A stretch of 64,000 nt of DNA from Anaerolineaceae bacterium (GTDB taxonomy: Bacteria; Chloroflexota; Anaerolineae; Anaerolineales; Anaerolineaceae), in the NCBI GenBank assembly GCA_016841445.1, contig JAENZD010000003.1, positions 251,969 to 315,968 of the forward strand, given 5' to 3'. Positions 1 through 64,000 of this stretch are shown here, in pieces. How positions within the stretch are numbered: the stretch's first letter is position 1; every line of letters starts with the position of its first letter. The translations under genes were made by a program, and so were the position numbers. The notes beneath the pieces were generated by a model. It ran no database searches, was not told the origin of the DNA, and saw only the letters and a list, made by a program, of their open reading frames with translations.

Positions 1-1
1 A

Positions 2-571
2 GAGGATCACCCTTCATGGTCCCCGGATGGGGAGTGGATCTTATTTGATGCGGATTATGATGGCGATGGCTTTTTTGAGATCTATTCGATGGCAGTGGAT
101 GGGCGTGACCTCATCCGGTTAACAGAGGGACCGCATAATGACCAGTTTGGTGAATGGTCGCCTGATGGTAAGACCATTGCCTTTGCTTCCGATCGAAGCG
201 GAAATTGGGATATTTACTTGATGCAATCGGATGGAACTGGGCAGCAAGCTTTAACGGACCAGTCAAACTGGGAAGTGTTCCCAACATGGTCACCGGATGG
301 CGCGTGGATCGCATATGTCGGATTGGTTCCCGGCTCAGGTAATACGGATGTGTTCGTGATGAACACATCTGGCTCGTATTTATTCCAGGTTTCCAATGGT
401 TCTGGTTTTGACGAAAACCCGACCTTTTCACCAGACGGCAAATGGATTGCCTATCAGGCTCAAATGGGTGGTGATTTCGATATATTTGTCACAGCTTTCC
501 ATGGGGATGGGGAAACTTACGAGATGTTCTCATTTCCCTCAGATGAGCTTTGGCCTTCCTGGGGGCATTGA
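2..571 (+). CDS. TolB-like beta-propeller (WD40-like PD40 repeats) protein, C-terminal fragment truncated by window start
   Basis: Open frame from base 2 (EDHPSWSPDGEW...) into ORF 89..571; repeated WSPDGxWIAY/FSPDGKWIAY motifs. Confidence 0.85.
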   Translation, partial: EDHPSWSPDGEWILFDADYDGDGFFEIYSMAVDGRDLIRLTEGPHNDQFGEWSPDGKTIAFASDRSGNWDIYLMQSDGTGQQALTDQSNWEVFPTWSPDGAWIAYVGLVPGSGNTDVFVMNTSGSYLFQVSNGSGFDENPTFSPDGKWIAYQAQMGGDFDIFVTAFHGDGETYEMFSFPSDELWPSWGH

Positions 572-679
572 GTTGAACTCATCCATGATGTATCAGATTG
601 AGCGACAAAAAAGTCCTTGAAATATTTATCGAAAACTTGCATCATGAAGGAATTCCATGCATGGGAATTAAACACAAGG

Positions 680-773
680 CGGGAATGGATGGGAGTCGAA
701 CCCACCACGGCTCGCAACGCGACCCGACACCGGTGTTGAAGACCGGGAGGCCCACCAGGACCTAACCATTCCC
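680..773 (-). tRNA. selC: tRNA-Sec (anticodon UCA)
   Basis: Reverse complement GGGAATGG TTAGGTCCTGGTGGGCCTC CCGGT CTTCAAC ACCGG TGTCGGGTCGCGTTGCGAGCCGTG GTGGG TTCGACT CCCAT CCATTCCC G: 8-bp acceptor, 5-bp anticodon stem with UCA, long variable arm, 5-bp T stem with TTCGACT loop, G discriminator. Confidence 0.93.
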
Positions 774-904
774 ACCCATAAGAATATCTTTTCAACCTGT
801 GCTTGTCAACTGATATTGCTGGTAATAAAGCTTTAATTTCATTAAACATTGCTTAACAATGGAATCCGTGCTCAATGGTAAAATTTTTTACATGATTTGT
901 TAAT

Positions 905-2380
905 ATGGAGGTGAATAAAATTATGCCGGAGTTCACGAACACACCCGATTGGGTCAAGAACGCTGTTTTTTACCAGATTTTTCCGGATCGTTTTGCTAAA
1001 TCCGAATCGATTGAAAAACCAACTCATATTGAGCCCTGGGATTCTCCACTCACAAGATATGGCTTCAAGGGCGGCGACCTGCGGGGGGTGATTGAGAAAC
1101 TGGATTACCTGCAGGATCTGGGTATTACTGCGATCTACTTCAACCCGATCTTCGCCTCCACTGCCAACCACCGTTACCATCCCCATGATTACTACCAGGT
1201 TGACCCGATTTTAGGCGGTAACGATGCCTTCCTGGATTTGCTTAAAGCAGCCCACAAGCGGGGCGTTCATGTTGTGCTGGATGGTGTTTTCAACCATGCA
1301 AGCCGGGGTTTCTTTCAATTTAACCATATCCTCGAGAACGGAGATAAGTCACCCTACCTGGACTGGTTCACAGTCTATGGCTTTCCGCTGAATGCCTACC
1401 AGGGAAAACCCAATTACGCCTGCTGGTGGAACCTGCCAGCCCTACCGCAGTTGAACACCGAAAACTCCCAGGTGCGGGAATTTCTGTTTGGTATTGCTCG
1501 TCATTGGATCGAGCAGGGGATTGATGGGTGGCGGCTGGATGTGCCGTTTGAGATCAAGCACGAAGGGTTCTGGCAGAAGTTCCGCCAAATTGTGAAAACC
1601 GCAAACCCGAACGCTTACATTAATGGCGAGGTGCCCTGGGAAGCCCAGGATTGGCTGGGTGGTGATAGGTTTGACGGTGTGATGAACTACCAGCTGACCG
1701 CTGCCTTGGTGGGATTTTTTGGGGAAGGATTCCGCGATGATTCAATGGTAACCGGGATGATGGGGTTGGCTGATATCCCCGCCATGGATGCTGATGGTTT
1801 CGCCGCACGGACAAAGCAGCTTTTGGAGATCTACCCCCGACAGAATGCCCTGGCGCAGCTCAACTTGCTGGACAGCCACGACATGCCCCGTTATCTCACA
1901 ATGATGAGCGGAGAAAAGAAAGCACTTCGGTTGGCATTCCTGTTTCTAATGACATACCCGGGAGCGCCATGTATTTATTATGGAGATGAGATTGGGATGG
2001 AAGGGGGCCGGGATCCTGAGAACCGGGGTACCTTCCCCTGGGATGAGAGCGAGTGGGACCATAGCTTGCGTAATGACATTAAGAAATTCATCCGCATTCG
2101 CCACAATAACAAGGTGCTGCGGACGGGTGAATACGTGCCCCTTTTTGCAAAAGGCAGGCAGCTCCTCTTCCTGCGCTACCTGGAAGGGAAGCACATGCTG
2201 GTGGCGATCAACGCCGGAGACCAGCCCTGGGACTTAAATGTGCCTGTTGATTCGTATTTTACAGATAAAGCACAACTTAAAAATTTACTGGGTGGAGAAG
2301 GCGCAGTGATCGAAGAAAATCACCTGCGGAAATGCACCATTCCATCCTTGGAAGGTGCCGTCTTCAAGCCTGAAATTTAG
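905..2380 (+). CDS. GH13 alpha-glycosidase (neopullulanase/cyclomaltodextrinase-like)
   Basis: VFYQIFPDRF, GITAIYFNPIF, DGWRLDVP, LLDSHDMPR motifs; start possibly at 923 (MPEF). Confidence 0.9.
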   Translation: MEVNKIMPEFTNTPDWVKNAVFYQIFPDRFAKSESIEKPTHIEPWDSPLTRYGFKGGDLRGVIEKLDYLQDLGITAIYFNPIFASTANHRYHPHDYYQVDPILGGNDAFLDLLKAAHKRGVHVVLDGVFNHASRGFFQFNHILENGDKSPYLDWFTVYGFPLNAYQGKPNYACWWNLPALPQLNTENSQVREFLFGIARHWIEQGIDGWRLDVPFEIKHEGFWQKFRQIVKTANPNAYINGEVPWEAQDWLGGDRFDGVMNYQLTAALVGFFGEGFRDDSMVTGMMGLADIPAMDADGFAARTKQLLEIYPRQNALAQLNLLDSHDMPRYLTMMSGEKKALRLAFLFLMTYPGAPCIYYGDEIGMEGGRDPENRGTFPWDESEWDHSLRNDIKKFIRIRHNNKVLRTGEYVPLFAKGRQLLFLRYLEGKHMLVAINAGDQPWDLNVPVDSYFTDKAQLKNLLGGEGAVIEENHLRKCTIPSLEGAVFKPEI

Positions 2381-2401
2381 CTGTAATTATTGAGGGATAT
2401 A

Positions 2402-3409
2402 TTACGATTTTCGCTGGTCTTTTCGGGTGACCTTCAAGATTGCAATTTTCGTTGGGTGGTTGAAGGGGGAGGGGTCAACCGGCGGTGTGTCCACCACGGT
2501 TGCGGGATAGCCGGTGATATCGGGGGGGATGGGGATGATTTGATCGAAAGTCAGGTACTCACTGCGGCATAGTGCATCCAGTTCAGCCATAAAATCTGAT
2601 CCTGAAAGATAAAGGGCGTTATTGATTAACACCAACCAGCCTTGATGGGCAACCATTGGACGGACTTTATTGACCAAACGGGTCGTCTCGTTTTGCAGGT
2701 CGATCCTGCCGGCATTGGTCTGTGAGAAGTAGGGCGGGTCAATGATCACGATGTCGAAAAGCTTGTTCTCTTGACGGAAGCGGCCGGCAACACGGAAGTA
2801 ATCCCCGGGAAGGACCTTTAGCCTGTCATTGATAAGCTCATTTAAAGCCCAGGACTTCCGCGCAATATCCAGGAAATGGCGATTGAGATCCGTTTGGATC
2901 ACCTCTCTGGCGCCTCCCATTCCCGCAGCAACGCCCAAACTGCCGGTGTAGGCAAAGGTATTTAAAATCCTTGATCCGGAGGTGTTTTCCAGCAGCCAGC
3001 GTCGCAGATTGCGCGTGTCTGGGTAGAAACTGGCATCCTGGTTTATCTGCAGATCGAGGGCATACTGGACATTAAATTCTTGGATGGATGAATCCAGGAC
3101 TTCACCCCAGAGCAGTTTGCCATTTTTCATGTGCTGATCTGGATGATTTCGCTGTTTCAGCAGAATTGAGTTTGCCCAATGAAGGTGGTTTTTTACCCAT
3201 TCAGAAATTTCTTCAATTATTAATTGGGATTCGGATATTTCCCGATGATTAAGTATCACCAGCGTCTGTCCGTAGCGGTCCAGAACGACGCCTGGCAAGC
3301 CCTCGTAGAAACCGTTGAAAAGCCGGTAAACATTACACTCTTTTGCCGTTCCTTCTCGTTGCTGAAAGGCATTATTCATGCGAATTTTTAAGGTTTGATC
3401 CTGTTCCAT
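2402..3409 (-). CDS. class I SAM-dependent rRNA methyltransferase (RlmI-like)
   Basis: N-terminal PUA-like region, NTFAYTGSLGVAA, DPPYFSQ motif. Confidence 0.85.
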   Translation of the reverse strand: MEQDQTLKIRMNNAFQQREGTAKECNVYRLFNGFYEGLPGVVLDRYGQTLVILNHREISESQLIIEEISEWVKNHLHWANSILLKQRNHPDQHMKNGKLLWGEVLDSSIQEFNVQYALDLQINQDASFYPDTRNLRRWLLENTSGSRILNTFAYTGSLGVAAGMGGAREVIQTDLNRHFLDIARKSWALNELINDRLKVLPGDYFRVAGRFRQENKLFDIVIIDPPYFSQTNAGRIDLQNETTRLVNKVRPMVAHQGWLVLINNALYLSGSDFMAELDALCRSEYLTFDQIIPIPPDITGYPATVVDTPPVDPSPFNHPTKIAILKVTRKDQRKS

Positions 3410-3475
3410 AACTTGATTTTACCTCTAATGTCGTTTATAATAATTTAGGTAAGAATAAATATATATTTAATTGTG

Positions 3476-3501
3476 ACTAAATGATGATAAAATCATTTAG
3501 T
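3476..3501. promoter_or_regulatory. Perfect 10-bp inverted repeat upstream of ZIP transporter
   Basis: ACTAAATGAT-GATAAA-ATCATTTAGT ending ~25 bp before the ATG at 3526. Confidence 0.55.
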
Positions 3502-3525
3502 GTAAATTGATAAGAAAGGACAAAG

Positions 3526-4338
3526 ATGGTTGATTTCATTTCAAATTATTCGCCAATCATACAAGCTTTATTTGGCACATTGTTTACATGGGGATTGACC
3601 GCATTGGGATCAGGATTGATTTTCTTCACAAAAGAAGTCAGCCGGAAATTATTGGACGGCATGCTGGGGTTCGCGTCAGGTGTGATGATTGCTGCTAGCT
3701 ACTGGTCTCTGTTGGCACCCGCGATTGAGCTTTCTGAGAACTTACCTGTCCCATCCTGGTTTCCTGCAGCCTCTGGATTTCTTCTGGGGGGTGCGTTCTT
3801 GTTTGCTGTTGATAAACTTTTGCCTCATATGCACATTGGCCATGAAGGAGCGGGTTCTGAAGGACCCAAAACATCCTGGCAGCGCAGTGTGCTGTTGATC
3901 ACGGCTATTACCCTCCATAATATTCCAGAAGGCCTGGCGGTTGGCGTTGCCTTTGGTGCAGCAGCTGCCGGTGTTGAGGCTGCCAGTGTTGGTGCGGCTG
4001 TGGCTTTGGCGATTGGTATCGGTATTCAAAATTTCCCGGAAGGATTGGCGGTTTCAGCGCCGCTTCGACGGGAAGGATGGAAAAGAGGACGGTCATTTTT
4101 TTACGGTCAATTATCAGGGATGGTCGAACCGGTCGCCGGTTTACTTGGCGCTGCGGCAACTTTCTTTATCCGCCCTATCCTGCCTTACGCATTGGCATTT
4201 GCGGCTGGTGCAATGATCTATGTTGTGGCTGAAGAATTGATCCCCGAATCGAAAAGAGAAGGCCATTCCGATATCCCAACCATCGGTGTGATGCTGGGAT
4301 TTGCCGCAATGATGCTGTTAGATGTGGCTTTGGGATAA
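3526..4338 (+). CDS. ZIP family metal transporter (ZupT-like)
   Basis: HNIPEGLAVGVAFG and NFPEGLAVSAPL motifs, multiple TM segments. Confidence 0.9.
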   Translation: MVDFISNYSPIIQALFGTLFTWGLTALGSGLIFFTKEVSRKLLDGMLGFASGVMIAASYWSLLAPAIELSENLPVPSWFPAASGFLLGGAFLFAVDKLLPHMHIGHEGAGSEGPKTSWQRSVLLITAITLHNIPEGLAVGVAFGAAAAGVEAASVGAAVALAIGIGIQNFPEGLAVSAPLRREGWKRGRSFFYGQLSGMVEPVAGLLGAAATFFIRPILPYALAFAAGAMIYVVAEELIPESKREGHSDIPTIGVMLGFAAMMLLDVALG

Positions 4339-4407
4339 ATAGCATTAGACACGACAAATCGTTTATTAATTTTCAAATATGAGCACTTAATCAAAGCATT
4401 TCTATCA

Positions 4408-4588
4408 ATCCCTCACCCTGCGCTCTCCCTTGTAAGGCTCTACTGAGCCTTTACACTTCGCTGATCCGACAGGAAATCGGTCAGTTCGAAAGGTAGAGGG
4501 TTATTTAATTTATTTATGGGTGATAGTAAGAAATTTAACAGATCATCCTCTCCCACCTACGGGGGGAGAGGATTGAGGTGAGGGGGGT
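4408..4588. repeat. Degenerate MITE-like intergenic repeat with imperfect terminal inverted sequences
   Basis: CCCTCACCCTGCGCTCTCCC at left, GGGGGGAGAGGATTGAGGTGAGGGGGG at right; internal CTCTCCC...GGGGGAGAG hairpin. Confidence 0.4.
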
Positions 4589-4593
4589 AATTG

Positions 4594-5319
4594 TTATTTC
4601 CAAACCTGGTACAGCGCTAAATCGCCCGATTTCCCATCGGAATAGAAAACCTCAGCAACTTTAAAGCCTGCTTCCCTGGCAAGTTTAGTCAGGCTTTCAT
4701 CACTGAATGTGTGCACATAACGGATGCCGGGGATATCGCCTGCACGCCAGTCCAGCAAGACATCGCCCTCATCAACTTCCTCTGGATCGATCCCGACGGC
4801 TGACCAGGGCAGGACCCGCTTGCGCAGACGTGCGCTGTTCTGCCACTGCCAGACGGAGACAGCAACTCGACCATCGGGTTTAATCAGTTTTCTGAAATTC
4901 GCGATGGTCTTCTGGCGCAGGTTTTCCCCCGGGATATGATGTAAAACTGCAAATGAGACCAACCAGTCATAATTCTCCCTGTTGATCTGGTTCGGCCAAT
5001 CCGGAACAGCCAGGTCAGCCCATCTGAAGGTTATTTCTGCATTCTGGGTCTCATCAGTCAATCTTTTAGCTGCGGTCAGCAGCCCTTCACTCATGTCGAC
5101 CCCCAAGTAGTTCCCTGAAAATCCCTGTGAAATCAGCGACCGCGCAAGCGTTCCGTTGCCGCAGCCCACATCGAGGATGAACGCCTCTTTCACGAACCGT
5201 TCACTTAACCGCAAGACACCAGGCTGAACTTGTCCACGGGTCACGGAAAATGAAGGCGCAAAGCGATCATAGAACTGGCGGTTGATTTGGAGGAGCTTCT
5301 GAAAAGTTTCAGCCTTCAT
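4594..5319 (-). CDS. class I SAM-dependent methyltransferase, Trm9/ALKBH8-like
   Basis: FYDRFAPSFSVTR...LDVGCGNGTLARSL and C-terminal RYVHTFSDESLTKLAREAGF; start taken at 5319 because a terminator lies inside the longer ORF. Confidence 0.75.
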   Translation of the reverse strand: MKAETFQKLLQINRQFYDRFAPSFSVTRGQVQPGVLRLSERFVKEAFILDVGCGNGTLARSLISQGFSGNYLGVDMSEGLLTAAKRLTDETQNAEITFRWADLAVPDWPNQINRENYDWLVSFAVLHHIPGENLRQKTIANFRKLIKPDGRVAVSVWQWQNSARLRKRVLPWSAVGIDPEEVDEGDVLLDWRAGDIPGIRYVHTFSDESLTKLAREAGFKVAEVFYSDGKSGDLALYQVWK

Positions 5320-5360
5320 ATTGATACCAGTATATTGTAGAATGCTGCCTTTTGCCAATA

Positions 5361-5390
5361 AAAAAACCGGTGGGTTGCTGTCCACCGGTT
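5361..5390 (-). terminator. Rho-independent terminator of the M50 protease gene
   Basis: AACCGGTGG-ACAGCAAC-CCACCGGTT followed by T run on minus strand. Confidence 0.75.
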
Positions 5391-5409
5391 AATCGTATCA
5401 ATTTTCGTT

Positions 5410-6519
5410 CTAAACAGGTTTAACTGTTTCTTCAGGCGGCTGCTGGTTGTGCTTCTTCACTTGCTGGTTGAGCCACATGCGCTGCTGTACACTTTCGGGG
5501 GTGATGAATCCGATCAGCTCCCGGTCCACGGTCACCGGCAGCACCCGAACGGTTGAAAATTTAACAAAGGCGTCCACCAGGGGTAGATCAGGAGAAATTT
5601 TTTCCGGTTCGAGGTTAATACCCGAGTAAGCGGGAGCCCGGTCTCCGTAGCGCTCGATCGTCCGCAGTAAACTGCTGGCTTGAATGAACCCCAGGAAGTT
5701 CCCGTTGGAGACCACAGGGATGTAACGCTGCCCGGATTGCATCGCCAGTTGAAACACGCTGCCCAGGGGCTGGTTGGCGTCTACCTGAGTGTACTGGGTG
5801 ACCAATGCATCTCGAACGGATAAACCTTTGAGCCCTGCTTTGATTTCAACGCTTTGCGCTTCTGCCCCGGCACCGGACCAGATGAAGAAAGCGGTCAGGA
5901 CCAGCCAGGGATTGAAGAAAAATCCGGCTATTCCCAGCAGGAGGGCAAACCCTTTGCCAATGTTGGCAGCAATCCGGGTCGCTTTGACATGGGGTATCCG
6001 GGTCGCAAGTAAGGATCGCAGTACCCGGCCGCCGTCCATCGGGAAAGCAGGGATCAGGTTGAACGCGACCAGTGTCAGGTTAACAGAGAGCAGGCGCACC
6101 CAGAAGTTGCCCAGCAGGAGATCAACGCTGAGCGGCTGGAAGAAAAATCCTGAAACCAACAAACCAAAGAACAGAACCCCGGCTATCACGACATTGACAA
6201 GGGGACCTGCAATTGCGATTAACAGTTCTTCTTTGGGATCTTCCGGCATGCTTTCTAAACGGGCAACGCCGCCAATAGGAAGCAGCGTGATATCTTTTGT
6301 GGGGATATTGAAACGTTTTGCCATCAACGCGTGACCAAATTCATGCATGACCACAAATAAGAACAGCACGATGATGAACAGGATGTCCAATGCTGCAGAA
6401 GCAGCGGTCCCGCCGTTGGAAAAAGCTAAAAACCCGATATAAACCAATAAAAAGAAAAACGTCAGGTGTATTTTGAGATCGATCCCAAAGATTCGACCAA
6501 TATGCCATGACCATTTCAT
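5410..6519 (-). CDS. site-2 protease family (M50) membrane protein with C-terminal CBS region
   Basis: VVMHEFGHAL (HExxH), NLIPAFPMDGGRVLR motif, CBS-like tail. Confidence 0.9.
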   Translation of the reverse strand: MKWSWHIGRIFGIDLKIHLTFFFLLVYIGFLAFSNGGTAASAALDILFIIVLFLFVVMHEFGHALMAKRFNIPTKDITLLPIGGVARLESMPEDPKEELLIAIAGPLVNVVIAGVLFFGLLVSGFFFQPLSVDLLLGNFWVRLLSVNLTLVAFNLIPAFPMDGGRVLRSLLATRIPHVKATRIAANIGKGFALLLGIAGFFFNPWLVLTAFFIWSGAGAEAQSVEIKAGLKGLSVRDALVTQYTQVDANQPLGSVFQLAMQSGQRYIPVVSNGNFLGFIQASSLLRTIERYGDRAPAYSGINLEPEKISPDLPLVDAFVKFSTVRVLPVTVDRELIGFITPESVQQRMWLNQQVKKHNQQPPEETVKPV

Positions 6520-6668
6520 TTTTTCACCTCTTTATTCTTTATCTTTTTTGACTTTTACCAGTATCGTGCTTTTATATTAGATTTTTATTGCTGAAATGTA
6601 AAATCTTTGTAAATACTTTCGGAAGGAAATATTACAATTCGGGTTAAATCTGGGTAAAATTCACCCGT

Positions 6669-8300
6669 ATGAAAGCAGAAACCTGGAAAAAGAAACGCGC
6701 TTATACCGATGAAGATAAAGCATTTGCGCTGGCGATATTGAAGGATGTCTCAGAGGGAATGGACCTGCGTGACGCGCAGAGAAACCACCCAAAGTCTGAC
6801 GGCGGTGGGTTCATCCCCAAGCATGCCCTGGTGGCTGTATATTACGAGAAGGTTGAAAGCGGTGAGTGGGAGGAAAATGAACGCCTGCTGTCGAAGATCC
6901 GCATGAAACCTACCCGAACGCTTTCAGGCGTCACAACCGTGACTGTTCTGACCCGCTATCACCCCTGCCCAGGTGAGTGCATATTCTGCCCGCAGGAAGA
7001 TAAAATGCCCAAGAGCTACTTGAGTGAAGAGCCGGGTGCCAAGCGTGGTTTGGAGAATGCCTTTGATCCTTACCTGCAGGTGCACAACCGGATTGCTGCA
7101 CTCAAAGCGGTAGGACATACCACGGATAAAATTGAACTGCTGATCCTGGGAGGGAGCTTCAGCGCTTACCCCCTGGATTACCAGGAATGGTTCGTGAAGC
7201 GCTGTTTTGATGCGATGAACGGCGTGAACCCGGGGGATGATCCCGGCTTCGAAACCCTGGCTGAAGCCCAGGTGCGGAACGTACGCGCTGAACACCGCAA
7301 TGTAGGGCTGGTGATTGAGACGAGGCCAGACCTGGTGACACAGGAAGCCCTGAAGTGGTACCGCACCCTTGGCGTAACCAAGGTGCAGATGGGTGCGCAG
7401 AGCCTTGATGATCATATTCTGAAACTCAACAGGCGCGGCCACACCGCACAAGAAACCCTGGATGCCGTTGCGCTCCTGCGCTCAGGTGGTTTCAAAGTGG
7501 TACTGCATTGGATGCCAAACCTGTACGGCGCAACCCCCGAATCCGACAGGGAAGATTTCCAGCGCCTGTGGGGTGAGGGAAGTTACTGCCCCGATGAACT
7601 GAAGATCTACCCCTGCCAGCTTTTAGAACACACGAAGCTCTACGACCTGTGGCAGGAAGGAAAGTATGAACCTTATTCTGAAGGGACGCTGCTGAACCTG
7701 ATCGCAAATTTGAAAATTCATGTTCCGCGCTACTGTCGGATCAACAGGATCATCCGTGATATTCCATCCACTTATGTTGTAGCCGGCAACAAGAACAGCA
7801 GCCTGCGGCAGGACATCCAGCGGGAAATGACGCGACGGGGCACGCTGTGTGAATGCGTTCGGTGTAGAGAGGTGCGAGGGACGAAGGTCAACTTGGGAGA
7901 GGTTTCACTGCACGACATGATCTACTACCCAGCGAACGCAGAGGAACATTTTCTGTCTTTCGACACACAGGAGGACAAGCTGGCTGGTTTTTTGCGTTTG
8001 TCTCTACCGGAAGATACCCATGATTCAGGTATTGCGGACCTGGCGGGAGCGGCTATTATCCGTGAGGTGCATGTATATGGCCTTTCACTCGAAGTGGGCG
8101 AAGAGCGGATTGGGATTGCTCAGCACAGCGGCTTAGGGACACGCCTGATCGAAGAGGCTGAACAGATTGCGAAATCAAAGGGTTTTGAACGGCTGGCGGT
8201 AATTGCAGCTGTTGGTACAAGAGCATACTATGCCGGGCGCGGGTTTGAAATGGGGGAGATGTACATGGTGAAAACGCTGTGTAATCCGGGAATTGATTAA
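6669..8300 (+). CDS. Elp3-family tRNA uridine(34) 5-carboxymethyl synthase (radical SAM + GNAT)
   Basis: CPGECIFCPQ radical SAM cluster, ETRPD, C-terminal GNAT region (HSGLGTRLIEEAEQIAKSKGF). Confidence 0.92.
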   Translation: MKAETWKKKRAYTDEDKAFALAILKDVSEGMDLRDAQRNHPKSDGGGFIPKHALVAVYYEKVESGEWEENERLLSKIRMKPTRTLSGVTTVTVLTRYHPCPGECIFCPQEDKMPKSYLSEEPGAKRGLENAFDPYLQVHNRIAALKAVGHTTDKIELLILGGSFSAYPLDYQEWFVKRCFDAMNGVNPGDDPGFETLAEAQVRNVRAEHRNVGLVIETRPDLVTQEALKWYRTLGVTKVQMGAQSLDDHILKLNRRGHTAQETLDAVALLRSGGFKVVLHWMPNLYGATPESDREDFQRLWGEGSYCPDELKIYPCQLLEHTKLYDLWQEGKYEPYSEGTLLNLIANLKIHVPRYCRINRIIRDIPSTYVVAGNKNSSLRQDIQREMTRRGTLCECVRCREVRGTKVNLGEVSLHDMIYYPANAEEHFLSFDTQEDKLAGFLRLSLPEDTHDSGIADLAGAAIIREVHVYGLSLEVGEERIGIAQHSGLGTRLIEEAEQIAKSKGFERLAVIAAVGTRAYYAGRGFEMGEMYMVKTLCNPGID

Positions 8301-8659
8301 AGGGCACCAAAACCATTTAGGGTGTAGGGCGAGGTACGCCTCACCTTTATTTTGAGTTTAGGTTTTTAACATTCGGCGGTAAAAAGGTTGGACTCTTTCT
8401 TATTGGTAATTTCGTTTTGGTTCCTCTTTCGGAAACACAAAATTTCTTGGATTCGGCTTGCCGAACCCCTACAAAAATGGATTTCCTAATGTTACTAATT
8501 TATCACTCCATAATATTAATCCTTCAATGACCATCCAATCACCATTCACCATTCACACTTCATCCAATGGACATGCGTTTATCATAGTCATTACAGATGC
8601 TAACGAAAAGGATCCTCGAGTGTTATAATGATTAATAATGATCAAACAAGGAGTTTGAG

Positions 8660-9406
8660 ATGTATAACAATTCGAATCAATATACAGATGAATTGAACGC
8701 AGATCAGAGCCTGACTTCGCTCGCTGATCTCGCCTTTGACGATGTTTTTAAAGCTGTCATGCGGCGGGTTTACCTATGGATGGCATTGGGTTTGCTGGTT
8801 TCCGCAGGTGCGGCTTTAGCAACTGTGCTGACACCCCTTGGCAACCTGGTTTTCAGCAGCATATGGGTTTTCTATGGATTGATGTTCGGTGAGCTAGCAC
8901 TGGTGATGGCTTTGAGCGCTGGAATCATGAAGATGCACCCTTCGCTGGCTGGTGTGATGTTCTTTGCCTATGCTGCCTTGAATGGCTTGACGCTATCAGT
9001 TATTTTTGTGGTATACACGCTGGGCAGCATCGGGATGACTTTCTTCGTTGCAGCAGCCTTATTCGGTGCGATGAGCCTGATTGGCTACTCAACCAAAAAG
9101 GACCTCACCCGCTGGCGCAGTTACCTGCTGATGGGGTTAATTGGATTGGTACTTGCCTCCATCGTTAATATTTTCTTCGCCAGCTCAGGTCTTGATTGGG
9201 TGGTTTCAATTGTAGGCGTTCTGCTGTTCCTGGGATTGACCATCTATGATACCCAACGTATCAAGGTCATGACCGTTCAGACCATGCAGATGGGAGATGA
9301 AGCCGTAACAGCGAAAATGGGCATTTTAGGTGCCCTGCGGTTGTATTTGGATTTCGTCAACCTGTTCCTGTACCTGCTGCGGTTCTTGGGACGAAGACGG
9401 CGGTAG
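8660..9406 (+). CDS. Bax inhibitor-1/YccA family membrane protein
   Basis: Multi-TM, IYDTQRIK, ALRLYLDFVNLFLYLLRFLG. Confidence 0.9.
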   Translation: MYNNSNQYTDELNADQSLTSLADLAFDDVFKAVMRRVYLWMALGLLVSAGAALATVLTPLGNLVFSSIWVFYGLMFGELALVMALSAGIMKMHPSLAGVMFFAYAALNGLTLSVIFVVYTLGSIGMTFFVAAALFGAMSLIGYSTKKDLTRWRSYLLMGLIGLVLASIVNIFFASSGLDWVVSIVGVLLFLGLTIYDTQRIKVMTVQTMQMGDEAVTAKMGILGALRLYLDFVNLFLYLLRFLGRRRR

Positions 9407-9442
9407 GGTCAGTCATAAAATAAAAATAGAATAGTATTTAAT

Positions 9443-9474
9443 GGCGGGGTCAGATTTTGACCTCGCCGTTTATT
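9443..9474 (+). terminator. Rho-independent terminator after the BI-1 gene; IS200 element begins in or just after its T tract
   Basis: GGCGGGGTC-AGATTTT-GACCTCGCC then GTTTATT. Confidence 0.7.
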
Positions 9475-9557
9475 AACCCTTTAGGGGGTTGAGGGCGGAA
9501 CGCCCGAAACAGAAAACCACCGGCTAAGCCGGTGGAAGCCAAAGGCTTATAGAAAAG

Positions 9558-9613
9558 AAATCACTCCGGTAAAATGGCAGAAGTTCAAGCCGCCACAAAA
9601 CGAGGAGTGATTT
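9558..9613 (+). promoter_or_regulatory. 5'UTR inverted repeat that would sequester the tnpA Shine-Dalgarno
   Basis: AAATCACTCC (9558-9567) and GGAGTGATTT (9604-9613), immediately before ATG 9616. Confidence 0.7.
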
Positions 9614-9615
9614 CA

Positions 9616-10065
9616 ATGGTAAAGAGTTTAGCACACACGAAGTGGATGTGTAAGTATGACATCGTATTTACGCCGAAATATCGACGGAAGATAGTTTACA
9701 ACAAGTACAAAGAGAGAATAGTAGAGATAATAAGGGATCTGTGTAAATGGAAAGGGGTAGAGATTATAGAGGGGACAGCAATGGTGGACCACATCCATTT
9801 GCTGGTATCAATCCCACCGAAGTACAGTATCTCGAGTATCATGGGGTACCTAAAAGGGAAAAGCGCCCTAATGATATTTGATAGGCATGCGAACCTGAAG
9901 TACAAGTATGGGAATCGGCATTTCTGGTCTAGAGGATACTACGTAAGCACGGTGGGATTGAATGAAGCGACGATAGCGAAGTATGTAAGAGAGCAAGAGA
10001 AACATGATCAGATGATGGATAAGATCACAACGAAAGAGATAGAAGACCCCTTTAGGGGTAGCTAA
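9616..10065 (+). CDS. tnpA: IS200-type Y1 transposase (TnpA)
   Basis: KYDIVFTPKYRRKI, VDHIHLLVSIPPK (HUH), YYVSTVGLNEATIAKYVREQ; RBS GGAG upstream. Confidence 0.95.
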   Translation: MVKSLAHTKWMCKYDIVFTPKYRRKIVYNKYKERIVEIIRDLCKWKGVEIIEGTAMVDHIHLLVSIPPKYSISSIMGYLKGKSALMIFDRHANLKYKYGNRHFWSRGYYVSTVGLNEATIAKYVREQEKHDQMMDKITTKEIEDPFRGS

Positions 10066-10474
10066 GTCATCGTTGCACCAGGCTTGAACAAAGTGAAAGC
10101 AGCACCTTGAGGTGCCGCAAGCAACAGACCCTTATAGGGTCAGGTCAAGCCACCCGCTATGCGGGTGGTCTTGACTTTAAGAAGAATGATATTTGGAGTG
10201 GTTGTAGACGCACGCTGCACTGCTGTAATCATTTCACAATCTCCATTTTCAAAGATTTAGATAGCTACCGTCGCTTCACTACGTCGCAATGGCAAGATAA
10301 TTGTCGCTTTTCGGAAACTTATATTTTTATCGAGAACCGACTAATGAGAAAAAGAAACCCTCTTCTAAAATTATTTGAAAAATAGGACTAAATCGTCTAT
10401 ATATATAATATATAATTTTTCTTTTTCCGAAGGATGAAAAAATCAATAGTTAGAAAAATTAAGGAGATTTATAA

Positions 10475-10918
10475 ATGGAAAAACAAGCAGCCCCAGAAGG
10501 ATACACAACCATAACCCCCAGTTTTGCAGCCAGAGAACCGGATAGATTCATTAAATTTATCAAAGAGGTATTTGACGCTGAGGAAAAATACGTCATGAAA
10601 ACACCAAACGGTCTTTTTATACATGGAGAATTTCTGATTGGAAACTCAGTCATCATGGTAGGTGAAGCAACTGAAGATTCGGACGAATCAAGCAATTCGT
10701 TATATGTCTATGTACAAGATGTAGATAAGACTTACCAGAAGGCAATCGATGCTGGCGCTGAATCGATTATGGCTGTTGAAGACCAGTTCTACGGTGATCG
10801 CATTGGCGGTTTTAAGGATATGTTTGGAAACAAATGGGTCATTGCCACAGCCGTCAGGGAAGTTTCCGAAGAGGAAATGGCAAAAGCGTTTGAAGAATTT
10901 GATAAAGCAACGGGTTAA
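10475..10918 (+). CDS. VOC/glyoxalase family protein (PhnB-like)
   Basis: FIKFIKEVFDAEEKY..., GDRIGGFKDMFGNKWVIATAV. Confidence 0.85.
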   Translation: MEKQAAPEGYTTITPSFAAREPDRFIKFIKEVFDAEEKYVMKTPNGLFIHGEFLIGNSVIMVGEATEDSDESSNSLYVYVQDVDKTYQKAIDAGAESIMAVEDQFYGDRIGGFKDMFGNKWVIATAVREVSEEEMAKAFEEFDKATG

Positions 10919-11028
10919 TTGATTTGATAAATGAGATTGCAGCTCAGATTTGTATTATGCAATGTTTAGCACTTCAATCATTCAATTTTTTTGGATATTG
11001 ACGATGTAAAACCCCACACTCCGTTCTA

Positions 11029-12027
11029 TTATTGTGGCGGCAGAATAACCTTGCGTTCCTCAATATGATGTTCAAAGACTGGAACATATCTTTCGATCAT
11101 TTTCCCCAAATATTTTGGATCATTATGGGCTACCCAATTAATTTTCCACAATAATCTGCCGACTTGAAATGGCTCAATCGGATTCTCAGGCCATGACATT
11201 TTTGTCTTATACCCACGCTTGAAAGATTCAAGAAGAACCAGGTAGCGAGATTCGCCCACAGTTTCCATCAGATCTAACATCGCCATAGCAATATCATGAA
11301 TGCGGTAACCCCAGATTGTGTCCTCAAAATCCAGCGGATAGAGCTTTCCACGGAAAAGCTTAATATTGTCATGCCACAGGTCACAATGGATTACCCTGAG
11401 ATCTGACTTGTTAATTTTAGCGTAAGCATCTTTTACGATTTGATCCATGTGCCTGAGCAAGCCCTGATGGGGGATTGATAATCTTTTGTTTTGTCCTTCC
11501 CCAGTGATCAGATTTTCTTCTCCGCGTGACAGCCAATACTCAAAGCGCTTCTGGGTAAACCCCGGCGGAGGGTCCCAGGTTGATCCATGATGATGCAGGT
11601 CAGCAAACAACATCCCCATCTTTTCCAGGTTTGACGGCGTAAGGTAATGACCCAGAAGCTTTCCCGGTACCCAGGACATTAATGTCATATACCAGCAGTC
11701 AGGGATGCCAGGGAAATCAACCTGCAATACCATTTCACCCGTTCGTGATGGAATGATGCTCGGTACAGGTATATCCGTTTCTGCTTTTAGAGCTCTCAGC
11801 CAGTATGCTTCTGAGAGGAGGTCTTGATAGGTCCGCCAACCAGGGTAAGCCAGGCGCAGCATAAACTGCTCACCTGAGGCAGATTTCACCTTGTAGAGGA
11901 GGTTAGTATGGAATCCGAAGTAAGTCAACGTTGGCTGTTTGAGATCAAATTGGGATAATCCCTTTACCGCCATGGTATGCAGCCGGTGAAGCTTACCCGC
12001 ACGAGTTAGCTGTTCATAAGCCTTCAT
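11029..12027 (-). CDS. APH/choline kinase-family phosphotransferase
   Basis: VIHCDLWHDNIK (Brenner-type motif), LDFEDTIWGY. Confidence 0.88.
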   Translation of the reverse strand: MKAYEQLTRAGKLHRLHTMAVKGLSQFDLKQPTLTYFGFHTNLLYKVKSASGEQFMLRLAYPGWRTYQDLLSEAYWLRALKAETDIPVPSIIPSRTGEMVLQVDFPGIPDCWYMTLMSWVPGKLLGHYLTPSNLEKMGMLFADLHHHGSTWDPPPGFTQKRFEYWLSRGEENLITGEGQNKRLSIPHQGLLRHMDQIVKDAYAKINKSDLRVIHCDLWHDNIKLFRGKLYPLDFEDTIWGYRIHDIAMAMLDLMETVGESRYLVLLESFKRGYKTKMSWPENPIEPFQVGRLLWKINWVAHNDPKYLGKMIERYVPVFEHHIEERKVILPPQ

Positions 12028-12209
12028 GTAATAACCTTAACTTGAAAAAATCTTTTGATTATCAGAAATGCAAGTCAAATAGGGGAAAATGGCAACGTGA
12101 TCATAGAAAGGACAAAAATAGATTAGACCTCCCTGGAATTCGTAAACATCAAGAAATATTAATAGAATTGACTAACAAAGGTTTTGTGGTTTACAGTTTC
12201 TATTTTGTT

Positions 12210-12806
12210 TCAGAAAATCTTCAAAATAATTTCCTCGATGAGGTCATATAAGCGATTCGATAAGGGCAGAAAAGCAATTGCGATGACCCCCATGACTGCA
12301 CCGACGATCCAACCAGCGATCACATCCAGCAGGTAATGAACCCCCAGCGCAACTCTTGATATTCCCACCCATGGTGCCCAAAGGGCAATGACCAAGACAA
12401 ACCAGGGCGGCCCGGCGGCAAAACCCATGATGACCAGGGCAGCGGTGCGTGCCGCGTGACCAGACGGAAAGGAATGCGGATCGGTGATGCGGTAGATCTG
12501 CCCCCAATCACCTTCAGGCCGAGGACGGTGGATGCTAACCTTCATGAGTATCACGATCACCGCCATGATGCTGAGACCCAGGGCTAAGAACACTGCTCTG
12601 CGCCCCCAGGCTTCACCGCTAAAAATCCAGACCAGGATCAGCCCGGCTAACCAGAACCAGGAATCCCCGGAATGGGCAAATATTTTTAAGATGAGCGATA
12701 AGGCTTTTTTATCGTTGGGTACCAGCAGCGCCTTAGAAAATTTTGCGTCCCATTTTAACAGCTTCCGCATCCAGCGTTTCATGCCAAACCCTTTAAATCC
12801 TCCCAC
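12210..12806 (-). CDS. PAP2 family phosphatase
   Basis: KVSIHRPRP, SFPSGHAA, SRVALGVHYLLDVIAG. Confidence 0.92.
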   Translation of the reverse strand: MGGFKGFGMKRWMRKLLKWDAKFSKALLVPNDKKALSLILKIFAHSGDSWFWLAGLILVWIFSGEAWGRRAVFLALGLSIMAVIVILMKVSIHRPRPEGDWGQIYRITDPHSFPSGHAARTAALVIMGFAAGPPWFVLVIALWAPWVGISRVALGVHYLLDVIAGWIVGAVMGVIAIAFLPLSNRLYDLIEEIILKIF

Positions 12807-13561
12807 AGGATTGCCAACTGGTGGGGTTTATCCGCGTCCATCGCCATTTCTGCATACGGTGTAGGAAGGGCACTTGCCTGGAGCGAGAGCCGTTTCTCAA
12901 CCCTTTTGACAATTGTTTGCAATGATGCCAACCTTAAGGCAACCAGTGCCAGATTATCCAATCCCAGCAGGCGGGCTTGTTTGAGGGGGCGTTTCCTGGC
13001 TTCCGTCAATGCTTTCCAGATCGGTCTTTCTACGGAAAACAGGCGGACATCCACTGCGTTCATATCCCCACCACACACCGCAATGTCATTAAATTGAACA
13101 AAGGAGCGGTTAGCGTTGGGGAATCTCTTTTCCATCGTCTTGCGTTCTACAACGGTATAGTAGATCAAAGCCTCTGGCTCTTTTAAGATTTGATCTGATA
13201 ACCATTGGATCATTTCGGGCCTGAGTGCGGGAATATCTGCACTGGCTACGAAGACTTTTCGTTGGTTTGGGTGATCCTGTGCTGCTTGTAATACACCTGT
13301 CCGGATGTTATCAAACATGCTTCCACCGTCTGGCAGGTAGTGAACCGTTTTTGATGTAGTGAGCCCCAAGTCTGGTGATAACCCCATCGCATAAATATCC
13401 CCTACGACATCTGATGCCGTCAACGCGTTCAGTACCCATTGAGCCATTGTTTTGCCATGAATCTCAATCAGGGTGCGGCGTCCATCCGGGCTTTGGGGAT
13501 AGAGGGGGTCGTCCATCGCCATTTGTCCGCCCCCCAGAAGTACCACGTCCATTTTCATCAA
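12779..13561 (-). CDS. MobA-like nucleotidyltransferase family protein
   Basis: MDVVLLGGG N-terminus, VASADIPALRPEMI. Confidence 0.75.
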   Translation of the reverse strand: MMKMDVVLLGGGQMAMDDPLYPQSPDGRRTLIEIHGKTMAQWVLNALTASDVVGDIYAMGLSPDLGLTTSKTVHYLPDGGSMFDNIRTGVLQAAQDHPNQRKVFVASADIPALRPEMIQWLSDQILKEPEALIYYTVVERKTMEKRFPNANRSFVQFNDIAVCGGDMNAVDVRLFSVERPIWKALTEARKRPLKQARLLGLDNLALVALRLASLQTIVKRVEKRLSLQASALPTPYAEMAMDADKPHQLAILWEDLKGLA

Positions 13562-14484
13562 TTTAGCACCTGTATTTGTGGTTTAAATTTAACTGCATCA
13601 ACCAAACTTTCTAACATTGTGAAATAACAGTTGGCATGGCGGTAATCAACTTTTTCCCTGTAACCGCTGGCTGCCAGCAGGCCGGCCTCCATCATGTTCG
13701 TGCCGAAAGAGCGCCCTTCATAAACAGGGGTGGTGGTCATCAGGTATTTGACACCCGCTCCACGGAAAAGTTCAACATCGTGCGGCGTGGTGGTGTTTGT
13801 CACAATCACTTTTCCTTCGAGATGATCAGGCATGTAGCGCGTGATGTAATGGCAGTCACCGGCGATAACGGATGCCCAATCAAACGTGCTTTGGAACTTG
13901 GGTTTACGCTCATGCTGTTTTTCACCAATGGGGTAGACCCATTTGAATGGCAGGCGGCTGACGGGGGGAATCAACACAGCAGCCAGCAATTTAACCCCGC
14001 GCTCGCGGTGAATGGGAAGCCCTATGCCCAGTGAGAACATGGCATCACCGAAGATGCAGTCATAGCCTGCGTCAACGAATGCCCGCAGCAGACCGTAGCG
14101 ATCCACGGCTGTCATCACCAGGGCTTTCCGTCCGATCTGATCCAGGTATGCAGCGATCTCATCTTCCAATACACGCGCTGAACGGACCTCAAGGGTGTTT
14201 TTCAATCCGCATCCATCCACAACAGGTGTCAGTTTGACATCTTTAACAAGGGGAGATATGGAATGCAGGGGATACCATTTCCCATCGACGAACAACCCCA
14301 GGTCTGCACCACCTACACCGAAGGCATCCACTTTTCCATCCAGCTCACGGTACATCTGCCGGGCGGCTTTCATGTCGCCATCGGTGCCGACCCTGCGGAT
14401 CAGCACTTCCTCTCCAAGGAGGTTGATGACCACGGATTTATCCCTTATTGATGATCCAATACTGACGCTGACTGCTTCTTTCAT
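13558..14484 (-). CDS. quinate 5-dehydrogenase-like conserved protein
   Basis: VSVSIGSSIRDKSVVINLLGEEVLIRRVGTDGDM, DGKVDAFGVGGADL resemble proteins annotated under this name; function uncertain. Confidence 0.55.
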   Translation of the reverse strand: MKEAVSVSIGSSIRDKSVVINLLGEEVLIRRVGTDGDMKAARQMYRELDGKVDAFGVGGADLGLFVDGKWYPLHSISPLVKDVKLTPVVDGCGLKNTLEVRSARVLEDEIAAYLDQIGRKALVMTAVDRYGLLRAFVDAGYDCIFGDAMFSLGIGLPIHRERGVKLLAAVLIPPVSRLPFKWVYPIGEKQHERKPKFQSTFDWASVIAGDCHYITRYMPDHLEGKVIVTNTTTPHDVELFRGAGVKYLMTTTPVYEGRSFGTNMMEAGLLAASGYREKVDYRHANCYFTMLESLVDAVKFKPQIQVLN

Positions 14485-14635
14485 TGCTGTTTCCTTATAT
14501 GAATCCTAGCGGCTAGTATAACACACACTGAATAGAGTGAGACGCTTCTCTTCTACACTAAACACGATGGATTTGAGAAAGGTACGCTTGTTCATCAAGT
14601 ATAATTCAATCGGTTAATCAGACAAGGAGACAGGA

Positions 14636-15289
14636 TTGAACAGTACAAAACGCGCTTTTCTCTGGGACATGGACGGCACCATTATCGATACCGGTGAAAG
14701 CCATTACACTTCCTGGAAAATGATTTTGAAAAAACATGGCGTCGACCTTGGGCGGGAAGCTTTCTATAAAAATTTCGGACAGAACAACCAGGCCTGCACC
14801 AAAGTCTATTTGGGGTATGATCCGACACCGGCATTGTTGAAAGAAATTTCAGAAGAGAAGGAAGCACTTTTCCGCCAGGTAGCTTTAGAAATCGCAACTC
14901 TTGTGAATGGCGTTGAGGGTTGGCTTGGCGAGATAAAAAACATGGGCATACCCCAGGTGATTGCCTCATCTGCGCCTTTAGCAAATATCATGGCTATGCT
15001 TGATGGATTTGAATTGGGGCATTATTTTGAGGATATTATTTCCGGGTATGAACTGCCAGCGAAACCTGCGCCAGATGTGTTCCTGCAAGCTGCCCGGGTA
15101 TTAGGTCTCTCACCCGAACAGTGCTGCGTGATTGAAGATTCAATCGTCGGTGTCCAGGCTGCAAAAAATGCGGGAATGGCATGCATCGCAGTGACCACCT
15201 CCCAGCACCCATCAAAATTAGATCTGGCTGACATCGTGATCAAAGATTTCACTCAACCGATTTCTGAGGTTCTCCGGTTGCTGCCTTAA
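14636..15289 (+). CDS. HAD-superfamily hydrolase (beta-phosphoglucomutase-like), TTG start
   Basis: LWDMDGTIIDTGESH, VIASSAPL, CCVIEDSIVGVQAAKNAGM. Confidence 0.9.
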   Translation: MNSTKRAFLWDMDGTIIDTGESHYTSWKMILKKHGVDLGREAFYKNFGQNNQACTKVYLGYDPTPALLKEISEEKEALFRQVALEIATLVNGVEGWLGEIKNMGIPQVIASSAPLANIMAMLDGFELGHYFEDIISGYELPAKPAPDVFLQAARVLGLSPEQCCVIEDSIVGVQAAKNAGMACIAVTTSQHPSKLDLADIVIKDFTQPISEVLRLLP

Positions 15290-15421
15290 TCGTATACTTG
15301 TGTTAATGCTCGGCGATGATATATTATAAGAGTATCAAGTGCTATAAATATTCCCATTTACTGAAGATTGCTGGATTCAACGGTTTCGAAACCGCTGGTT
15401 GTGAATTTTTAGGAGGTACTG

Positions 15422-18400
15422 ATGAAAAAGGCGAACCAAATCCATCCACAGAGGTCCGTGGTGAAGGTCCTTTCATTATTGGTTATCTTTTCCAGTTTGA
15501 TCGGCGGGTGCCAGCTACCCTGGCGGGCTTCACAAGAAGAGACGCCGCAAGCATCAGAAATTTCCTCAGATTCGACAGCGACACCTCAGCCTCGTAAAGA
15601 TCTCCCCCCGGCATTGGTTGAAGTTTCCCCAATCCCAAACAGCATCATTTCGCTGCAGCAGCCAATTTCTCTTTCCTTTAACCAACCCATGGATATTGCT
15701 TCTGTTGAAGCAGCTGTGAGCTTTGACCCGCAGGTCAGCGGACGGTTTTCCTGGGATGATGACCAGGTGCTGACATTCACGCCAGATGAGATCCTTCCTC
15801 CTGGTACATTGCTTAATATGGAAGTTGCTGCCCAGGCACAAGCCGCAAACGGGAAAGCACTCCAGGATCCAATTAATATCCATTTCCAAATGACAGAAGA
15901 ACTGGCAGCGCTGCAGGTTGTCCCCTCCGACCGCTCTTTGGATGTGGACCCGGAAAGCGTGGTATTTGTCACGTTTAACCAGCCGGTTGTCCCACTGGGA
16001 GCGGAAGACGATGCTGAGCCGGGATTTACACTTTCACCGGATGTGAGCGGCACCGGAGCGTGGTTGAACACCAGCACTTATGCCTTCACACCCGATCCCT
16101 CAATGAACGGGGGGACGCTCTATACAACGACATTAAATGAGGACCTGAAAAGTGTTTATGGCGCAGGGTTAGCCTCTACTCAGTCCTTAAATTATCGGTT
16201 CACGACAACCAAACCCCAGGTAATGAATATTCTTCCACTTTCCTCAAGGAAACTACGTTTGGATGGACCGGTAGAGATTGAATTTAATATTCGCATGGAT
16301 ACGGAAAATGTTGATTCTCATTTTAGTTTGATTGGACCTGACGGGTCAGCAGTTGACGGGTCGTTTGAATGGGATGAGGCGCTCAAGGCTGTAAAATTTA
16401 CGCCACGTACAAATCTCGAACGGAACACAACGTACACCATTCAACTGACCGAGGGTGCGCAGTCGTTGGGCGGCATCCCGATCGATGTCCCAATTGAAAT
16501 GACCAGAACCACGTATTCAGTGCTCACACTGGACTCGACTGCGCTGCCAGAGTTTGAGAGCTATTCATGGGGGTATGGTTACTACATTATCAACCTGACA
16601 GCACCCTTTGACCGCGAGGATTTCTCCGATACCATCCAGGTTGAGCCTGATGTTAGCGGGAAGAGTGTTTTTTCGATGGATGAGGATACCCTGTACATCG
16701 GCGGTTATTTTGAGCCGGAAACGGTGTACAGTGTGACTCTTGAGGCGGGCTTGAAGGATATTTGGGGCGGCCAGTTGGGTTTGGATATTACCAACACTTT
16801 CTTAACCGGTCCGGCCGAACCTGTATTAACGGTCGAGACAGGGATGACTTCTTATAATATGCTGTTCATCCCGGATACAGCTTCTGAGATCGTTCTGCAG
16901 GCGACGAATATCAATACTGTCACATTTGAGTTATCCCCGATCAGTCTTGAAGATTTAAAGACTTTGCTGCATCCGGATAATTATAACTACCGTCAGATGT
17001 ATTTACCGGGCAACCTTGAATCAACGACGCATAACCTGGCATTGGTCAGAAATGAAAATGAAATTGTTACACTACCCCTGGAATACCAGGGCGAAACACT
17101 ACAACCTGGCATTTACTTCCTGGCAGTCTCAACCCCAGATATCCGTGCTGATGAATACCAAAGCTACCAAAAGTTTTACCTGATCGTCAGCCAGAACAAC
17201 CTTGTGATGAAAATTGCGCCCGAACAAGCCTTTGTTTGGGGGACAGAACTGGCAGATTATGCGCCGCTGGTGGATGCCGATGTCTCTATCTATACAACAG
17301 AGGGAGAGCAGGTAGCGAGTGGTCAGACGGACTCACAGGGTATTTTTATCCACGAAATGACCCGAACGGAAGAGACTTACGGTAGTTTTTATGCTGTTGT
17401 TGGGGAACCAGGCGACCCGAATTTTGGTTTTACGATCTCTTATTGGAATCAAAATTATTCTCTTTACGAAATGGGAATCAACCTGGCTTCGAATCCGCCA
17501 AAGCTTGATGTTTATGCCTATACCGACCGCCCTATCTACCGACCAGGTGATGATGTGCATTTCAAGGCGGCCGTTTATTCAAAGGACAACGGCACACCCA
17601 TAATGCCAGCTATTGAGCAGATAACTGTGACAATTGATGGCGACCCAGGTCTTTCGGGTATCCCATCCCAGCTATTTAATGAAGAATTGGTATTGGATTC
17701 TTATGGGATGCTGGAGGGACAGGTGACCCTTTCCGAGGATGCAAATGTCGGCCGGTACAGTATTAATTTTGAAGTTGATGATCGCTATATTGCTTCAGTA
17801 TCCTTTGAGGTTGCGGCTTACCGAAAGCCAGAGATCGAAATTCAGCTTGATCTCAGCGATTCCGAGATCATCGCAGGAGAATCTGTGGATGCCAGTGCAC
17901 TCGTGAAAACTTACTTCGGTTTCCCGGTTTCTGACCAAAGTTACACCTGGCATCTCTATGAGAAGCAAAGTTATTTTTATCTGCCCGGCTACCAGGTGGG
18001 CCCTTATTCTATCGATTGGCTCAACCCCAGATTACCTGGTGATTCCCCGGCAGGTCCGATAGTCAGCAGCGGTGAAGGCCTCACAGATGGTCAGGGATAC
18101 CTGGAAGTCGAATTATCAGAGGAGGATTTATTAACCAGCGAAAACACACACGGCAGCACCAACCGCTACACATTTGAGACAACGGTCCTGGACGAAAGTG
18201 GTTTCACGGTCAGCCAACGGGAAACCATCCTTGTCCATCCTGAGACCTTTTACATCGGCATCCAACCGCAAACCTATTTTGGCAGCGCTGATGAAGCATT
18301 TGATTTTGAAATCCTGACCGTTGATTGGGAAAAAGAGCCGCTTGAGAACATCGCCCTTGAAGCCACCTTCGAATCGATCCAATGGCAATACGAAGAAACA

Positions 18401-21400
18401 GGCGATCCGGGTTACCCTTACAAGTTTGTACCTGAAACAGAGTTGATCGCCGGCGCCAGTCCGCAGACAGGATCGGATGGCCGCGCCAGGGTGAGTTTCA
18501 CACCACCGCAAGCCGGCACCTATCAACTGACGGTACATTCAGGAGAAGCTGTCACCCAGGTTGTGATCTGGGTGGGCGGTTCTGGCGCAGCCATATGGCC
18601 GAGGCAGTCGGGCAACCAGATTCGTTTGATCCCGGATGAGGAAAATTACCAGCCAGGTCAAATTGCTGAAATCTTTGTTCCCAACCCATTCTCTGATGGG
18701 GCAAAAGCGCTGATCACGGTGGAACGTGGTGAGGTGATGGAATCCCGAGTGATTAATATTTCTGGCTCCGGACAGGTGGTTTCGATCCCCATTTCACAGG
18801 ATGCCATCCCTAATATCTACGTGTCTGCCATGCTGCTGGGGCGGGATGAGGGCGGTTATTTTGCATACCGGCAGGGTACTGTCAATTTACCAGTGGCTCC
18901 GATCAGCAAGGAACTGAACGTTTCTCTCGTCGTTGATCCTGACCAGGCAGAACCCGGTGACATGGTTTCTGCAGCAATCAGTGTCACAGACCAGCAGGGC
19001 AATCCTGTGCAAGGTGCGTTTTCAGTGGCTGTTGTCGATAAAGCAGTTATGGCACTGGTTGAATCCAACCGGGAGCCAATTCTTGAGGCTTTTTATGGAA
19101 CTCAACCGCTCTCGATCCTGACAGGATTTTCACTTCAGACTTACGGACTACGCTCAGAACTGCAGGCGATGGCTTACGGACAGGGCGGGGGTGGCGGTGA
19201 GGGGATGGAGGCTGTTACAGTCCGAGAGGAATTCCCGGATACTGCTTACTGGCGTGGGGAAGTGATTACTGGAAGCGACGGCATGGCAATGTTGGAGATC
19301 CCCCTTCCGGATTCACTGACGACGTGGGTCGTGAGCGTTGTCGGTCTGACACAGACATACCTGGTAGGTGAGGCCGAAGCAGAAATTCAAACGCAAAAAC
19401 CGTTGATGATCCAACCTGTGACCCCGCGCTTCTTTGTGGATGGCGACAGTGTGGAATTGGCGGCTGTTGTATACAACAATACGGCGGGAACCCAGGCTGT
19501 GGATGTCTCTATTCAAACGAACGGATTTACACTGGCGGATGAAACCACCCGACTGCAGATGATTGATCTTGAGCCGGGTGAAAGCAAGCGAGTGGTTTGG
19601 AAAGGAACGGTCGATAGTGTTGAAACAGTAGAACTGGTCTTCAAAGCTGTTTCCGGCGATTTGCAGGATGCCAGCGCACCTCTTTGGGGTGATCTGGATG
19701 TTAAACGATATGTCATGCCCAACACATTCAGTACTGCGGGTCAACTCGCTGAGGCTGGGCAGCGACTGGAACTGATCAGCTTGCCGCTATCCACAGATCC
19801 TTCATCAGGAGATCTCTCGCTGGTGCTGAACCCTTCCTTAACCTCGACGCTCCTCGAGAGCCTGGAGGCGATGGACGCAACGCAGTATGAGGATACCCTT
19901 TCGATTCTCTCCCGATTGCTTGGCAACCTGAACGGGTATCTGGCCTTGAAAGAACTGGGGATAGACTCCCCACAGCTTGAGAAAAACCTGAAGGACCTGA
20001 CAAAGACCGGCATTAACCAGCTTTTGGAAACGCAAAATTTCGACGGTGGTTGGTCCTGGCGAGGTGGTGCTGAAAATGATTTTCCCGTCTCGAACGCCTT
20101 TATTACGGCTTACGTCCTGATCGGTCTGGAAAAGGCTGCTGAGGCTGGCTTTAAAGTCGGAGAAGACTCCACCGATCGAGCCGTTGAATTTCTAGCGAAT
20201 AACATTTCTGTCATAAGAAACACATCATCCAGTGAAGAATGGGACCGTTTATCCTTCATTGTTTATGCATTGAGAAACAGTGATATCTCGTTAAGTACGG
20301 GGATCAATGGGTTGTACGAATACCGCTCTGAGTTAAATCCCTGGGCATTGGCTTTGCTTAGTCTTACACTTAACGATATCGGTGGCCGGGATGAAGAAGT
20401 CCGGACCCTGCTGAATGATTTAGAAGCGCGTGCTGTCCGCTCAGCAACTGGCGTTTACTGGGAATCTGAAGAAGTCTCCTGGACCCTGCCGGGAACGATT
20501 AATTTCAATACAGCAGTGGCTTTATATGCACTCTCACAGCTCGACCCGGCATCCACCAGCCTTGTTCCTTCTCTTCAATATTTGTTGGTTAACCGCCAGG
20601 GAGAGACTCTGGGCCATTCTGGTTTTGAAACTGCCTGGATCTTGATGGCATTGACACAGGCGATCAAAGGCACCGGCGATTACCAGGCAGATTTCAATTT
20701 CCAATCGATATTGAATGACGTCGTGATAGCTGAAGGCAGCGCAGAAGGGACAAGGCCTCATGCTGCGGTGCAAGCATCTCTACCGATTGGTTCTTTTTAC
20801 CCCGATTCACCTAACGCATTGGTCATTGAACGGAGCGAAGGCAGCGGGACGCTTTACTACCGTGTGGATCTGAATACCTACCAGCCTGCTTCTTCTGCTG
20901 AACCAATCAATCAAGGTATCAGCATTACGCGGGATTACTACATCACCGGCGAGGGCTGCCCGACTGACCCCGAATGTGAGTCGGTTGACCGGGTACAGCT
21001 AATAGACGGCCAGCAGCCGCCGATGGTGACGGTCGCTTTGACGGTGATTGTTCCGCATGATATGGTCAATGTGATGTTGGAGGATTTCATCCCCTCAGGG
21101 ACGGAAATTGTCAATCGAAGGCTGCTGACGACCCAGATCCTGCAGGAAGGGACAGATCAGTTCTATGATCCGCGAGATCCGTTTGGAGATGGATGGGGCT
21201 GGTGGTATTTCAATCAACCGAAAATATATGACGACCATGTTCTCTGGACCGCGGATTCGTTACCAGCAGGGACCTATACTTTGACCTACGAGTTGTATCC
21301 TTTCCAAAAGGGGACTTATCAAATCTTGCCGGCACATGCCTGGCAATATTTCTACCCTGAAATACAGGGGACTTCTGCAGGTGGCTTATTCATCATTGAA

Positions 21401-21403
21401 TAA
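15422..21403 (+). CDS. alpha-2-macroglobulin family lipoprotein/secreted protein, 1993 aa
   Basis: MG-type domains, VDAYTDRPIYRPGDDVHFKA-like bait-proximal motif, GGSGAAIWPRQ, terpenoid-cyclase-like C-terminal region; CxEQ thioester motif not seen. Confidence 0.88.
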   Translation: MKKANQIHPQRSVVKVLSLLVIFSSLIGGCQLPWRASQEETPQASEISSDSTATPQPRKDLPPALVEVSPIPNSIISLQQPISLSFNQPMDIASVEAAVSFDPQVSGRFSWDDDQVLTFTPDEILPPGTLLNMEVAAQAQAANGKALQDPINIHFQMTEELAALQVVPSDRSLDVDPESVVFVTFNQPVVPLGAEDDAEPGFTLSPDVSGTGAWLNTSTYAFTPDPSMNGGTLYTTTLNEDLKSVYGAGLASTQSLNYRFTTTKPQVMNILPLSSRKLRLDGPVEIEFNIRMDTENVDSHFSLIGPDGSAVDGSFEWDEALKAVKFTPRTNLERNTTYTIQLTEGAQSLGGIPIDVPIEMTRTTYSVLTLDSTALPEFESYSWGYGYYIINLTAPFDREDFSDTIQVEPDVSGKSVFSMDEDTLYIGGYFEPETVYSVTLEAGLKDIWGGQLGLDITNTFLTGPAEPVLTVETGMTSYNMLFIPDTASEIVLQATNINTVTFELSPISLEDLKTLLHPDNYNYRQMYLPGNLESTTHNLALVRNENEIVTLPLEYQGETLQPGIYFLAVSTPDIRADEYQSYQKFYLIVSQNNLVMKIAPEQAFVWGTELADYAPLVDADVSIYTTEGEQVASGQTDSQGIFIHEMTRTEETYGSFYAVVGEPGDPNFGFTISYWNQNYSLYEMGINLASNPPKLDVYAYTDRPIYRPGDDVHFKAAVYSKDNGTPIMPAIEQITVTIDGDPGLSGIPSQLFNEELVLDSYGMLEGQVTLSEDANVGRYSINFEVDDRYIASVSFEVAAYRKPEIEIQLDLSDSEIIAGESVDASALVKTYFGFPVSDQSYTWHLYEKQSYFYLPGYQVGPYSIDWLNPRLPGDSPAGPIVSSGEGLTDGQGYLEVELSEEDLLTSENTHGSTNRYTFETTVLDESGFTVSQRETILVHPETFYIGIQPQTYFGSADEAFDFEILTVDWEKEPLENIALEATFESIQWQYEETGDPGYPYKFVPETELIAGASPQTGSDGRARVSFTPPQAGTYQLTVHSGEAVTQVVIWVGGSGAAIWPRQSGNQIRLIPDEENYQPGQIAEIFVPNPFSDGAKALITVERGEVMESRVINISGSGQVVSIPISQDAIPNIYVSAMLLGRDEGGYFAYRQGTVNLPVAPISKELNVSLVVDPDQAEPGDMVSAAISVTDQQGNPVQGAFSVAVVDKAVMALVESNREPILEAFYGTQPLSILTGFSLQTYGLRSELQAMAYGQGGGGGEGMEAVTVREEFPDTAYWRGEVITGSDGMAMLEIPLPDSLTTWVVSVVGLTQTYLVGEAEAEIQTQKPLMIQPVTPRFFVDGDSVELAAVVYNNTAGTQAVDVSIQTNGFTLADETTRLQMIDLEPGESKRVVWKGTVDSVETVELVFKAVSGDLQDASAPLWGDLDVKRYVMPNTFSTAGQLAEAGQRLELISLPLSTDPSSGDLSLVLNPSLTSTLLESLEAMDATQYEDTLSILSRLLGNLNGYLALKELGIDSPQLEKNLKDLTKTGINQLLETQNFDGGWSWRGGAENDFPVSNAFITAYVLIGLEKAAEAGFKVGEDSTDRAVEFLANNISVIRNTSSSEEWDRLSFIVYALRNSDISLSTGINGLYEYRSELNPWALALLSLTLNDIGGRDEEVRTLLNDLEARAVRSATGVYWESEEVSWTLPGTINFNTAVALYALSQLDPASTSLVPSLQYLLVNRQGETLGHSGFETAWILMALTQAIKGTGDYQADFNFQSILNDVVIAEGSAEGTRPHAAVQASLPIGSFYPDSPNALVIERSEGSGTLYYRVDLNTYQPASSAEPINQGISITRDYYITGEGCPTDPECESVDRVQLIDGQQPPMVTVALTVIVPHDMVNVMLEDFIPSGTEIVNRRLLTTQILQEGTDQFYDPRDPFGDGWGWWYFNQPKIYDDHVLWTADSLPAGTYTLTYELYPFQKGTYQILPAHAWQYFYPEIQGTSAGGLFIIE

Positions 21404-21420
21404 ATATGGCTCAAAAATGA

Positions 21421-21454
21421 AAAGCGCTGTTTGAAAGTGAAAACAGCGCTTTTT
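21421..21454. terminator. Bidirectional rho-independent terminator
   Basis: AAAGCGCTGTTT...AAACAGCGCTTTTTT. Confidence 0.85.
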
Positions 21455-21501
21455 TATTATAGGATTTGATCCAACGAAGATAGGTTGAGACTGTTGGGAA
21501 T

Positions 21502-22263
21502 TCAGGATGTGATGAAGGGTATCAGCGCGATGACCGTGAACCCAATAAAAACAACCAGGCTGGCGATCACGAGATCACCCTTTTTCCTTTGATCAACGAT
21601 GTGCAGGAATGGTGATTGACCTGAAATTTTCAGTGATGGTCCGGCTTTCCAGGCAAAGAAAATCCCACCGATGAGTCCGCCAATATGCCCCATATTATCG
21701 ATCTGGGTGCCGGGTGCAAAGCCATAGACCAGGTTGATACCCAAAATGAAAACCAGGTTCATTAATGACCGTTGAGTATTTGTTTTCCCAAACAGCTTCC
21801 GATTTTGGAAAATGAAAACACCTTCTGCTGCCAGGAGACCAAAAACAGCCGTGGAGGCACCAAGGGATGGGTTTTCAGTCAGGACAAATGAAAGGACATT
21901 CCCGGAAAATCCGCACAGGAGGTAGAGCAGCAGCAGCCGGCCATGCCCATAAAACCGCTCAAGCCTGCTGCCGATGATATATAAGGCGTACATATTCATG
22001 CCCAGATGCAGGATCGAACCATGCAGCAAGATGGGGGTTATCAATCGCCAGACTTCCCCCTGCATGATATATTCGTTAACCTTGCCGCCGTAAAGGAAAA
22101 GTAGATCAAAGCCATAGACGGTCTCTACCAGGAATTGGATGACATAGACCGCCACCGTAACCCCAATTAGAACATAGGTCATGATGGGTTTTATTTGTGG
22201 AACAGAAACCTGAAGCCGTTCAGGTGGCCTTTCATTAAATGATGAGGGAGGGGTTTCACTCAA
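21502..22263 (-). CDS. rhomboid family intramembrane serine protease
   Basis: GASTAVFGLLAA, GMNMYALYIIG, DNMGHIGGLIGG. Confidence 0.93.
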   Translation of the reverse strand: MSETPPSSFNERPPERLQVSVPQIKPIMTYVLIGVTVAVYVIQFLVETVYGFDLLFLYGGKVNEYIMQGEVWRLITPILLHGSILHLGMNMYALYIIGSRLERFYGHGRLLLLYLLCGFSGNVLSFVLTENPSLGASTAVFGLLAAEGVFIFQNRKLFGKTNTQRSLMNLVFILGINLVYGFAPGTQIDNMGHIGGLIGGIFFAWKAGPSLKISGQSPFLHIVDQRKKGDLVIASLVVFIGFTVIALIPFITS

Positions 22264-22891
22264 ACTGCACTCTCCTGGGGTTTACGCGGTGATGCTCAGC
22301 TTCGATGATGCTTTCGATAACATCCAAAGTCTCGTCCAGTTTATCCGCTTCATTAGCAACGATATAATCGAAAATATCCAGGGTTTCATATTCTTCTTTG
22401 GCTGTTTTGATACGTACGCCCAGTTCTTCATCGGTTTCGCTGCGTCGATCTCTCAGCCGCTGAATCCATTCTGCTTTGCTCTTGGCTGTCAGGAAGATCA
22501 AAATGGCGTCCGGGCAAAGGTTATGGACGGTTTGCGCACCCTGAACATCCAGGCGCATGACAACATCTTTGCCGCTGTCCAGTGCTTTTTTTACCTGCGA
22601 TTTAGGCACACCTTTATAGTTGGAATAAACCCAGGCATATTCCAGGAATTCGCCATCAGCTATCATTTTTTCAAATGTTTCTTCACTGTAGAAAAAATAA
22701 TCTTTCCCAGGCACTTCATTTTCCCGAGGCTGGCGGTTGGTTGCTGTGATCACAAAATGAAACGGGAGGTCCCGTTTTTTCATGCCCAGCACGACCGTAT
22801 CCTTGCCGATTCCTGAGGGGCCTGAAATGACGATCAGCAGGGGTGCGTGTTCCGGTTGTTTTAATTCGAAATCAATCCCAATATCATTCAT
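22256..22891 (-). CDS. gmk: guanylate kinase
   Basis: VISGPSGIGKDTV, TATNRQPRENEVPGKDYFF, YDYIV-like region. Confidence 0.93.
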   Translation of the reverse strand: MNDIGIDFELKQPEHAPLLIVISGPSGIGKDTVVLGMKKRDLPFHFVITATNRQPRENEVPGKDYFFYSEETFEKMIADGEFLEYAWVYSNYKGVPKSQVKKALDSGKDVVMRLDVQGAQTVHNLCPDAILIFLTAKSKAEWIQRLRDRRSETDEELGVRIKTAKEEYETLDIFDYIVANEADKLDETLDVIESIIEAEHHRVNPRRVQFE

Positions 22892-23003
22892 TGAAAATTC
22901 ACTTTGTTTATAATAATATCATCACTAAGTTAGTTATACCTTGCCAACAAAGGTTCAGTGCTTGATTATAATGCATTTTAGAACATGATCTGGAGAAAAG
23001 CTA

Positions 23004-23393
23004 ATGCCAACGTATACATACCGGTGTGAAAATTGTCATAAAAGATTTGATGTCATTCTTTCCTACAGTGAATATGGCCAGGTGGTCGTGCATTGCTCAA
23101 AATGCGGCAGCAGCGATGTCAGGCGCATCATCCAAAAAGTTCGGATTGCCCGGTCCGATGACAGCCGTCTTGAGGATATGATTGATCCTGGAAATATGGA
23201 TGGCCTGGAAGATGACCCCAAAACCCTGGGGCGATTGATGCGGAAAATGGAAAGTGAAATGGGTGAAGATGCAGGACCTGAGTTTGATGAGGTTGTCTCC
23301 AGGCTTGAAAGAGGGCAGGATCCGGAGCAGATTGAGAAAGAAATGCCTGGATTGGGGGATAATCTTGACGCAGCGGATGATCTTGACGATTGA
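23004..23393 (+). CDS. FmdB-family zinc ribbon protein
   Basis: MPTYTYRCENCHKRFDV...CSKCGS. Confidence 0.88.
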   Translation: MPTYTYRCENCHKRFDVILSYSEYGQVVVHCSKCGSSDVRRIIQKVRIARSDDSRLEDMIDPGNMDGLEDDPKTLGRLMRKMESEMGEDAGPEFDEVVSRLERGQDPEQIEKEMPGLGDNLDAADDLDD

Positions 23394-23396
23394 TCT

Positions 23397-24683
23397 TTAC
23401 TGACCCAATTTGATTAATAATCCTTCATAAGAATCAATCCAGGAGACAGCGTTTAGGAAACCAGCCAGGGTGTCAAACTGATCCCGGTAGGTGACCACTG
23501 CCGGACCGATGGGGTCCTCTCCTGATGCACCACCACCGGGCTGGTCGTTGTATGCCCCATAGAATGAGAAATACGCCTGGTTCAATTTGCGGATCAGGTA
23601 ACCATTTTCCCAGAAGAACTGCCGGCGCTGCTCCATGAACTGTTCGGCAGCCTCAACGTCACCCTGTGCAAGCAAACGGTCGACTTCCACCCGTGTGAGG
23701 CGCATTTCAGCCCGGAAATTAAAAGTTTGGGGGTCGATTTCTGGAACGGGAGTGTTAGTTTCGCTTTCTTCTACTTCCTTGGGGACGTATTCCGGATAAT
23801 ATTCCCGAAGAATCATTAAGCCTAATTCTTTCCCAGCCAGGGAGGCCACGGTTTCATTGATCGTGCGCAGCGCATCGGTGGTGTAATAGTTGATCCCTAA
23901 AGGACGCAGGGTCAGGAAATTATGAACCCATTCATGGGAGATGACTTCCGTAAGCCTAACGATATCTGTCGTTTGCATGACCATTGTGGGGTAGGTGCCA
24001 ATGCCCCCAATCGGGACGACTAATGCAGAATGATCCAGGTCCGCATAAATTTCATTTTCCAGCTTTTCCATTTGTTCCGTTTCCAAACCGGGTTCCAGGG
24101 AAATATCCAGGACCTGCGCGATCTGGGTGCGAGGTGAAATGATCAGGGAATAGGGAATTTCGCTTATCCTGTAGAGGGAGGGCGGCAGGACCTGTCCGAG
24201 GATATCCAGACCATTTGACTCGATGACAGACATTAGCTGTGCTTGCAAGATAGATTCAGCTAAAAATGCCTGAGAATATAAAATTTTTTGTTCTGCATCG
24301 CGTTCCATCCGGAGTGATTGGCTTTTTGCTTCAGGGTCAGTGATCTCAGGGTCAGCGTACATCAACAAGACTTGCCGGTTGAGGGTGTTAACCTTTTGGA
24401 CTTGCGCCAGGTAGGTCAGCACAAATTCGGATTGCTGGTCTTCCGATATGAATTTATCCATGCTTAATGCCCAGTTTGAAAGCTTGGCAATAACAGCATC
24501 CAGAGTCCAGGTTCCGAAATCGAATTCGATAGGTCGGGTTATCGCATGCACATAAGATGATAAACTGCCTGGTGGTTGGGTTGATCCTGCTGCGAGCAGG
24601 ATGACACCGCCCAGAACGATGATTGTTCGGAGAAGACGCCAGAAAATTCGGAAGAAATGTTTGATTTTTCCTGATTGAACCAT
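23397..24683 (-). CDS. conserved membrane-anchored protein with HExxH-type motif (putative metallopeptidase)
   Basis: VISHEWVHNFL; N-terminal TM segment. Confidence 0.6.
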   Translation of the reverse strand: MVQSGKIKHFFRIFWRLLRTIIVLGGVILLAAGSTQPPGSLSSYVHAITRPIEFDFGTWTLDAVIAKLSNWALSMDKFISEDQQSEFVLTYLAQVQKVNTLNRQVLLMYADPEITDPEAKSQSLRMERDAEQKILYSQAFLAESILQAQLMSVIESNGLDILGQVLPPSLYRISEIPYSLIISPRTQIAQVLDISLEPGLETEQMEKLENEIYADLDHSALVVPIGGIGTYPTMVMQTTDIVRLTEVISHEWVHNFLTLRPLGINYYTTDALRTINETVASLAGKELGLMILREYYPEYVPKEVEESETNTPVPEIDPQTFNFRAEMRLTRVEVDRLLAQGDVEAAEQFMEQRRQFFWENGYLIRKLNQAYFSFYGAYNDQPGGGASGEDPIGPAVVTYRDQFDTLAGFLNAVSWIDSYEGLLIKLGQ

Positions 24684-24784
24684 GTTCGAATTTTAGCACA
24701 TACGACAAGCGATATCCTGTGAATCAGATCAGCAACCTGATACAATAGTAGAAGTTTAACCGTTACATTAAGGAGAGAATTGTT

Positions 24785-25195
24785 TTGGAAACAAAATCGA
24801 AGACCCCTGCACCTGTAAAAATAATTGCCGTCCTATTAATTATTTTGGGACTATTTGCTGGATTTGGCAGCTTGATCTTATGGGGACAAGGCTTTTTATT
24901 CAATTTTCCGGGGGATGTAAAACTGGCGACCCCGATTGCGGACTTCTTTATCAATTTTCCAATTTCAGTCATCGCTGGCATTGGATTATTAGGAATGCGC
25001 AAGTACGGTTATGCAACATCCCAGTTCGTTGCAGGTATATACATTTACGCTTCAGTTCTGATCTTTGTGGATATGTTCCAGGGAGAACTCCCATCAAGCC
25101 CTGAAATCTGGGCGCCGCAAGCCCTGGCCGTTGTGATCGGTTTGATCCTGGTGTTCTACCTCTGGCGTTTGAGGGATAAGTTCGTTGGAAAATAA
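24785..25195 (+). CDS. small integral membrane protein, unknown function
   Basis: Four hydrophobic segments; clean ORF with upstream AGGAGAG. Confidence 0.6.
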   Translation: METKSKTPAPVKIIAVLLIILGLFAGFGSLILWGQGFLFNFPGDVKLATPIADFFINFPISVIAGIGLLGMRKYGYATSQFVAGIYIYASVLIFVDMFQGELPSSPEIWAPQALAVVIGLILVFYLWRLRDKFVGK

Positions 25196-25219
25196 AATAA
25201 CCAGTTATTGAAAACTAAA

Positions 25220-27289
25220 TTATCGCCAGTAAATATTCGTGATGTAGAAGAAATCTGTACTGGAGAGAAGTGCTGGATCAATTAAGATTAATTTCTCACC
25301 GGTAGTGAGATCCGTTTGATAGATGCTGACCTCGTAAGGTCCTTCCTCAAGCGGCTCTGTCAGGAAGAACAGGACCCGGTCACCTTCAGGGGACCACACA
25401 AGCCGGGGTTCCAATGATCCGCTTAAACCGTCGAGCTTCCCGTAATCATACAGGATCCCTAAGTCTAAATTCCAGAGGTAGGTCTGCAGTCGCAGGGAAT
25501 ACCGGTAGTATTCACTATAAACATTGTAGAGGATAAGCAGCTGATTGCTGCCTGGGGAGAACGCATAGGTTTCAACTTCAGGGTAGACCATAAAGCCTGA
25601 TTCTTCCGGCAAATACAGGACGCGCCGGCTTGATGCGCCATCGGCTGTCTCTTCCATGATCAAATACCAGATATGTCCATAGTTCTCTTTAGTCGCCGCA
25701 TCCGGGTTTAAATAGGCAACCTTACTCCCGTCCGGTGAGAATGTGGGTTTGATGACCTTGTCCATCAGCGTGATGCTGTCATCTGAATTTTTCTGGAAAA
25801 TACCTTCGGATTGGCAGAAGTCCTTGCTGGAACAGGAGCCTATTTCAATAATTAGTGTGTCGTCATCTGCCCCGGGTATCAGACGATAAGCTTCACCTGT
25901 GCTGGTTTGGATGGGATCACTGGTATCGAGGAAGACGAGATCTTCGTCATTTGAGAGCCAATAAGCACCTAGCACACCCAGGTAATTGAACGTCTCCGAG
26001 ACCAGTTCAGCCGTTCCATCCTGCAAATTGACTTGGTAGAGCTCATTCTGGTTGTTCACCAGCAGATGATTACCATCGCCACTTACATCCTGCAGGTCAA
26101 AGCCTTCGGGTAACACCTGGGTTAATTCCTGGGTTTCTACAACATATGCATACACACCGCCGCTGACGATTTCACCATCCCTTGAGATGGCAGTCCCAAA
26201 AAAGATACATTCCGAAGCGCAATCCGGGATTTCGACTTGAATATCATTCTCTTGTGTCGGTTCAGGCGTGGCTGTCGGTATCGCCGTTTCTTCTACGGCT
26301 GCAGTTTGGGTGGATTCAACAGCCGTCCACACCTGGTATAGAGCGCGTAAGGCGAGCGTGTTTTTGAGGTTGTATCCTGCCTGGCTCAGGTGGAAGCCTT
26401 CTCTTTCCGGGTCGATACCAAAGTTATCCAGGTATTGAGCTGCCCGCCAGAAATTGACTACCGGAAGCTGATATTCATAGGCAACTCTGACAACCACCGG
26501 GTTGATAATATGGGTGCCGTTGCGCAGTTCGGAGGAGTCAGCTTTGGTGAGCAGGATTGGCACAGCACCCTGTTCGATGACGGTATCGACGATTTGCCGG
26601 AGGTAGATCTCGTAGCGGTCAATGGATTCCGGGTCCAGCCAGGTTTCCAGGGTGATGATCACAAAAGCCGGGTTGTTTAGACGAAACTCGCATGTCAGCG
26701 GGGTTTCTCCGGGTTTACACAATTCGGGATCAGCCTGAAGCGGGTTGAGGATCGACGCGGCTGTGAAGCCACCGCGAGCTGTCACCGCCCAGCGTTTGAA
26801 GGAGGGTTCAAAGGCGTTGATTGCTTTCCAGAGTTGGCTTTCTGCTGGTGCGGGTTCCAGTTCTCCCCGGGAGTATGGTCCCATAAATACATATGGAATG
26901 GATTGGCAGTCACCGATGACAGAAAAACCAAGCGGATCTCTACCGAGGGCTTGTCCCCTCTGATATATTTCGAGCACCCGATCACTGATTGACTCGGGTG
27001 AAATCGGCGCATCCCGCCAATCACTCAGGGTTGGGGCAGGTGTGGGTTGGTCTGTGGGTTGTTCCTGAACGGATTCGGGTTGGGGGGAGGATTCTGCCGC
27101 TGCGGGTAAAGTATTTGTAATATCTGGTGATATGGTATCTTCAATTAATTCAGTTTCTCCTACTTCAACCTCAGTGTCCGGTTTGGATTCAGTGACACTA
27201 GGTGGAATTTGCTGGCATGCGGCAAGCAATATTACGATAATAAATGCCAATGAAAGCTTAGTAAAGCGCTGGGTTGAAGAAAAAGCCAT
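25220..27289 (-). CDS. lipoprotein with SGNH/GDSL-like domain followed by beta-propeller region
   Basis: LLAACQQ lipobox; FSVIGDCQS, NPAFVIITLETW, GFHLSQAGYN; propeller motifs (FSPDGSKVAYLNP). Confidence 0.65.
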   Translation of the reverse strand: MAFSSTQRFTKLSLAFIIVILLAACQQIPPSVTESKPDTEVEVGETELIEDTISPDITNTLPAAAESSPQPESVQEQPTDQPTPAPTLSDWRDAPISPESISDRVLEIYQRGQALGRDPLGFSVIGDCQSIPYVFMGPYSRGELEPAPAESQLWKAINAFEPSFKRWAVTARGGFTAASILNPLQADPELCKPGETPLTCEFRLNNPAFVIITLETWLDPESIDRYEIYLRQIVDTVIEQGAVPILLTKADSSELRNGTHIINPVVVRVAYEYQLPVVNFWRAAQYLDNFGIDPEREGFHLSQAGYNLKNTLALRALYQVWTAVESTQTAAVEETAIPTATPEPTQENDIQVEIPDCASECIFFGTAISRDGEIVSGGVYAYVVETQELTQVLPEGFDLQDVSGDGNHLLVNNQNELYQVNLQDGTAELVSETFNYLGVLGAYWLSNDEDLVFLDTSDPIQTSTGEAYRLIPGADDDTLIIEIGSCSSKDFCQSEGIFQKNSDDSITLMDKVIKPTFSPDGSKVAYLNPDAATKENYGHIWYLIMEETADGASSRRVLYLPEESGFMVYPEVETYAFSPGSNQLLILYNVYSEYYRYSLRLQTYLWNLDLGILYDYGKLDGLSGSLEPRLVWSPEGDRVLFFLTEPLEEGPYEVSIYQTDLTTGEKLILIDPALLSSTDFFYITNIYWR

Positions 27290-27572
27290 AAAATCAAGTC
27301 TCCGATACTCTCATCCCTAAGATTTAATACCAGGTGAGCGTGAATGGATTGTACTAATCGCCATCGAACCTGTCAAATAAGCGGGAAGTAGAAAGGAATT
27401 TCAGGCTTCTGGATTCCTATCCTTTTAAAATCTGGACTAATGGTTTCAGTCCAGAAGTGATTTTTTGATCCAGAAAGGGAAATCACACCCAGGTAAGGGT
27501 GAATTCTTTGTTTTATCTGCGAATAAGCTTTAACAAGGCATTAACCTGCTGTTGAACATTGGAGCCCGACTG

Positions 27573-27739
27573 TTTGATAAGATGGTATCCATAATGTTAG
27601 TTACCTTCTTTGAAAACGTTAAGCGACACCCACATCATTATCACCGAACCTCTCCTGGAGGAGCGGCGCTTGGCGCTTAACTGAAACTTTCATTGCGACA
27701 ATCAAAAGCCTCCCTACCAGGGAGGATTTTTTTTTATCC
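27573..27739 (+). ncRNA. Candidate structured non-coding RNA or leader with its own rho-independent terminator
   Basis: AAGATGGTA/TACCTTCTT hairpin, GTTAAGCG...CGCTTAAC 8-bp closing stem, TTTGAT/ATCAAA outer pairing, then CCTCCCT-ACC-AGGGAGG + T9. Confidence 0.35.
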
Positions 27740-27812
27740 AAAAGGAGGCTGATCTATAAATAATTTATTGTTGTAAGTTACCAAAACCAACATAAGAAAT
27801 GAGGAGAAAAAC

Positions 27813-28559
27813 ATGAAAAGCAAAATTTATTATATAGTTGTAGGTCTTTTCGCACTATTAGCGCTGGCAGGATGCCAGGGGTCGGATGGTGCATTGGTCG
27901 TTGCGACAGATGCGGCTTTCCCACCATTTGAATATGTCGATGAGGAAACCAAGGATATCATCGGTTTTGATATTGACCTGATGAATGCGATCGCTGAAGA
28001 AGCTAACCTGGATATTGAATTCAAAAATGTTGCCTGGGATCCGCTCCTGGCTGGTATGGCAGATTGTCAGTATGATATGGCAATTTCCGCGATCACGATC
28101 CTCCCTGAACGCGCTGAGCAGTTCAGCTTCTCGGATCCATATATCAACGCCGGACAGATCATCACTGTAGCAGTGGATAATGATACTGTTACCAGTCCGG
28201 ATGACCTGGTTGGTGCAATAATTGGAGCCCAGCTTGGGACAACAGGCGCGATGGAAGTAGAAGAAATTCCAGATGCGACACTTAAAACCTATGACACATA
28301 TGAGCTGGCATTCCTGGACCTGATGAACGGCCAGGTCGATGCGGTTATCGCAGACTACCCAACCGCAGTTGCATTTGTGAATATGAATTCCGATGATTTA
28401 AAGGTCGTCGGTGATGTTTTCACAGATGAGTATTACGGCATTGCCTTTTGTAAAGGTAATGACGAACTCATATCCCAGGTTAATGATGCGCTTGCCGCGC
28501 TTCAAGCTGAAGGTTTCATTGATGAGCTTGTCAACACATGGTATGGCGATTCTAACTAA
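27813..28559 (+). CDS. amino acid ABC transporter substrate-binding lipoprotein
   Basis: LALAGCQGS lipobox; VVATDAAFPPFEYVDE...GFDIDLMNAIAEEANL family-3 SBP motifs. Confidence 0.93.
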   Translation: MKSKIYYIVVGLFALLALAGCQGSDGALVVATDAAFPPFEYVDEETKDIIGFDIDLMNAIAEEANLDIEFKNVAWDPLLAGMADCQYDMAISAITILPERAEQFSFSDPYINAGQIITVAVDNDTVTSPDDLVGAIIGAQLGTTGAMEVEEIPDATLKTYDTYELAFLDLMNGQVDAVIADYPTAVAFVNMNSDDLKVVGDVFTDEYYGIAFCKGNDELISQVNDALAALQAEGFIDELVNTWYGDSN

Positions 28560-28581
28560 GGCTTAACCCAAGTACAGAAAT

Positions 28582-28613
28582 CCCCCCGTGTGGGTCAAAT
28601 GGCCCCACGGGGG
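28582..28613 (+). promoter_or_regulatory. Intercistronic GC-rich hairpin between SBP and permease genes
   Basis: CCCCCGTGTGGG-TCAAATGG-CCCCACGGGGG. Confidence 0.6.
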
Positions 28614-28629
28614 TGAAAGGTTCTTATCT

Positions 28630-29442
28630 ATGGATGATGAAAATGGATTAGAGAAAATTCCTGGTCGAGGAGCCGCTAAATATCAGATTGACCACTGGTG
28701 GTGGCTGGTCGTTGCTGTTGCCGGGATTGTTCTATTATTGAGCTTGACCCAACCTGATCCGTACTGGCGAATCGTCAAATTCGTCAGTGATGGAGTCCTG
28801 GTGACAGTCGGGGTGACCCTGGTTTCCTTCTTGCTGACATTAATTCTGGGTCTGGTCATTGCCCTTGGCAGAATTTCAAAAAATGGCTTTTTCCGTTGGA
28901 TCACAACAATTTATGTAGAAGTTGCACGCGGCATTCCCTTATTGGTGCAATTATTATTCTGGTATTTTGCGTTTCCTTCGCTGATCCAATCCTTTGGGCG
29001 TCTGCTCAGCTTACAGATCTTAGAGAGGTATCATGCCAACCCCTATATCATGGCTATCCTGGGGCTCTGTTTCTGCTATGGTGCATATATGAGTGAAATT
29101 TACAGGGCAGGCATTCAAAGTATCTCTAAAGGCCAGAATGAAGCGGCTCGCAGCTTAGGCATGACTCACGGGCAGGCCATGCGATATATTATCCTGCCGC
29201 AAGCGGTTAAAGTGATCCTTCCACCCGTAGGAAATGAATTTATCTCATTACTGAAAGATTCCTCCCTGGTCAGTGTTGTAGCGGTCGCCGATATGACCCG
29301 GCGAGGTCGTGAATTCATGGCTGCGAATTTCATCCCGGTTGAAACATGGTTGATGATTGCGCTTTTATACCTGATCATGACCCTTATCGCTGCCCGGGTA
29401 GTTGCCTGGATTGAAAAAAAGACTCAAACAGAGGAGCGTTGA
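28630..29442 (+). CDS. amino acid ABC transporter permease
   Basis: [46 protein letters not shown]. Confidence 0.93.
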
Positions 29443-29443
29443 T

Positions 29444-30178
29444 ATGGAACCAACACCCATTATCCAGATACAAAATTTGCACAAACATTTCGGTGAAACA
29501 GCCGCTTTAAACGGGGTTGATCTAGTTGTTCATCAAGGTGAAGTCGTGGTCATCATTGGGCCTTCAGGGTCTGGAAAATCGACACTTCTGCGCTGCATCA
29601 ACCGTTTGGAAACATTCCAGACGGGCAGCGTCATTGTTGACGAAATCCCGCTGACGACAGCAGAAAATATCAACGCGATTCGGACTGAAGTTGGGATGGT
29701 TTTCCAATCCTTCAATCTTTTTCCCCACCTGACGGTTTTGGAGAACGTGACCCTGGCGCAAAAAGTTGTTCGGAAGCGAACAAAGGCAGAAGCCAATGCC
29801 ATTGCGTACGAATTGCTTGAAAAAGTAGGTATTCCTGAGAAATGCCAGGGTTATCCCGGCCAACTTTCCGGCGGCCAACAGCAGCGGGTTGCAATCGCTC
29901 GTGCTTTAGCGATGAACCCCAAGATCATGCTTTTTGATGAGCCAACCAGTGCCCTCGACCCAGAAATGATCCAGGAGGTTTTGGATGTCATGCTTCAACT
30001 GGCGAAAGAAGGCATGACGATGGTTGTCGTCTCCCATGAAATGGGCTTTGCACGTGCAGCCGCCGACCGAGCCGTGTTGATGGATGAAGGGTTGATCATC
30101 GAACAAGCAGTTCCGGATGTTCTCTTCAGCCAGCCAACCCAAGAACGTACCAAACGTTTCTTAAGTAAAATCTTATAA
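29444..30178 (+). CDS. amino acid ABC transporter ATP-binding protein (GlnQ-like)
   Basis: [47 protein letters not shown]. Confidence 0.95.
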
Positions 30179-30336
30179 ATAATCACTTTTGGCTGCATCC
30201 TGCTTTAAAAATTGCGAGTGGAAAGGCCTGAATATTAACCGGCCTGATCTCTCTGATGATACGTCTGAGTTGTTTTGCGTTGATTTCCAGTTTGTTAAGC
30301 TTGAATTATATGGTTTAATTAACCCGATTACCTTTA

Positions 30337-31587
30337 TTGCATAAAAAAACGATCGGAATTGATATGACGGAAAATCAACAAAAAACTTTATCGGTTGAAA
30401 CAACTGAAATTACACAGCATGTTAAGGAAATATTTGAGATAAAAAGCATTGTCACCGGGGGCGGGAAAAATGGTTTCCGTGCCCAGTATCGCGGCAGACT
30501 CATCATTGAGGATAGTGAAACAGCTTACGACCAGTTGGCAGACGCAATAAGACCCATGGGATTGACGCCCTTATTCCGTGTCGTCGATGGCGAACAAATC
30601 ATACTTGTTGTGGATAAACGTCCGGAGGCAAAACCTGGGCCGATCTGGGTTAATATCCTTTTGTTTATTCTGACAATATTGAGCGTGATGTTCACAGGCG
30701 CAACCTTCATGGATTCAGAAATGACAAACCCATTTCAGCTGGGATTGGGCGGATTTATTCAGTATATGCTAAAAGGTTGGCCGTTTGCCTTAAGCTTATT
30801 AGGAATCCTGCTCGCACATGAACTGGGCCATTACCTGGTGGGACGCTCACGCGGAGAAAATGTGACCTTGCCTTATTTTATCCCTTTCCCTCTGAGCGCT
30901 TTCGGCACGATGGGTGCGTTTATCAATATGAAAGAGATCCCAAAGAACAAAAAACACCTGATGGATATCGGGCTGGCCGGCCCACTGATCGGACTTTTGG
31001 TAGCCATTCCCGTTTTGTTCATTGGGCTCAGCTTATCAAGTGTTGGACCGATTGAAGCTGAACTCCCGGAGGGCGCAGTTCATTTCCTGGAGGGGAACTC
31101 GATCTTTTATTTGTTTGCCAAATTTGTCACCTTTGGAAAGGTCTTGCCCCAGCCCGTTTCATATGAGGGACTGAACCCCATCCTGTATTGGCTGCGCTAC
31201 TTTTTCTCGGGTTCCCCGGTCCCAATTGGAGGTTTAGATGTTCAAATCCACCCGGTTGCCTGGGCAGGATGGGCTGGATTATTTGTCACTGGAATCAACT
31301 TGATCCCGGCTGGCCAGCTCGATGGCGGTCACATCCTGTACGTTTTGTTTGGAAAGAAAACCGCAAAAAAGATACTGCCTTTTATTTTGGGTGCAATGGC
31401 TGTTTTGGGTTTCTTTTGGATGGGTTGGTGGTTTTGGGCGGTCATGATCCTTGTTTTTGGCAGACGGTATGCTGAACCCCTTGACCAGATCACCCAGATC
31501 GACACCAAGCGGAAAGTGCTGGGTGTCATTGCGCTGATCGTCTTTATCCTGATCTTTACCCCTGTTCCCCTGGTGATAATCCAATGA
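30337..31587 (+). CDS. site-2 protease family (M50) membrane protein
   Basis: LLAHELGHYLVG, PAGQLDGGHILYVLFG. Confidence 0.9.
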   Translation: MHKKTIGIDMTENQQKTLSVETTEITQHVKEIFEIKSIVTGGGKNGFRAQYRGRLIIEDSETAYDQLADAIRPMGLTPLFRVVDGEQIILVVDKRPEAKPGPIWVNILLFILTILSVMFTGATFMDSEMTNPFQLGLGGFIQYMLKGWPFALSLLGILLAHELGHYLVGRSRGENVTLPYFIPFPLSAFGTMGAFINMKEIPKNKKHLMDIGLAGPLIGLLVAIPVLFIGLSLSSVGPIEAELPEGAVHFLEGNSIFYLFAKFVTFGKVLPQPVSYEGLNPILYWLRYFFSGSPVPIGGLDVQIHPVAWAGWAGLFVTGINLIPAGQLDGGHILYVLFGKKTAKKILPFILGAMAVLGFFWMGWWFWAVMILVFGRRYAEPLDQITQIDTKRKVLGVIALIVFILIFTPVPLVIIQ

Positions 31588-33050
31588 AAAAGTACTCAAA
31601 TTCATTTTTCGCGTTGAAAGATTCCTTACTTCTCATATCCATTTTCATCCTGCTGTCCGCGTTGATTGGTTGTAGTTCAGCAGTTACCCCAACGCCTGCA
31701 CAGACCGAGACGGAAAGCACCGAAGCAGTTGACGCTACGACAGCGGAGAATTCCCCTTCAACGACAACAACAAGTGAACCTGGTTCTGATCCCACTCAAG
31801 AAATCATTGTAGAACCCTTAGTGGATGAAGAGCAATTACAGGGGACAGTTATCCAGTTCGTCCATGCTTTTGGAGGTCCGGGTTCCGAGGTCATGGCAGG
31901 AATTGCCCAGGAATTTTCCCTGTCCAATCCTTATGGCATCTGGGTGGATGTTCAAGCTTATGGCAGTGAAGACATTCTTCTATCTGCATTGGACGCCGAG
32001 ATCGAGAAAGGTACACAACCAACACTGGTTGCTGTGCATCCTTATGAGCTGGTCGCCTTAACCCAGGCCTACGAGCCCGTTGACTTGGCACCTTATTTTG
32101 AAGACCTAACCTGGGGGCTTTCAACGGATGACCAGACGGATATCTCAACGGTATTCCTCGATCAATTTCGGGTCGGGGATCGCTTAATTGCGCTGCCTCT
32201 TGCACCGCAGGCGACTGTGATCTTCTACAACCGGAGTTGGGCAGCCGAGCTTGGCTTCTCAGAGACACCGGATGATGAAATTTCATTCCGAGAGCAATCG
32301 AGCCAGGCCATCAAAGCCAATTTAGCGGATCTTAATGAGGATAATGACGGCTTGGGCGGATGGATCATAAATTACGATCCTCAGGTGCTGTTGAGCTGGT
32401 TTGGTGCATTTGGCGGTGAATGGGGGGAGGATTCCACACCCAAATTTAATTCGGATGCCGGTCTTGAGACATTTCAGTACCTCAAATCCGTGTATGATGA
32501 AGGATATTTCTGGATCAGCCGCCAACCTGAGCCCTATCTTTATTTTGCTGACCGAAATGCGCTCATGTATTCGGGGAGACTTGACCAAATCCCGGAACAG
32601 CAAGGCTGGATGACCCTGGAAAATAATTCCGATGAATGGGGTGTGATCGGCTACCCGGGTTCTGAGCGAGTTATCATGTTGGTAGACAGCCCTGGGTTGA
32701 TGGTTTCAGCCGGATCACCCGAGGAGCAGATGGCTGCCTGGCTGTTTGCAAAGTTCTTAATCGAGCCAGAAAACCAGGCGGATATCGTTCAGACATTATT
32801 TACACTGCCGGTCAGACCATCAACGATAGACTTATTGCCGACGTTTATCGACCAATACCCCCAGTGGATGGATGCTTATAATCTGATCAAAATATCGAAA
32901 CCGGTTCCGACGGCAGAAGAATGGGGGATCGCCCAATGGGTGCTTCAGGATGCGAGTTACCGGGTCTTTCCATATGAAGATGTAAATCTAGCTGAGATTT
33001 TGGAGCAGCTGGATGCCACGGTTGATGATCTGGAAAGGATAACACCTTGA
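31584..33050 (+). CDS. extracellular solute-binding lipoprotein (family 1-like), no adjacent permease
   Basis: LIGCSS lipobox; SBP-like fold motifs; ATGA overlap with upstream gene. Confidence 0.8.
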   Translation: MKKYSNSFFALKDSLLLISIFILLSALIGCSSAVTPTPAQTETESTEAVDATTAENSPSTTTTSEPGSDPTQEIIVEPLVDEEQLQGTVIQFVHAFGGPGSEVMAGIAQEFSLSNPYGIWVDVQAYGSEDILLSALDAEIEKGTQPTLVAVHPYELVALTQAYEPVDLAPYFEDLTWGLSTDDQTDISTVFLDQFRVGDRLIALPLAPQATVIFYNRSWAAELGFSETPDDEISFREQSSQAIKANLADLNEDNDGLGGWIINYDPQVLLSWFGAFGGEWGEDSTPKFNSDAGLETFQYLKSVYDEGYFWISRQPEPYLYFADRNALMYSGRLDQIPEQQGWMTLENNSDEWGVIGYPGSERVIMLVDSPGLMVSAGSPEEQMAAWLFAKFLIEPENQADIVQTLFTLPVRPSTIDLLPTFIDQYPQWMDAYNLIKISKPVPTAEEWGIAQWVLQDASYRVFPYEDVNLAEILEQLDATVDDLERITP

Positions 33051-33484
33051 TGCCAGGTAAGCCAAATGTGACTATTTATACTGATGGCTCCTGCCAGGGG
33101 AATCCCGGACCGGGCGGTTGGGGAGCAATCCTCCGCTCGGGGAAGCATGAACGGCTCCTGTCGGGTGGAGAAAAGGATACGACCAACAACCGCATGGAGC
33201 TGCATGCTGCGCTGGAAGCACTGCGGGCGCTGACAGAATCCTGCCGGGTGACGCTTTATACTGATTCGGAATACTTAAGGAAGGGGATCACCGAGTGGAT
33301 GCCTGGCTGGAAGCGGCGAAACTGGCGGCGAAAAGGGGGGCAGTTGGCGAATGTGGACCTGTGGATGAAACTGGATGAGGAAATCGGTAGGCACGAAATC
33401 AACTGGCGCTGGGTGAAGGGACATGCCGGGAACGCTTTAAATGAGCGTGTCGACCGTCTGGCAAAGCAGGCGATACCGAAGTAA
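33047..33484 (+). CDS. rnhA: ribonuclease HI
   Basis: IYTDGSCQGNPGPGGWGAIL, NNRMELHAALEAL, WRWVKGHAGNALNERVD. Confidence 0.95.
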   Translation: MMPGKPNVTIYTDGSCQGNPGPGGWGAILRSGKHERLLSGGEKDTTNNRMELHAALEALRALTESCRVTLYTDSEYLRKGITEWMPGWKRRNWRRKGGQLANVDLWMKLDEEIGRHEINWRWVKGHAGNALNERVDRLAKQAIPK

Positions 33485-33541
33485 TTACATCAAGGTTAAG
33501 TATCATGCCAGGAAAAGATATGTGGCAGTGTGAATAGGCTT

Positions 33542-33598
33542 AAAATGACAAGATCCATACGAAAATTGCTTCGACCCTAAAGGGTCTTGCAATGACAT
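33542..33598. repeat. Degenerate copy of a TGTCATTGC...GAAGCAAT-type intergenic repeat
   Basis: ATTGCTTCGACCCTAAAGGGTCTTGCAATGACA with internal GACCCTAAAGGGTC palindrome. Confidence 0.4.
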
Positions 33599-33719
33599 AC
33601 CGAGCAAAGGGATTCCTGGCTGTTTATAGTGATGAACCAAACCGAAGGATTGTCAAGGTCAGCGTTCAATGCTATATTTGGAACATCAACAGATTTTTGG
33701 GTAATTATAGGATCAATCG

Positions 33720-35792
33720 ATGTTCAAATTTCTTTCATCGCGACGGGTGGTTGTCCAACTAACACTTGTGTTTTTTGTGATCATCCTGATCATGGGACTG
33801 GGTGTAGGCCTGCCTTCCATGCTGATCATGTCACGCCAGACCAAGACCCAGCTCAACGCATTAATCGATCAATCCAACCAGACAACGCAGGTATTGCTCG
33901 AAAACAAAGCTTCCTATCTTCAGGAACTTGCTCAATTAATTGCAGAGCGTCCAACCTTGAACCAACTCCTTTTAGACCCGGATAATACACAGTCAATCAT
34001 TGAATACCTAGATGATTTTCGAGAGAACATCCAGGTCGATGTGATCGCCGTCTGTGATTCGGAGAACGCTGTTGTCATAACAGGAGATGGTGATCCTTCA
34101 CCCCTGTGCGGAATTAGCGATCCTGAGGGTATCACGCTCCTGGATGGGCAAGGTTGGTGGCTGTCAGAGTCAACGATCCCCGAAACTTCACCTGGAAATC
34201 TACGCGTGATCGTTGCTCAATCGCTGGATTCGATATTTGCAGAATTCAGTATTCAATCAAATTTATATTACGTTTTATATACCGGAGGTCATCTCTTATC
34301 AAGTAATTTGCCTGAATATTTAGATTCTCTGCCTGACATTCGGTCCGGTGAAATACAGTCCTACCAGATTCTTGCATTGGAAAACAACGAATCAGGTGGA
34401 CAAAATTTCCTGTCAACAGTCATCCCTTTGAGCGATGAAACAAGTTATAAACTGGTCGGTTTGTTGAACATCAGTGATTCTCTTGCTTTGAACCAGCAGC
34501 TCCGGAATACCATTCTATTCATCCTGGTCCTCCTCAGTATCTTTGGGACAGGTCTCTCTGTGTTGATTTCCCGCCGCTTCAGCCAACCGCTTAACCAGTT
34601 GGCGCGATCAGCCAATGCGATGCAAGAAGGGGATCTATCGACCCGGATCATCAACGCTTCAAAGATATGGGAGATCGATCAGCTCTCGAATGCCCTGGAA
34701 GATGCCAGGATCAGCCTTAAGCATTCGCTTGATCAACTGTGGAAGGAAAAGGACTGGATTGAGAACTTGCTAAATTCAATTGTTGAGGGCATCCTGACCA
34801 TTGATGACCAGGCGCGGATCACATATGCCAGCGAGGCTATCGAACGGCTGATCGGTGTGGAATTATCTACCTTGTTAGGCCAGCCTGTTGATCATTTCTT
34901 TTCAAGTGCCCCAGGAGAAGATTTATTCAGCCATCAAATCCCTCCTGAAAATCAAAACAGGCGGGTTCCAGTACTGATTAGCGGCCAGGAGGTCTTACTG
35001 GCATTATCGACGTCGAAATTTGTCCCGCTGGAAGCTGGGAATGCGACCCGGGCATTGGTGGTCCGGGATGTCACAGATGAAGAACGCATTCACAGGTTAT
35101 TAGGTGAGTTCATGGCGAATATCACCCACGAATTTCGGACACCGCTTTCTGCGCTATCGGCGTCTGTTGAGCTGCTGATGGATAAGCTGCCAGACCTCTC
35201 AACAACAGAGATACAGGAATTGGTTGGTGCACTCAACGTGGGTATTCTCAACCTGCAGTCTTTCATCGATAACCTGATTGAAGCCGCAAGTATTGAAGGC
35301 GGCCGGTTTAAAGTCAATGTGAAGCCCACCGCCTTTCAGGGAATCATAGACGATGCCGTCAGCATGGTTGAGCCAATTGCCCAAAGGTTGGGTGTAGAGA
35401 TCAACCAACCTAAAAACAAGCAGGCATTCCTGGTGATGGCTGACCAACACCGGACCTGCCAGGCTTTGGTCAACCTGCTCTCAAACGCGATAAAATTCAG
35501 TCCTCCGGGCGGTCAGATTAACCTCTCAACGGTGCTCATGGGGAACCAGGTCTATATCGAAGTCAGTGATCAGGGAAAAGGCGTATCTGAAGAACGGCAA
35601 TCCCAGTTGTTCAACCGGTTTATATCCTCTTCAACGAAAGATGATGACACTGATTTTGGATTGGGCTTGGGCCTTGCAGTTGTTAAAGCCATTATTGAAG
35701 CACAAAACGGCAGCGTTGGTTTTAAGAATCGCGAAGAAGGCGGGGCACAATTCTGGATCACGCTGCCGATGGTTATGGATGATAAATCATGA
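33720..35792 (+). CDS. membrane sensor histidine kinase (HAMP, PAS, HisKA, HATPase)
   Basis: FMANITHEFRTPLSALSASVELL, LLSNAIKFSPPGG, GLGLGLAVVKAI. Confidence 0.94.
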   Translation: MFKFLSSRRVVVQLTLVFFVIILIMGLGVGLPSMLIMSRQTKTQLNALIDQSNQTTQVLLENKASYLQELAQLIAERPTLNQLLLDPDNTQSIIEYLDDFRENIQVDVIAVCDSENAVVITGDGDPSPLCGISDPEGITLLDGQGWWLSESTIPETSPGNLRVIVAQSLDSIFAEFSIQSNLYYVLYTGGHLLSSNLPEYLDSLPDIRSGEIQSYQILALENNESGGQNFLSTVIPLSDETSYKLVGLLNISDSLALNQQLRNTILFILVLLSIFGTGLSVLISRRFSQPLNQLARSANAMQEGDLSTRIINASKIWEIDQLSNALEDARISLKHSLDQLWKEKDWIENLLNSIVEGILTIDDQARITYASEAIERLIGVELSTLLGQPVDHFFSSAPGEDLFSHQIPPENQNRRVPVLISGQEVLLALSTSKFVPLEAGNATRALVVRDVTDEERIHRLLGEFMANITHEFRTPLSALSASVELLMDKLPDLSTTEIQELVGALNVGILNLQSFIDNLIEAASIEGGRFKVNVKPTAFQGIIDDAVSMVEPIAQRLGVEINQPKNKQAFLVMADQHRTCQALVNLLSNAIKFSPPGGQINLSTVLMGNQVYIEVSDQGKGVSEERQSQLFNRFISSSTKDDDTDFGLGLGLAVVKAIIEAQNGSVGFKNREEGGAQFWITLPMVMDDKS

Positions 35793-36478
35793 AAGCTCTG
35801 ATTGTTGATGATGACCGTACTTTGGCTGATCTCCTGGCTTTTACGCTGCGCCGGGAAGGTTTTGAGCCGCACCTGGCATTTGATGCGCCAGGGGCAATGA
35901 AGCAATTCCATAAAGAACCGGTGGATATCGTCATATTGGATGTCAATTTGTCCGGTGGTGCAGGGATGGAAAATGGGTTCGATATCTGCCAGGCGATTCG
36001 ACTGGAGTCCTCTGTACCGATCATCTTATTAACAGTTCGCGATGATGAAGCAGATATTGTAAAAGGATTGGGACTTGGCGCAGATGATTATGTCCACAAA
36101 CCATTCAGCCCCCGCCAGCTGGTTGCCAGGGTTAACAGCCTGATTCGCAGGTCTTCCATGAGCACTGCACCACAGGAAGCGCTTTATACCTGCCAGGATA
36201 TACAATTTGATCCCAACATGCGGGAATTTGTGAAAGGAGACCAACCACCGGTACTTCTCACAAGATTAGAATCCCGTTTATTAGAATATTTTATGCTCAA
36301 TGCCGGCCAGGTCCTTCCATCTGAAAATATTATTGATAATGTTTGGGGTCCTGAGGGCGGAAGCACAGAAATGCTGCGGCAGTTAGTGCGCCGTCTCAGG
36401 ATTAAGATCGAAGAAGATCCACAAGATCCAGACTGGATCAAGAATTTAGGGGGTGTGGGGTATGGTTTTAACATTTAA
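35789..36478 (+). CDS. OmpR/PhoB-family response regulator
   Basis: LIVDDDRTLADLL, VILDVNL, DDYVHKPFSPRQLVARV, winged-helix C-terminus; ATGA overlap with kinase. Confidence 0.93.
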   Translation: MKALIVDDDRTLADLLAFTLRREGFEPHLAFDAPGAMKQFHKEPVDIVILDVNLSGGAGMENGFDICQAIRLESSVPIILLTVRDDEADIVKGLGLGADDYVHKPFSPRQLVARVNSLIRRSSMSTAPQEALYTCQDIQFDPNMREFVKGDQPPVLLTRLESRLLEYFMLNAGQVLPSENIIDNVWGPEGGSTEMLRQLVRRLRIKIEEDPQDPDWIKNLGGVGYGFNI

Positions 36479-36503
36479 TTAAAGGAACAAGGCAGGGGGA
36501 ATT

Positions 36504-36545
36504 CTGTCACAGAAATATCACAGGTCTGTCACACCGGGTATCACG
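36504..36545 (+). promoter_or_regulatory. Pho-box-like direct repeat array upstream of the sulfate transporter operon
   Basis: TGTCACA (36505), TATCACA (36516), TGTCACA (36527), TATCACG (36539): 11/11/12-bp periodicity; TATAAA -10-like at ~36553. Confidence 0.6.
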
Positions 36546-36631
36546 CAGGTTTTATAAAATTGATGTGATTGGGAGATTGTCATGATATCTCCGATTGATC
36601 AATGTTTGCCTAATATATTTCTGGAGATTGC

Positions 36632-38533
36632 ATGTCGATATGCCTTGAGAACATCAGTAAACATTACGGATACCAGGTCGTGGTTAAAAATCTGAGCCTC
36701 GAAGTCCAGGATGGCGAATTTTTCGTTCTTTTAGGCGCAAGCGGGAGCGGAAAAACAACAGTGCTCAATATCATTGCCGGCCTGGTGCAGCCGGATAGGG
36801 GAGAGGTCATGCTCCATGGGCGGAATGTGACCCATTTACCACCGCAGAAGCGGAATATTGGATTTGTTTTCCAGAATTATGCATTATTCCAGTATATGAC
36901 GGTTGCTGAAAATATTGAATTTGGCCTGCAGGTCCGGAAAGTGGCCAAAGAAAATCGGGAGAAAAAGAGAGATGAATTGCTGGATATGGTCGGCCTGGTC
37001 GGCATGGGGAACCGAATGCCAAACCAGCTCTCAGGCGGACAGCAGCAGCGGGTGGCGTTAGCGCGTGCATTAGCGCTTGAACCAGATGTCCTTCTTTTGG
37101 ACGAACCATTGGGAGCTCTGGATGCAAAGATCCGAGTGGAATTAAGACGCACACTAAAAAATATCCAGCAAAAATCAGGTGTAACCGCGATTTTAGTGAC
37201 CCACGACCAGGAAGAGGCTTTTAATTTAGGTGACCGGATTGGGGTCATGAATTTTGGCCGGTTGATCGAAGTAGGTACGCCGCAAGCCCTGTACCAATAC
37301 CCCAAAACGGAATATGTCGCTTCGTTTTTAGGTTCAGCCAATTTGTGGTTGGGGAGTATTGTTGGCAATCAGGTTCATTTCGGGACGCATGCATTACCGC
37401 TCCCCGAAGATGCTATTCAACTCAGTTCCAACAGCAGGGCGCAGATCCTTTTCCGGCCAGAAGATGTCGCTTTGGGAAAATCTATTGATGACCTTGGCTG
37501 TATCCCCTTAGGAGAAGGAAAAGTCATAGAGAAGGGCTTCAGCGGTGCTGCAGAACGGCTTTGTGTTGAAATCCCGGCAATACAGGGTGTCCGGGCGATA
37601 TCCCCAACAGTCCCGTATGGTAACCCTGATTTCTTGTTGGATGTCAACCGTTCACCTGAGCAAAGTACAAATACCCCTTTGATCCCGGGAAATAACGCAT
37701 GGGTCGGGATCAGACGTCTGCATGTTATTTCACATCCCGGTCTAAAATTTTTGATTGTCACAGATTCATCCCTGCGCAGTCAATCTGCGGTCTCATTAGG
37801 CGGGTATATGGCCAGGATGTCCCATGCCCGGGTGCTGCTCTTAGGTGTGGGTCAGGACAAAGTTAAGTTAGAGGAGCACTTGATTGATGCCAGGAAACTA
37901 TTAGGCAGCGGTATGGCATCCCTGCAGGTGAAATCTTCCCCAAATGACTTAACTGGTGCTATCACGAACGCGGTTGAAATGCAGCCATTTGATTTGGTGA
38001 TTCTAGGGTGGCGACCCACAGCAGGTTTTGACCAGCCAGATCAGATTTTGCAAACAGGAGAACATCACTTGCTCCTGGCAGCAAAACCGGTTGCAAAGCT
38101 CAGCAAGGCATTGATCTGTTTAGCCAGCGGGGAGCCCGGGAAAGATAATGTGATTTTCGCAGGTCGACTTCTCCGGCATTTGGGGGCAGAGGCAACCTTG
38201 TTGACTGTTGTACCGCCTGCACAAGATGAAGATGAATCCCATGAAAGGATTGATCGGTTCCTGGCAGGTGGCCAAAACAGCCTGTCACGTTTTGGTGTGC
38301 CCTCTGTGGTCAAGATTAAAAAGGGTGAGTTGGTTGATGCTGTAAGGGAGGAAATGAGCAGTGGCGATTACGACCTGGTCGTTCTTGGTGCACCTCTTCC
38401 TACTTCCACGAGAAAAACCAGCATGACAGGTGCAATTCGTGATGTCCTTTCGAATGTTGAGAATTGTTCATTTTTAATCATCCGCTCCCATCAATACCAG
38501 CGGCTTCAAACTCGTTATTGGAGGAATCCATGA
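36632..38533 (+). CDS. sulfate-type ABC transporter ATP-binding protein (CysA-like) with C-terminal universal-stress-protein-like region
   Basis: [38 protein letters not shown]-terminal ALICLASGEPGKDN... DYDLVVLGAPLP...NCSFLIIRS USP-like. Confidence 0.88.
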   Translation: MSICLENISKHYGYQVVVKNLSLEVQDGEFFVLLGASGSGKTTVLNIIAGLVQPDRGEVMLHGRNVTHLPPQKRNIGFVFQNYALFQYMTVAENIEFGLQVRKVAKENREKKRDELLDMVGLVGMGNRMPNQLSGGQQQRVALARALALEPDVLLLDEPLGALDAKIRVELRRTLKNIQQKSGVTAILVTHDQEEAFNLGDRIGVMNFGRLIEVGTPQALYQYPKTEYVASFLGSANLWLGSIVGNQVHFGTHALPLPEDAIQLSSNSRAQILFRPEDVALGKSIDDLGCIPLGEGKVIEKGFSGAAERLCVEIPAIQGVRAISPTVPYGNPDFLLDVNRSPEQSTNTPLIPGNNAWVGIRRLHVISHPGLKFLIVTDSSLRSQSAVSLGGYMARMSHARVLLLGVGQDKVKLEEHLIDARKLLGSGMASLQVKSSPNDLTGAITNAVEMQPFDLVILGWRPTAGFDQPDQILQTGEHHLLLAAKPVAKLSKALICLASGEPGKDNVIFAGRLLRHLGAEATLLTVVPPAQDEDESHERIDRFLAGGQNSLSRFGVPSVVKIKKGELVDAVREEMSSGDYDLVVLGAPLPTSTRKTSMTGAIRDVLSNVENCSFLIIRSHQYQRLQTRYWRNP

Positions 38534-39573
38534 AAAACAATAAAAAACTGATCTCAATGTGTTTGATGATCCTATTCCTGCTTGTCTCCTGCAGCGGGGG
38601 GTCTCAAAACAACTCGGCCAATGAAGTAAAGTTGATCCTGGGTGCGTACACAACCCCCAGAGAAGCTTACAGCCAGATCATCCCGCTGTTTCAAGCCTTT
38701 TGGTTGGAAGAAACTGGTCAAAGGGTTGTCGTCGAGGAGTCGTACCTTGGGTCTGGCGCGCAATCACGAGCAGTGATCAATGGATTTGAGGCAGATGTGG
38801 TTGCACTCTCCCTGGAAGCAGACGTGAACCGGATCCAGGATGCAGGGCTGATCAGCCATGATTGGAAACTGGGGGAGGAGAAGGGAATCATTACGACATC
38901 CGTTGTTGCGTTTGCAGTTCGAGAAGGGAACCCCCTGGCCATAGAAGACTGGAATGACCTTCTCCAACCCGGCTTGGAAATCCTAACGCCCAATCCCAGT
39001 ACAAGCGGGGGGGCGATGTGGAACGTTTTGGCATTATACGGTGCAGCCTTAAGAGGGAAAATTGATGGTGTACCTGGAGACGATGCGGATGCAGCCCAGG
39101 ACTTCTTAAAAGATGTTTTAACAAACGTGAGTGTGATGGACAAAGCTGCTCGAGACAGCATCATCAATTTTGAGAATGGGATTGGTGACCTTGCGATTAC
39201 CTATGAGAATGAAGTACTTGTCGGCAGGCAATCCGGGCAAACTTATGAACTTGTGATCCCTTCCTCGACCATATTGATTGAAAATCCCGTCGCGATCGTC
39301 GATACAAGTGTGGATAAACACGGTAATCGGGCGGTTGCTGAGGCATTTGTCGAATTCCTCTATTCGGAACAGGCTCAGGAGATTTTTGCCCAGCACGGCC
39401 TGCGCGTTGTGAATGACACAGTTGCTGAGGCATCTAAATCACAATACCCGGATGTCCCGGACTTGTTTACCGTCGATTACTTTGGCGGATGGGATGTGAT
39501 CATGACTGACATCTTTGGAGAATCAGGCATCTTTACCCAGGCGATCCTGGATGTGCAGGGGGGAAGCCAGTGA
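38530..39573 (+). CDS. sulfate ABC transporter substrate-binding lipoprotein
   Basis: LLVSCSGGS lipobox; AYTTPREAYSQIIPLF, EESYLGSGAQSRAV, ALSLEADVNRIQ. Confidence 0.92.
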   Translation: MKNNKKLISMCLMILFLLVSCSGGSQNNSANEVKLILGAYTTPREAYSQIIPLFQAFWLEETGQRVVVEESYLGSGAQSRAVINGFEADVVALSLEADVNRIQDAGLISHDWKLGEEKGIITTSVVAFAVREGNPLAIEDWNDLLQPGLEILTPNPSTSGGAMWNVLALYGAALRGKIDGVPGDDADAAQDFLKDVLTNVSVMDKAARDSIINFENGIGDLAITYENEVLVGRQSGQTYELVIPSSTILIENPVAIVDTSVDKHGNRAVAEAFVEFLYSEQAQEIFAQHGLRVVNDTVAEASKSQYPDVPDLFTVDYFGGWDVIMTDIFGESGIFTQAILDVQGGSQ

Positions 39574-40409
39574 TGGATATTCCGTTATCCGGAACTTTTC
39601 AAAAGAGAAAACTGCCTCACCTCGCCATGCGAAGTGCGGGGTTGACCTATATCATTTTGATGATCGTGGTTCCGTTAATTGTGATCCTCCAGGACGGATT
39701 CCGGGAGGGTGTATCGGAATTGATACGCCAAATATCACTGCCCATTGCGAAACATGCCATTGTACTGACCCTGTGGACTTCAGCATTGATGACCCTGATC
39801 AATGCCGTGATGGGACTTATCACAACCTATGTGATCGTCCGATTTTCCTTTCCTGGAAAGCGACTATTGAATGCTTTGATCGATTTACCTTTGGCTATCC
39901 CAACCCTTGTGACCGGGGTTATGCTGGTGATGCTGTACGGTCCACAAGAAGCGATAGGCGGGTTTCTCTCACAAAAAATTAGTTTGGATATTATTTTTGC
40001 TCCTCCAGGGATCGTCATTTCCCTGCTATTCATATCCTTTCCTTTTGTTGTCAGAAATATTCAGCCTGTACTTCAGGAACTGGACCTTACCCAGGAAGAT
40101 GCTGCCGCCACGTTAGGCGCAAGTCCCTGGAAAATTTTCTGGAAAGTGGTTTTCCCGAGTCTGTTTTTGCCGCTGCTCAGTGGGTCGCTTCTCAGTTTTT
40201 CCCGCGCTGTGGGCGAGTTCGGTGCTGTTGTCATTGTGGCGGGGAATATTCCTTTGAAGACTCAGACCGCAGCAGTTTACGTATTGGGTGCGGTTGAATC
40301 CGAGAACCGTTTAGGTGCCAGTGCAGTCTCAATTCTTTTGGTTGCGATTGCGCTGCTGGTGTTATTTATTGCCAACAAACTGCATCAACGCTGGGGTGTA
40401 AAACAGTGA
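39570..40409 (+). CDS. cysT: sulfate ABC transporter permease CysT
   Basis: DLPLAIPTLVTGVMLVMLYG, EEDAAATLGASPWKIFWKVVFPSL-like EAA loop, RAVGEFGAVVIVAGN. Confidence 0.9.
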   Translation: MMDIPLSGTFQKRKLPHLAMRSAGLTYIILMIVVPLIVILQDGFREGVSELIRQISLPIAKHAIVLTLWTSALMTLINAVMGLITTYVIVRFSFPGKRLLNALIDLPLAIPTLVTGVMLVMLYGPQEAIGGFLSQKISLDIIFAPPGIVISLLFISFPFVVRNIQPVLQELDLTQEDAAATLGASPWKIFWKVVFPSLFLPLLSGSLLSFSRAVGEFGAVVIVAGNIPLKTQTAAVYVLGAVESENRLGASAVSILLVAIALLVLFIANKLHQRWGVKQ

Positions 40410-41221
40410 AAAACAGGAAGCTGGGATTGGGTGCCTGGCTGTTGATCGGGCTGGTCATCCTATATATGGGCTTTTTGTTGATTGCCCCGATAACGGCATT
40501 GATCAAAGGTGCTTTTGAAGATGGGATTAACCCTGTACTTGGAAGCATACGGTCAGAAGCATTCCTAAAATCATTGCTTTTGTCCGTTGAGATCGCAGTT
40601 CTCGTTGTTGGCGTGCAGACTATTTTTGGAACGCTGACAGCCTGGGTGATTGTACGCCATGATTTCAGGGGAAAAGGAATTCTGAATAACGTGATCGACA
40701 TTCCCTTTGCGATCTCTCCAGTCGTCGTGGGCTATATGTTATTGCTCCTGTTTGGGCGGAATGGCTTTCTTAGCCCTGTTTTAGAGGCACTCAATGTTAA
40801 GGTTGCTTTTGCTGTCCCGGGGATGTGCCTGGCGACGCTGTTTGTCTGCCTGCCTTTCATGATTAGAGAGATGATTCCGGTCATCAAAGGACTTGACCGG
40901 CAGCAGGAGTTAGCTGCTGCTACCCTCGGTGCAAATGCATGGGTCAATTTCTGGCAGATCATTTTTCCCCAATTAAAGAGCGCATTGATCTATGGGATGA
41001 CCCTGACATTAGCGAGGGCATTGGGAGAGTTTGGCGCGGTCTTGATCATTGGCGGAGGTATCCAGGGCAGGACTGAAACTGCGACCCTGTACATTTTCCG
41101 GTGTTTGGAGGAACGGCAATTCGTTCAAGCCTACACGATGTCGATCATCCTGGGTTTGTTTTCTGTCCTTATCGTTGTTCTGGCGGATCGGATCAAGCAC
41201 AAGGTCAAATTCGCCGATTAA
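40406..41221 (+). CDS. cysW: sulfate ABC transporter permease CysW
   Basis: DIPFAISPVVVGYMLLLLFG, AAATLGANAWVNFWQIIFPQLK, RALGEFGAVLIIGGG. Confidence 0.9.
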   Translation: MKNRKLGLGAWLLIGLVILYMGFLLIAPITALIKGAFEDGINPVLGSIRSEAFLKSLLLSVEIAVLVVGVQTIFGTLTAWVIVRHDFRGKGILNNVIDIPFAISPVVVGYMLLLLFGRNGFLSPVLEALNVKVAFAVPGMCLATLFVCLPFMIREMIPVIKGLDRQQELAAATLGANAWVNFWQIIFPQLKSALIYGMTLTLARALGEFGAVLIIGGGIQGRTETATLYIFRCLEERQFVQAYTMSIILGLFSVLIVVLADRIKHKVKFAD

Positions 41222-41578
41222 AGTAGTCATAGTGGCACTTGTGATGTGCGTTCAAGGATAAATACGAAGATAATAAACAATAAGATTAATAATTAGAGTC
41301 GTTTGGAAATTGCGACTATTAATTTAAATTTAGTTCTTTTTAATCTCCTTCTCATTTGGATCGTCTATCATCAGTGTAGGTGCTAAATGCCTGCTGTTTT
41401 CCCGGGAAAATCACCTCTTGAATGCGGTGGGAGAAAATTGCCATTTGGAAATTAGCAAAAATTTAGTTCGTTCGTTGTTTTGTTCTGGAAGACATATTTA
41501 CTGGCTGGTGGGCGGGCGTACGAAAATCGATACGGCAACCCAGCCAAAAAAACACAAAAAAGATTATTGGAGGTAACC

Positions 41579-42412
41579 ATGAAAAAACTAATGACGATTG
41601 TTATCACTGGCGCAGTAATTATTGGTATGACCGCGGTAGGGACGGTGTTCGCTAAGTCAAACCCGGGCACACCACTTGCATTGTTGGAGGAGACAGAAGA
41701 ACCTGTTGAAACCGAAGTGCCAGAAGAAGATCCCATCGATCCAGAGTTAGTCTGCTTGGGTGAGATGGAACATCCCGAGCTTGTTGAACTTGCGGCTTTA
41801 TACGAAGTAACCTACGAAGAATTAGTTGTCTATTTCTGCGGTGGTGTTGAAGTTGTTGATATTCAGTTGGCCCTGGAGACGGCTGCTCACGAAGGTATTG
41901 AGTTGACGTATGTTGATGTCCTTGAGCTGCGATTTTTTGAGGGTGAAGTTGTTTTGACCTGGGAAGAAATCTGGGCGCTCCTTGAAATCGAGGATATGGA
42001 AGTTCCGGAAGAAGAAGAGGAAGAAGAGGAAGAGGGAGCAGTCTGTAGCGGCACAATGGTCCATCCTGTGCTGACAAGCTTGGCTGAAGAATATTTGGTT
42101 GATTACCAGACTCTTTTAGATTATTTCTGCCAGGGATTTGGCGTGGGTGAGATCAAACTAGCTCTTCAAACGGCCGGTAAGGAAAATGTAGTTTTGACAT
42201 ACGAAGAACTTTTGGCACTGCGCTCCAAAGACGGCGAAGATGAGATGGGTTGGGGACAGATTTGGCAGGAATTGGGATTGATCGGCAAGAATAAACAGAA
42301 TACTGAAGAGAATCAAGAAATGGAAACCCTGGAATACAAAAAGAATAATAAACCTGCAGTACCTCCAGGACAGGCTAAAGAAAAGCCAAATAAAAAGGAT
42401 AAAGATAATTAA
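41579..42412 (+). CDS. secreted acidic protein with internal ~80-aa duplication, unknown function
   Basis: N-terminal signal sequence; two copies of VCxGxMxHPxLxxLAxxYxVxYxxLxxYFCxGxxVxxIxLALxTA...LTYxxxLxLR...WxxIWxxLxI. Confidence 0.7.
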   Translation: MKKLMTIVITGAVIIGMTAVGTVFAKSNPGTPLALLEETEEPVETEVPEEDPIDPELVCLGEMEHPELVELAALYEVTYEELVVYFCGGVEVVDIQLALETAAHEGIELTYVDVLELRFFEGEVVLTWEEIWALLEIEDMEVPEEEEEEEEEGAVCSGTMVHPVLTSLAEEYLVDYQTLLDYFCQGFGVGEIKLALQTAGKENVVLTYEELLALRSKDGEDEMGWGQIWQELGLIGKNKQNTEENQEMETLEYKKNNKPAVPPGQAKEKPNKKDKDN

Positions 42413-42438
42413 TCCTGGTTAGTTAAAAAATAGTTCAA

Positions 42439-42472
42439 GAAGTCCGTTCCTTTTTGGGAGCGGACTTTTTTG
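42439..42472 (+). terminator. Rho-independent terminator
   Basis: AAGTCCGTTCC-TTTTT-GGGAGCGGACTTTTTT. Confidence 0.85.
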
Positions 42473-42648
42473 CTGCCTTTTCACATTTTGTATCAAATAC
42501 AGTAGGAAATTTTAAGGTTTCTCAAAAAAATATCTTTGTTAGGTTTATCTTAGTTTGATATAATAGGTCTGAAAACGATTTTCTACCGAGAATTAACGCG
42601 GCAATTAATCAAATTAAGACACAATAATCTCCAAATGGAAGGTGAAGC

Positions 42649-43482
42649 ATGAGAAAAATTTATATTATGACCTTATCAGTGTTGATCATTTTTGTTGCAC
42701 TTATCAGTCTTGCTTGTTCGCTTACTGGGGGAAGTGATCCAACTGCAACACCGGTTCTGGAAACCGAAGAAGAAGAGGCTGTACGACGAGAACCAAGGGA
42801 AACTGAACCACCCGCGCCAGAACCAACTGCAACCCAGGAACCCATGCCCCCAGAAACTGAAGAACCTGAGGAAATAGAGGAAGTTGTTGAAACTGAAGAA
42901 GTGGTTGATGAACCACCAGCCTGGTTTACTGAAGAGTTCGATGGGGATATGGATAACTGGACTTATTTCTTGATGAGTGGCAGCGAGATGAACATGGATC
43001 TATATGCTGATGTTGATTCTTTGGTTTTTGATCTGCGCGGTGAAAATCAGTGGGTTTATGTTCTTTATGATCCGTACTTTTATTCTGATGTCGTCATTGA
43101 AGCATTCGCAGAAAATAAGGGAAAGAATACAAATAATGTCAGCCTGATCTGTAACTACACAGATGAATACGGGTGGTATGAGTTTAATATTACAAACGGT
43201 GGAATGTACGATATCCTCGTCTATGATGAAATTGACGGTGAATATCGAACGCTGACCAGTGGCGGTTCTGTTCATGTGAATACGGGGCGGAACACAAACA
43301 TTTACACAGCCGTTTGCATGGGTAACCAGCTTGCGCTTTATATTAACGGGTACCTTGAGAAGGAACATACAGATACGATCTATAATTTGAAGGAAGGTCA
43401 GGTCGGGATTTCTGTTTCCTCCTTTGATGTTTTGCCTATCCTCGTTGAGATCGAATACTTTGATATTAGCAGTGCTTATTAA
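42649..43482 (+). CDS. lipoprotein with LamG/concanavalin-like domain, unknown function
   Basis: LISLACSLTGG lipobox; EEFDGDMDNWTYF..., GNQLALYINGYLEKEHTD, GQVGISVSSF. Confidence 0.65.
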   Translation: MRKIYIMTLSVLIIFVALISLACSLTGGSDPTATPVLETEEEEAVRREPRETEPPAPEPTATQEPMPPETEEPEEIEEVVETEEVVDEPPAWFTEEFDGDMDNWTYFLMSGSEMNMDLYADVDSLVFDLRGENQWVYVLYDPYFYSDVVIEAFAENKGKNTNNVSLICNYTDEYGWYEFNITNGGMYDILVYDEIDGEYRTLTSGGSVHVNTGRNTNIYTAVCMGNQLALYINGYLEKEHTDTIYNLKEGQVGISVSSFDVLPILVEIEYFDISSAY

Positions 43483-43546
43483 AAACCTTCCATCTCAAAT
43501 CATGGATATTTGGGTGTAGGCCTTCGATCAGCCTGCACATGAAATA

Positions 43547-43582
43547 AAAGCCCTTCCCATTGAATGTTTGGGAAGGGCTTTT
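43547..43582. terminator. Bidirectional rho-independent terminator
   Basis: AAAAGCCCTTCCCA...TGGGAAGGGCTTTT. Confidence 0.85.
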
Positions 43583-43601
43583 CATCGTTAATCTGATCTT
43601 A

Positions 43602-44060
43602 TTAAGGTTCTGTCGGGTAACCGGCTTCGATCCAGGCTTCATAGCCGCCCAGGATCGGATTGGCTCGTGAGAAACCTGCTTCGTACATTAGAAACGCCAC
43701 ACGGGCGCTTGTATTTTCAGCCGGTCAGGTGCAGTAAGTGACGTACCAGGCTTCGGGATCCAATTCGGCTAAGGATGAATCGATTTGATCAAGTGGAACA
43801 TTGATCGCACCTTCAGCATGGCCAGCCTGGAATTGGGTTACTGTTCGGGTGTCGACCAGGATTGCTTCTCCGCTGGTGAAAGCTTCATATGCTTCATCTA
43901 CTGTTACTCTTGGAATGTCATCCTGGGTGGCGTAATCACCTGGATTTTCAATATTTGCCCGGCGTAAGCTTTGGGCAAGGATCAAACCACCAATACTCAA
44001 TACGATGACTACAGCAAATAAAATGATCGGTAATATAGTTTTATTCTTTTTGCTTTTCAA
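43602..44060 (-). CDS. membrane-anchored rhodanese-like selenoprotein candidate (Sec at in-frame TGA 43725-43727), 152 aa
   Basis: Read-through of TGA gives YVTYCT-U-PAENTSARVAFLMYEAGFSRANPILGGYEAWIEAGYPTEP*, the expected rhodanese C-terminus; TM anchor at N-terminus; SECIS-like hairpin downstream; tRNA-Sec in the same window. Confidence 0.88.
43692..43710 (-). promoter_or_regulatory. Bacterial SECIS-like hairpin
   Basis: Minus strand AAGCGCC-CGTGT-GGCGTTT, 7 bp (one G-U), 5-nt apical loop with G at position 2, loop starts 21 nt after the TGA. Confidence 0.75.
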
Positions 44061-44088
44061 GGTTTATCCTTTCTTTATGAGGGTTTAC

Positions 44089-46509
44089 TCACTTAAAACG
44101 TTTTAGACGCAGGCTGTTTGTGACAACAAATATGCTGCTGAACGACATCGCGCCTGCTGCCAGCATGGGATTTAATAACCCAAGAGCAGCTGCAGGAATC
44201 AGGATGATGTTATAGAAGAACGCCCAGAACAGGTTTTGTTTAATTGTTCTGAGAGTCTTCCTGGAAAGCGATATTGCTTTCGGTACTCCCCTTAAATCTC
44301 CGCTGATCAGCACAACAGGTGCTGAAGCCATGGCGACATCTGTGCCTGTACCGATGGCAATCCCAATATCTGCTTTTGCCAGGGCTGGGGCATCATTGAT
44401 CCCGTCGCCTACCATCGCTACGACGTGCCCACCATCCTGCAGTTTTTGGATTTCTGCAGCTTTTTCACCCGGCAGCACCTCTGCAAGCACCGTATCCACG
44501 CCAACCTGCTGGGCAATGGCATCTGCTGTACGCTGGTTGTCACCGGTCATCATGGCGACCGTAAGCCCCATCTTATGGAGGGAGTCGATTGCTTCAACGG
44601 ATCCCTCTTTGATGGTATCCGCTATGCCAACAATAGCAGTTACTTGATTTTCAACAAAAATTAAAATTGCAGAATTTCCGGCTGCTTCAAGATGCTGCAG
44701 GTCGCTTTCTAAATCGCTGATATTGATATTACGTTCTTTCGCAAGGCGCCGGCTGCCAACAGCTATCTGCCGGCTATCAACTTCCGCCTGGACGCCGTGG
44801 CCAGCAATTGCTAAAAAACCGAGAGGTTCACTGAGTTTCAAACCCCTGGCATTGGCTTCCGCTGTGATTGCTTCACCCAGGGGGTGCTCACTTCCTTTTT
44901 CGACGGATGCCGCCAGACGGATGATCTCATCTTCACTCCTGCTTGTGCCGTAGGTCAATACACGTGTTACTGCTGGTTGCCCTTTGGTGATCGTCCCTGT
45001 TTTATCCAGCACAACCATCGTGATTTCCCCAGCTCGTTCCAGGCTGTCACTTTTCTTGATGAGGATGCCCAATTCGGCACCCTTCCCTGTGCCAACCATC
45101 ACCGCGGTTGGGGTCGCCAAACCCATTGCACAGGGGCAGGCAATCACCAGAACGGCGACGGTGTTGATCAGCGCTCGCGTAAATAAGCTGACAGCTGGAT
45201 CAGGACCTAAGGGTACCAGGAAGTACCAAACGATAAATGTGACTGCCGCTATACCGATCACAACGGGGACGAAGATGGCTGAAATTTTGTCTGCCAGGTT
45301 TTGGATGGGTGCTTTGCTGGCCTGGGCTTCTTCAACTAATTTGATGATTTGCGAGAGGGCTGTTTCTTTGCCAATCTTTGTAGCCTCAAATTTTAGCAGC
45401 CCCAGTTTGTTAATCGTGCCGCCGATGACCTCATCACCTGAATTTTTTTCAACAGGAAGGGATTCCCCTGTCAGCATTGACTCATCGATACTGGAACGTC
45501 CATCAACCACAACCCCATCTACCGGGATTTTCTCGCCGGGATGAACCAGGACAACATCTCCAACTTCAACACGATCAACAGTGACCTCCACTTCAATACC
45601 ATCCCGGATGATGTAGGCTTTGCGTGGGCGCAGGTCCATCAGCTTTCGAATGGCATCACTGGCACCTCCCTTTGCCTTGACTTCAAGGAATTTACCGAGC
45701 TTAACCAGGGTGATAATAACAGCTGAAGTCTCAAAATATACATGCCCGGGGATCAACCCAAAGACAATGGGTATTGAATAGAAATATGCGGCTGAGGATC
45801 CCAGTGCCACCAATACATCCATGTTTGCTGAACCGCTGCGGATAGATTTAAATCCATTCAGATAATACTGCCAACCAACATAGAATTGAACCGGTGTCGC
45901 AAGCGCCCAAAACAGGTATGCAAGCCAGGGTGCATGCGCGATGCTCATGGGCAGCAAGCCGAAATCCCGACCCATAGAAAGGAGGAACAATGGCACGGTG
46001 AAGATCAGGCCAATTATCAGGAGCTTTCGCTGTAGGGCAACTTCTTTTTTGCGTGCTTTTGCTTCAGCATCCTCAAGATTCAGGTCTGCTTCGATCGGCT
46101 CAAAACCTGCCGAGCGGATTGTGCGTCGCAGTTCATTTTGGCTGACAACAGTTGGGATGTACCGAACCAATGCTTTCTGGCTGGCAAGATTAACGCTTGC
46201 CTCGATCACACCTTCTATAGCTTTCAGTTTCTTTTCAAGACGTAGTACATCAGCCTGATCTGATAAATTCTTGATCCCAAGTGAGGCTTCTCCCATTGCG
46301 ACCTCATACCCCGCGCGTTGGACGCGTCCGATGAAATCTGCTATGGATGCCTTTTCAGGATCATAGCTGACTGCGGCGCGTTCTGAGGAAAGGTTGACAT
46401 TGGCAGTTTCAACGCCGTCTACCTTCTTCAGGTTGCGTTCAACAGTCGCGACGCAGTTTGCGCAGGTCATTCCCAGGATGGGGAGGGTCAGGTGCTTCTC
46501 TTCAGCCAT
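44089..46509 (-). CDS. copA: copper-translocating P1B-type ATPase
   Basis: GMTCANC HMA motif, [32 protein letters not shown]. Confidence 0.95.
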
Positions 46510-46512
46510 AAG

Positions 46513-46725
46513 TTACTCCGCTACTGGATAATTTATCTCGGCCAGTGTATCGATAATGAGCTCTTCAGTTGCCGGTGCTTCAAATGTGACCGTTACGAGT
46601 TTGGTTTCAAGATTTGCTTCAACGTTTTTTACGCCTTCGAGGTCAGATAGTTCCATCGTGACAGTATGGATGCAGTGGTGGCAATGAATGCCGGGTACAG
46701 AATAAGTTTTTGTTTCCATGATCAA
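46513..46725 (-). CDS. copZ: heavy-metal-associated (CopZ-like) copper chaperone
   Basis: VPGIHCHHCIHTVTMELSDLEGV. Confidence 0.88.
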   Translation of the reverse strand: MIMETKTYSVPGIHCHHCIHTVTMELSDLEGVKNVEANLETKLVTVTFEAPATEELIIDTLAEINYPVAE

Positions 46726-46752
46726 TCTCCTTTAAAACAATTGGTTAATTTT

Positions 46753-47028
46753 TTAGCCCTTGTTTGCTGCCTGGAAAATTTCTGTGATTTCATTCAAAAC
46801 ACGGTCTCTCTCTGCAGGGTCATCTCCCTGGACTGCATTTGTCAGGCAAGAATTTAGATGACCATCCAGGATGCGGGTGCTGACCTTATTAAGGGCAGAT
46901 TGTACTGCTTGAATCTGGTGGATCACGTCAATGCAGTACTGGTCGTTCTCAAGCATCTTCTGAATGCCGCGGATATGCCCTTCAATCGTCTTCAACCTTT
47001 GAATATTTTCTGTATGATCGTGCATCAT
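46753..47028 (-). CDS. csoR: CsoR-type metal-sensitive transcriptional repressor
   Basis: RLKTIEGHIRGIQKMLE, YCIDVIHQIQAV, DGHLNSCL (C-H-C copper-type ligand pattern). Confidence 0.9.
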   Translation of the reverse strand: MMHDHTENIQRLKTIEGHIRGIQKMLENDQYCIDVIHQIQAVQSALNKVSTRILDGHLNSCLTNAVQGDDPAERDRVLNEITEIFQAANKG

Positions 47029-47040
47029 TTTCTAACTCCT

Positions 47041-47062
47041 GAGCCCCCCGGTGGGGGGTGGG
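47041..47062 (-). promoter_or_regulatory. Candidate CsoR operator
   Basis: GC-rich palindrome CCCCCC-GGT-GGGGGG just upstream of the csoR start, in GAGCCCCCCGGTGGGGGGTGGGC. Confidence 0.5.
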
Positions 47063-47149
47063 CTTGTAATCTAACAAAGTTTACTATAATTGTCGTAATT
47101 AAGCAAGAGATTTTATAAGAGATTACTGCACAAGGTCTTTTTTCAATTA

Positions 47150-48085
47150 TTGAACGGTATAATGGACGCTTATTCAACATTGGAGTCGTCTTTGATGAAG
47201 AAAAAAACAGCCGGGATCTTATTATTTGTTGTTGCAGCGTTCGCACTCTCATTTTCAACGATCTTGTTGAAATATATTCCCCAACTTACTTCAATTTCAG
47301 CAGGCCAAACAGGTATTTTGCGGTTCTTAATAGCTGCGCCTATTATGTGGTTGTTTGGATATTTTCGTTCTCCTGAAGAAAGAAAAATACCCAGAGGTTC
47401 TTTGAAGTTCGTCGCCTTAGGTCTCGTATTCGCCGTTTCCAGTTTCAGCGCAGTTTTTGCTCTGGAACTTCTTTCGGCATCCATTTATAATATTGTTGTT
47501 TATATCTACCCCACATTTGTTGTATTGTTTTCTTTATTAATGAAAAGACCTGTCCCCAGGTTATTCTGGATCGGTTTGCCGTTATCCATGATGGGTTTAT
47601 TTTTGGTTACCTTTAAATTTAATACGTCCATCACAGTGGATCCATGGGGAATTTTTATCACGATTATTAATGCGCTTGCCTTAAGCAGTTACATGATATT
47701 GAGTGACAGGTTATTCCAGAATGGCATAAAGAAAAGTCTTGGAACAAAGTTAGTTTTAACCGGTTCGATGATTGCAGGTTTTCTGATGATACCAATTGTG
47801 GGATTCAGACTACCTGATACTTTCTTGGGTTGGGTGCTGGTGTTTTCACTGGGTATTGTGGGTACAGTCGTTCCAATTTTAGCGATGAATACAGGGCTTC
47901 AGTACCTCGGCGCAGCGAGAGGCTCGATTATTGTATCATTTCAGCCTGTTTTAACTATTTTATTTGCGACCATTTTCTTAGATGAAAGTCTTTCATTACA
48001 GCAATGGTTGGGTGGGGCATTGGTGGTCACTGGGATCCTGTTAATTCAGCTTAGCTCAGACAACAAACAGGAACGAGTACAATAA
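47150..48085 (+). CDS. EamA/DMT family transporter
   Basis: Ten hydrophobic segments; AARGSIIVSFQPVLTILFATIFLDESLSLQQWLGGALVVTGI. Confidence 0.88.
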   Translation: MNGIMDAYSTLESSLMKKKTAGILLFVVAAFALSFSTILLKYIPQLTSISAGQTGILRFLIAAPIMWLFGYFRSPEERKIPRGSLKFVALGLVFAVSSFSAVFALELLSASIYNIVVYIYPTFVVLFSLLMKRPVPRLFWIGLPLSMMGLFLVTFKFNTSITVDPWGIFITIINALALSSYMILSDRLFQNGIKKSLGTKLVLTGSMIAGFLMIPIVGFRLPDTFLGWVLVFSLGIVGTVVPILAMNTGLQYLGAARGSIIVSFQPVLTILFATIFLDESLSLQQWLGGALVVTGILLIQLSSDNKQERVQ

Positions 48086-48167
48086 AAGTCTATTGGGAAG
48101 CTTTTCTGGAGTTATAGTTGGCTTTTGAAAAAAATGCTGATAGGTTTAATTAAAAACTAGTGGAAAC

Positions 48168-48551
48168 ATGAAAAATATGATTCAGAAAACTATTCTAGGT
48201 GCTGCGGTTGGGGCTGTGACCACCCTTTTACTGACATTTGGCATCATATTTGGGTTGACTTCGTTTTCAGGGAGTTTGACGAGCTCAACAGTAAACACAG
48301 TTATCAGCACGATGACGATCCTATTGGCACCGGTTGCTGGCGGATTCCTGGCAGGACTAATCGGAAGATCAAACCCCAAGAAAGCAGGATTATTTGCTGG
48401 TTTGAGCGCCAGTCTTGTAATCCTGGCCGCCTGGCTAATCCTGACTGGATTCAATAGTTCAACACTGGTAAGTGGTGTGGTGATCATTTTTATCTGGGTG
48501 ATCCTGGCAAGGTTGGCATCCAGTTTTGTCCGCCCCAAAATGCAACCTTAA
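48168..48551 (+). CDS. small integral membrane protein, unknown function
   Basis: Four hydrophobic segments with glycine-rich loops. Confidence 0.6.
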   Translation: MKNMIQKTILGAAVGAVTTLLLTFGIIFGLTSFSGSLTSSTVNTVISTMTILLAPVAGGFLAGLIGRSNPKKAGLFAGLSASLVILAAWLILTGFNSSTLVSGVVIIFIWVILARLASSFVRPKMQP

Positions 48552-48671
48552 AATATTCCATCAAAGGCAATAACTATTGGATTTCTAATAAAAATCCAAT
48601 ACAATCAAAATATAATGCTTGTGAACGAGGTGAACAGCAAGCTCATCTTCTTCTCCTTTTCTATTCAACAG

Positions 48672-48708
48672 ACCCTCCTCGATTTTTTTGAGGAGGGTTG
48701 TTCTTTTT
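48672..48708. terminator. Rho-independent terminator
   Basis: ACCCTCCTC-GATTTTTTT-GAGGAGGGT then T-rich. Confidence 0.8.
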
Positions 48709-48737
48709 AATGTCCTTGGTTTTGATTAAAACGGGAT

Positions 48738-50123
48738 TTATTTTCCACGATAAGCTGGAACAGGGATAACGATGATACTGCAAATCCTTTCGTCCTGCAT
48801 ACGGCTGTAAAGACGTGGATCAAGATCCTCAGTTTTACTTGATGTTGTGATCACAGTCGGCAGTTCAGCATTATAGCGATAGTTGAAAAGCTGGTAAAGC
48901 TTTTCTCGAGCCCATGGTGTTGCGGACTGTGTCCCTAAATCGTCAAGGATCAGCAGACGGGATTTCCTGACTTCCTCAAAGCGGCGGTCCAGTGAAACGT
49001 CACTGTTTGGGCTGAAGGTTGCCCGGAGATGATCAAGTAAATCAGGAACGCTGACCATCAGCGGCGGGAAACCAAGCCCAGCCTGGTAGTTACCTATAGC
49101 GGCAGCTAGATGGGTTTTCCCGGAGCCATAGGGTCCGGTAAAGACAAGCCAGCCTTGGGGGTTTTCCCCAAAATCACGCGCTGCCTCAAAGGCTTTTTTC
49201 AGGTCGCGTTGGTTTTCAGACGAGAGTTTTTCATTTTTCCGCAAGCTAAAGTTGCCAAAAGTTTGCCGCCCATGCAGCCCCAGGGTGGAAAGTTCGGGAT
49301 GCCCTGTGTCGTCAGTGGGATTGCGGTAATCAGGGGCAAGAAGTTTCACAACCGTCACCAGGTTTGGATCCTGCAGACGTGAGCGAATCCGTCCCTCAAA
49401 GTCGTTAATGATCAAGTTACTGGTTACAACGGTGGGCAGCTGGTTGATATAGCGATGGTTCATGATCTGGAAGATCTTTTCCTGCGCCCAGGCTGTGGCA
49501 TTTTGAGTACCGAAGTCATCTAAAATGAGAAGCGGTGTTTCGCGTATTTCCTCAAAACGATCTTCAAAGCTCATATCTCCACCAGAATAAGAAAAACGAA
49601 GCCAATCCAACAAGTCCGGTACGGTCAGGAATAAAGTAGACACGCCTGCCTCGATAGCAAAATTGGCAATTGAAGCGGCTAAATGCGTCTTTCCGCTGCC
49701 ATAGCGCCCGACCATCAAAAGCCAACCCTGGCGGTTCTCTGCAAAGGTGCGGGCCTGGTTGAAGGCGTGTTCCAGGGAGTCAGCCTGGATTTTTCCTAAT
49801 CCGACCCTGCCGCGTTTTTCGAAGTTTTCAAACCGCAATTCCTTTAAGGCATCCAGGCTGCTCATCCGAAACAAGCGTGCCCGGGCAGTTTGGATGATCT
49901 CGTCAGAGCGGCAGGAGCAGGGGACGATCTTGCCAAAATCCGGATGGTCGATGGGCAGATCCCGCCGCAGGTACCCAATCCCACCGCAAATCGGGCAGTT
50001 GGGGTCTCCGGGCATACTCACCTGCCGGATAGGATCATCCAGGCGAGCGGGGTCATTTGCGTCCGAGCCAGCTTTCGCGGTAGCTGTCCGGATCTTGCGA
50101 ATCGTCTCGTCGATTTTGCTCAT
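48738..50123 (-). CDS. DnaC/DnaI-like AAA+ helicase loader with two tandem ATPase modules
   Basis: GRYGSGKTHLAASIANFAI...LLILDDFGTQNATAWAQEKIFQI and GPYGSGKTHLAAAIGNYQA...LLILDDLGTQSATPWAREKLYQL. Confidence 0.88.
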   Translation of the reverse strand: MSKIDETIRKIRTATAKAGSDANDPARLDDPIRQVSMPGDPNCPICGGIGYLRRDLPIDHPDFGKIVPCSCRSDEIIQTARARLFRMSSLDALKELRFENFEKRGRVGLGKIQADSLEHAFNQARTFAENRQGWLLMVGRYGSGKTHLAASIANFAIEAGVSTLFLTVPDLLDWLRFSYSGGDMSFEDRFEEIRETPLLILDDFGTQNATAWAQEKIFQIMNHRYINQLPTVVTSNLIINDFEGRIRSRLQDPNLVTVVKLLAPDYRNPTDDTGHPELSTLGLHGRQTFGNFSLRKNEKLSSENQRDLKKAFEAARDFGENPQGWLVFTGPYGSGKTHLAAAIGNYQAGLGFPPLMVSVPDLLDHLRATFSPNSDVSLDRRFEEVRKSRLLILDDLGTQSATPWAREKLYQLFNYRYNAELPTVITTSSKTEDLDPRLYSRMQDERICSIIVIPVPAYRGK

Positions 50124-50745
50124 TTCCACGTCCTTCTTTTTGCCAGCGATCCAGGATCGCCTGGACATATTTCCAATTGCGTGCATTACGGGTGACAGCT
50201 AACCTGATAGCTTCTTCAATCCAGGTGGTGGGGTATGCCTTCTCATCTTCCTTAAGAATTTCAGCCATCATGGGGGTAATCGCACCAATATTTTCTTCGT
50301 ATAGCTTAAAGATATTTGGTTGGTCAGCATCCGGTTTCAATGCCGTTAAATTATATTCAGATTCCTGCCAGTGACCAGCATTGATTGCCTTGACTGCTGT
50401 CTCGGCTTGCGGGTGATTCAGGAAATAATAAGTCCTGTCATTGTGTTTATCTTTAGCAAACAGCAGGATATTTTGTGTTATCAGCCCCTTTAGCGCAGTT
50501 TTGACCTGCTCCTGTTCGCCCAAAAGGTCTGAGACCAGCGGGTTGGAAAGGATATCATCTTCCCTGAAATATCCAGATAATCTTTCTTGCTGGTTAAGCA
50601 TTTTGAAAAGGCAAAGCAGCAGTTTTATCTGCTCCGGGTCCACCAACAGCGGCAGAACCTGAGTGAAAAAAGATTCCGGTACAGGGATTAGCTGCCTGGG
50701 TGAATCATGGAAACCGGAAAAAGATGCCTTGGAGGGGTTCGTCAT
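50053..50745 (-). CDS. DnaD-domain replication initiation protein
   Basis: FFTQVLPLLVDPEQIKLLLCLF...; IFKLYEENIGAITPMMAEILK...YVQAILDRWQKEG. Confidence 0.85.
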   Translation of the reverse strand: MTNPSKASFSGFHDSPRQLIPVPESFFTQVLPLLVDPEQIKLLLCLFKMLNQQERLSGYFREDDILSNPLVSDLLGEQEQVKTALKGLITQNILLFAKDKHNDRTYYFLNHPQAETAVKAINAGHWQESEYNLTALKPDADQPNIFKLYEENIGAITPMMAEILKEDEKAYPTTWIEEAIRLAVTRNARNWKYVQAILDRWQKEGRGNEQNRRDDSQDPDSYRESWLGRK

Positions 50746-50751
50746 CGGAGG

Positions 50752-52128
50752 TTACCCCCGGTTTTCATTGGATTGTTCCCTGGCTGCATTCTCAAACTTG
50801 GCCAGTTTTTCAATAAATACCAGCCCAATACCGGGGTGGGTTGGTCCGTTACGGTGCTTTGCAACGATCATTTCAGTCTTATTCCGTTCTTCTTTGATGT
50901 CGCTCTGAGCATCGCGGTGGATGAACATAACAATATCAGCATCCTGTTCGAGCGAACCGGATTCACGGAGGTCCGAAAGCTGAGGCCTTTTATCATCACG
51001 ACGTTCTACTGCACGTGAAAGTTGTGCGGCAGCCAAGACGGGTACATTTAATTCTTTTGCTAACACCTTTAAATTGCGGGAAATGTTTGAAACTTCCTGG
51101 ACACGGTTATCCGTCCTGAAATCACCTGACATTAACTGCAGATAATCAACAATGATCAAATCAAGCCCGTATTCGTTATAAAGCCGCCGGCACTTGGTCC
51201 GCAGGGATAAGGGCGTTATAGCAGGTGTGTCATCCAGGAAGATTGTTGTGTTATCATAAGAACCTAATGCTTGGAAAAAGACATCCCATTCATTATCGTT
51301 CAATTTTCCTGAACGCAATTGTTGGCTGTCAATGCGGGTATCCATCGCAATCAAGCGCTGCAAAAGCTGTTCATTTGACATTTCCATTGAAAACATGGCA
51401 ACACGTCTCTTATTGGCCAATGCAGCATTTTTTAAGGTGCCCAGCAAGAATCCGGTCTTACCCATGCCTGGGCGACCGGCAACAATGATGAAATCGGACT
51501 TCTGAAGGCCACCTAAAAGTTTGTCGATATCCACCAAACCTGTTGGCACACCGCCAACATCATCAGGGTGCCTGTTTACTTCGTCGACCCGGTCATAATA
51601 TTCAGCGATTACTTCTTTGATTGGGACCAGGTCGCGCTTGATTCGCCGCTGACTGATATTGAAGACCGATTTTTCTGCCTCATCAATGACGGTATCAATA
51701 GATTGATCCTGGTGATATGCCAGCCTTGCGATCTCATTCGCTGCCTCAAGCATGCGGCGCCGGATGGCATTCTGCTCAATGATCCTGCCATACGATTCTG
51801 CGTGGTAAGCATTTGGCGCACGATTGATCAGGGAAAATAAATAAGCCTGACCGCCGACCTCATCAATTTGCCCCCGATTGGCAAGGGTCTCCATTACCGT
51901 GACGAGATCAATGGGCTGACGTGTTTCATTGAGGTGTTGAAAGGACTCCCATAGCCACTGGTTGCGGACGATAAAAAAATCCTCAGCTTTCAGGAATTGG
52001 CTGACCTCAAGGAATACTTCCTGGTTGATAAGAACCGCCCCGATCAATGCTTCTTCTGCTTCCCGGTTGCTTGGAAGTGTTAAAGCTTGTGAAAGAGTAT
52101 TTTCGTTGAATGTAAGTTCATCGCTCAT
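50752..52128 (-). CDS. dnaB: replicative DNA helicase
   Basis: PSNREAEEALIGAVL, VAGRPGMGKTGFLLG, RESGSLEQDADIVMFIHRD. Confidence 0.95.
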   Translation of the reverse strand: MSDELTFNENTLSQALTLPSNREAEEALIGAVLINQEVFLEVSQFLKAEDFFIVRNQWLWESFQHLNETRQPIDLVTVMETLANRGQIDEVGGQAYLFSLINRAPNAYHAESYGRIIEQNAIRRRMLEAANEIARLAYHQDQSIDTVIDEAEKSVFNISQRRIKRDLVPIKEVIAEYYDRVDEVNRHPDDVGGVPTGLVDIDKLLGGLQKSDFIIVAGRPGMGKTGFLLGTLKNAALANKRRVAMFSMEMSNEQLLQRLIAMDTRIDSQQLRSGKLNDNEWDVFFQALGSYDNTTIFLDDTPAITPLSLRTKCRRLYNEYGLDLIIVDYLQLMSGDFRTDNRVQEVSNISRNLKVLAKELNVPVLAAAQLSRAVERRDDKRPQLSDLRESGSLEQDADIVMFIHRDAQSDIKEERNKTEMIVAKHRNGPTHPGIGLVFIEKLAKFENAAREQSNENRG

Positions 52129-52240
52129 GATAGTTAATCTTTGGAACCTGTAGATTGAAAACGCTAACTAAATTGTACAAAAAACCGGGGATCAGATTCA
52201 ACTGAAGTCACCCGGTAATTAGTGCCACCATTTTTAATGA

Positions 52241-52795
52241 TTAATCTTCATCATCTTCCTCTATGGAATCATCGTCTGAATCCAAATCGTCGATGGAGAA
52301 GTTTTGCAGGAAATCTTCGAATACATCCAGATTGGACTCATCCACTTCGTCTTCAAAGTCATCGATCTCGGATGATAAAATGTCCTCTTCCGGGACGATA
52401 CCCGCCTGGTCCATTACATCTTCAGTTACCAAAATTGGAACCCGCATCCGCGCCGCTAAAGCTAAGGCATCCGAGGGGCGGCAGTCCACGTCTTTTCGTT
52501 CACCATTCATCTCCAAAACCAGGTTACCGTAAAACACATCATCAGAAAGCGACATGATCTCAACCTGAATAAGCTTTGCATGGAGAGATTGGATCAGGGT
52601 CTTTAATAGGTCATGTGTTTGCGGTCTGGCAACCTGGATGTCCTGCAATGCGATCGTGATCGCTTCTGCCTCATAAAGCCCTATCCAAATTGGCAAGTAA
52701 CGCTCTAAGTTTGCCTGTTTTAAAATCACAATGCGCTGCTGGTTGGTCAAACTGACGCGAACACTGTCAATTTCAACCTCGATCATTTTAGACAT
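52241..52795 (-). CDS. bifunctional nuclease (BFN/DUF151) family protein
   Basis: VEIDSVRVSL, LPIWIGLYEAEAITIALQ, DCRPSDALALAARMRVPILVTEDVMDQAGI. Confidence 0.9.
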   Translation of the reverse strand: MSKMIEVEIDSVRVSLTNQQRIVILKQANLERYLPIWIGLYEAEAITIALQDIQVARPQTHDLLKTLIQSLHAKLIQVEIMSLSDDVFYGNLVLEMNGERKDVDCRPSDALALAARMRVPILVTEDVMDQAGIVPEEDILSSEIDDFEDEVDESNLDVFEDFLQNFSIDDLDSDDDSIEEDDED

Positions 52796-53099
52796 GAGAT
52801 CTCCTACCGTATGATGTCATCTGATTCTAACACGGTGAGTTACAGGACGCAACTGAATTGAACCTTATCATTTACGATTTTTTAAGGTTTTGGAGTATAA
52901 TCGATTCAGGCAAATGGGCTACCAATAGCTGGGTCGTTAAGTGAACAAATTTCATCAAGGTAAATTATGCCGCCTTTGATACATTTATGGACTATACTTG
53001 TATCACTGGAACTTCTGGATAATAATTGTGATCTGGTTAGAAATCTTTTCTAAATAGAAACTTTAGAAAATGATTCATGTTAATTAACATGAAATAAAT

Positions 53100-53783
53100 T
53101 TGAAGGGAATCATTTACATGCAAGATACGGCATTAGCCGTCCTGATAGTTGAGGGCAGGAGAGGCAGTCATGCCTCATTTGGCGAGGAACTTAAAGAAAA
53201 AGATTATCAAGTTTTTTGTGCGCCAAGCGGCAGTGCCGGATTAGATTTGATGGAGTCTGCCAGCCCTTCAGTTATTGTGGTGGATGCAGCATCCCTGCGC
53301 ACCAGCGGTGTGAGGATTTGCCAATCTTTCCGGATGGCAGACAATGATATCCCGATCATATTAATTGTAGACGAAGATCGAGCGCTTCCAGAAGATGTGG
53401 ATGCAAATTTAGTTCTGAAGCACCCTTTCACTGTTCAGAAGTTGATCAACCGCCTGGATGCTTACCAACCAACTGACAAAAAATATTTGATAGAAGCAGG
53501 CCCGATCGAACTTAATACACTGACACAGCTCGTAACCTGTAATGGTCATCAAACAAAACTTACCCCACGCTTGGTTAAAATTCTGGAAATATTGATTAAA
53601 AGCAAGGGAAAAGTGGTAAAACGCAACCCACTTTTCACCAAAGTATGGGATACAGAGTATACCGGTGATACGCGCACACTTGATGTTCATATTAGCTGGT
53701 TGAGACAGGCCATTGAAGAAAATCCCGGCCATCCAAAATTCATCCGGACAATCCGCGGTGTGGGCTATATCCTCGAAGTTTAA
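53100..53783 (+). CDS. OmpR-family response regulator with atypical receiver domain
   Basis: SPSVIVVDAASL, LKHPFTVQKLINRL, winged helix RTLDVHISWLRQAIEENPGHPKFIRTIRGVGYILEV. Confidence 0.85.
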   Translation: MKGIIYMQDTALAVLIVEGRRGSHASFGEELKEKDYQVFCAPSGSAGLDLMESASPSVIVVDAASLRTSGVRICQSFRMADNDIPIILIVDEDRALPEDVDANLVLKHPFTVQKLINRLDAYQPTDKKYLIEAGPIELNTLTQLVTCNGHQTKLTPRLVKILEILIKSKGKVVKRNPLFTKVWDTEYTGDTRTLDVHISWLRQAIEENPGHPKFIRTIRGVGYILEV

Positions 53784-53810
53784 TCATTCAGGTAAATAAT
53801 GGATCACCTG

Positions 53811-53837
53811 ATAAAACCCGTGAGGGTTTTATTTTTT
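53811..53837 (+). terminator. Rho-independent terminator
   Basis: ATAAAACCC-GTG-AGGGTTTTATTTTTT. Confidence 0.7.
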
Positions 53838-53934
53838 GATACTAATATTTTCTCAAGATGCTAATAAGGATCAAATCAGGTTTGGAGACTTTAAGCCCTT
53901 TGAGTAGAATTAGGAAAAAACAAAAGAAGGAAAT

Positions 53935-55365
53935 ATGGGTCAAAATAAAATCAAGACCATTATCATATCCGTTGTTATCATACTCCTTGTTGGGTGTAGT
54001 GTTTTCGGGGTGATTTTAGCCTCCGGTCTGGGGATAGCCTTATTCAGACCTTTCCGGACCGAAACAGGGGAGGATGTTGTCTCTACACAGGTGGTTATTA
54101 ATACAAATGTTGCCCCTTCTTCTACCCCAGGTCCAATGATCACTGAGGATAGAACGCCTATTCCCACCCAAGAACTCCCAGCGGATTTAACAGAGATGCT
54201 GACGGATATTGAAACACAGGTGATGCGTTTGCGGGGATTAAGCACCTCTCAAAACGTTGTCCGAACCCTAATTTCGATGGATGAACTTGAGGATATCGTC
54301 GCTAATGATTTCTTTTCTGAGTACAGCGATGAAGACGCGAGAAAAGATACCCTTGCCCTCTCATTGCTGGGCCTGATTCCTGAGGGTTTTGACCTAAAAT
54401 CGCTTTATACGGAATTGTACAGCGAGCAAATCGCTGGATTTTATGACGATGAGACCAAACAAATTTATGTGGTTCAGGGTGTGGGTTTTGGTGGTAGTGA
54501 AAAATTGACTTATTCCCATGAGTTTACCCATGTACTGCAGGATCAAACTTATGATTTTGAAAACGGCCTTGGTTACAACGATGATATGTGTGAAGCGGAT
54601 TCGGAGAAATGCGCTGCAATCCAATCATTAATTGAAGGTGATGCCTCATTGACAGAGATCCTGTGGTTCCAAACTTATGCGACTCAAGAAGATTATGATG
54701 ATCTACTGGAAATGTTCAATAATTTAGAGACTCCGGTTCTCGATTCTGCGCCAGAATATATTACTGCTGACCTGTATTTCCCATATGAGAAAGGTCTGGC
54801 TTTTGTGCAGTATCTATATGAGGAAGGTGGATATCCAGCCGTAGATGGTGCATACCAGGATTCGCCCTTATCAACGGAACAGATTTTACATCCAGAGCGT
54901 TACCCATCGGATATCCCTACGTCGGTGACACTCCCTGATTTTGGGGTTGCCCTTGGCGGTGACTGGGTGCTTTTTGATCAAAATGTTATGGGCGAATGGT
55001 ACACATTCCTGATTTTAAACAAGGCTTTTGAAAAGGAATTTCAACTGTCTGAGGGGACAGCCTTGGCAGCTTCTGAGGGTTGGGGCGGAGATGCTTATGC
55101 ATTTTATCTAAACGAATCAACGGACGATGTTGTTTTCATCCTGGATTCGGTTTGGGATACCAGCGGAGATGCTGAGGAATTTGGAGAAGGATTCATCCAG
55201 TATGCGGATCTTCGGTGGGGAGAATCGGAGAACCAAATAATGGATCTGCCCGCATGGGAGGGATCAGTAGGTATCTCTGTTTTCCTGATTGAAGGCGATC
55301 GCACCTTATGGGTTATGGCCCCATCTGAAGACCTGATCAGTCAAATCCTATCTGAATTAAGATGA
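53935..55365 (+). CDS. membrane-anchored protein with HExxH motif (putative metallopeptidase)
   Basis: LTYSHEFTHVLQDQTYD; N-terminal TM segment. Confidence 0.65.
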   Translation: MGQNKIKTIIISVVIILLVGCSVFGVILASGLGIALFRPFRTETGEDVVSTQVVINTNVAPSSTPGPMITEDRTPIPTQELPADLTEMLTDIETQVMRLRGLSTSQNVVRTLISMDELEDIVANDFFSEYSDEDARKDTLALSLLGLIPEGFDLKSLYTELYSEQIAGFYDDETKQIYVVQGVGFGGSEKLTYSHEFTHVLQDQTYDFENGLGYNDDMCEADSEKCAAIQSLIEGDASLTEILWFQTYATQEDYDDLLEMFNNLETPVLDSAPEYITADLYFPYEKGLAFVQYLYEEGGYPAVDGAYQDSPLSTEQILHPERYPSDIPTSVTLPDFGVALGGDWVLFDQNVMGEWYTFLILNKAFEKEFQLSEGTALAASEGWGGDAYAFYLNESTDDVVFILDSVWDTSGDAEEFGEGFIQYADLRWGESENQIMDLPAWEGSVGISVFLIEGDRTLWVMAPSEDLISQILSELR

Positions 55366-56129
55366 AAGAACCGGAAAAGGCAGAACCAGGCGTGTTTGAT
55401 ATCACTCGAATCAAGGGTTTGCTGTTTGATGTCGACGGTACCTTGAGTGATACAGACGACCATATGGTTGAACTGATTTCCCATTTTCTTTCCCCTGCAG
55501 CATGGCTTTTCAGAAACAAAGACCCCAGGCGTTTTGCACGTCGATTAGTGATGGCATCGGAAACACCTGCTAATTTGCTGTATGGATTAGCTGATTCCCT
55601 GGGACTTGATGCGCCCATTGCGAAAGTCTACAATCGTGTTTCACAAAGAAGAAAGAAACAAAACCGTAAGCAGGTAGATTTCAGGATCATTGTAGGGGTT
55701 AAGGAGATGTTAGCCCAATTTAAAGGGAGATTTTCAATGGCGGTGGTCAGCGCACGGGATGCCCTGACAACCCGACGCTTTTTAGAGAGGTTTGACCTCC
55801 TACCGTATTTCGATGTTGTTGTGACTTCGCAAACTTGCAATCATACCAAACCCTATCCTGATCCAGTAATTTTCGCGGCTGAACAATTGGGTTTAGCCCC
55901 GGAAAGCTGCGCAATGATTGGCGATACAATTGTTGATATTCGGGCGGGGAAATCAGCCGGGGCACAAACGATTGGTGTTTTATGTGGGTTTGGAACGGAA
56001 CGAGAATTAAAACGTTCTGGCGCAGATCTTTTACTGTCTTGCACACCGGATATCGTCGATATCTTTATGAACCAAGGTGATTCTCCTGCACAGGGGTTAT
56101 CCAATACAGAAGGAAAGGCGACTCCGTAA
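55362..56129 (+). CDS. HAD-superfamily hydrolase
   Basis: LLFDVDGTLSDTDDHM, AVVSARDALTTRRFLE, CAMIGDTIVDIRAGKSAGAQTIGV. Confidence 0.9.
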   Translation: MKEPEKAEPGVFDITRIKGLLFDVDGTLSDTDDHMVELISHFLSPAAWLFRNKDPRRFARRLVMASETPANLLYGLADSLGLDAPIAKVYNRVSQRRKKQNRKQVDFRIIVGVKEMLAQFKGRFSMAVVSARDALTTRRFLERFDLLPYFDVVVTSQTCNHTKPYPDPVIFAAEQLGLAPESCAMIGDTIVDIRAGKSAGAQTIGVLCGFGTERELKRSGADLLLSCTPDIVDIFMNQGDSPAQGLSNTEGKATP

Positions 56130-56250
56130 CCAATCTATGATTTTTGGTTATAATAGGTGAGATCGGCCAAGGCGCACTGGCTTAATGGGGATGTCGCTGT
56201 AATGAAATTTACTTTGGTGATCTACTAGTTGAAACAGGAGCAGGAAGTCA

Positions 56251-56961
56251 ATGGCAAGCGAAGACCTAACCCAAGAATATATTGATAAATACCCCTGGCC
56301 GAGGCGCAGATTCATTCGTTGGTTGCTGCGATCCAGCATAGATATTGCTGCCGGTTTGCTAGTGCGATGGGAAATTACCGGAAAAGAAAATATTCCCCAA
56401 ACGGGGCCGTTATTAGTTGTCGGGAATCACTTTCATTTTGTAGATACGATTGCACCTATTAAGACCGTACGCAAGCCCCTGGAGTTTATCGGGGATTTTG
56501 AAATGCCAAATGCCCCGCCCATCATGCGGATTTTTCCTAATGCCTGGCAGACGTTGAAAATTGAGCAGGGGACGCCCAATTATGAAGCTCTGCAAGCTTC
56601 AGAGGCAATTCTTGCACAGAATGGAATGCTGGTCATTTATCCTGAAGGGCATGTTCACTCCGGTCCACTGAACCCCGCCTTACCCGGCGCTGCGTATATG
56701 GCACTTCGTACCGGGGTTCCCATTCTTCCGATGGGGACAATTTCTGACAATCATTGGAAATTGTTCAATACCATCACAGAACAAAAACGCCGGTTGAAAG
56801 TCATGACCAAAATCGGAAAAATATTTGGACCTCTCAAGACGGAAAATCCGAACCGGCCCAGCCGTAAGGAGATCAAAGCTGCAGGAGATTTGATCATGAC
56901 AAAAATTGCAGCCTTACTCCCTAAAGAATACCGCGGGGATTTTGATCCAGAGCTTTCGTAA
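56251..56961 (+). CDS. 1-acyl-sn-glycerol-3-phosphate acyltransferase family protein
   Basis: VVGNHFHFVDTI (NHxxxxD), LVIYPEGHVHSG. Confidence 0.9.
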   Translation: MASEDLTQEYIDKYPWPRRRFIRWLLRSSIDIAAGLLVRWEITGKENIPQTGPLLVVGNHFHFVDTIAPIKTVRKPLEFIGDFEMPNAPPIMRIFPNAWQTLKIEQGTPNYEALQASEAILAQNGMLVIYPEGHVHSGPLNPALPGAAYMALRTGVPILPMGTISDNHWKLFNTITEQKRRLKVMTKIGKIFGPLKTENPNRPSRKEIKAAGDLIMTKIAALLPKEYRGDFDPELS

Positions 56962-56985
56962 TCATTGAGAAATCGCTTAAAGAAT

Positions 56986-57019
56986 AGAGAGGTCCTGTGA
57001 TTTTTACAGGACCTCTTTT
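56986..57019 (+). terminator. Rho-independent terminator
   Basis: AGAGGTCCTGT-GATTTTT-ACAGGACCTCTTTTC. Confidence 0.8.
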
Positions 57020-57130
57020 CATTTTAGGGATATGGTCTTATCCTTAATATTGGATAGTATGATAATCTTATGTTTTTCAAATAATTTACTCTTAAAATGA
57101 ATAAGTTGGATTGAAAAAAAGGAATTATTT

Positions 57131-58090
57131 ATGCAATATCGAGATTATTACCAGGCATTAGGTGTCAGCAAGGATGCCAGCCAGGACGAAATTAAGAAGG
57201 CTTATCGAAATCTGGCTCGAAAGTATCATCCGGATGTCAACCCTGATGACCCCAATGCAGAAGAAAAATTCAAGGATATCAACGAGGCCTACCAGGTTCT
57301 TTCGGATGAGGAAAATCGGAAGAAATATGACCAATTTGGGGCTCAATGGAAGCAGTACCAGCAAAGAGGAGGACAGGCAGAAGACTTCGATTGGTCCCAG
57401 TGGGCGTCGCAGGGTCAACGCGGTGGCACACAGTATCGATCTGTTTCCCCGGAAGAATTCGAGCAGATGTTCGGTGGTGGTTTGGGCGGGTTCTCTGATT
57501 TCTTTGAAACTTTGTTTGGCGGAATGGGAGGTGCAAGATCTGCCAGACGTACAACAAACCGACCCGGTGCTCAAAATTTATCCCGAGGACAGAATATTGA
57601 ACACCCGGTTGAGATCAGTTTGGAGGAAGCTTTCCATGGTACGACCCGCCTGTTGACCTATGAAGGCGGACGCAGAATCGAAGCCACCATTCCCCCCGGC
57701 GTAAAAACAGGTTCGAAGATCCGTTTAGCAGGCCAGGGGGCAGAAGGATCGCGTGGCTCTGGTGATTTGCTGTTAAAGATTAAAGTAAGATCGCACCCAA
57801 TCTATGATCGAGATGGGGATGATTTACGGATGGCACAGCCCGTGGATTTCTTCACCGCTTTACTTGGCGGAGAAGTTTTAGTTAAGGCAATTGACAAAGA
57901 AGTAAAACTTACCATTCCACCTGAAAGTGATTCTGGGAAAGTGATCCGATTACGCGGGCTGGGCATGCCAAAATTAAAAAGCCCTAAAAAAAACGGAGAT
58001 CTTTATGTGACCCTGCAAATCACTGTCCCAAAGAATCTGACAACGCAGCAAAAGGATAAACTGCAAGAATTACAAAAAGAAATTGAGTAG
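57131..58090 (+). CDS. DnaJ C-terminal domain protein (CbpA-like)
   Basis: [34 protein letters not shown] (HPD motif), CbpA-type C-terminal beta domains, no Cys-rich region. Confidence 0.93.
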
Positions 58091-58167
58091 TTCTGACAGC
58101 AGATGTCATGAATGGAATCCCCTTATCTGTCTAAATAAAAGATTGTTTTCCCATTGGAAGGTTAACG

Positions 58168-58893
58168 ATGGTAGAAATCCAAAAATATCACGATAAAAAT
58201 AAAATGATCCAGGAAGCCGCTGAGCTGTTCATAAATCTCGCAGCGGAGTCGATTGAAGAAAGAGGCGTTTTTTCAGCAGCCTTATCAGGCGGCAGTACCC
58301 CTCAACCGCTTTATCATTTATTGGGTGAATCAAAACTGGAAAAACAATTGGATTGGAACCACATCCACCTTTTCTTTGGGGATGAACGTTATGTTCACTC
58401 CGAGCATCCCGATTCTAATTTTCGAATGGTAAAGGAAAACTTGTTGGATCAGATTGTCATTCCTCAGGAGAATGTTCACAGGGTACCAACCGAAATGGAT
58501 CCTCGAATGGCTGCCTTCAGCTACGAAGAGCAATTAAGGACATTTTTTGCGGGTGAGTGGCCGCACTTTGATTTGATCCTGCTCGGTATGGGTGCGGACG
58601 GACATACGGCTTCACTGTTTCCCCATTCTGCCGGACTGAACGAAGAGCACCGTTGGTTCATCGCCAACTATGCACCCGGGATGGAAAAATGGCGATTAAC
58701 CTTGACAAAGAACGCCATCAACAACGCCAGGCAGATCCTTGTGATGGTGAGCGGAGCCGATAAGGCTCATGTGTTGGCAGAAGTCCTTGAAGGCAAATCT
58801 CCTGATGTAAAACCAATCCAGTTGATTTCACCAATCGATGGAAGCATGACCTGGATGGTTGACCAGGATGCTGGCAGCCTATTATCCTTGTGA
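58168..58893 (+). CDS. pgl: 6-phosphogluconolactonase
   Basis: ALSGGSTPQPLYHLLG, WNHIHLFFGDERYV, FDLILLGMGADGHTASLFPHS. Confidence 0.94.
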   Translation: MVEIQKYHDKNKMIQEAAELFINLAAESIEERGVFSAALSGGSTPQPLYHLLGESKLEKQLDWNHIHLFFGDERYVHSEHPDSNFRMVKENLLDQIVIPQENVHRVPTEMDPRMAAFSYEEQLRTFFAGEWPHFDLILLGMGADGHTASLFPHSAGLNEEHRWFIANYAPGMEKWRLTLTKNAINNARQILVMVSGADKAHVLAEVLEGKSPDVKPIQLISPIDGSMTWMVDQDAGSLLSL

Positions 58894-59050
58894 TGTCCTG
58901 TACCATTTGATATTTCACCTTTTAAACTTAAACTAGCTGTTCATTGCCCAAAACAGCTAATAAAGGTATGATTCCTGCCTGTTCTAACCCCAAAAGAGCA
59001 TGTTGTAGGTATGCTTGACGATCAATATTTAAGGATGTTATCATTCTGAT

Positions 59051-60352
59051 ATGTATTTAAAGGGCAGTAAGTGGTCCATGAATAAGCGTAGACGGCGATC
59101 AAACCCCTGGTTGATCGTTTTATTGCTAATTGGTATTGGTTTTATTGTTTACATAAACGTGGTCTGGATTCCCACGATCCCACCGCCGTTTGTGCCAACG
59201 CCAACGCCTACGCGTGATCCCCAATCTTTTTCTCAGGAGGCGGAAGCTTATCTGACAGAAGGTCAGGTTGGGTTAGCAATGGAATCATTAGAGGCAGCGA
59301 TTAATGCGAACCCCCAGGAGGTCTCGAACTATTTGACCTTAGCGAAATTGCAGATATACCGTGGGGAATATGAACACGCCAGGGAAAATGCTGAGAATGC
59401 CTTACTCCTGGACAGAACCCGCCCCTATGCCTTTGCTTTGTTAGCCTGGTCAAAAGGCTATCAGGGTGAGTACCTGGATGGCATCGCTGACGTTGAGGCT
59501 GCATTGGATTTAGATCCAAATGATGCGTTTGCACACGCCATCTATGCCTTGATTTTAGCCAGGCAGGTTGTCAATAATGTTGGCGAAATCGACACATTGG
59601 ATCAGGCAATTGAACATTCCCGGCAAGCTTTGAATCTCAACCCCGATCTATTAGAGGCACGATGGGCGCGCGGTTATGTCTTGGAAATCACCAGCAATTA
59701 TGAAGAAGCTGTCCTGCAGTTAGAGGCGGCGATAGAAATCGACGATACAATTGGTGACCTTCATCTGGCTCTAGGTAGAAATTATTTCACACTCGAAGAT
59801 TACATCGGCGCAATTGATGAGTTCACCTCAGCGTACCGGTATAATCCAGGAGACCCTGCGCCAAACTGGTACATTTCACAGGTTTACGCTCGCCAAGGTG
59901 AGTATGCGAAAGCAATTCAATATGCGGAACAGGCTGTGAGTGATGGGCCCGATGACCCTTATATGCATGCCAATTTGGGAACAATGTTCTATCGTGATTT
60001 GCGATATAACCAGGCGATAGAAGAACTTGAGTTGGCTGTAAGAGGCGGTACAACGAGTGATGGTACCCTTGTAGAGGGGATACCATTGGACTATTCTATG
60101 ACAGTGATTGAAATATACAGTCGTTTTGGATTATCCCTGGCCCGTCTAAACCGGTGCAGTGAAGCTGTGCAGGTTGCGACGGCCATGCTGCAAACGGTGC
60201 CGGATGATGAAACAGCTGTTTACAATGCTGAAGAGATGATCAACATTTGCCAGGCATTCCAGGAGAATCCACCTACACCAACACCAACCCTGGAAGTGAG
60301 TGACCAGGAAACCCAGCCAACAGCGACACCGACTAAGACTGAGGGTAACTGA
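59051..60352 (+). CDS. membrane-anchored TPR protein
   Basis: N-terminal TM then FVPTPTPTR linker and multiple TPR repeats. Confidence 0.85.
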   Translation: MYLKGSKWSMNKRRRRSNPWLIVLLLIGIGFIVYINVVWIPTIPPPFVPTPTPTRDPQSFSQEAEAYLTEGQVGLAMESLEAAINANPQEVSNYLTLAKLQIYRGEYEHARENAENALLLDRTRPYAFALLAWSKGYQGEYLDGIADVEAALDLDPNDAFAHAIYALILARQVVNNVGEIDTLDQAIEHSRQALNLNPDLLEARWARGYVLEITSNYEEAVLQLEAAIEIDDTIGDLHLALGRNYFTLEDYIGAIDEFTSAYRYNPGDPAPNWYISQVYARQGEYAKAIQYAEQAVSDGPDDPYMHANLGTMFYRDLRYNQAIEELELAVRGGTTSDGTLVEGIPLDYSMTVIEIYSRFGLSLARLNRCSEAVQVATAMLQTVPDDETAVYNAEEMINICQAFQENPPTPTPTLEVSDQETQPTATPTKTEGN

Positions 60353-60375
60353 GACCTGGTTCAGGTAATAAAATT

Positions 60376-61773
60376 ATGTATCTTCACGGAAAAGACCCTA
60401 CTTTTCGTAAAACTCGAAATAAGTCCAATCCATACATCATTCTGGTATTGGTGCTATTGATCGTGTTTACATTTACAATCATCAGCGGTTTACTCAAAGG
60501 GGATGTCCAGCCGCTATTTTTGCCCACACCAACGCCTACCCGAACCACAAACTCCTTCTTCATCGAAGGCGAGACGCAATTTTCCGCTGGCAACCTGGAT
60601 GCTGCAATCGATGCATTTAAAAAAGCGGCAGAATTGGACCCACAGAACCCTGACCCCTTAATCGAACTTGCCCGGATCCAAACTTATTCCTCCGCATTAT
60701 TAACAACGGATGCCGAACGAACCCAGCGTTTGGGGGAAGCCATGGAATCAATTGATCAGGCGAAGAAATTAGCACCAACCAGCAGTGAAGTGCTGGCGGT
60801 TCGTTCTTTTGTGCTGGATTGGAATTCTAATACTTTGCTGGTTGATGATGAAACATCTGAAGATCTGCTCAACCAAGCTGAAGCAGAAGCTTTATTGGCT
60901 CTACAAATTGACAGCACCAATACCCTTGCGTTGGCGTACTACGCAGAAATCCTGGTGGATCAAACAAAGTGGAATCAGGCGCAGCAATATATTCAACAGG
61001 CTGTGGAACGAAATCCGGATTTGATGGACGTGCACCGGATCCAGGCATACACGTATGAAACATTGGGCGAGTACAATCTTGCAATTCAGGAGTACAAACA
61101 AGCTATCGAGATCATGCCCAATTACACCTACCTGCACATTGCGGTTGGCCGGATTTACCGTCACCTGCAGCTTTACGACCAGGCCCTGGAGTATTTTGCA
61201 AGGGCAGCGAATTTAAATGAACAGCTTGGGATCATTGATCCTATACCTTACCTGGCGATTGCCAATACCTATGCCCAGGATGGAGAATTCTTTGCGGCAG
61301 CCTTAAATGTGGAACGAGCCCTTGAGTTCACGCCTGCTAACCCCGATGTATATGGGCAATTGGGTGTGATTTACCATAAATCTCGTAACTATGAGGGCGC
61401 TATTCCTGCTCTCCAATGTGCTATCGAGGGTTGCGATGCCCAACAAAGCTGTGAAGTCCGGCAGTGTGACCCTGAAAACGACCCCATGTCAGCAATAGAA
61501 GGTCTTCCGTTAACAGGCAGTACGATCGTCTATTATTTTACTTATGGTTCTGTCCTATCAGGATTGCATCGCGAAGGGGATGATTACTGCGACCGGGCGA
61601 TGGGTATTTTTGACCAATTGCGTTCCATCTATGCTGATGATCCATCCATCATGAGCATTGTGCGGGCAGGCGAAGATATTTGCACTTACACAGAAGAAAC
61701 GGATGTGGAAAAAACTCCAACAGTGACGCCAACAATTGAATTAGTGACACCAACTGCAACACCAGAAAATTGA
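60376..61773 (+). CDS. membrane-anchored TPR protein, paralog of the upstream gene
   Basis: Same layout: KSNPYIILVLVLLIVF TM, LPTPTPTR linker, TPR repeats. Confidence 0.85.
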   Translation: MYLHGKDPTFRKTRNKSNPYIILVLVLLIVFTFTIISGLLKGDVQPLFLPTPTPTRTTNSFFIEGETQFSAGNLDAAIDAFKKAAELDPQNPDPLIELARIQTYSSALLTTDAERTQRLGEAMESIDQAKKLAPTSSEVLAVRSFVLDWNSNTLLVDDETSEDLLNQAEAEALLALQIDSTNTLALAYYAEILVDQTKWNQAQQYIQQAVERNPDLMDVHRIQAYTYETLGEYNLAIQEYKQAIEIMPNYTYLHIAVGRIYRHLQLYDQALEYFARAANLNEQLGIIDPIPYLAIANTYAQDGEFFAAALNVERALEFTPANPDVYGQLGVIYHKSRNYEGAIPALQCAIEGCDAQQSCEVRQCDPENDPMSAIEGLPLTGSTIVYYFTYGSVLSGLHREGDDYCDRAMGIFDQLRSIYADDPSIMSIVRAGEDICTYTEETDVEKTPTVTPTIELVTPTATPEN

Positions 61774-61852
61774 TGGGGCATTTGTAAACGTTTTATAAGA
61801 ATCCTTCGAAAATCCCTTGACGCATTTTTTGAACAAAGGTAAGATTTATATA

Positions 61853-61879
61853 TTAGCACTCTTGTTGTTAGAGTGCTAA
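61853..61879 (+). promoter_or_regulatory. CIRCE element (HrcA operator)
   Basis: TTAGCACTC-TTGTTGTTA-GAGTGCTAA, perfect 9-9-9. Confidence 0.97.
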
Positions 61880-61927
61880 AACTTTGATATCAATACATAA
61901 GAATCACTAATTTAATTGGAGGAACGA

Positions 61928-62224
61928 ATGGCAATCTCACTTAAACCTTTGGGAAACCGACTTGTGGTCCAACCCATCGAGGAAGAAGAAATTACCGCTG
62001 GAGGCATCGTGCTTCCTGAAACGGCAAAAGAGAAACCACAAAAAGGTACAGTCCTGGCAGTGGGTCCTGGCGAGCGCAACGATGATGGCGACTACATCGC
62101 TATGGAACTCAAAGAAGGCGATAAAGTCCTGTTTGCTAAGTATTCAGGGACTGAAGTCAAGTTTGATGGCAAAAAACTATTGATCATGCGCGAGAGTGAC
62201 ATTCTCGCGAAATTGAACGAGTAA
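61928..62224 (+). CDS. groES: co-chaperonin GroES
   Basis: [44 protein letters not shown]. Confidence 0.97.
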
Positions 62225-62252
62225 TTATCTAAGATTGAAGGAGTAAAAAGAA

Positions 62253-63899
62253 ATGGCTAAACAACTCTTGTTTTCCGAAGAAGCCCGGATTGCTTTAAAA
62301 ACCGGTATTGATGTTGTCGTAAAATCTGTTGCAACAACTCTGGGTCCAAAAGGACGCAATGTTGCGATTGATCGGAAATTTGGTTCGCCTACCATCACCC
62401 ATGACGGCGTGACCGTAGCAAAAGAAATTGAACTGGAAGATCCCTTTGAGAATATGGGTGCCCAGCTCTTAAAAGAAGCAGCCACCAAGACCAATGATAT
62501 CGCTGGTGACGGCACCACAACTTCAACTGTTCTGGCACATTCGATTGTGACGGAAGGTCTGAAGAACCTGGCTGCAGGTGCAAACCCAATGCTGCTAAAA
62601 CGCGGTATTGAAGCTGCATCAAAAGCTGTATCAGACGCAATTGCTGAACAGGCAATTGATATTACAACCAAGGCTGAAATTGCCAATGTTGCCACCATCT
62701 CTGCACAGGACCGCGAAATTGGCGAACTGATCGCTGAAGTGATGGACAAAGTTGGTAAAGATGGCGTGATCACGGTTGAAGAATCCCGTGGTCTGCAATT
62801 CGAAACCGAATATGTTGAAGGTATGCAGTTTGACCGTGGTTATATTTCACCTTATTTCGTGACCGATACTGAGACGATGGAAGCCGTGATCGAAGATGCC
62901 AAGGTTCTTGTCTATGACAAGAAGGTATCTGCTGCTAGCGACATTGTGCCGTTACTTGAAAAATTGGTGCAGGTTGGCAAACGTGAGCTCGTGATCATCG
63001 CTGAGGATATCGATGGTGAAGCTCTAGCTACCCTAGTATTGAACAAATTGCGCGGTATGCTCAACGTGTTGGCCGTCAAAGCCCCCGGTTTTGGTGACCG
63101 CCGCAAGGCCATGCTGCAGGATATTGCTGTACTGACCGGCGCAACCGTTATTTCTGAAGAGACCGGTCGAAAACTCGAGACTGTCACGATCGAAGATCTT
63201 GGACAGGCTGAGAAAGTTGTCAGTGACAAAGACGAAACAACTGTTGTTGGCGGTAAAGGTGATTCTGGTGCTATCAAAGGACGAATTGAACAGATCCGTG
63301 TTGAGATTGAGAACACCACCAGCGACTATGATCGTGAAAAACTGCAGGAACGCCTGGCAAAACTCTCTGGTGGCGTTGCCATCATCCGTGTTGGTGCTGC
63401 AACTGAGACTGAACTGAAAGAAAAGAAACATCGCGTTGAAGACGCTCTTTCAGCAACCCGTGCTGCTGTTGAAGAAGGTATCGTACCTGGCGGTGGCGTT
63501 GCTTTAATCAATGCGATCAGCTCCCTTGATGGATTAAAGATGGACAGCACTGACGCTCAGATTGGTGTCAAAATCGTGCGTGATTCTCTTGAAATCCCGA
63601 TGCGAAAAATCGCTGAGAATGCCGGTAAAGAAGGTTCAGTGGTTGTTGAAAATGTCCGCCGAGCACAGGCTGAAAAATCCAGCAAGTTGATTGGATACGA
63701 TGTCCTGACCGAAAAATACGGTGATATGGTTGAAGGTGGTGTGATTGATCCCGCTAAAGTGACCCGCGGCGCCCTGGAAAATGCAGCTTCAATTGCTGCT
63801 ATGATCCTCACGACCGAAGCGCTCATTACTGATATCCCTGAAAAGGAAGCCCCAATGCCTGGTGGCGGACCTGGAATGGGTGGCATGGGCGGTTACTAA
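62253..63899 (+). CDS. groEL: chaperonin GroEL
   Basis: Full GroEL sequence, [12 protein letters not shown]-terminal [12 protein letters not shown]. Confidence 0.98.
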
Positions 63900-63919
63900 A
63901 CCGACAAAAAGTAAATTCA

Positions 63920-63953
63920 AAAAGGCTGTTCCGAATTGGAACAGCCTTTTTTG
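63920..63953 (+). terminator. Rho-independent terminator after groEL
   Basis: AAAAGGCTGTTCC-GAATT-GGAACAGCCTTTTTT. Confidence 0.88.
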
Positions 63954-64000
63954 TTAACCCTTTAGGGGGTTGAGGGCGGAACGCCCGAAACAGAAAACCA
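63954..64000 (+). mobile_element. Left end of a second copy of the IS200-type element, truncated by window end
   Basis: 47 nt TTAACCCTTTAGGGGGTTGAGGGCGGAACGCCCGAAACAGAAAACCA identical to 9473-9519. Confidence 0.85.

Follow-up and report, generated by a model that had tools for sequence, protein, structure and literature searches.

The selC locus

The window, i.e., the whole 64-kb stretch of DNA that was analysed, carries a tRNA-Sec gene preceded by a putative promoter and, beside an ATPase gene, a rhodanese gene that has a TGA in frame and a SECIS-like hairpin. The features, with the evidence on which each was placed, are:

680..773, minus strand: tRNA-Sec gene, selC (ARAGORN, Rfam RF01852, stem parsing with 35 relatives)
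781..809, minus strand: putative selC promoter (TTGACA, 17-nt spacer, TATTCT)
43603..44060, minus strand: rhodanese selenoprotein gene (translation, Pfam, TGA orthologues in 34 family genomes)
43692..43710, minus strand: SECIS-like hairpin (fold and covariation over 29 orthologues)
44089..46509, minus strand: P1B-type heavy-metal ATPase with HMA domains (Pfam), directly upstream of the rhodanese gene

ARAGORN called a single tRNA in the window, a tRNA-SeC with the anticodon tca (678-773, minus strand), and RF01852 matched 681-773 on the same strand at 69.5 bits (E 3.8e-12), compared to a gathering score of 47 bits, over its full length (model positions 1-91 of 91). Stem parsing placed the anticodon UCA at 739-737 and G73 at 680, and the coordinates 680-773 given by the initial annotation are exact once G73 is counted. 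As determined by scripted parsing, the acceptor stem GGGAATGG/CCATTCCC is paired at 8/8 positions, the T stem GTGGG/CCCAT at 5/5 with the T loop TTCGACT, and the D stem AGGTCC/GGGCCT at 6/6 with the 4-nt loop TGGT; the anticodon loop is CTTCAAC and the variable arm is long. The gene has the tRNA-Sec architecture of a UCA anticodon, an 8+5 acceptor/T stack and a 6-bp D stem. The parsing confirmed every element of the minus-strand 8+5 cloverleaf that had been described (UCA within CTTCAAC, long variable arm, TTCGACT), and the proposed likeness in layout to known bacterial tRNA-Sec agrees with the two models, both of which accepted the fold. G73 is followed by CCT, hence CCA is not encoded, as had been noticed; the 36 tRNA-Sec genes parsed, of which the window gene is one and the rest are from relatives, all lack an encoded CCA. 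Taken together, these results show that 680-773 on the minus strand is a genuine, canonical bacterial tRNA-Sec gene, whose product is predicted to be functional by all sequence tests at hand.

The putative promoter matches the consensus at 10 of 12 positions and ends 7 nt ahead of the tRNA 5′ end. In 11/11 loci compared, ten of them from relatives and one from the window, TTGACA-N17/18-TATNCT was found at about the same distance, with a spacer sequence that varies from locus to locus; this element looks like a conserved promoter dedicated to selC. The tRNA gene is located upstream of an alpha-amylase-like gene on the opposite strand, a layout shared by ten relatives: two MAGs each from Brevefilum and Mesolinea, and six other Chloroflexota/Anaerolineaceae MAGs. 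Because of these amylase relatives, which share 72% identity at best, the source organism is probably placed near Brevefilum in the Anaerolineaceae.

Selenocysteine genes elsewhere in the genome

The assembly (3.35 Mb, 8 contigs, 98.85% complete) was searched for selA, selB and selD, and all three were found in full length and above the curated cut-offs: SelA on contig C3 (533 bits, cut-off 268), SelB on contig C6 (343 bits, cut-off 242) and SelD on contig C6 (333 bits, cut-off 125). The genome carries the complete selA, selB and selD set by which the Sec-decoding trait is recognized. Since these genes and selC lie on different contigs or far apart, their link is genomic rather than operonic; the assembly is 4.6% contaminated, and contamination is an unlikely but conceivable source of some of these genes.

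The genome contains five or more predicted selenoprotein genes with an in-frame UGA, including one inside the window: selD, three peroxiredoxin-family genes and the rhodanese gene. A single TGA lies in frame inside the SelD domain (LTTLSSCAGUASKL), and this SCAGU form matches the Sec form known for SelD; the single-sequence fold after this TGA was unremarkable (z -0.83). A family scan revealed three peroxiredoxin-family genes (L138, L139 and L142, on contigs C3 and C4) whose peroxidatic position is encoded by an in-frame TGA (DFTFVUPTEL, RGFTUPYC and RGFVUPFC), and which correspond to one 2-Cys peroxiredoxin (FVUPTE) and two Prx-like proteins (UPYC and UPFC). L144 (C3:1523924-1524298, minus strand), which is closely paralogous to the Prx-like selenoprotein gene L142, has a garbled active-site stretch followed by a TAG and is probably a decayed pseudogene.

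Genome searches for other selenoprotein families gave only sub-threshold relatives of Sec formate dehydrogenase (TIGR01591), none with a TGA, no match to the HesB-like selenoprotein (TIGR01911), and two AhpD/CMD genes (PF02627), both without a TGA. Among the TGA-interrupted genes that the initial annotation had suggested looking for, the prx-like genes were found, along with selD and the rhodanese gene, and a Sec formate dehydrogenase was not. We also checked whether the tRNA fold was rejected or the Sec machinery was missing, and neither was the case; the machinery and the genes with a TGA at catalytic positions support the earlier suggestion that the organism probably decodes UGA as Sec.

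The rhodanese gene of the window

The rhodanese gene begins with TTG and encodes an N-terminal transmembrane anchor and a rhodanese domain. Its in-frame TGA (43725-43727) occupies the catalytic position in the motif YCTU, and a TAA stop follows 40 residues past the TGA; the read-through sequence is WYVTYCTUPAENTSARVAFLMYEAGF...GGYEAWIEAGYP. When the TGA was counted as a residue, the Pfam Rhodanese model covered the whole domain with 48.7 bits, compared to 35.2 bits when only the sequence ahead of the TGA was scored, and YCTU was present in 29/29 orthologues extracted. A mechanical search for TGA read-through frames, which required at least 45 codons on both flanks, missed this gene because only 40 codons follow the TGA, and a motif search of the window listed it. 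The other frames from the mechanical search resembled shadow or antisense frames, and one frame (39983-41218, TGA at 40295) was put down to overlap with the ABC permease gene at 39570-40409. The adjacency of the ATPase and rhodanese genes was found in 5/5 genus members by tblastn synteny and was absent from the flanks of the other loci compared.

Counted from the first TGA base, the SECIS-like hairpin starts 17 nt further downstream, and its apical loop is CGUGU. The pair that closes the loop is formed in all 29 orthologues, as C-G in 20 of them and as U-A in the other 9. Both bases are third codon positions around SAR(A/V)A (e.g., GCC...GCG vs GCT...GCA), so the changes are synonymous and therefore not required by the protein. 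Four further pairs of the hairpin also show double changes. The covariation score was 0.276, compared to 0.168 (sd 0.019) for shuffled alignments, of which 0/500 reached 0.276, a comparison that can be inflated by related sequences; slid-partner controls, which keep the relatedness, gave at most 0.135. In more distant orthologues, the lower stem pairs (columns 18-36 and 19-35) frequently fail to form, and therefore the conserved core consists of five pairs. Single-sequence folding of the rhodanese hairpin revealed no unusual stability (z 0.50), and the support for a putative SECIS comes from covariation and not from fold energy. The rhodanese gene combines an in-frame TGA with a covarying SECIS-like hairpin downstream, two of the features by which the Sec-decoding trait was assessed.

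Sec decoding in the family and comparison with known systems

In a family sample of 81 genomes, a strong tRNA-Sec (60 bits or more) was found in 71 and selA above its cut-off in 72. The TGA rhodanese was found in 34 genomes, and 34/34 were among the 71 with a strong tRNA-Sec. In the genera g13 and g17, none of the sampled genomes had selA, a strong tRNA-Sec or the TGA rhodanese. Within this Anaerolineae family, Sec decoding is the usual state, and the two genera lack its components jointly. Four genomes (G002, G005, G023 and G025) have selA, and their matches to the tRNA-Sec model, including those from a second search, were only at the level of other tRNAs. Three of these genomes are clearly incomplete; G025 is 99% complete in 30 contigs, and its full-length selA without a strong tRNA-Sec may reflect a gap in the assembly, a tRNA-Sec that has diverged, or a trait in decay. 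Class-wide, the rhodanese profile matched 61/299 genomes at E <=1e-25, with the TGA nearly always present. In addition, the rhodanese homologues of the class members G093, G225, G330 and G333 have two TGAs in frame each, which may encode two Sec residues.

Read from the DNA, the locus and its genome provide a tRNA, a predicted promoter, partner genes, in-frame TGAs and one covarying putative SECIS. On this basis, 680-773 on the minus strand is almost certainly the functional selC gene that serves Sec insertion in an uncultured, Brevefilum-related member of the Anaerolineaceae. By homology with the bacterial Sec pathway, selC would be transcribed from its own sigma-70-type promoter, CCA would be added post-transcriptionally and the tRNA would be charged with serine; SelA would then convert it to Sec-tRNA with selenophosphate from SelD, and SelB would bring the Sec-tRNA to those UGA codons that have a SECIS hairpin downstream.

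That the gene is instead a long-variable-arm tRNA-Ser or a tRNA-like remnant resembling tRNA-Sec, with UGA a plain stop, is highly improbable. Other loci in the genome, presumably tRNA-Ser genes, do score on RF01852 (45.5 bits and lower), but selC scored 69.5 bits compared to about 45 for those loci, and the UCA anticodon, the conserved promoter and the TGA-containing genes also argue against this reading, which is refuted by the 8-bp acceptor, the 6-bp D stem and the partner Sec genes. The UCA anticodon alone would permit a suppressor-type or reassigned tRNA by which UGA is read generally, i.e., a change of the code rather than Sec at selected UGAs. We consider such a code change hardly credible, since SelA, SelB and SelD are present, the TGAs found occupy redox-active positions and, apart from the rhodanese, the window holds no convincing long frame that crosses a TGA, the rest being antisense- or shadow-like. 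With selC serving Sec insertion, the rhodanese, SelD and the three peroxiredoxin-family genes would be cut short, or lose their starts, in gene calling that takes every UGA for a stop. Sec decoding would also have been kept in a genome in which no Sec formate dehydrogenase was found.

A 2006 record of Sec use in Chloroflexi counted three selenoproteins, belonging to three families (PMC1794560), and for Chloroflexi of the deep sea there is a report of Sec formate dehydrogenases (PMC5736913). CxU rhodanese selenoproteins are listed in reviews, one under NF041203 (PMC13188914, PMC9312934), which is rhodanese form 3 in PMC13188914. The tRNA-Sec itself is ordinary, a standard component of the textbook, already known Sec system. 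It shares with bacterial tRNA-Sec (RF01852) the 8+5 stack, the 6-bp D stem with a 4-nt loop, UCA, the long variable arm, G73 and a full-length model match; it differs in that CCA is unencoded, as in every relative parsed, and in nothing else notable. The Sec forms of SelD and of the peroxiredoxin and Prx-like families likewise have the TGA at the catalytic position here, with no notable difference.

The YCTU rhodanese clade of Anaerolineae is the least-described part and has some novelty. We tentatively suggest, with somewhat more doubt than confidence, that extracytoplasmic YCTU selenorhodaneses anchored in the membrane form a so far undescribed subfamily throughout the Anaerolineae, that the window rhodanese is one of them, and that it is coupled to the P1B metal-transporting ATPase in the genus. 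If true, this coupling would point to extracytoplasmic redox chemistry of sulfur or metals based on selenium. NF041203 (rhodanese_LYCAU), the closest named selenoprotein model, matched 21/21 aligned rhodanese members at E <=0.001, and the window protein has in common with it the rhodanese domain and the CxU motif, with Sec second in the CxU catalytic loop. In contrast, with 70 bits the window protein falls short of the model's equivalog cut-off (115 bits); it also bears a membrane anchor at its N terminus and carries YCTU instead of the LYCAU of the model name.
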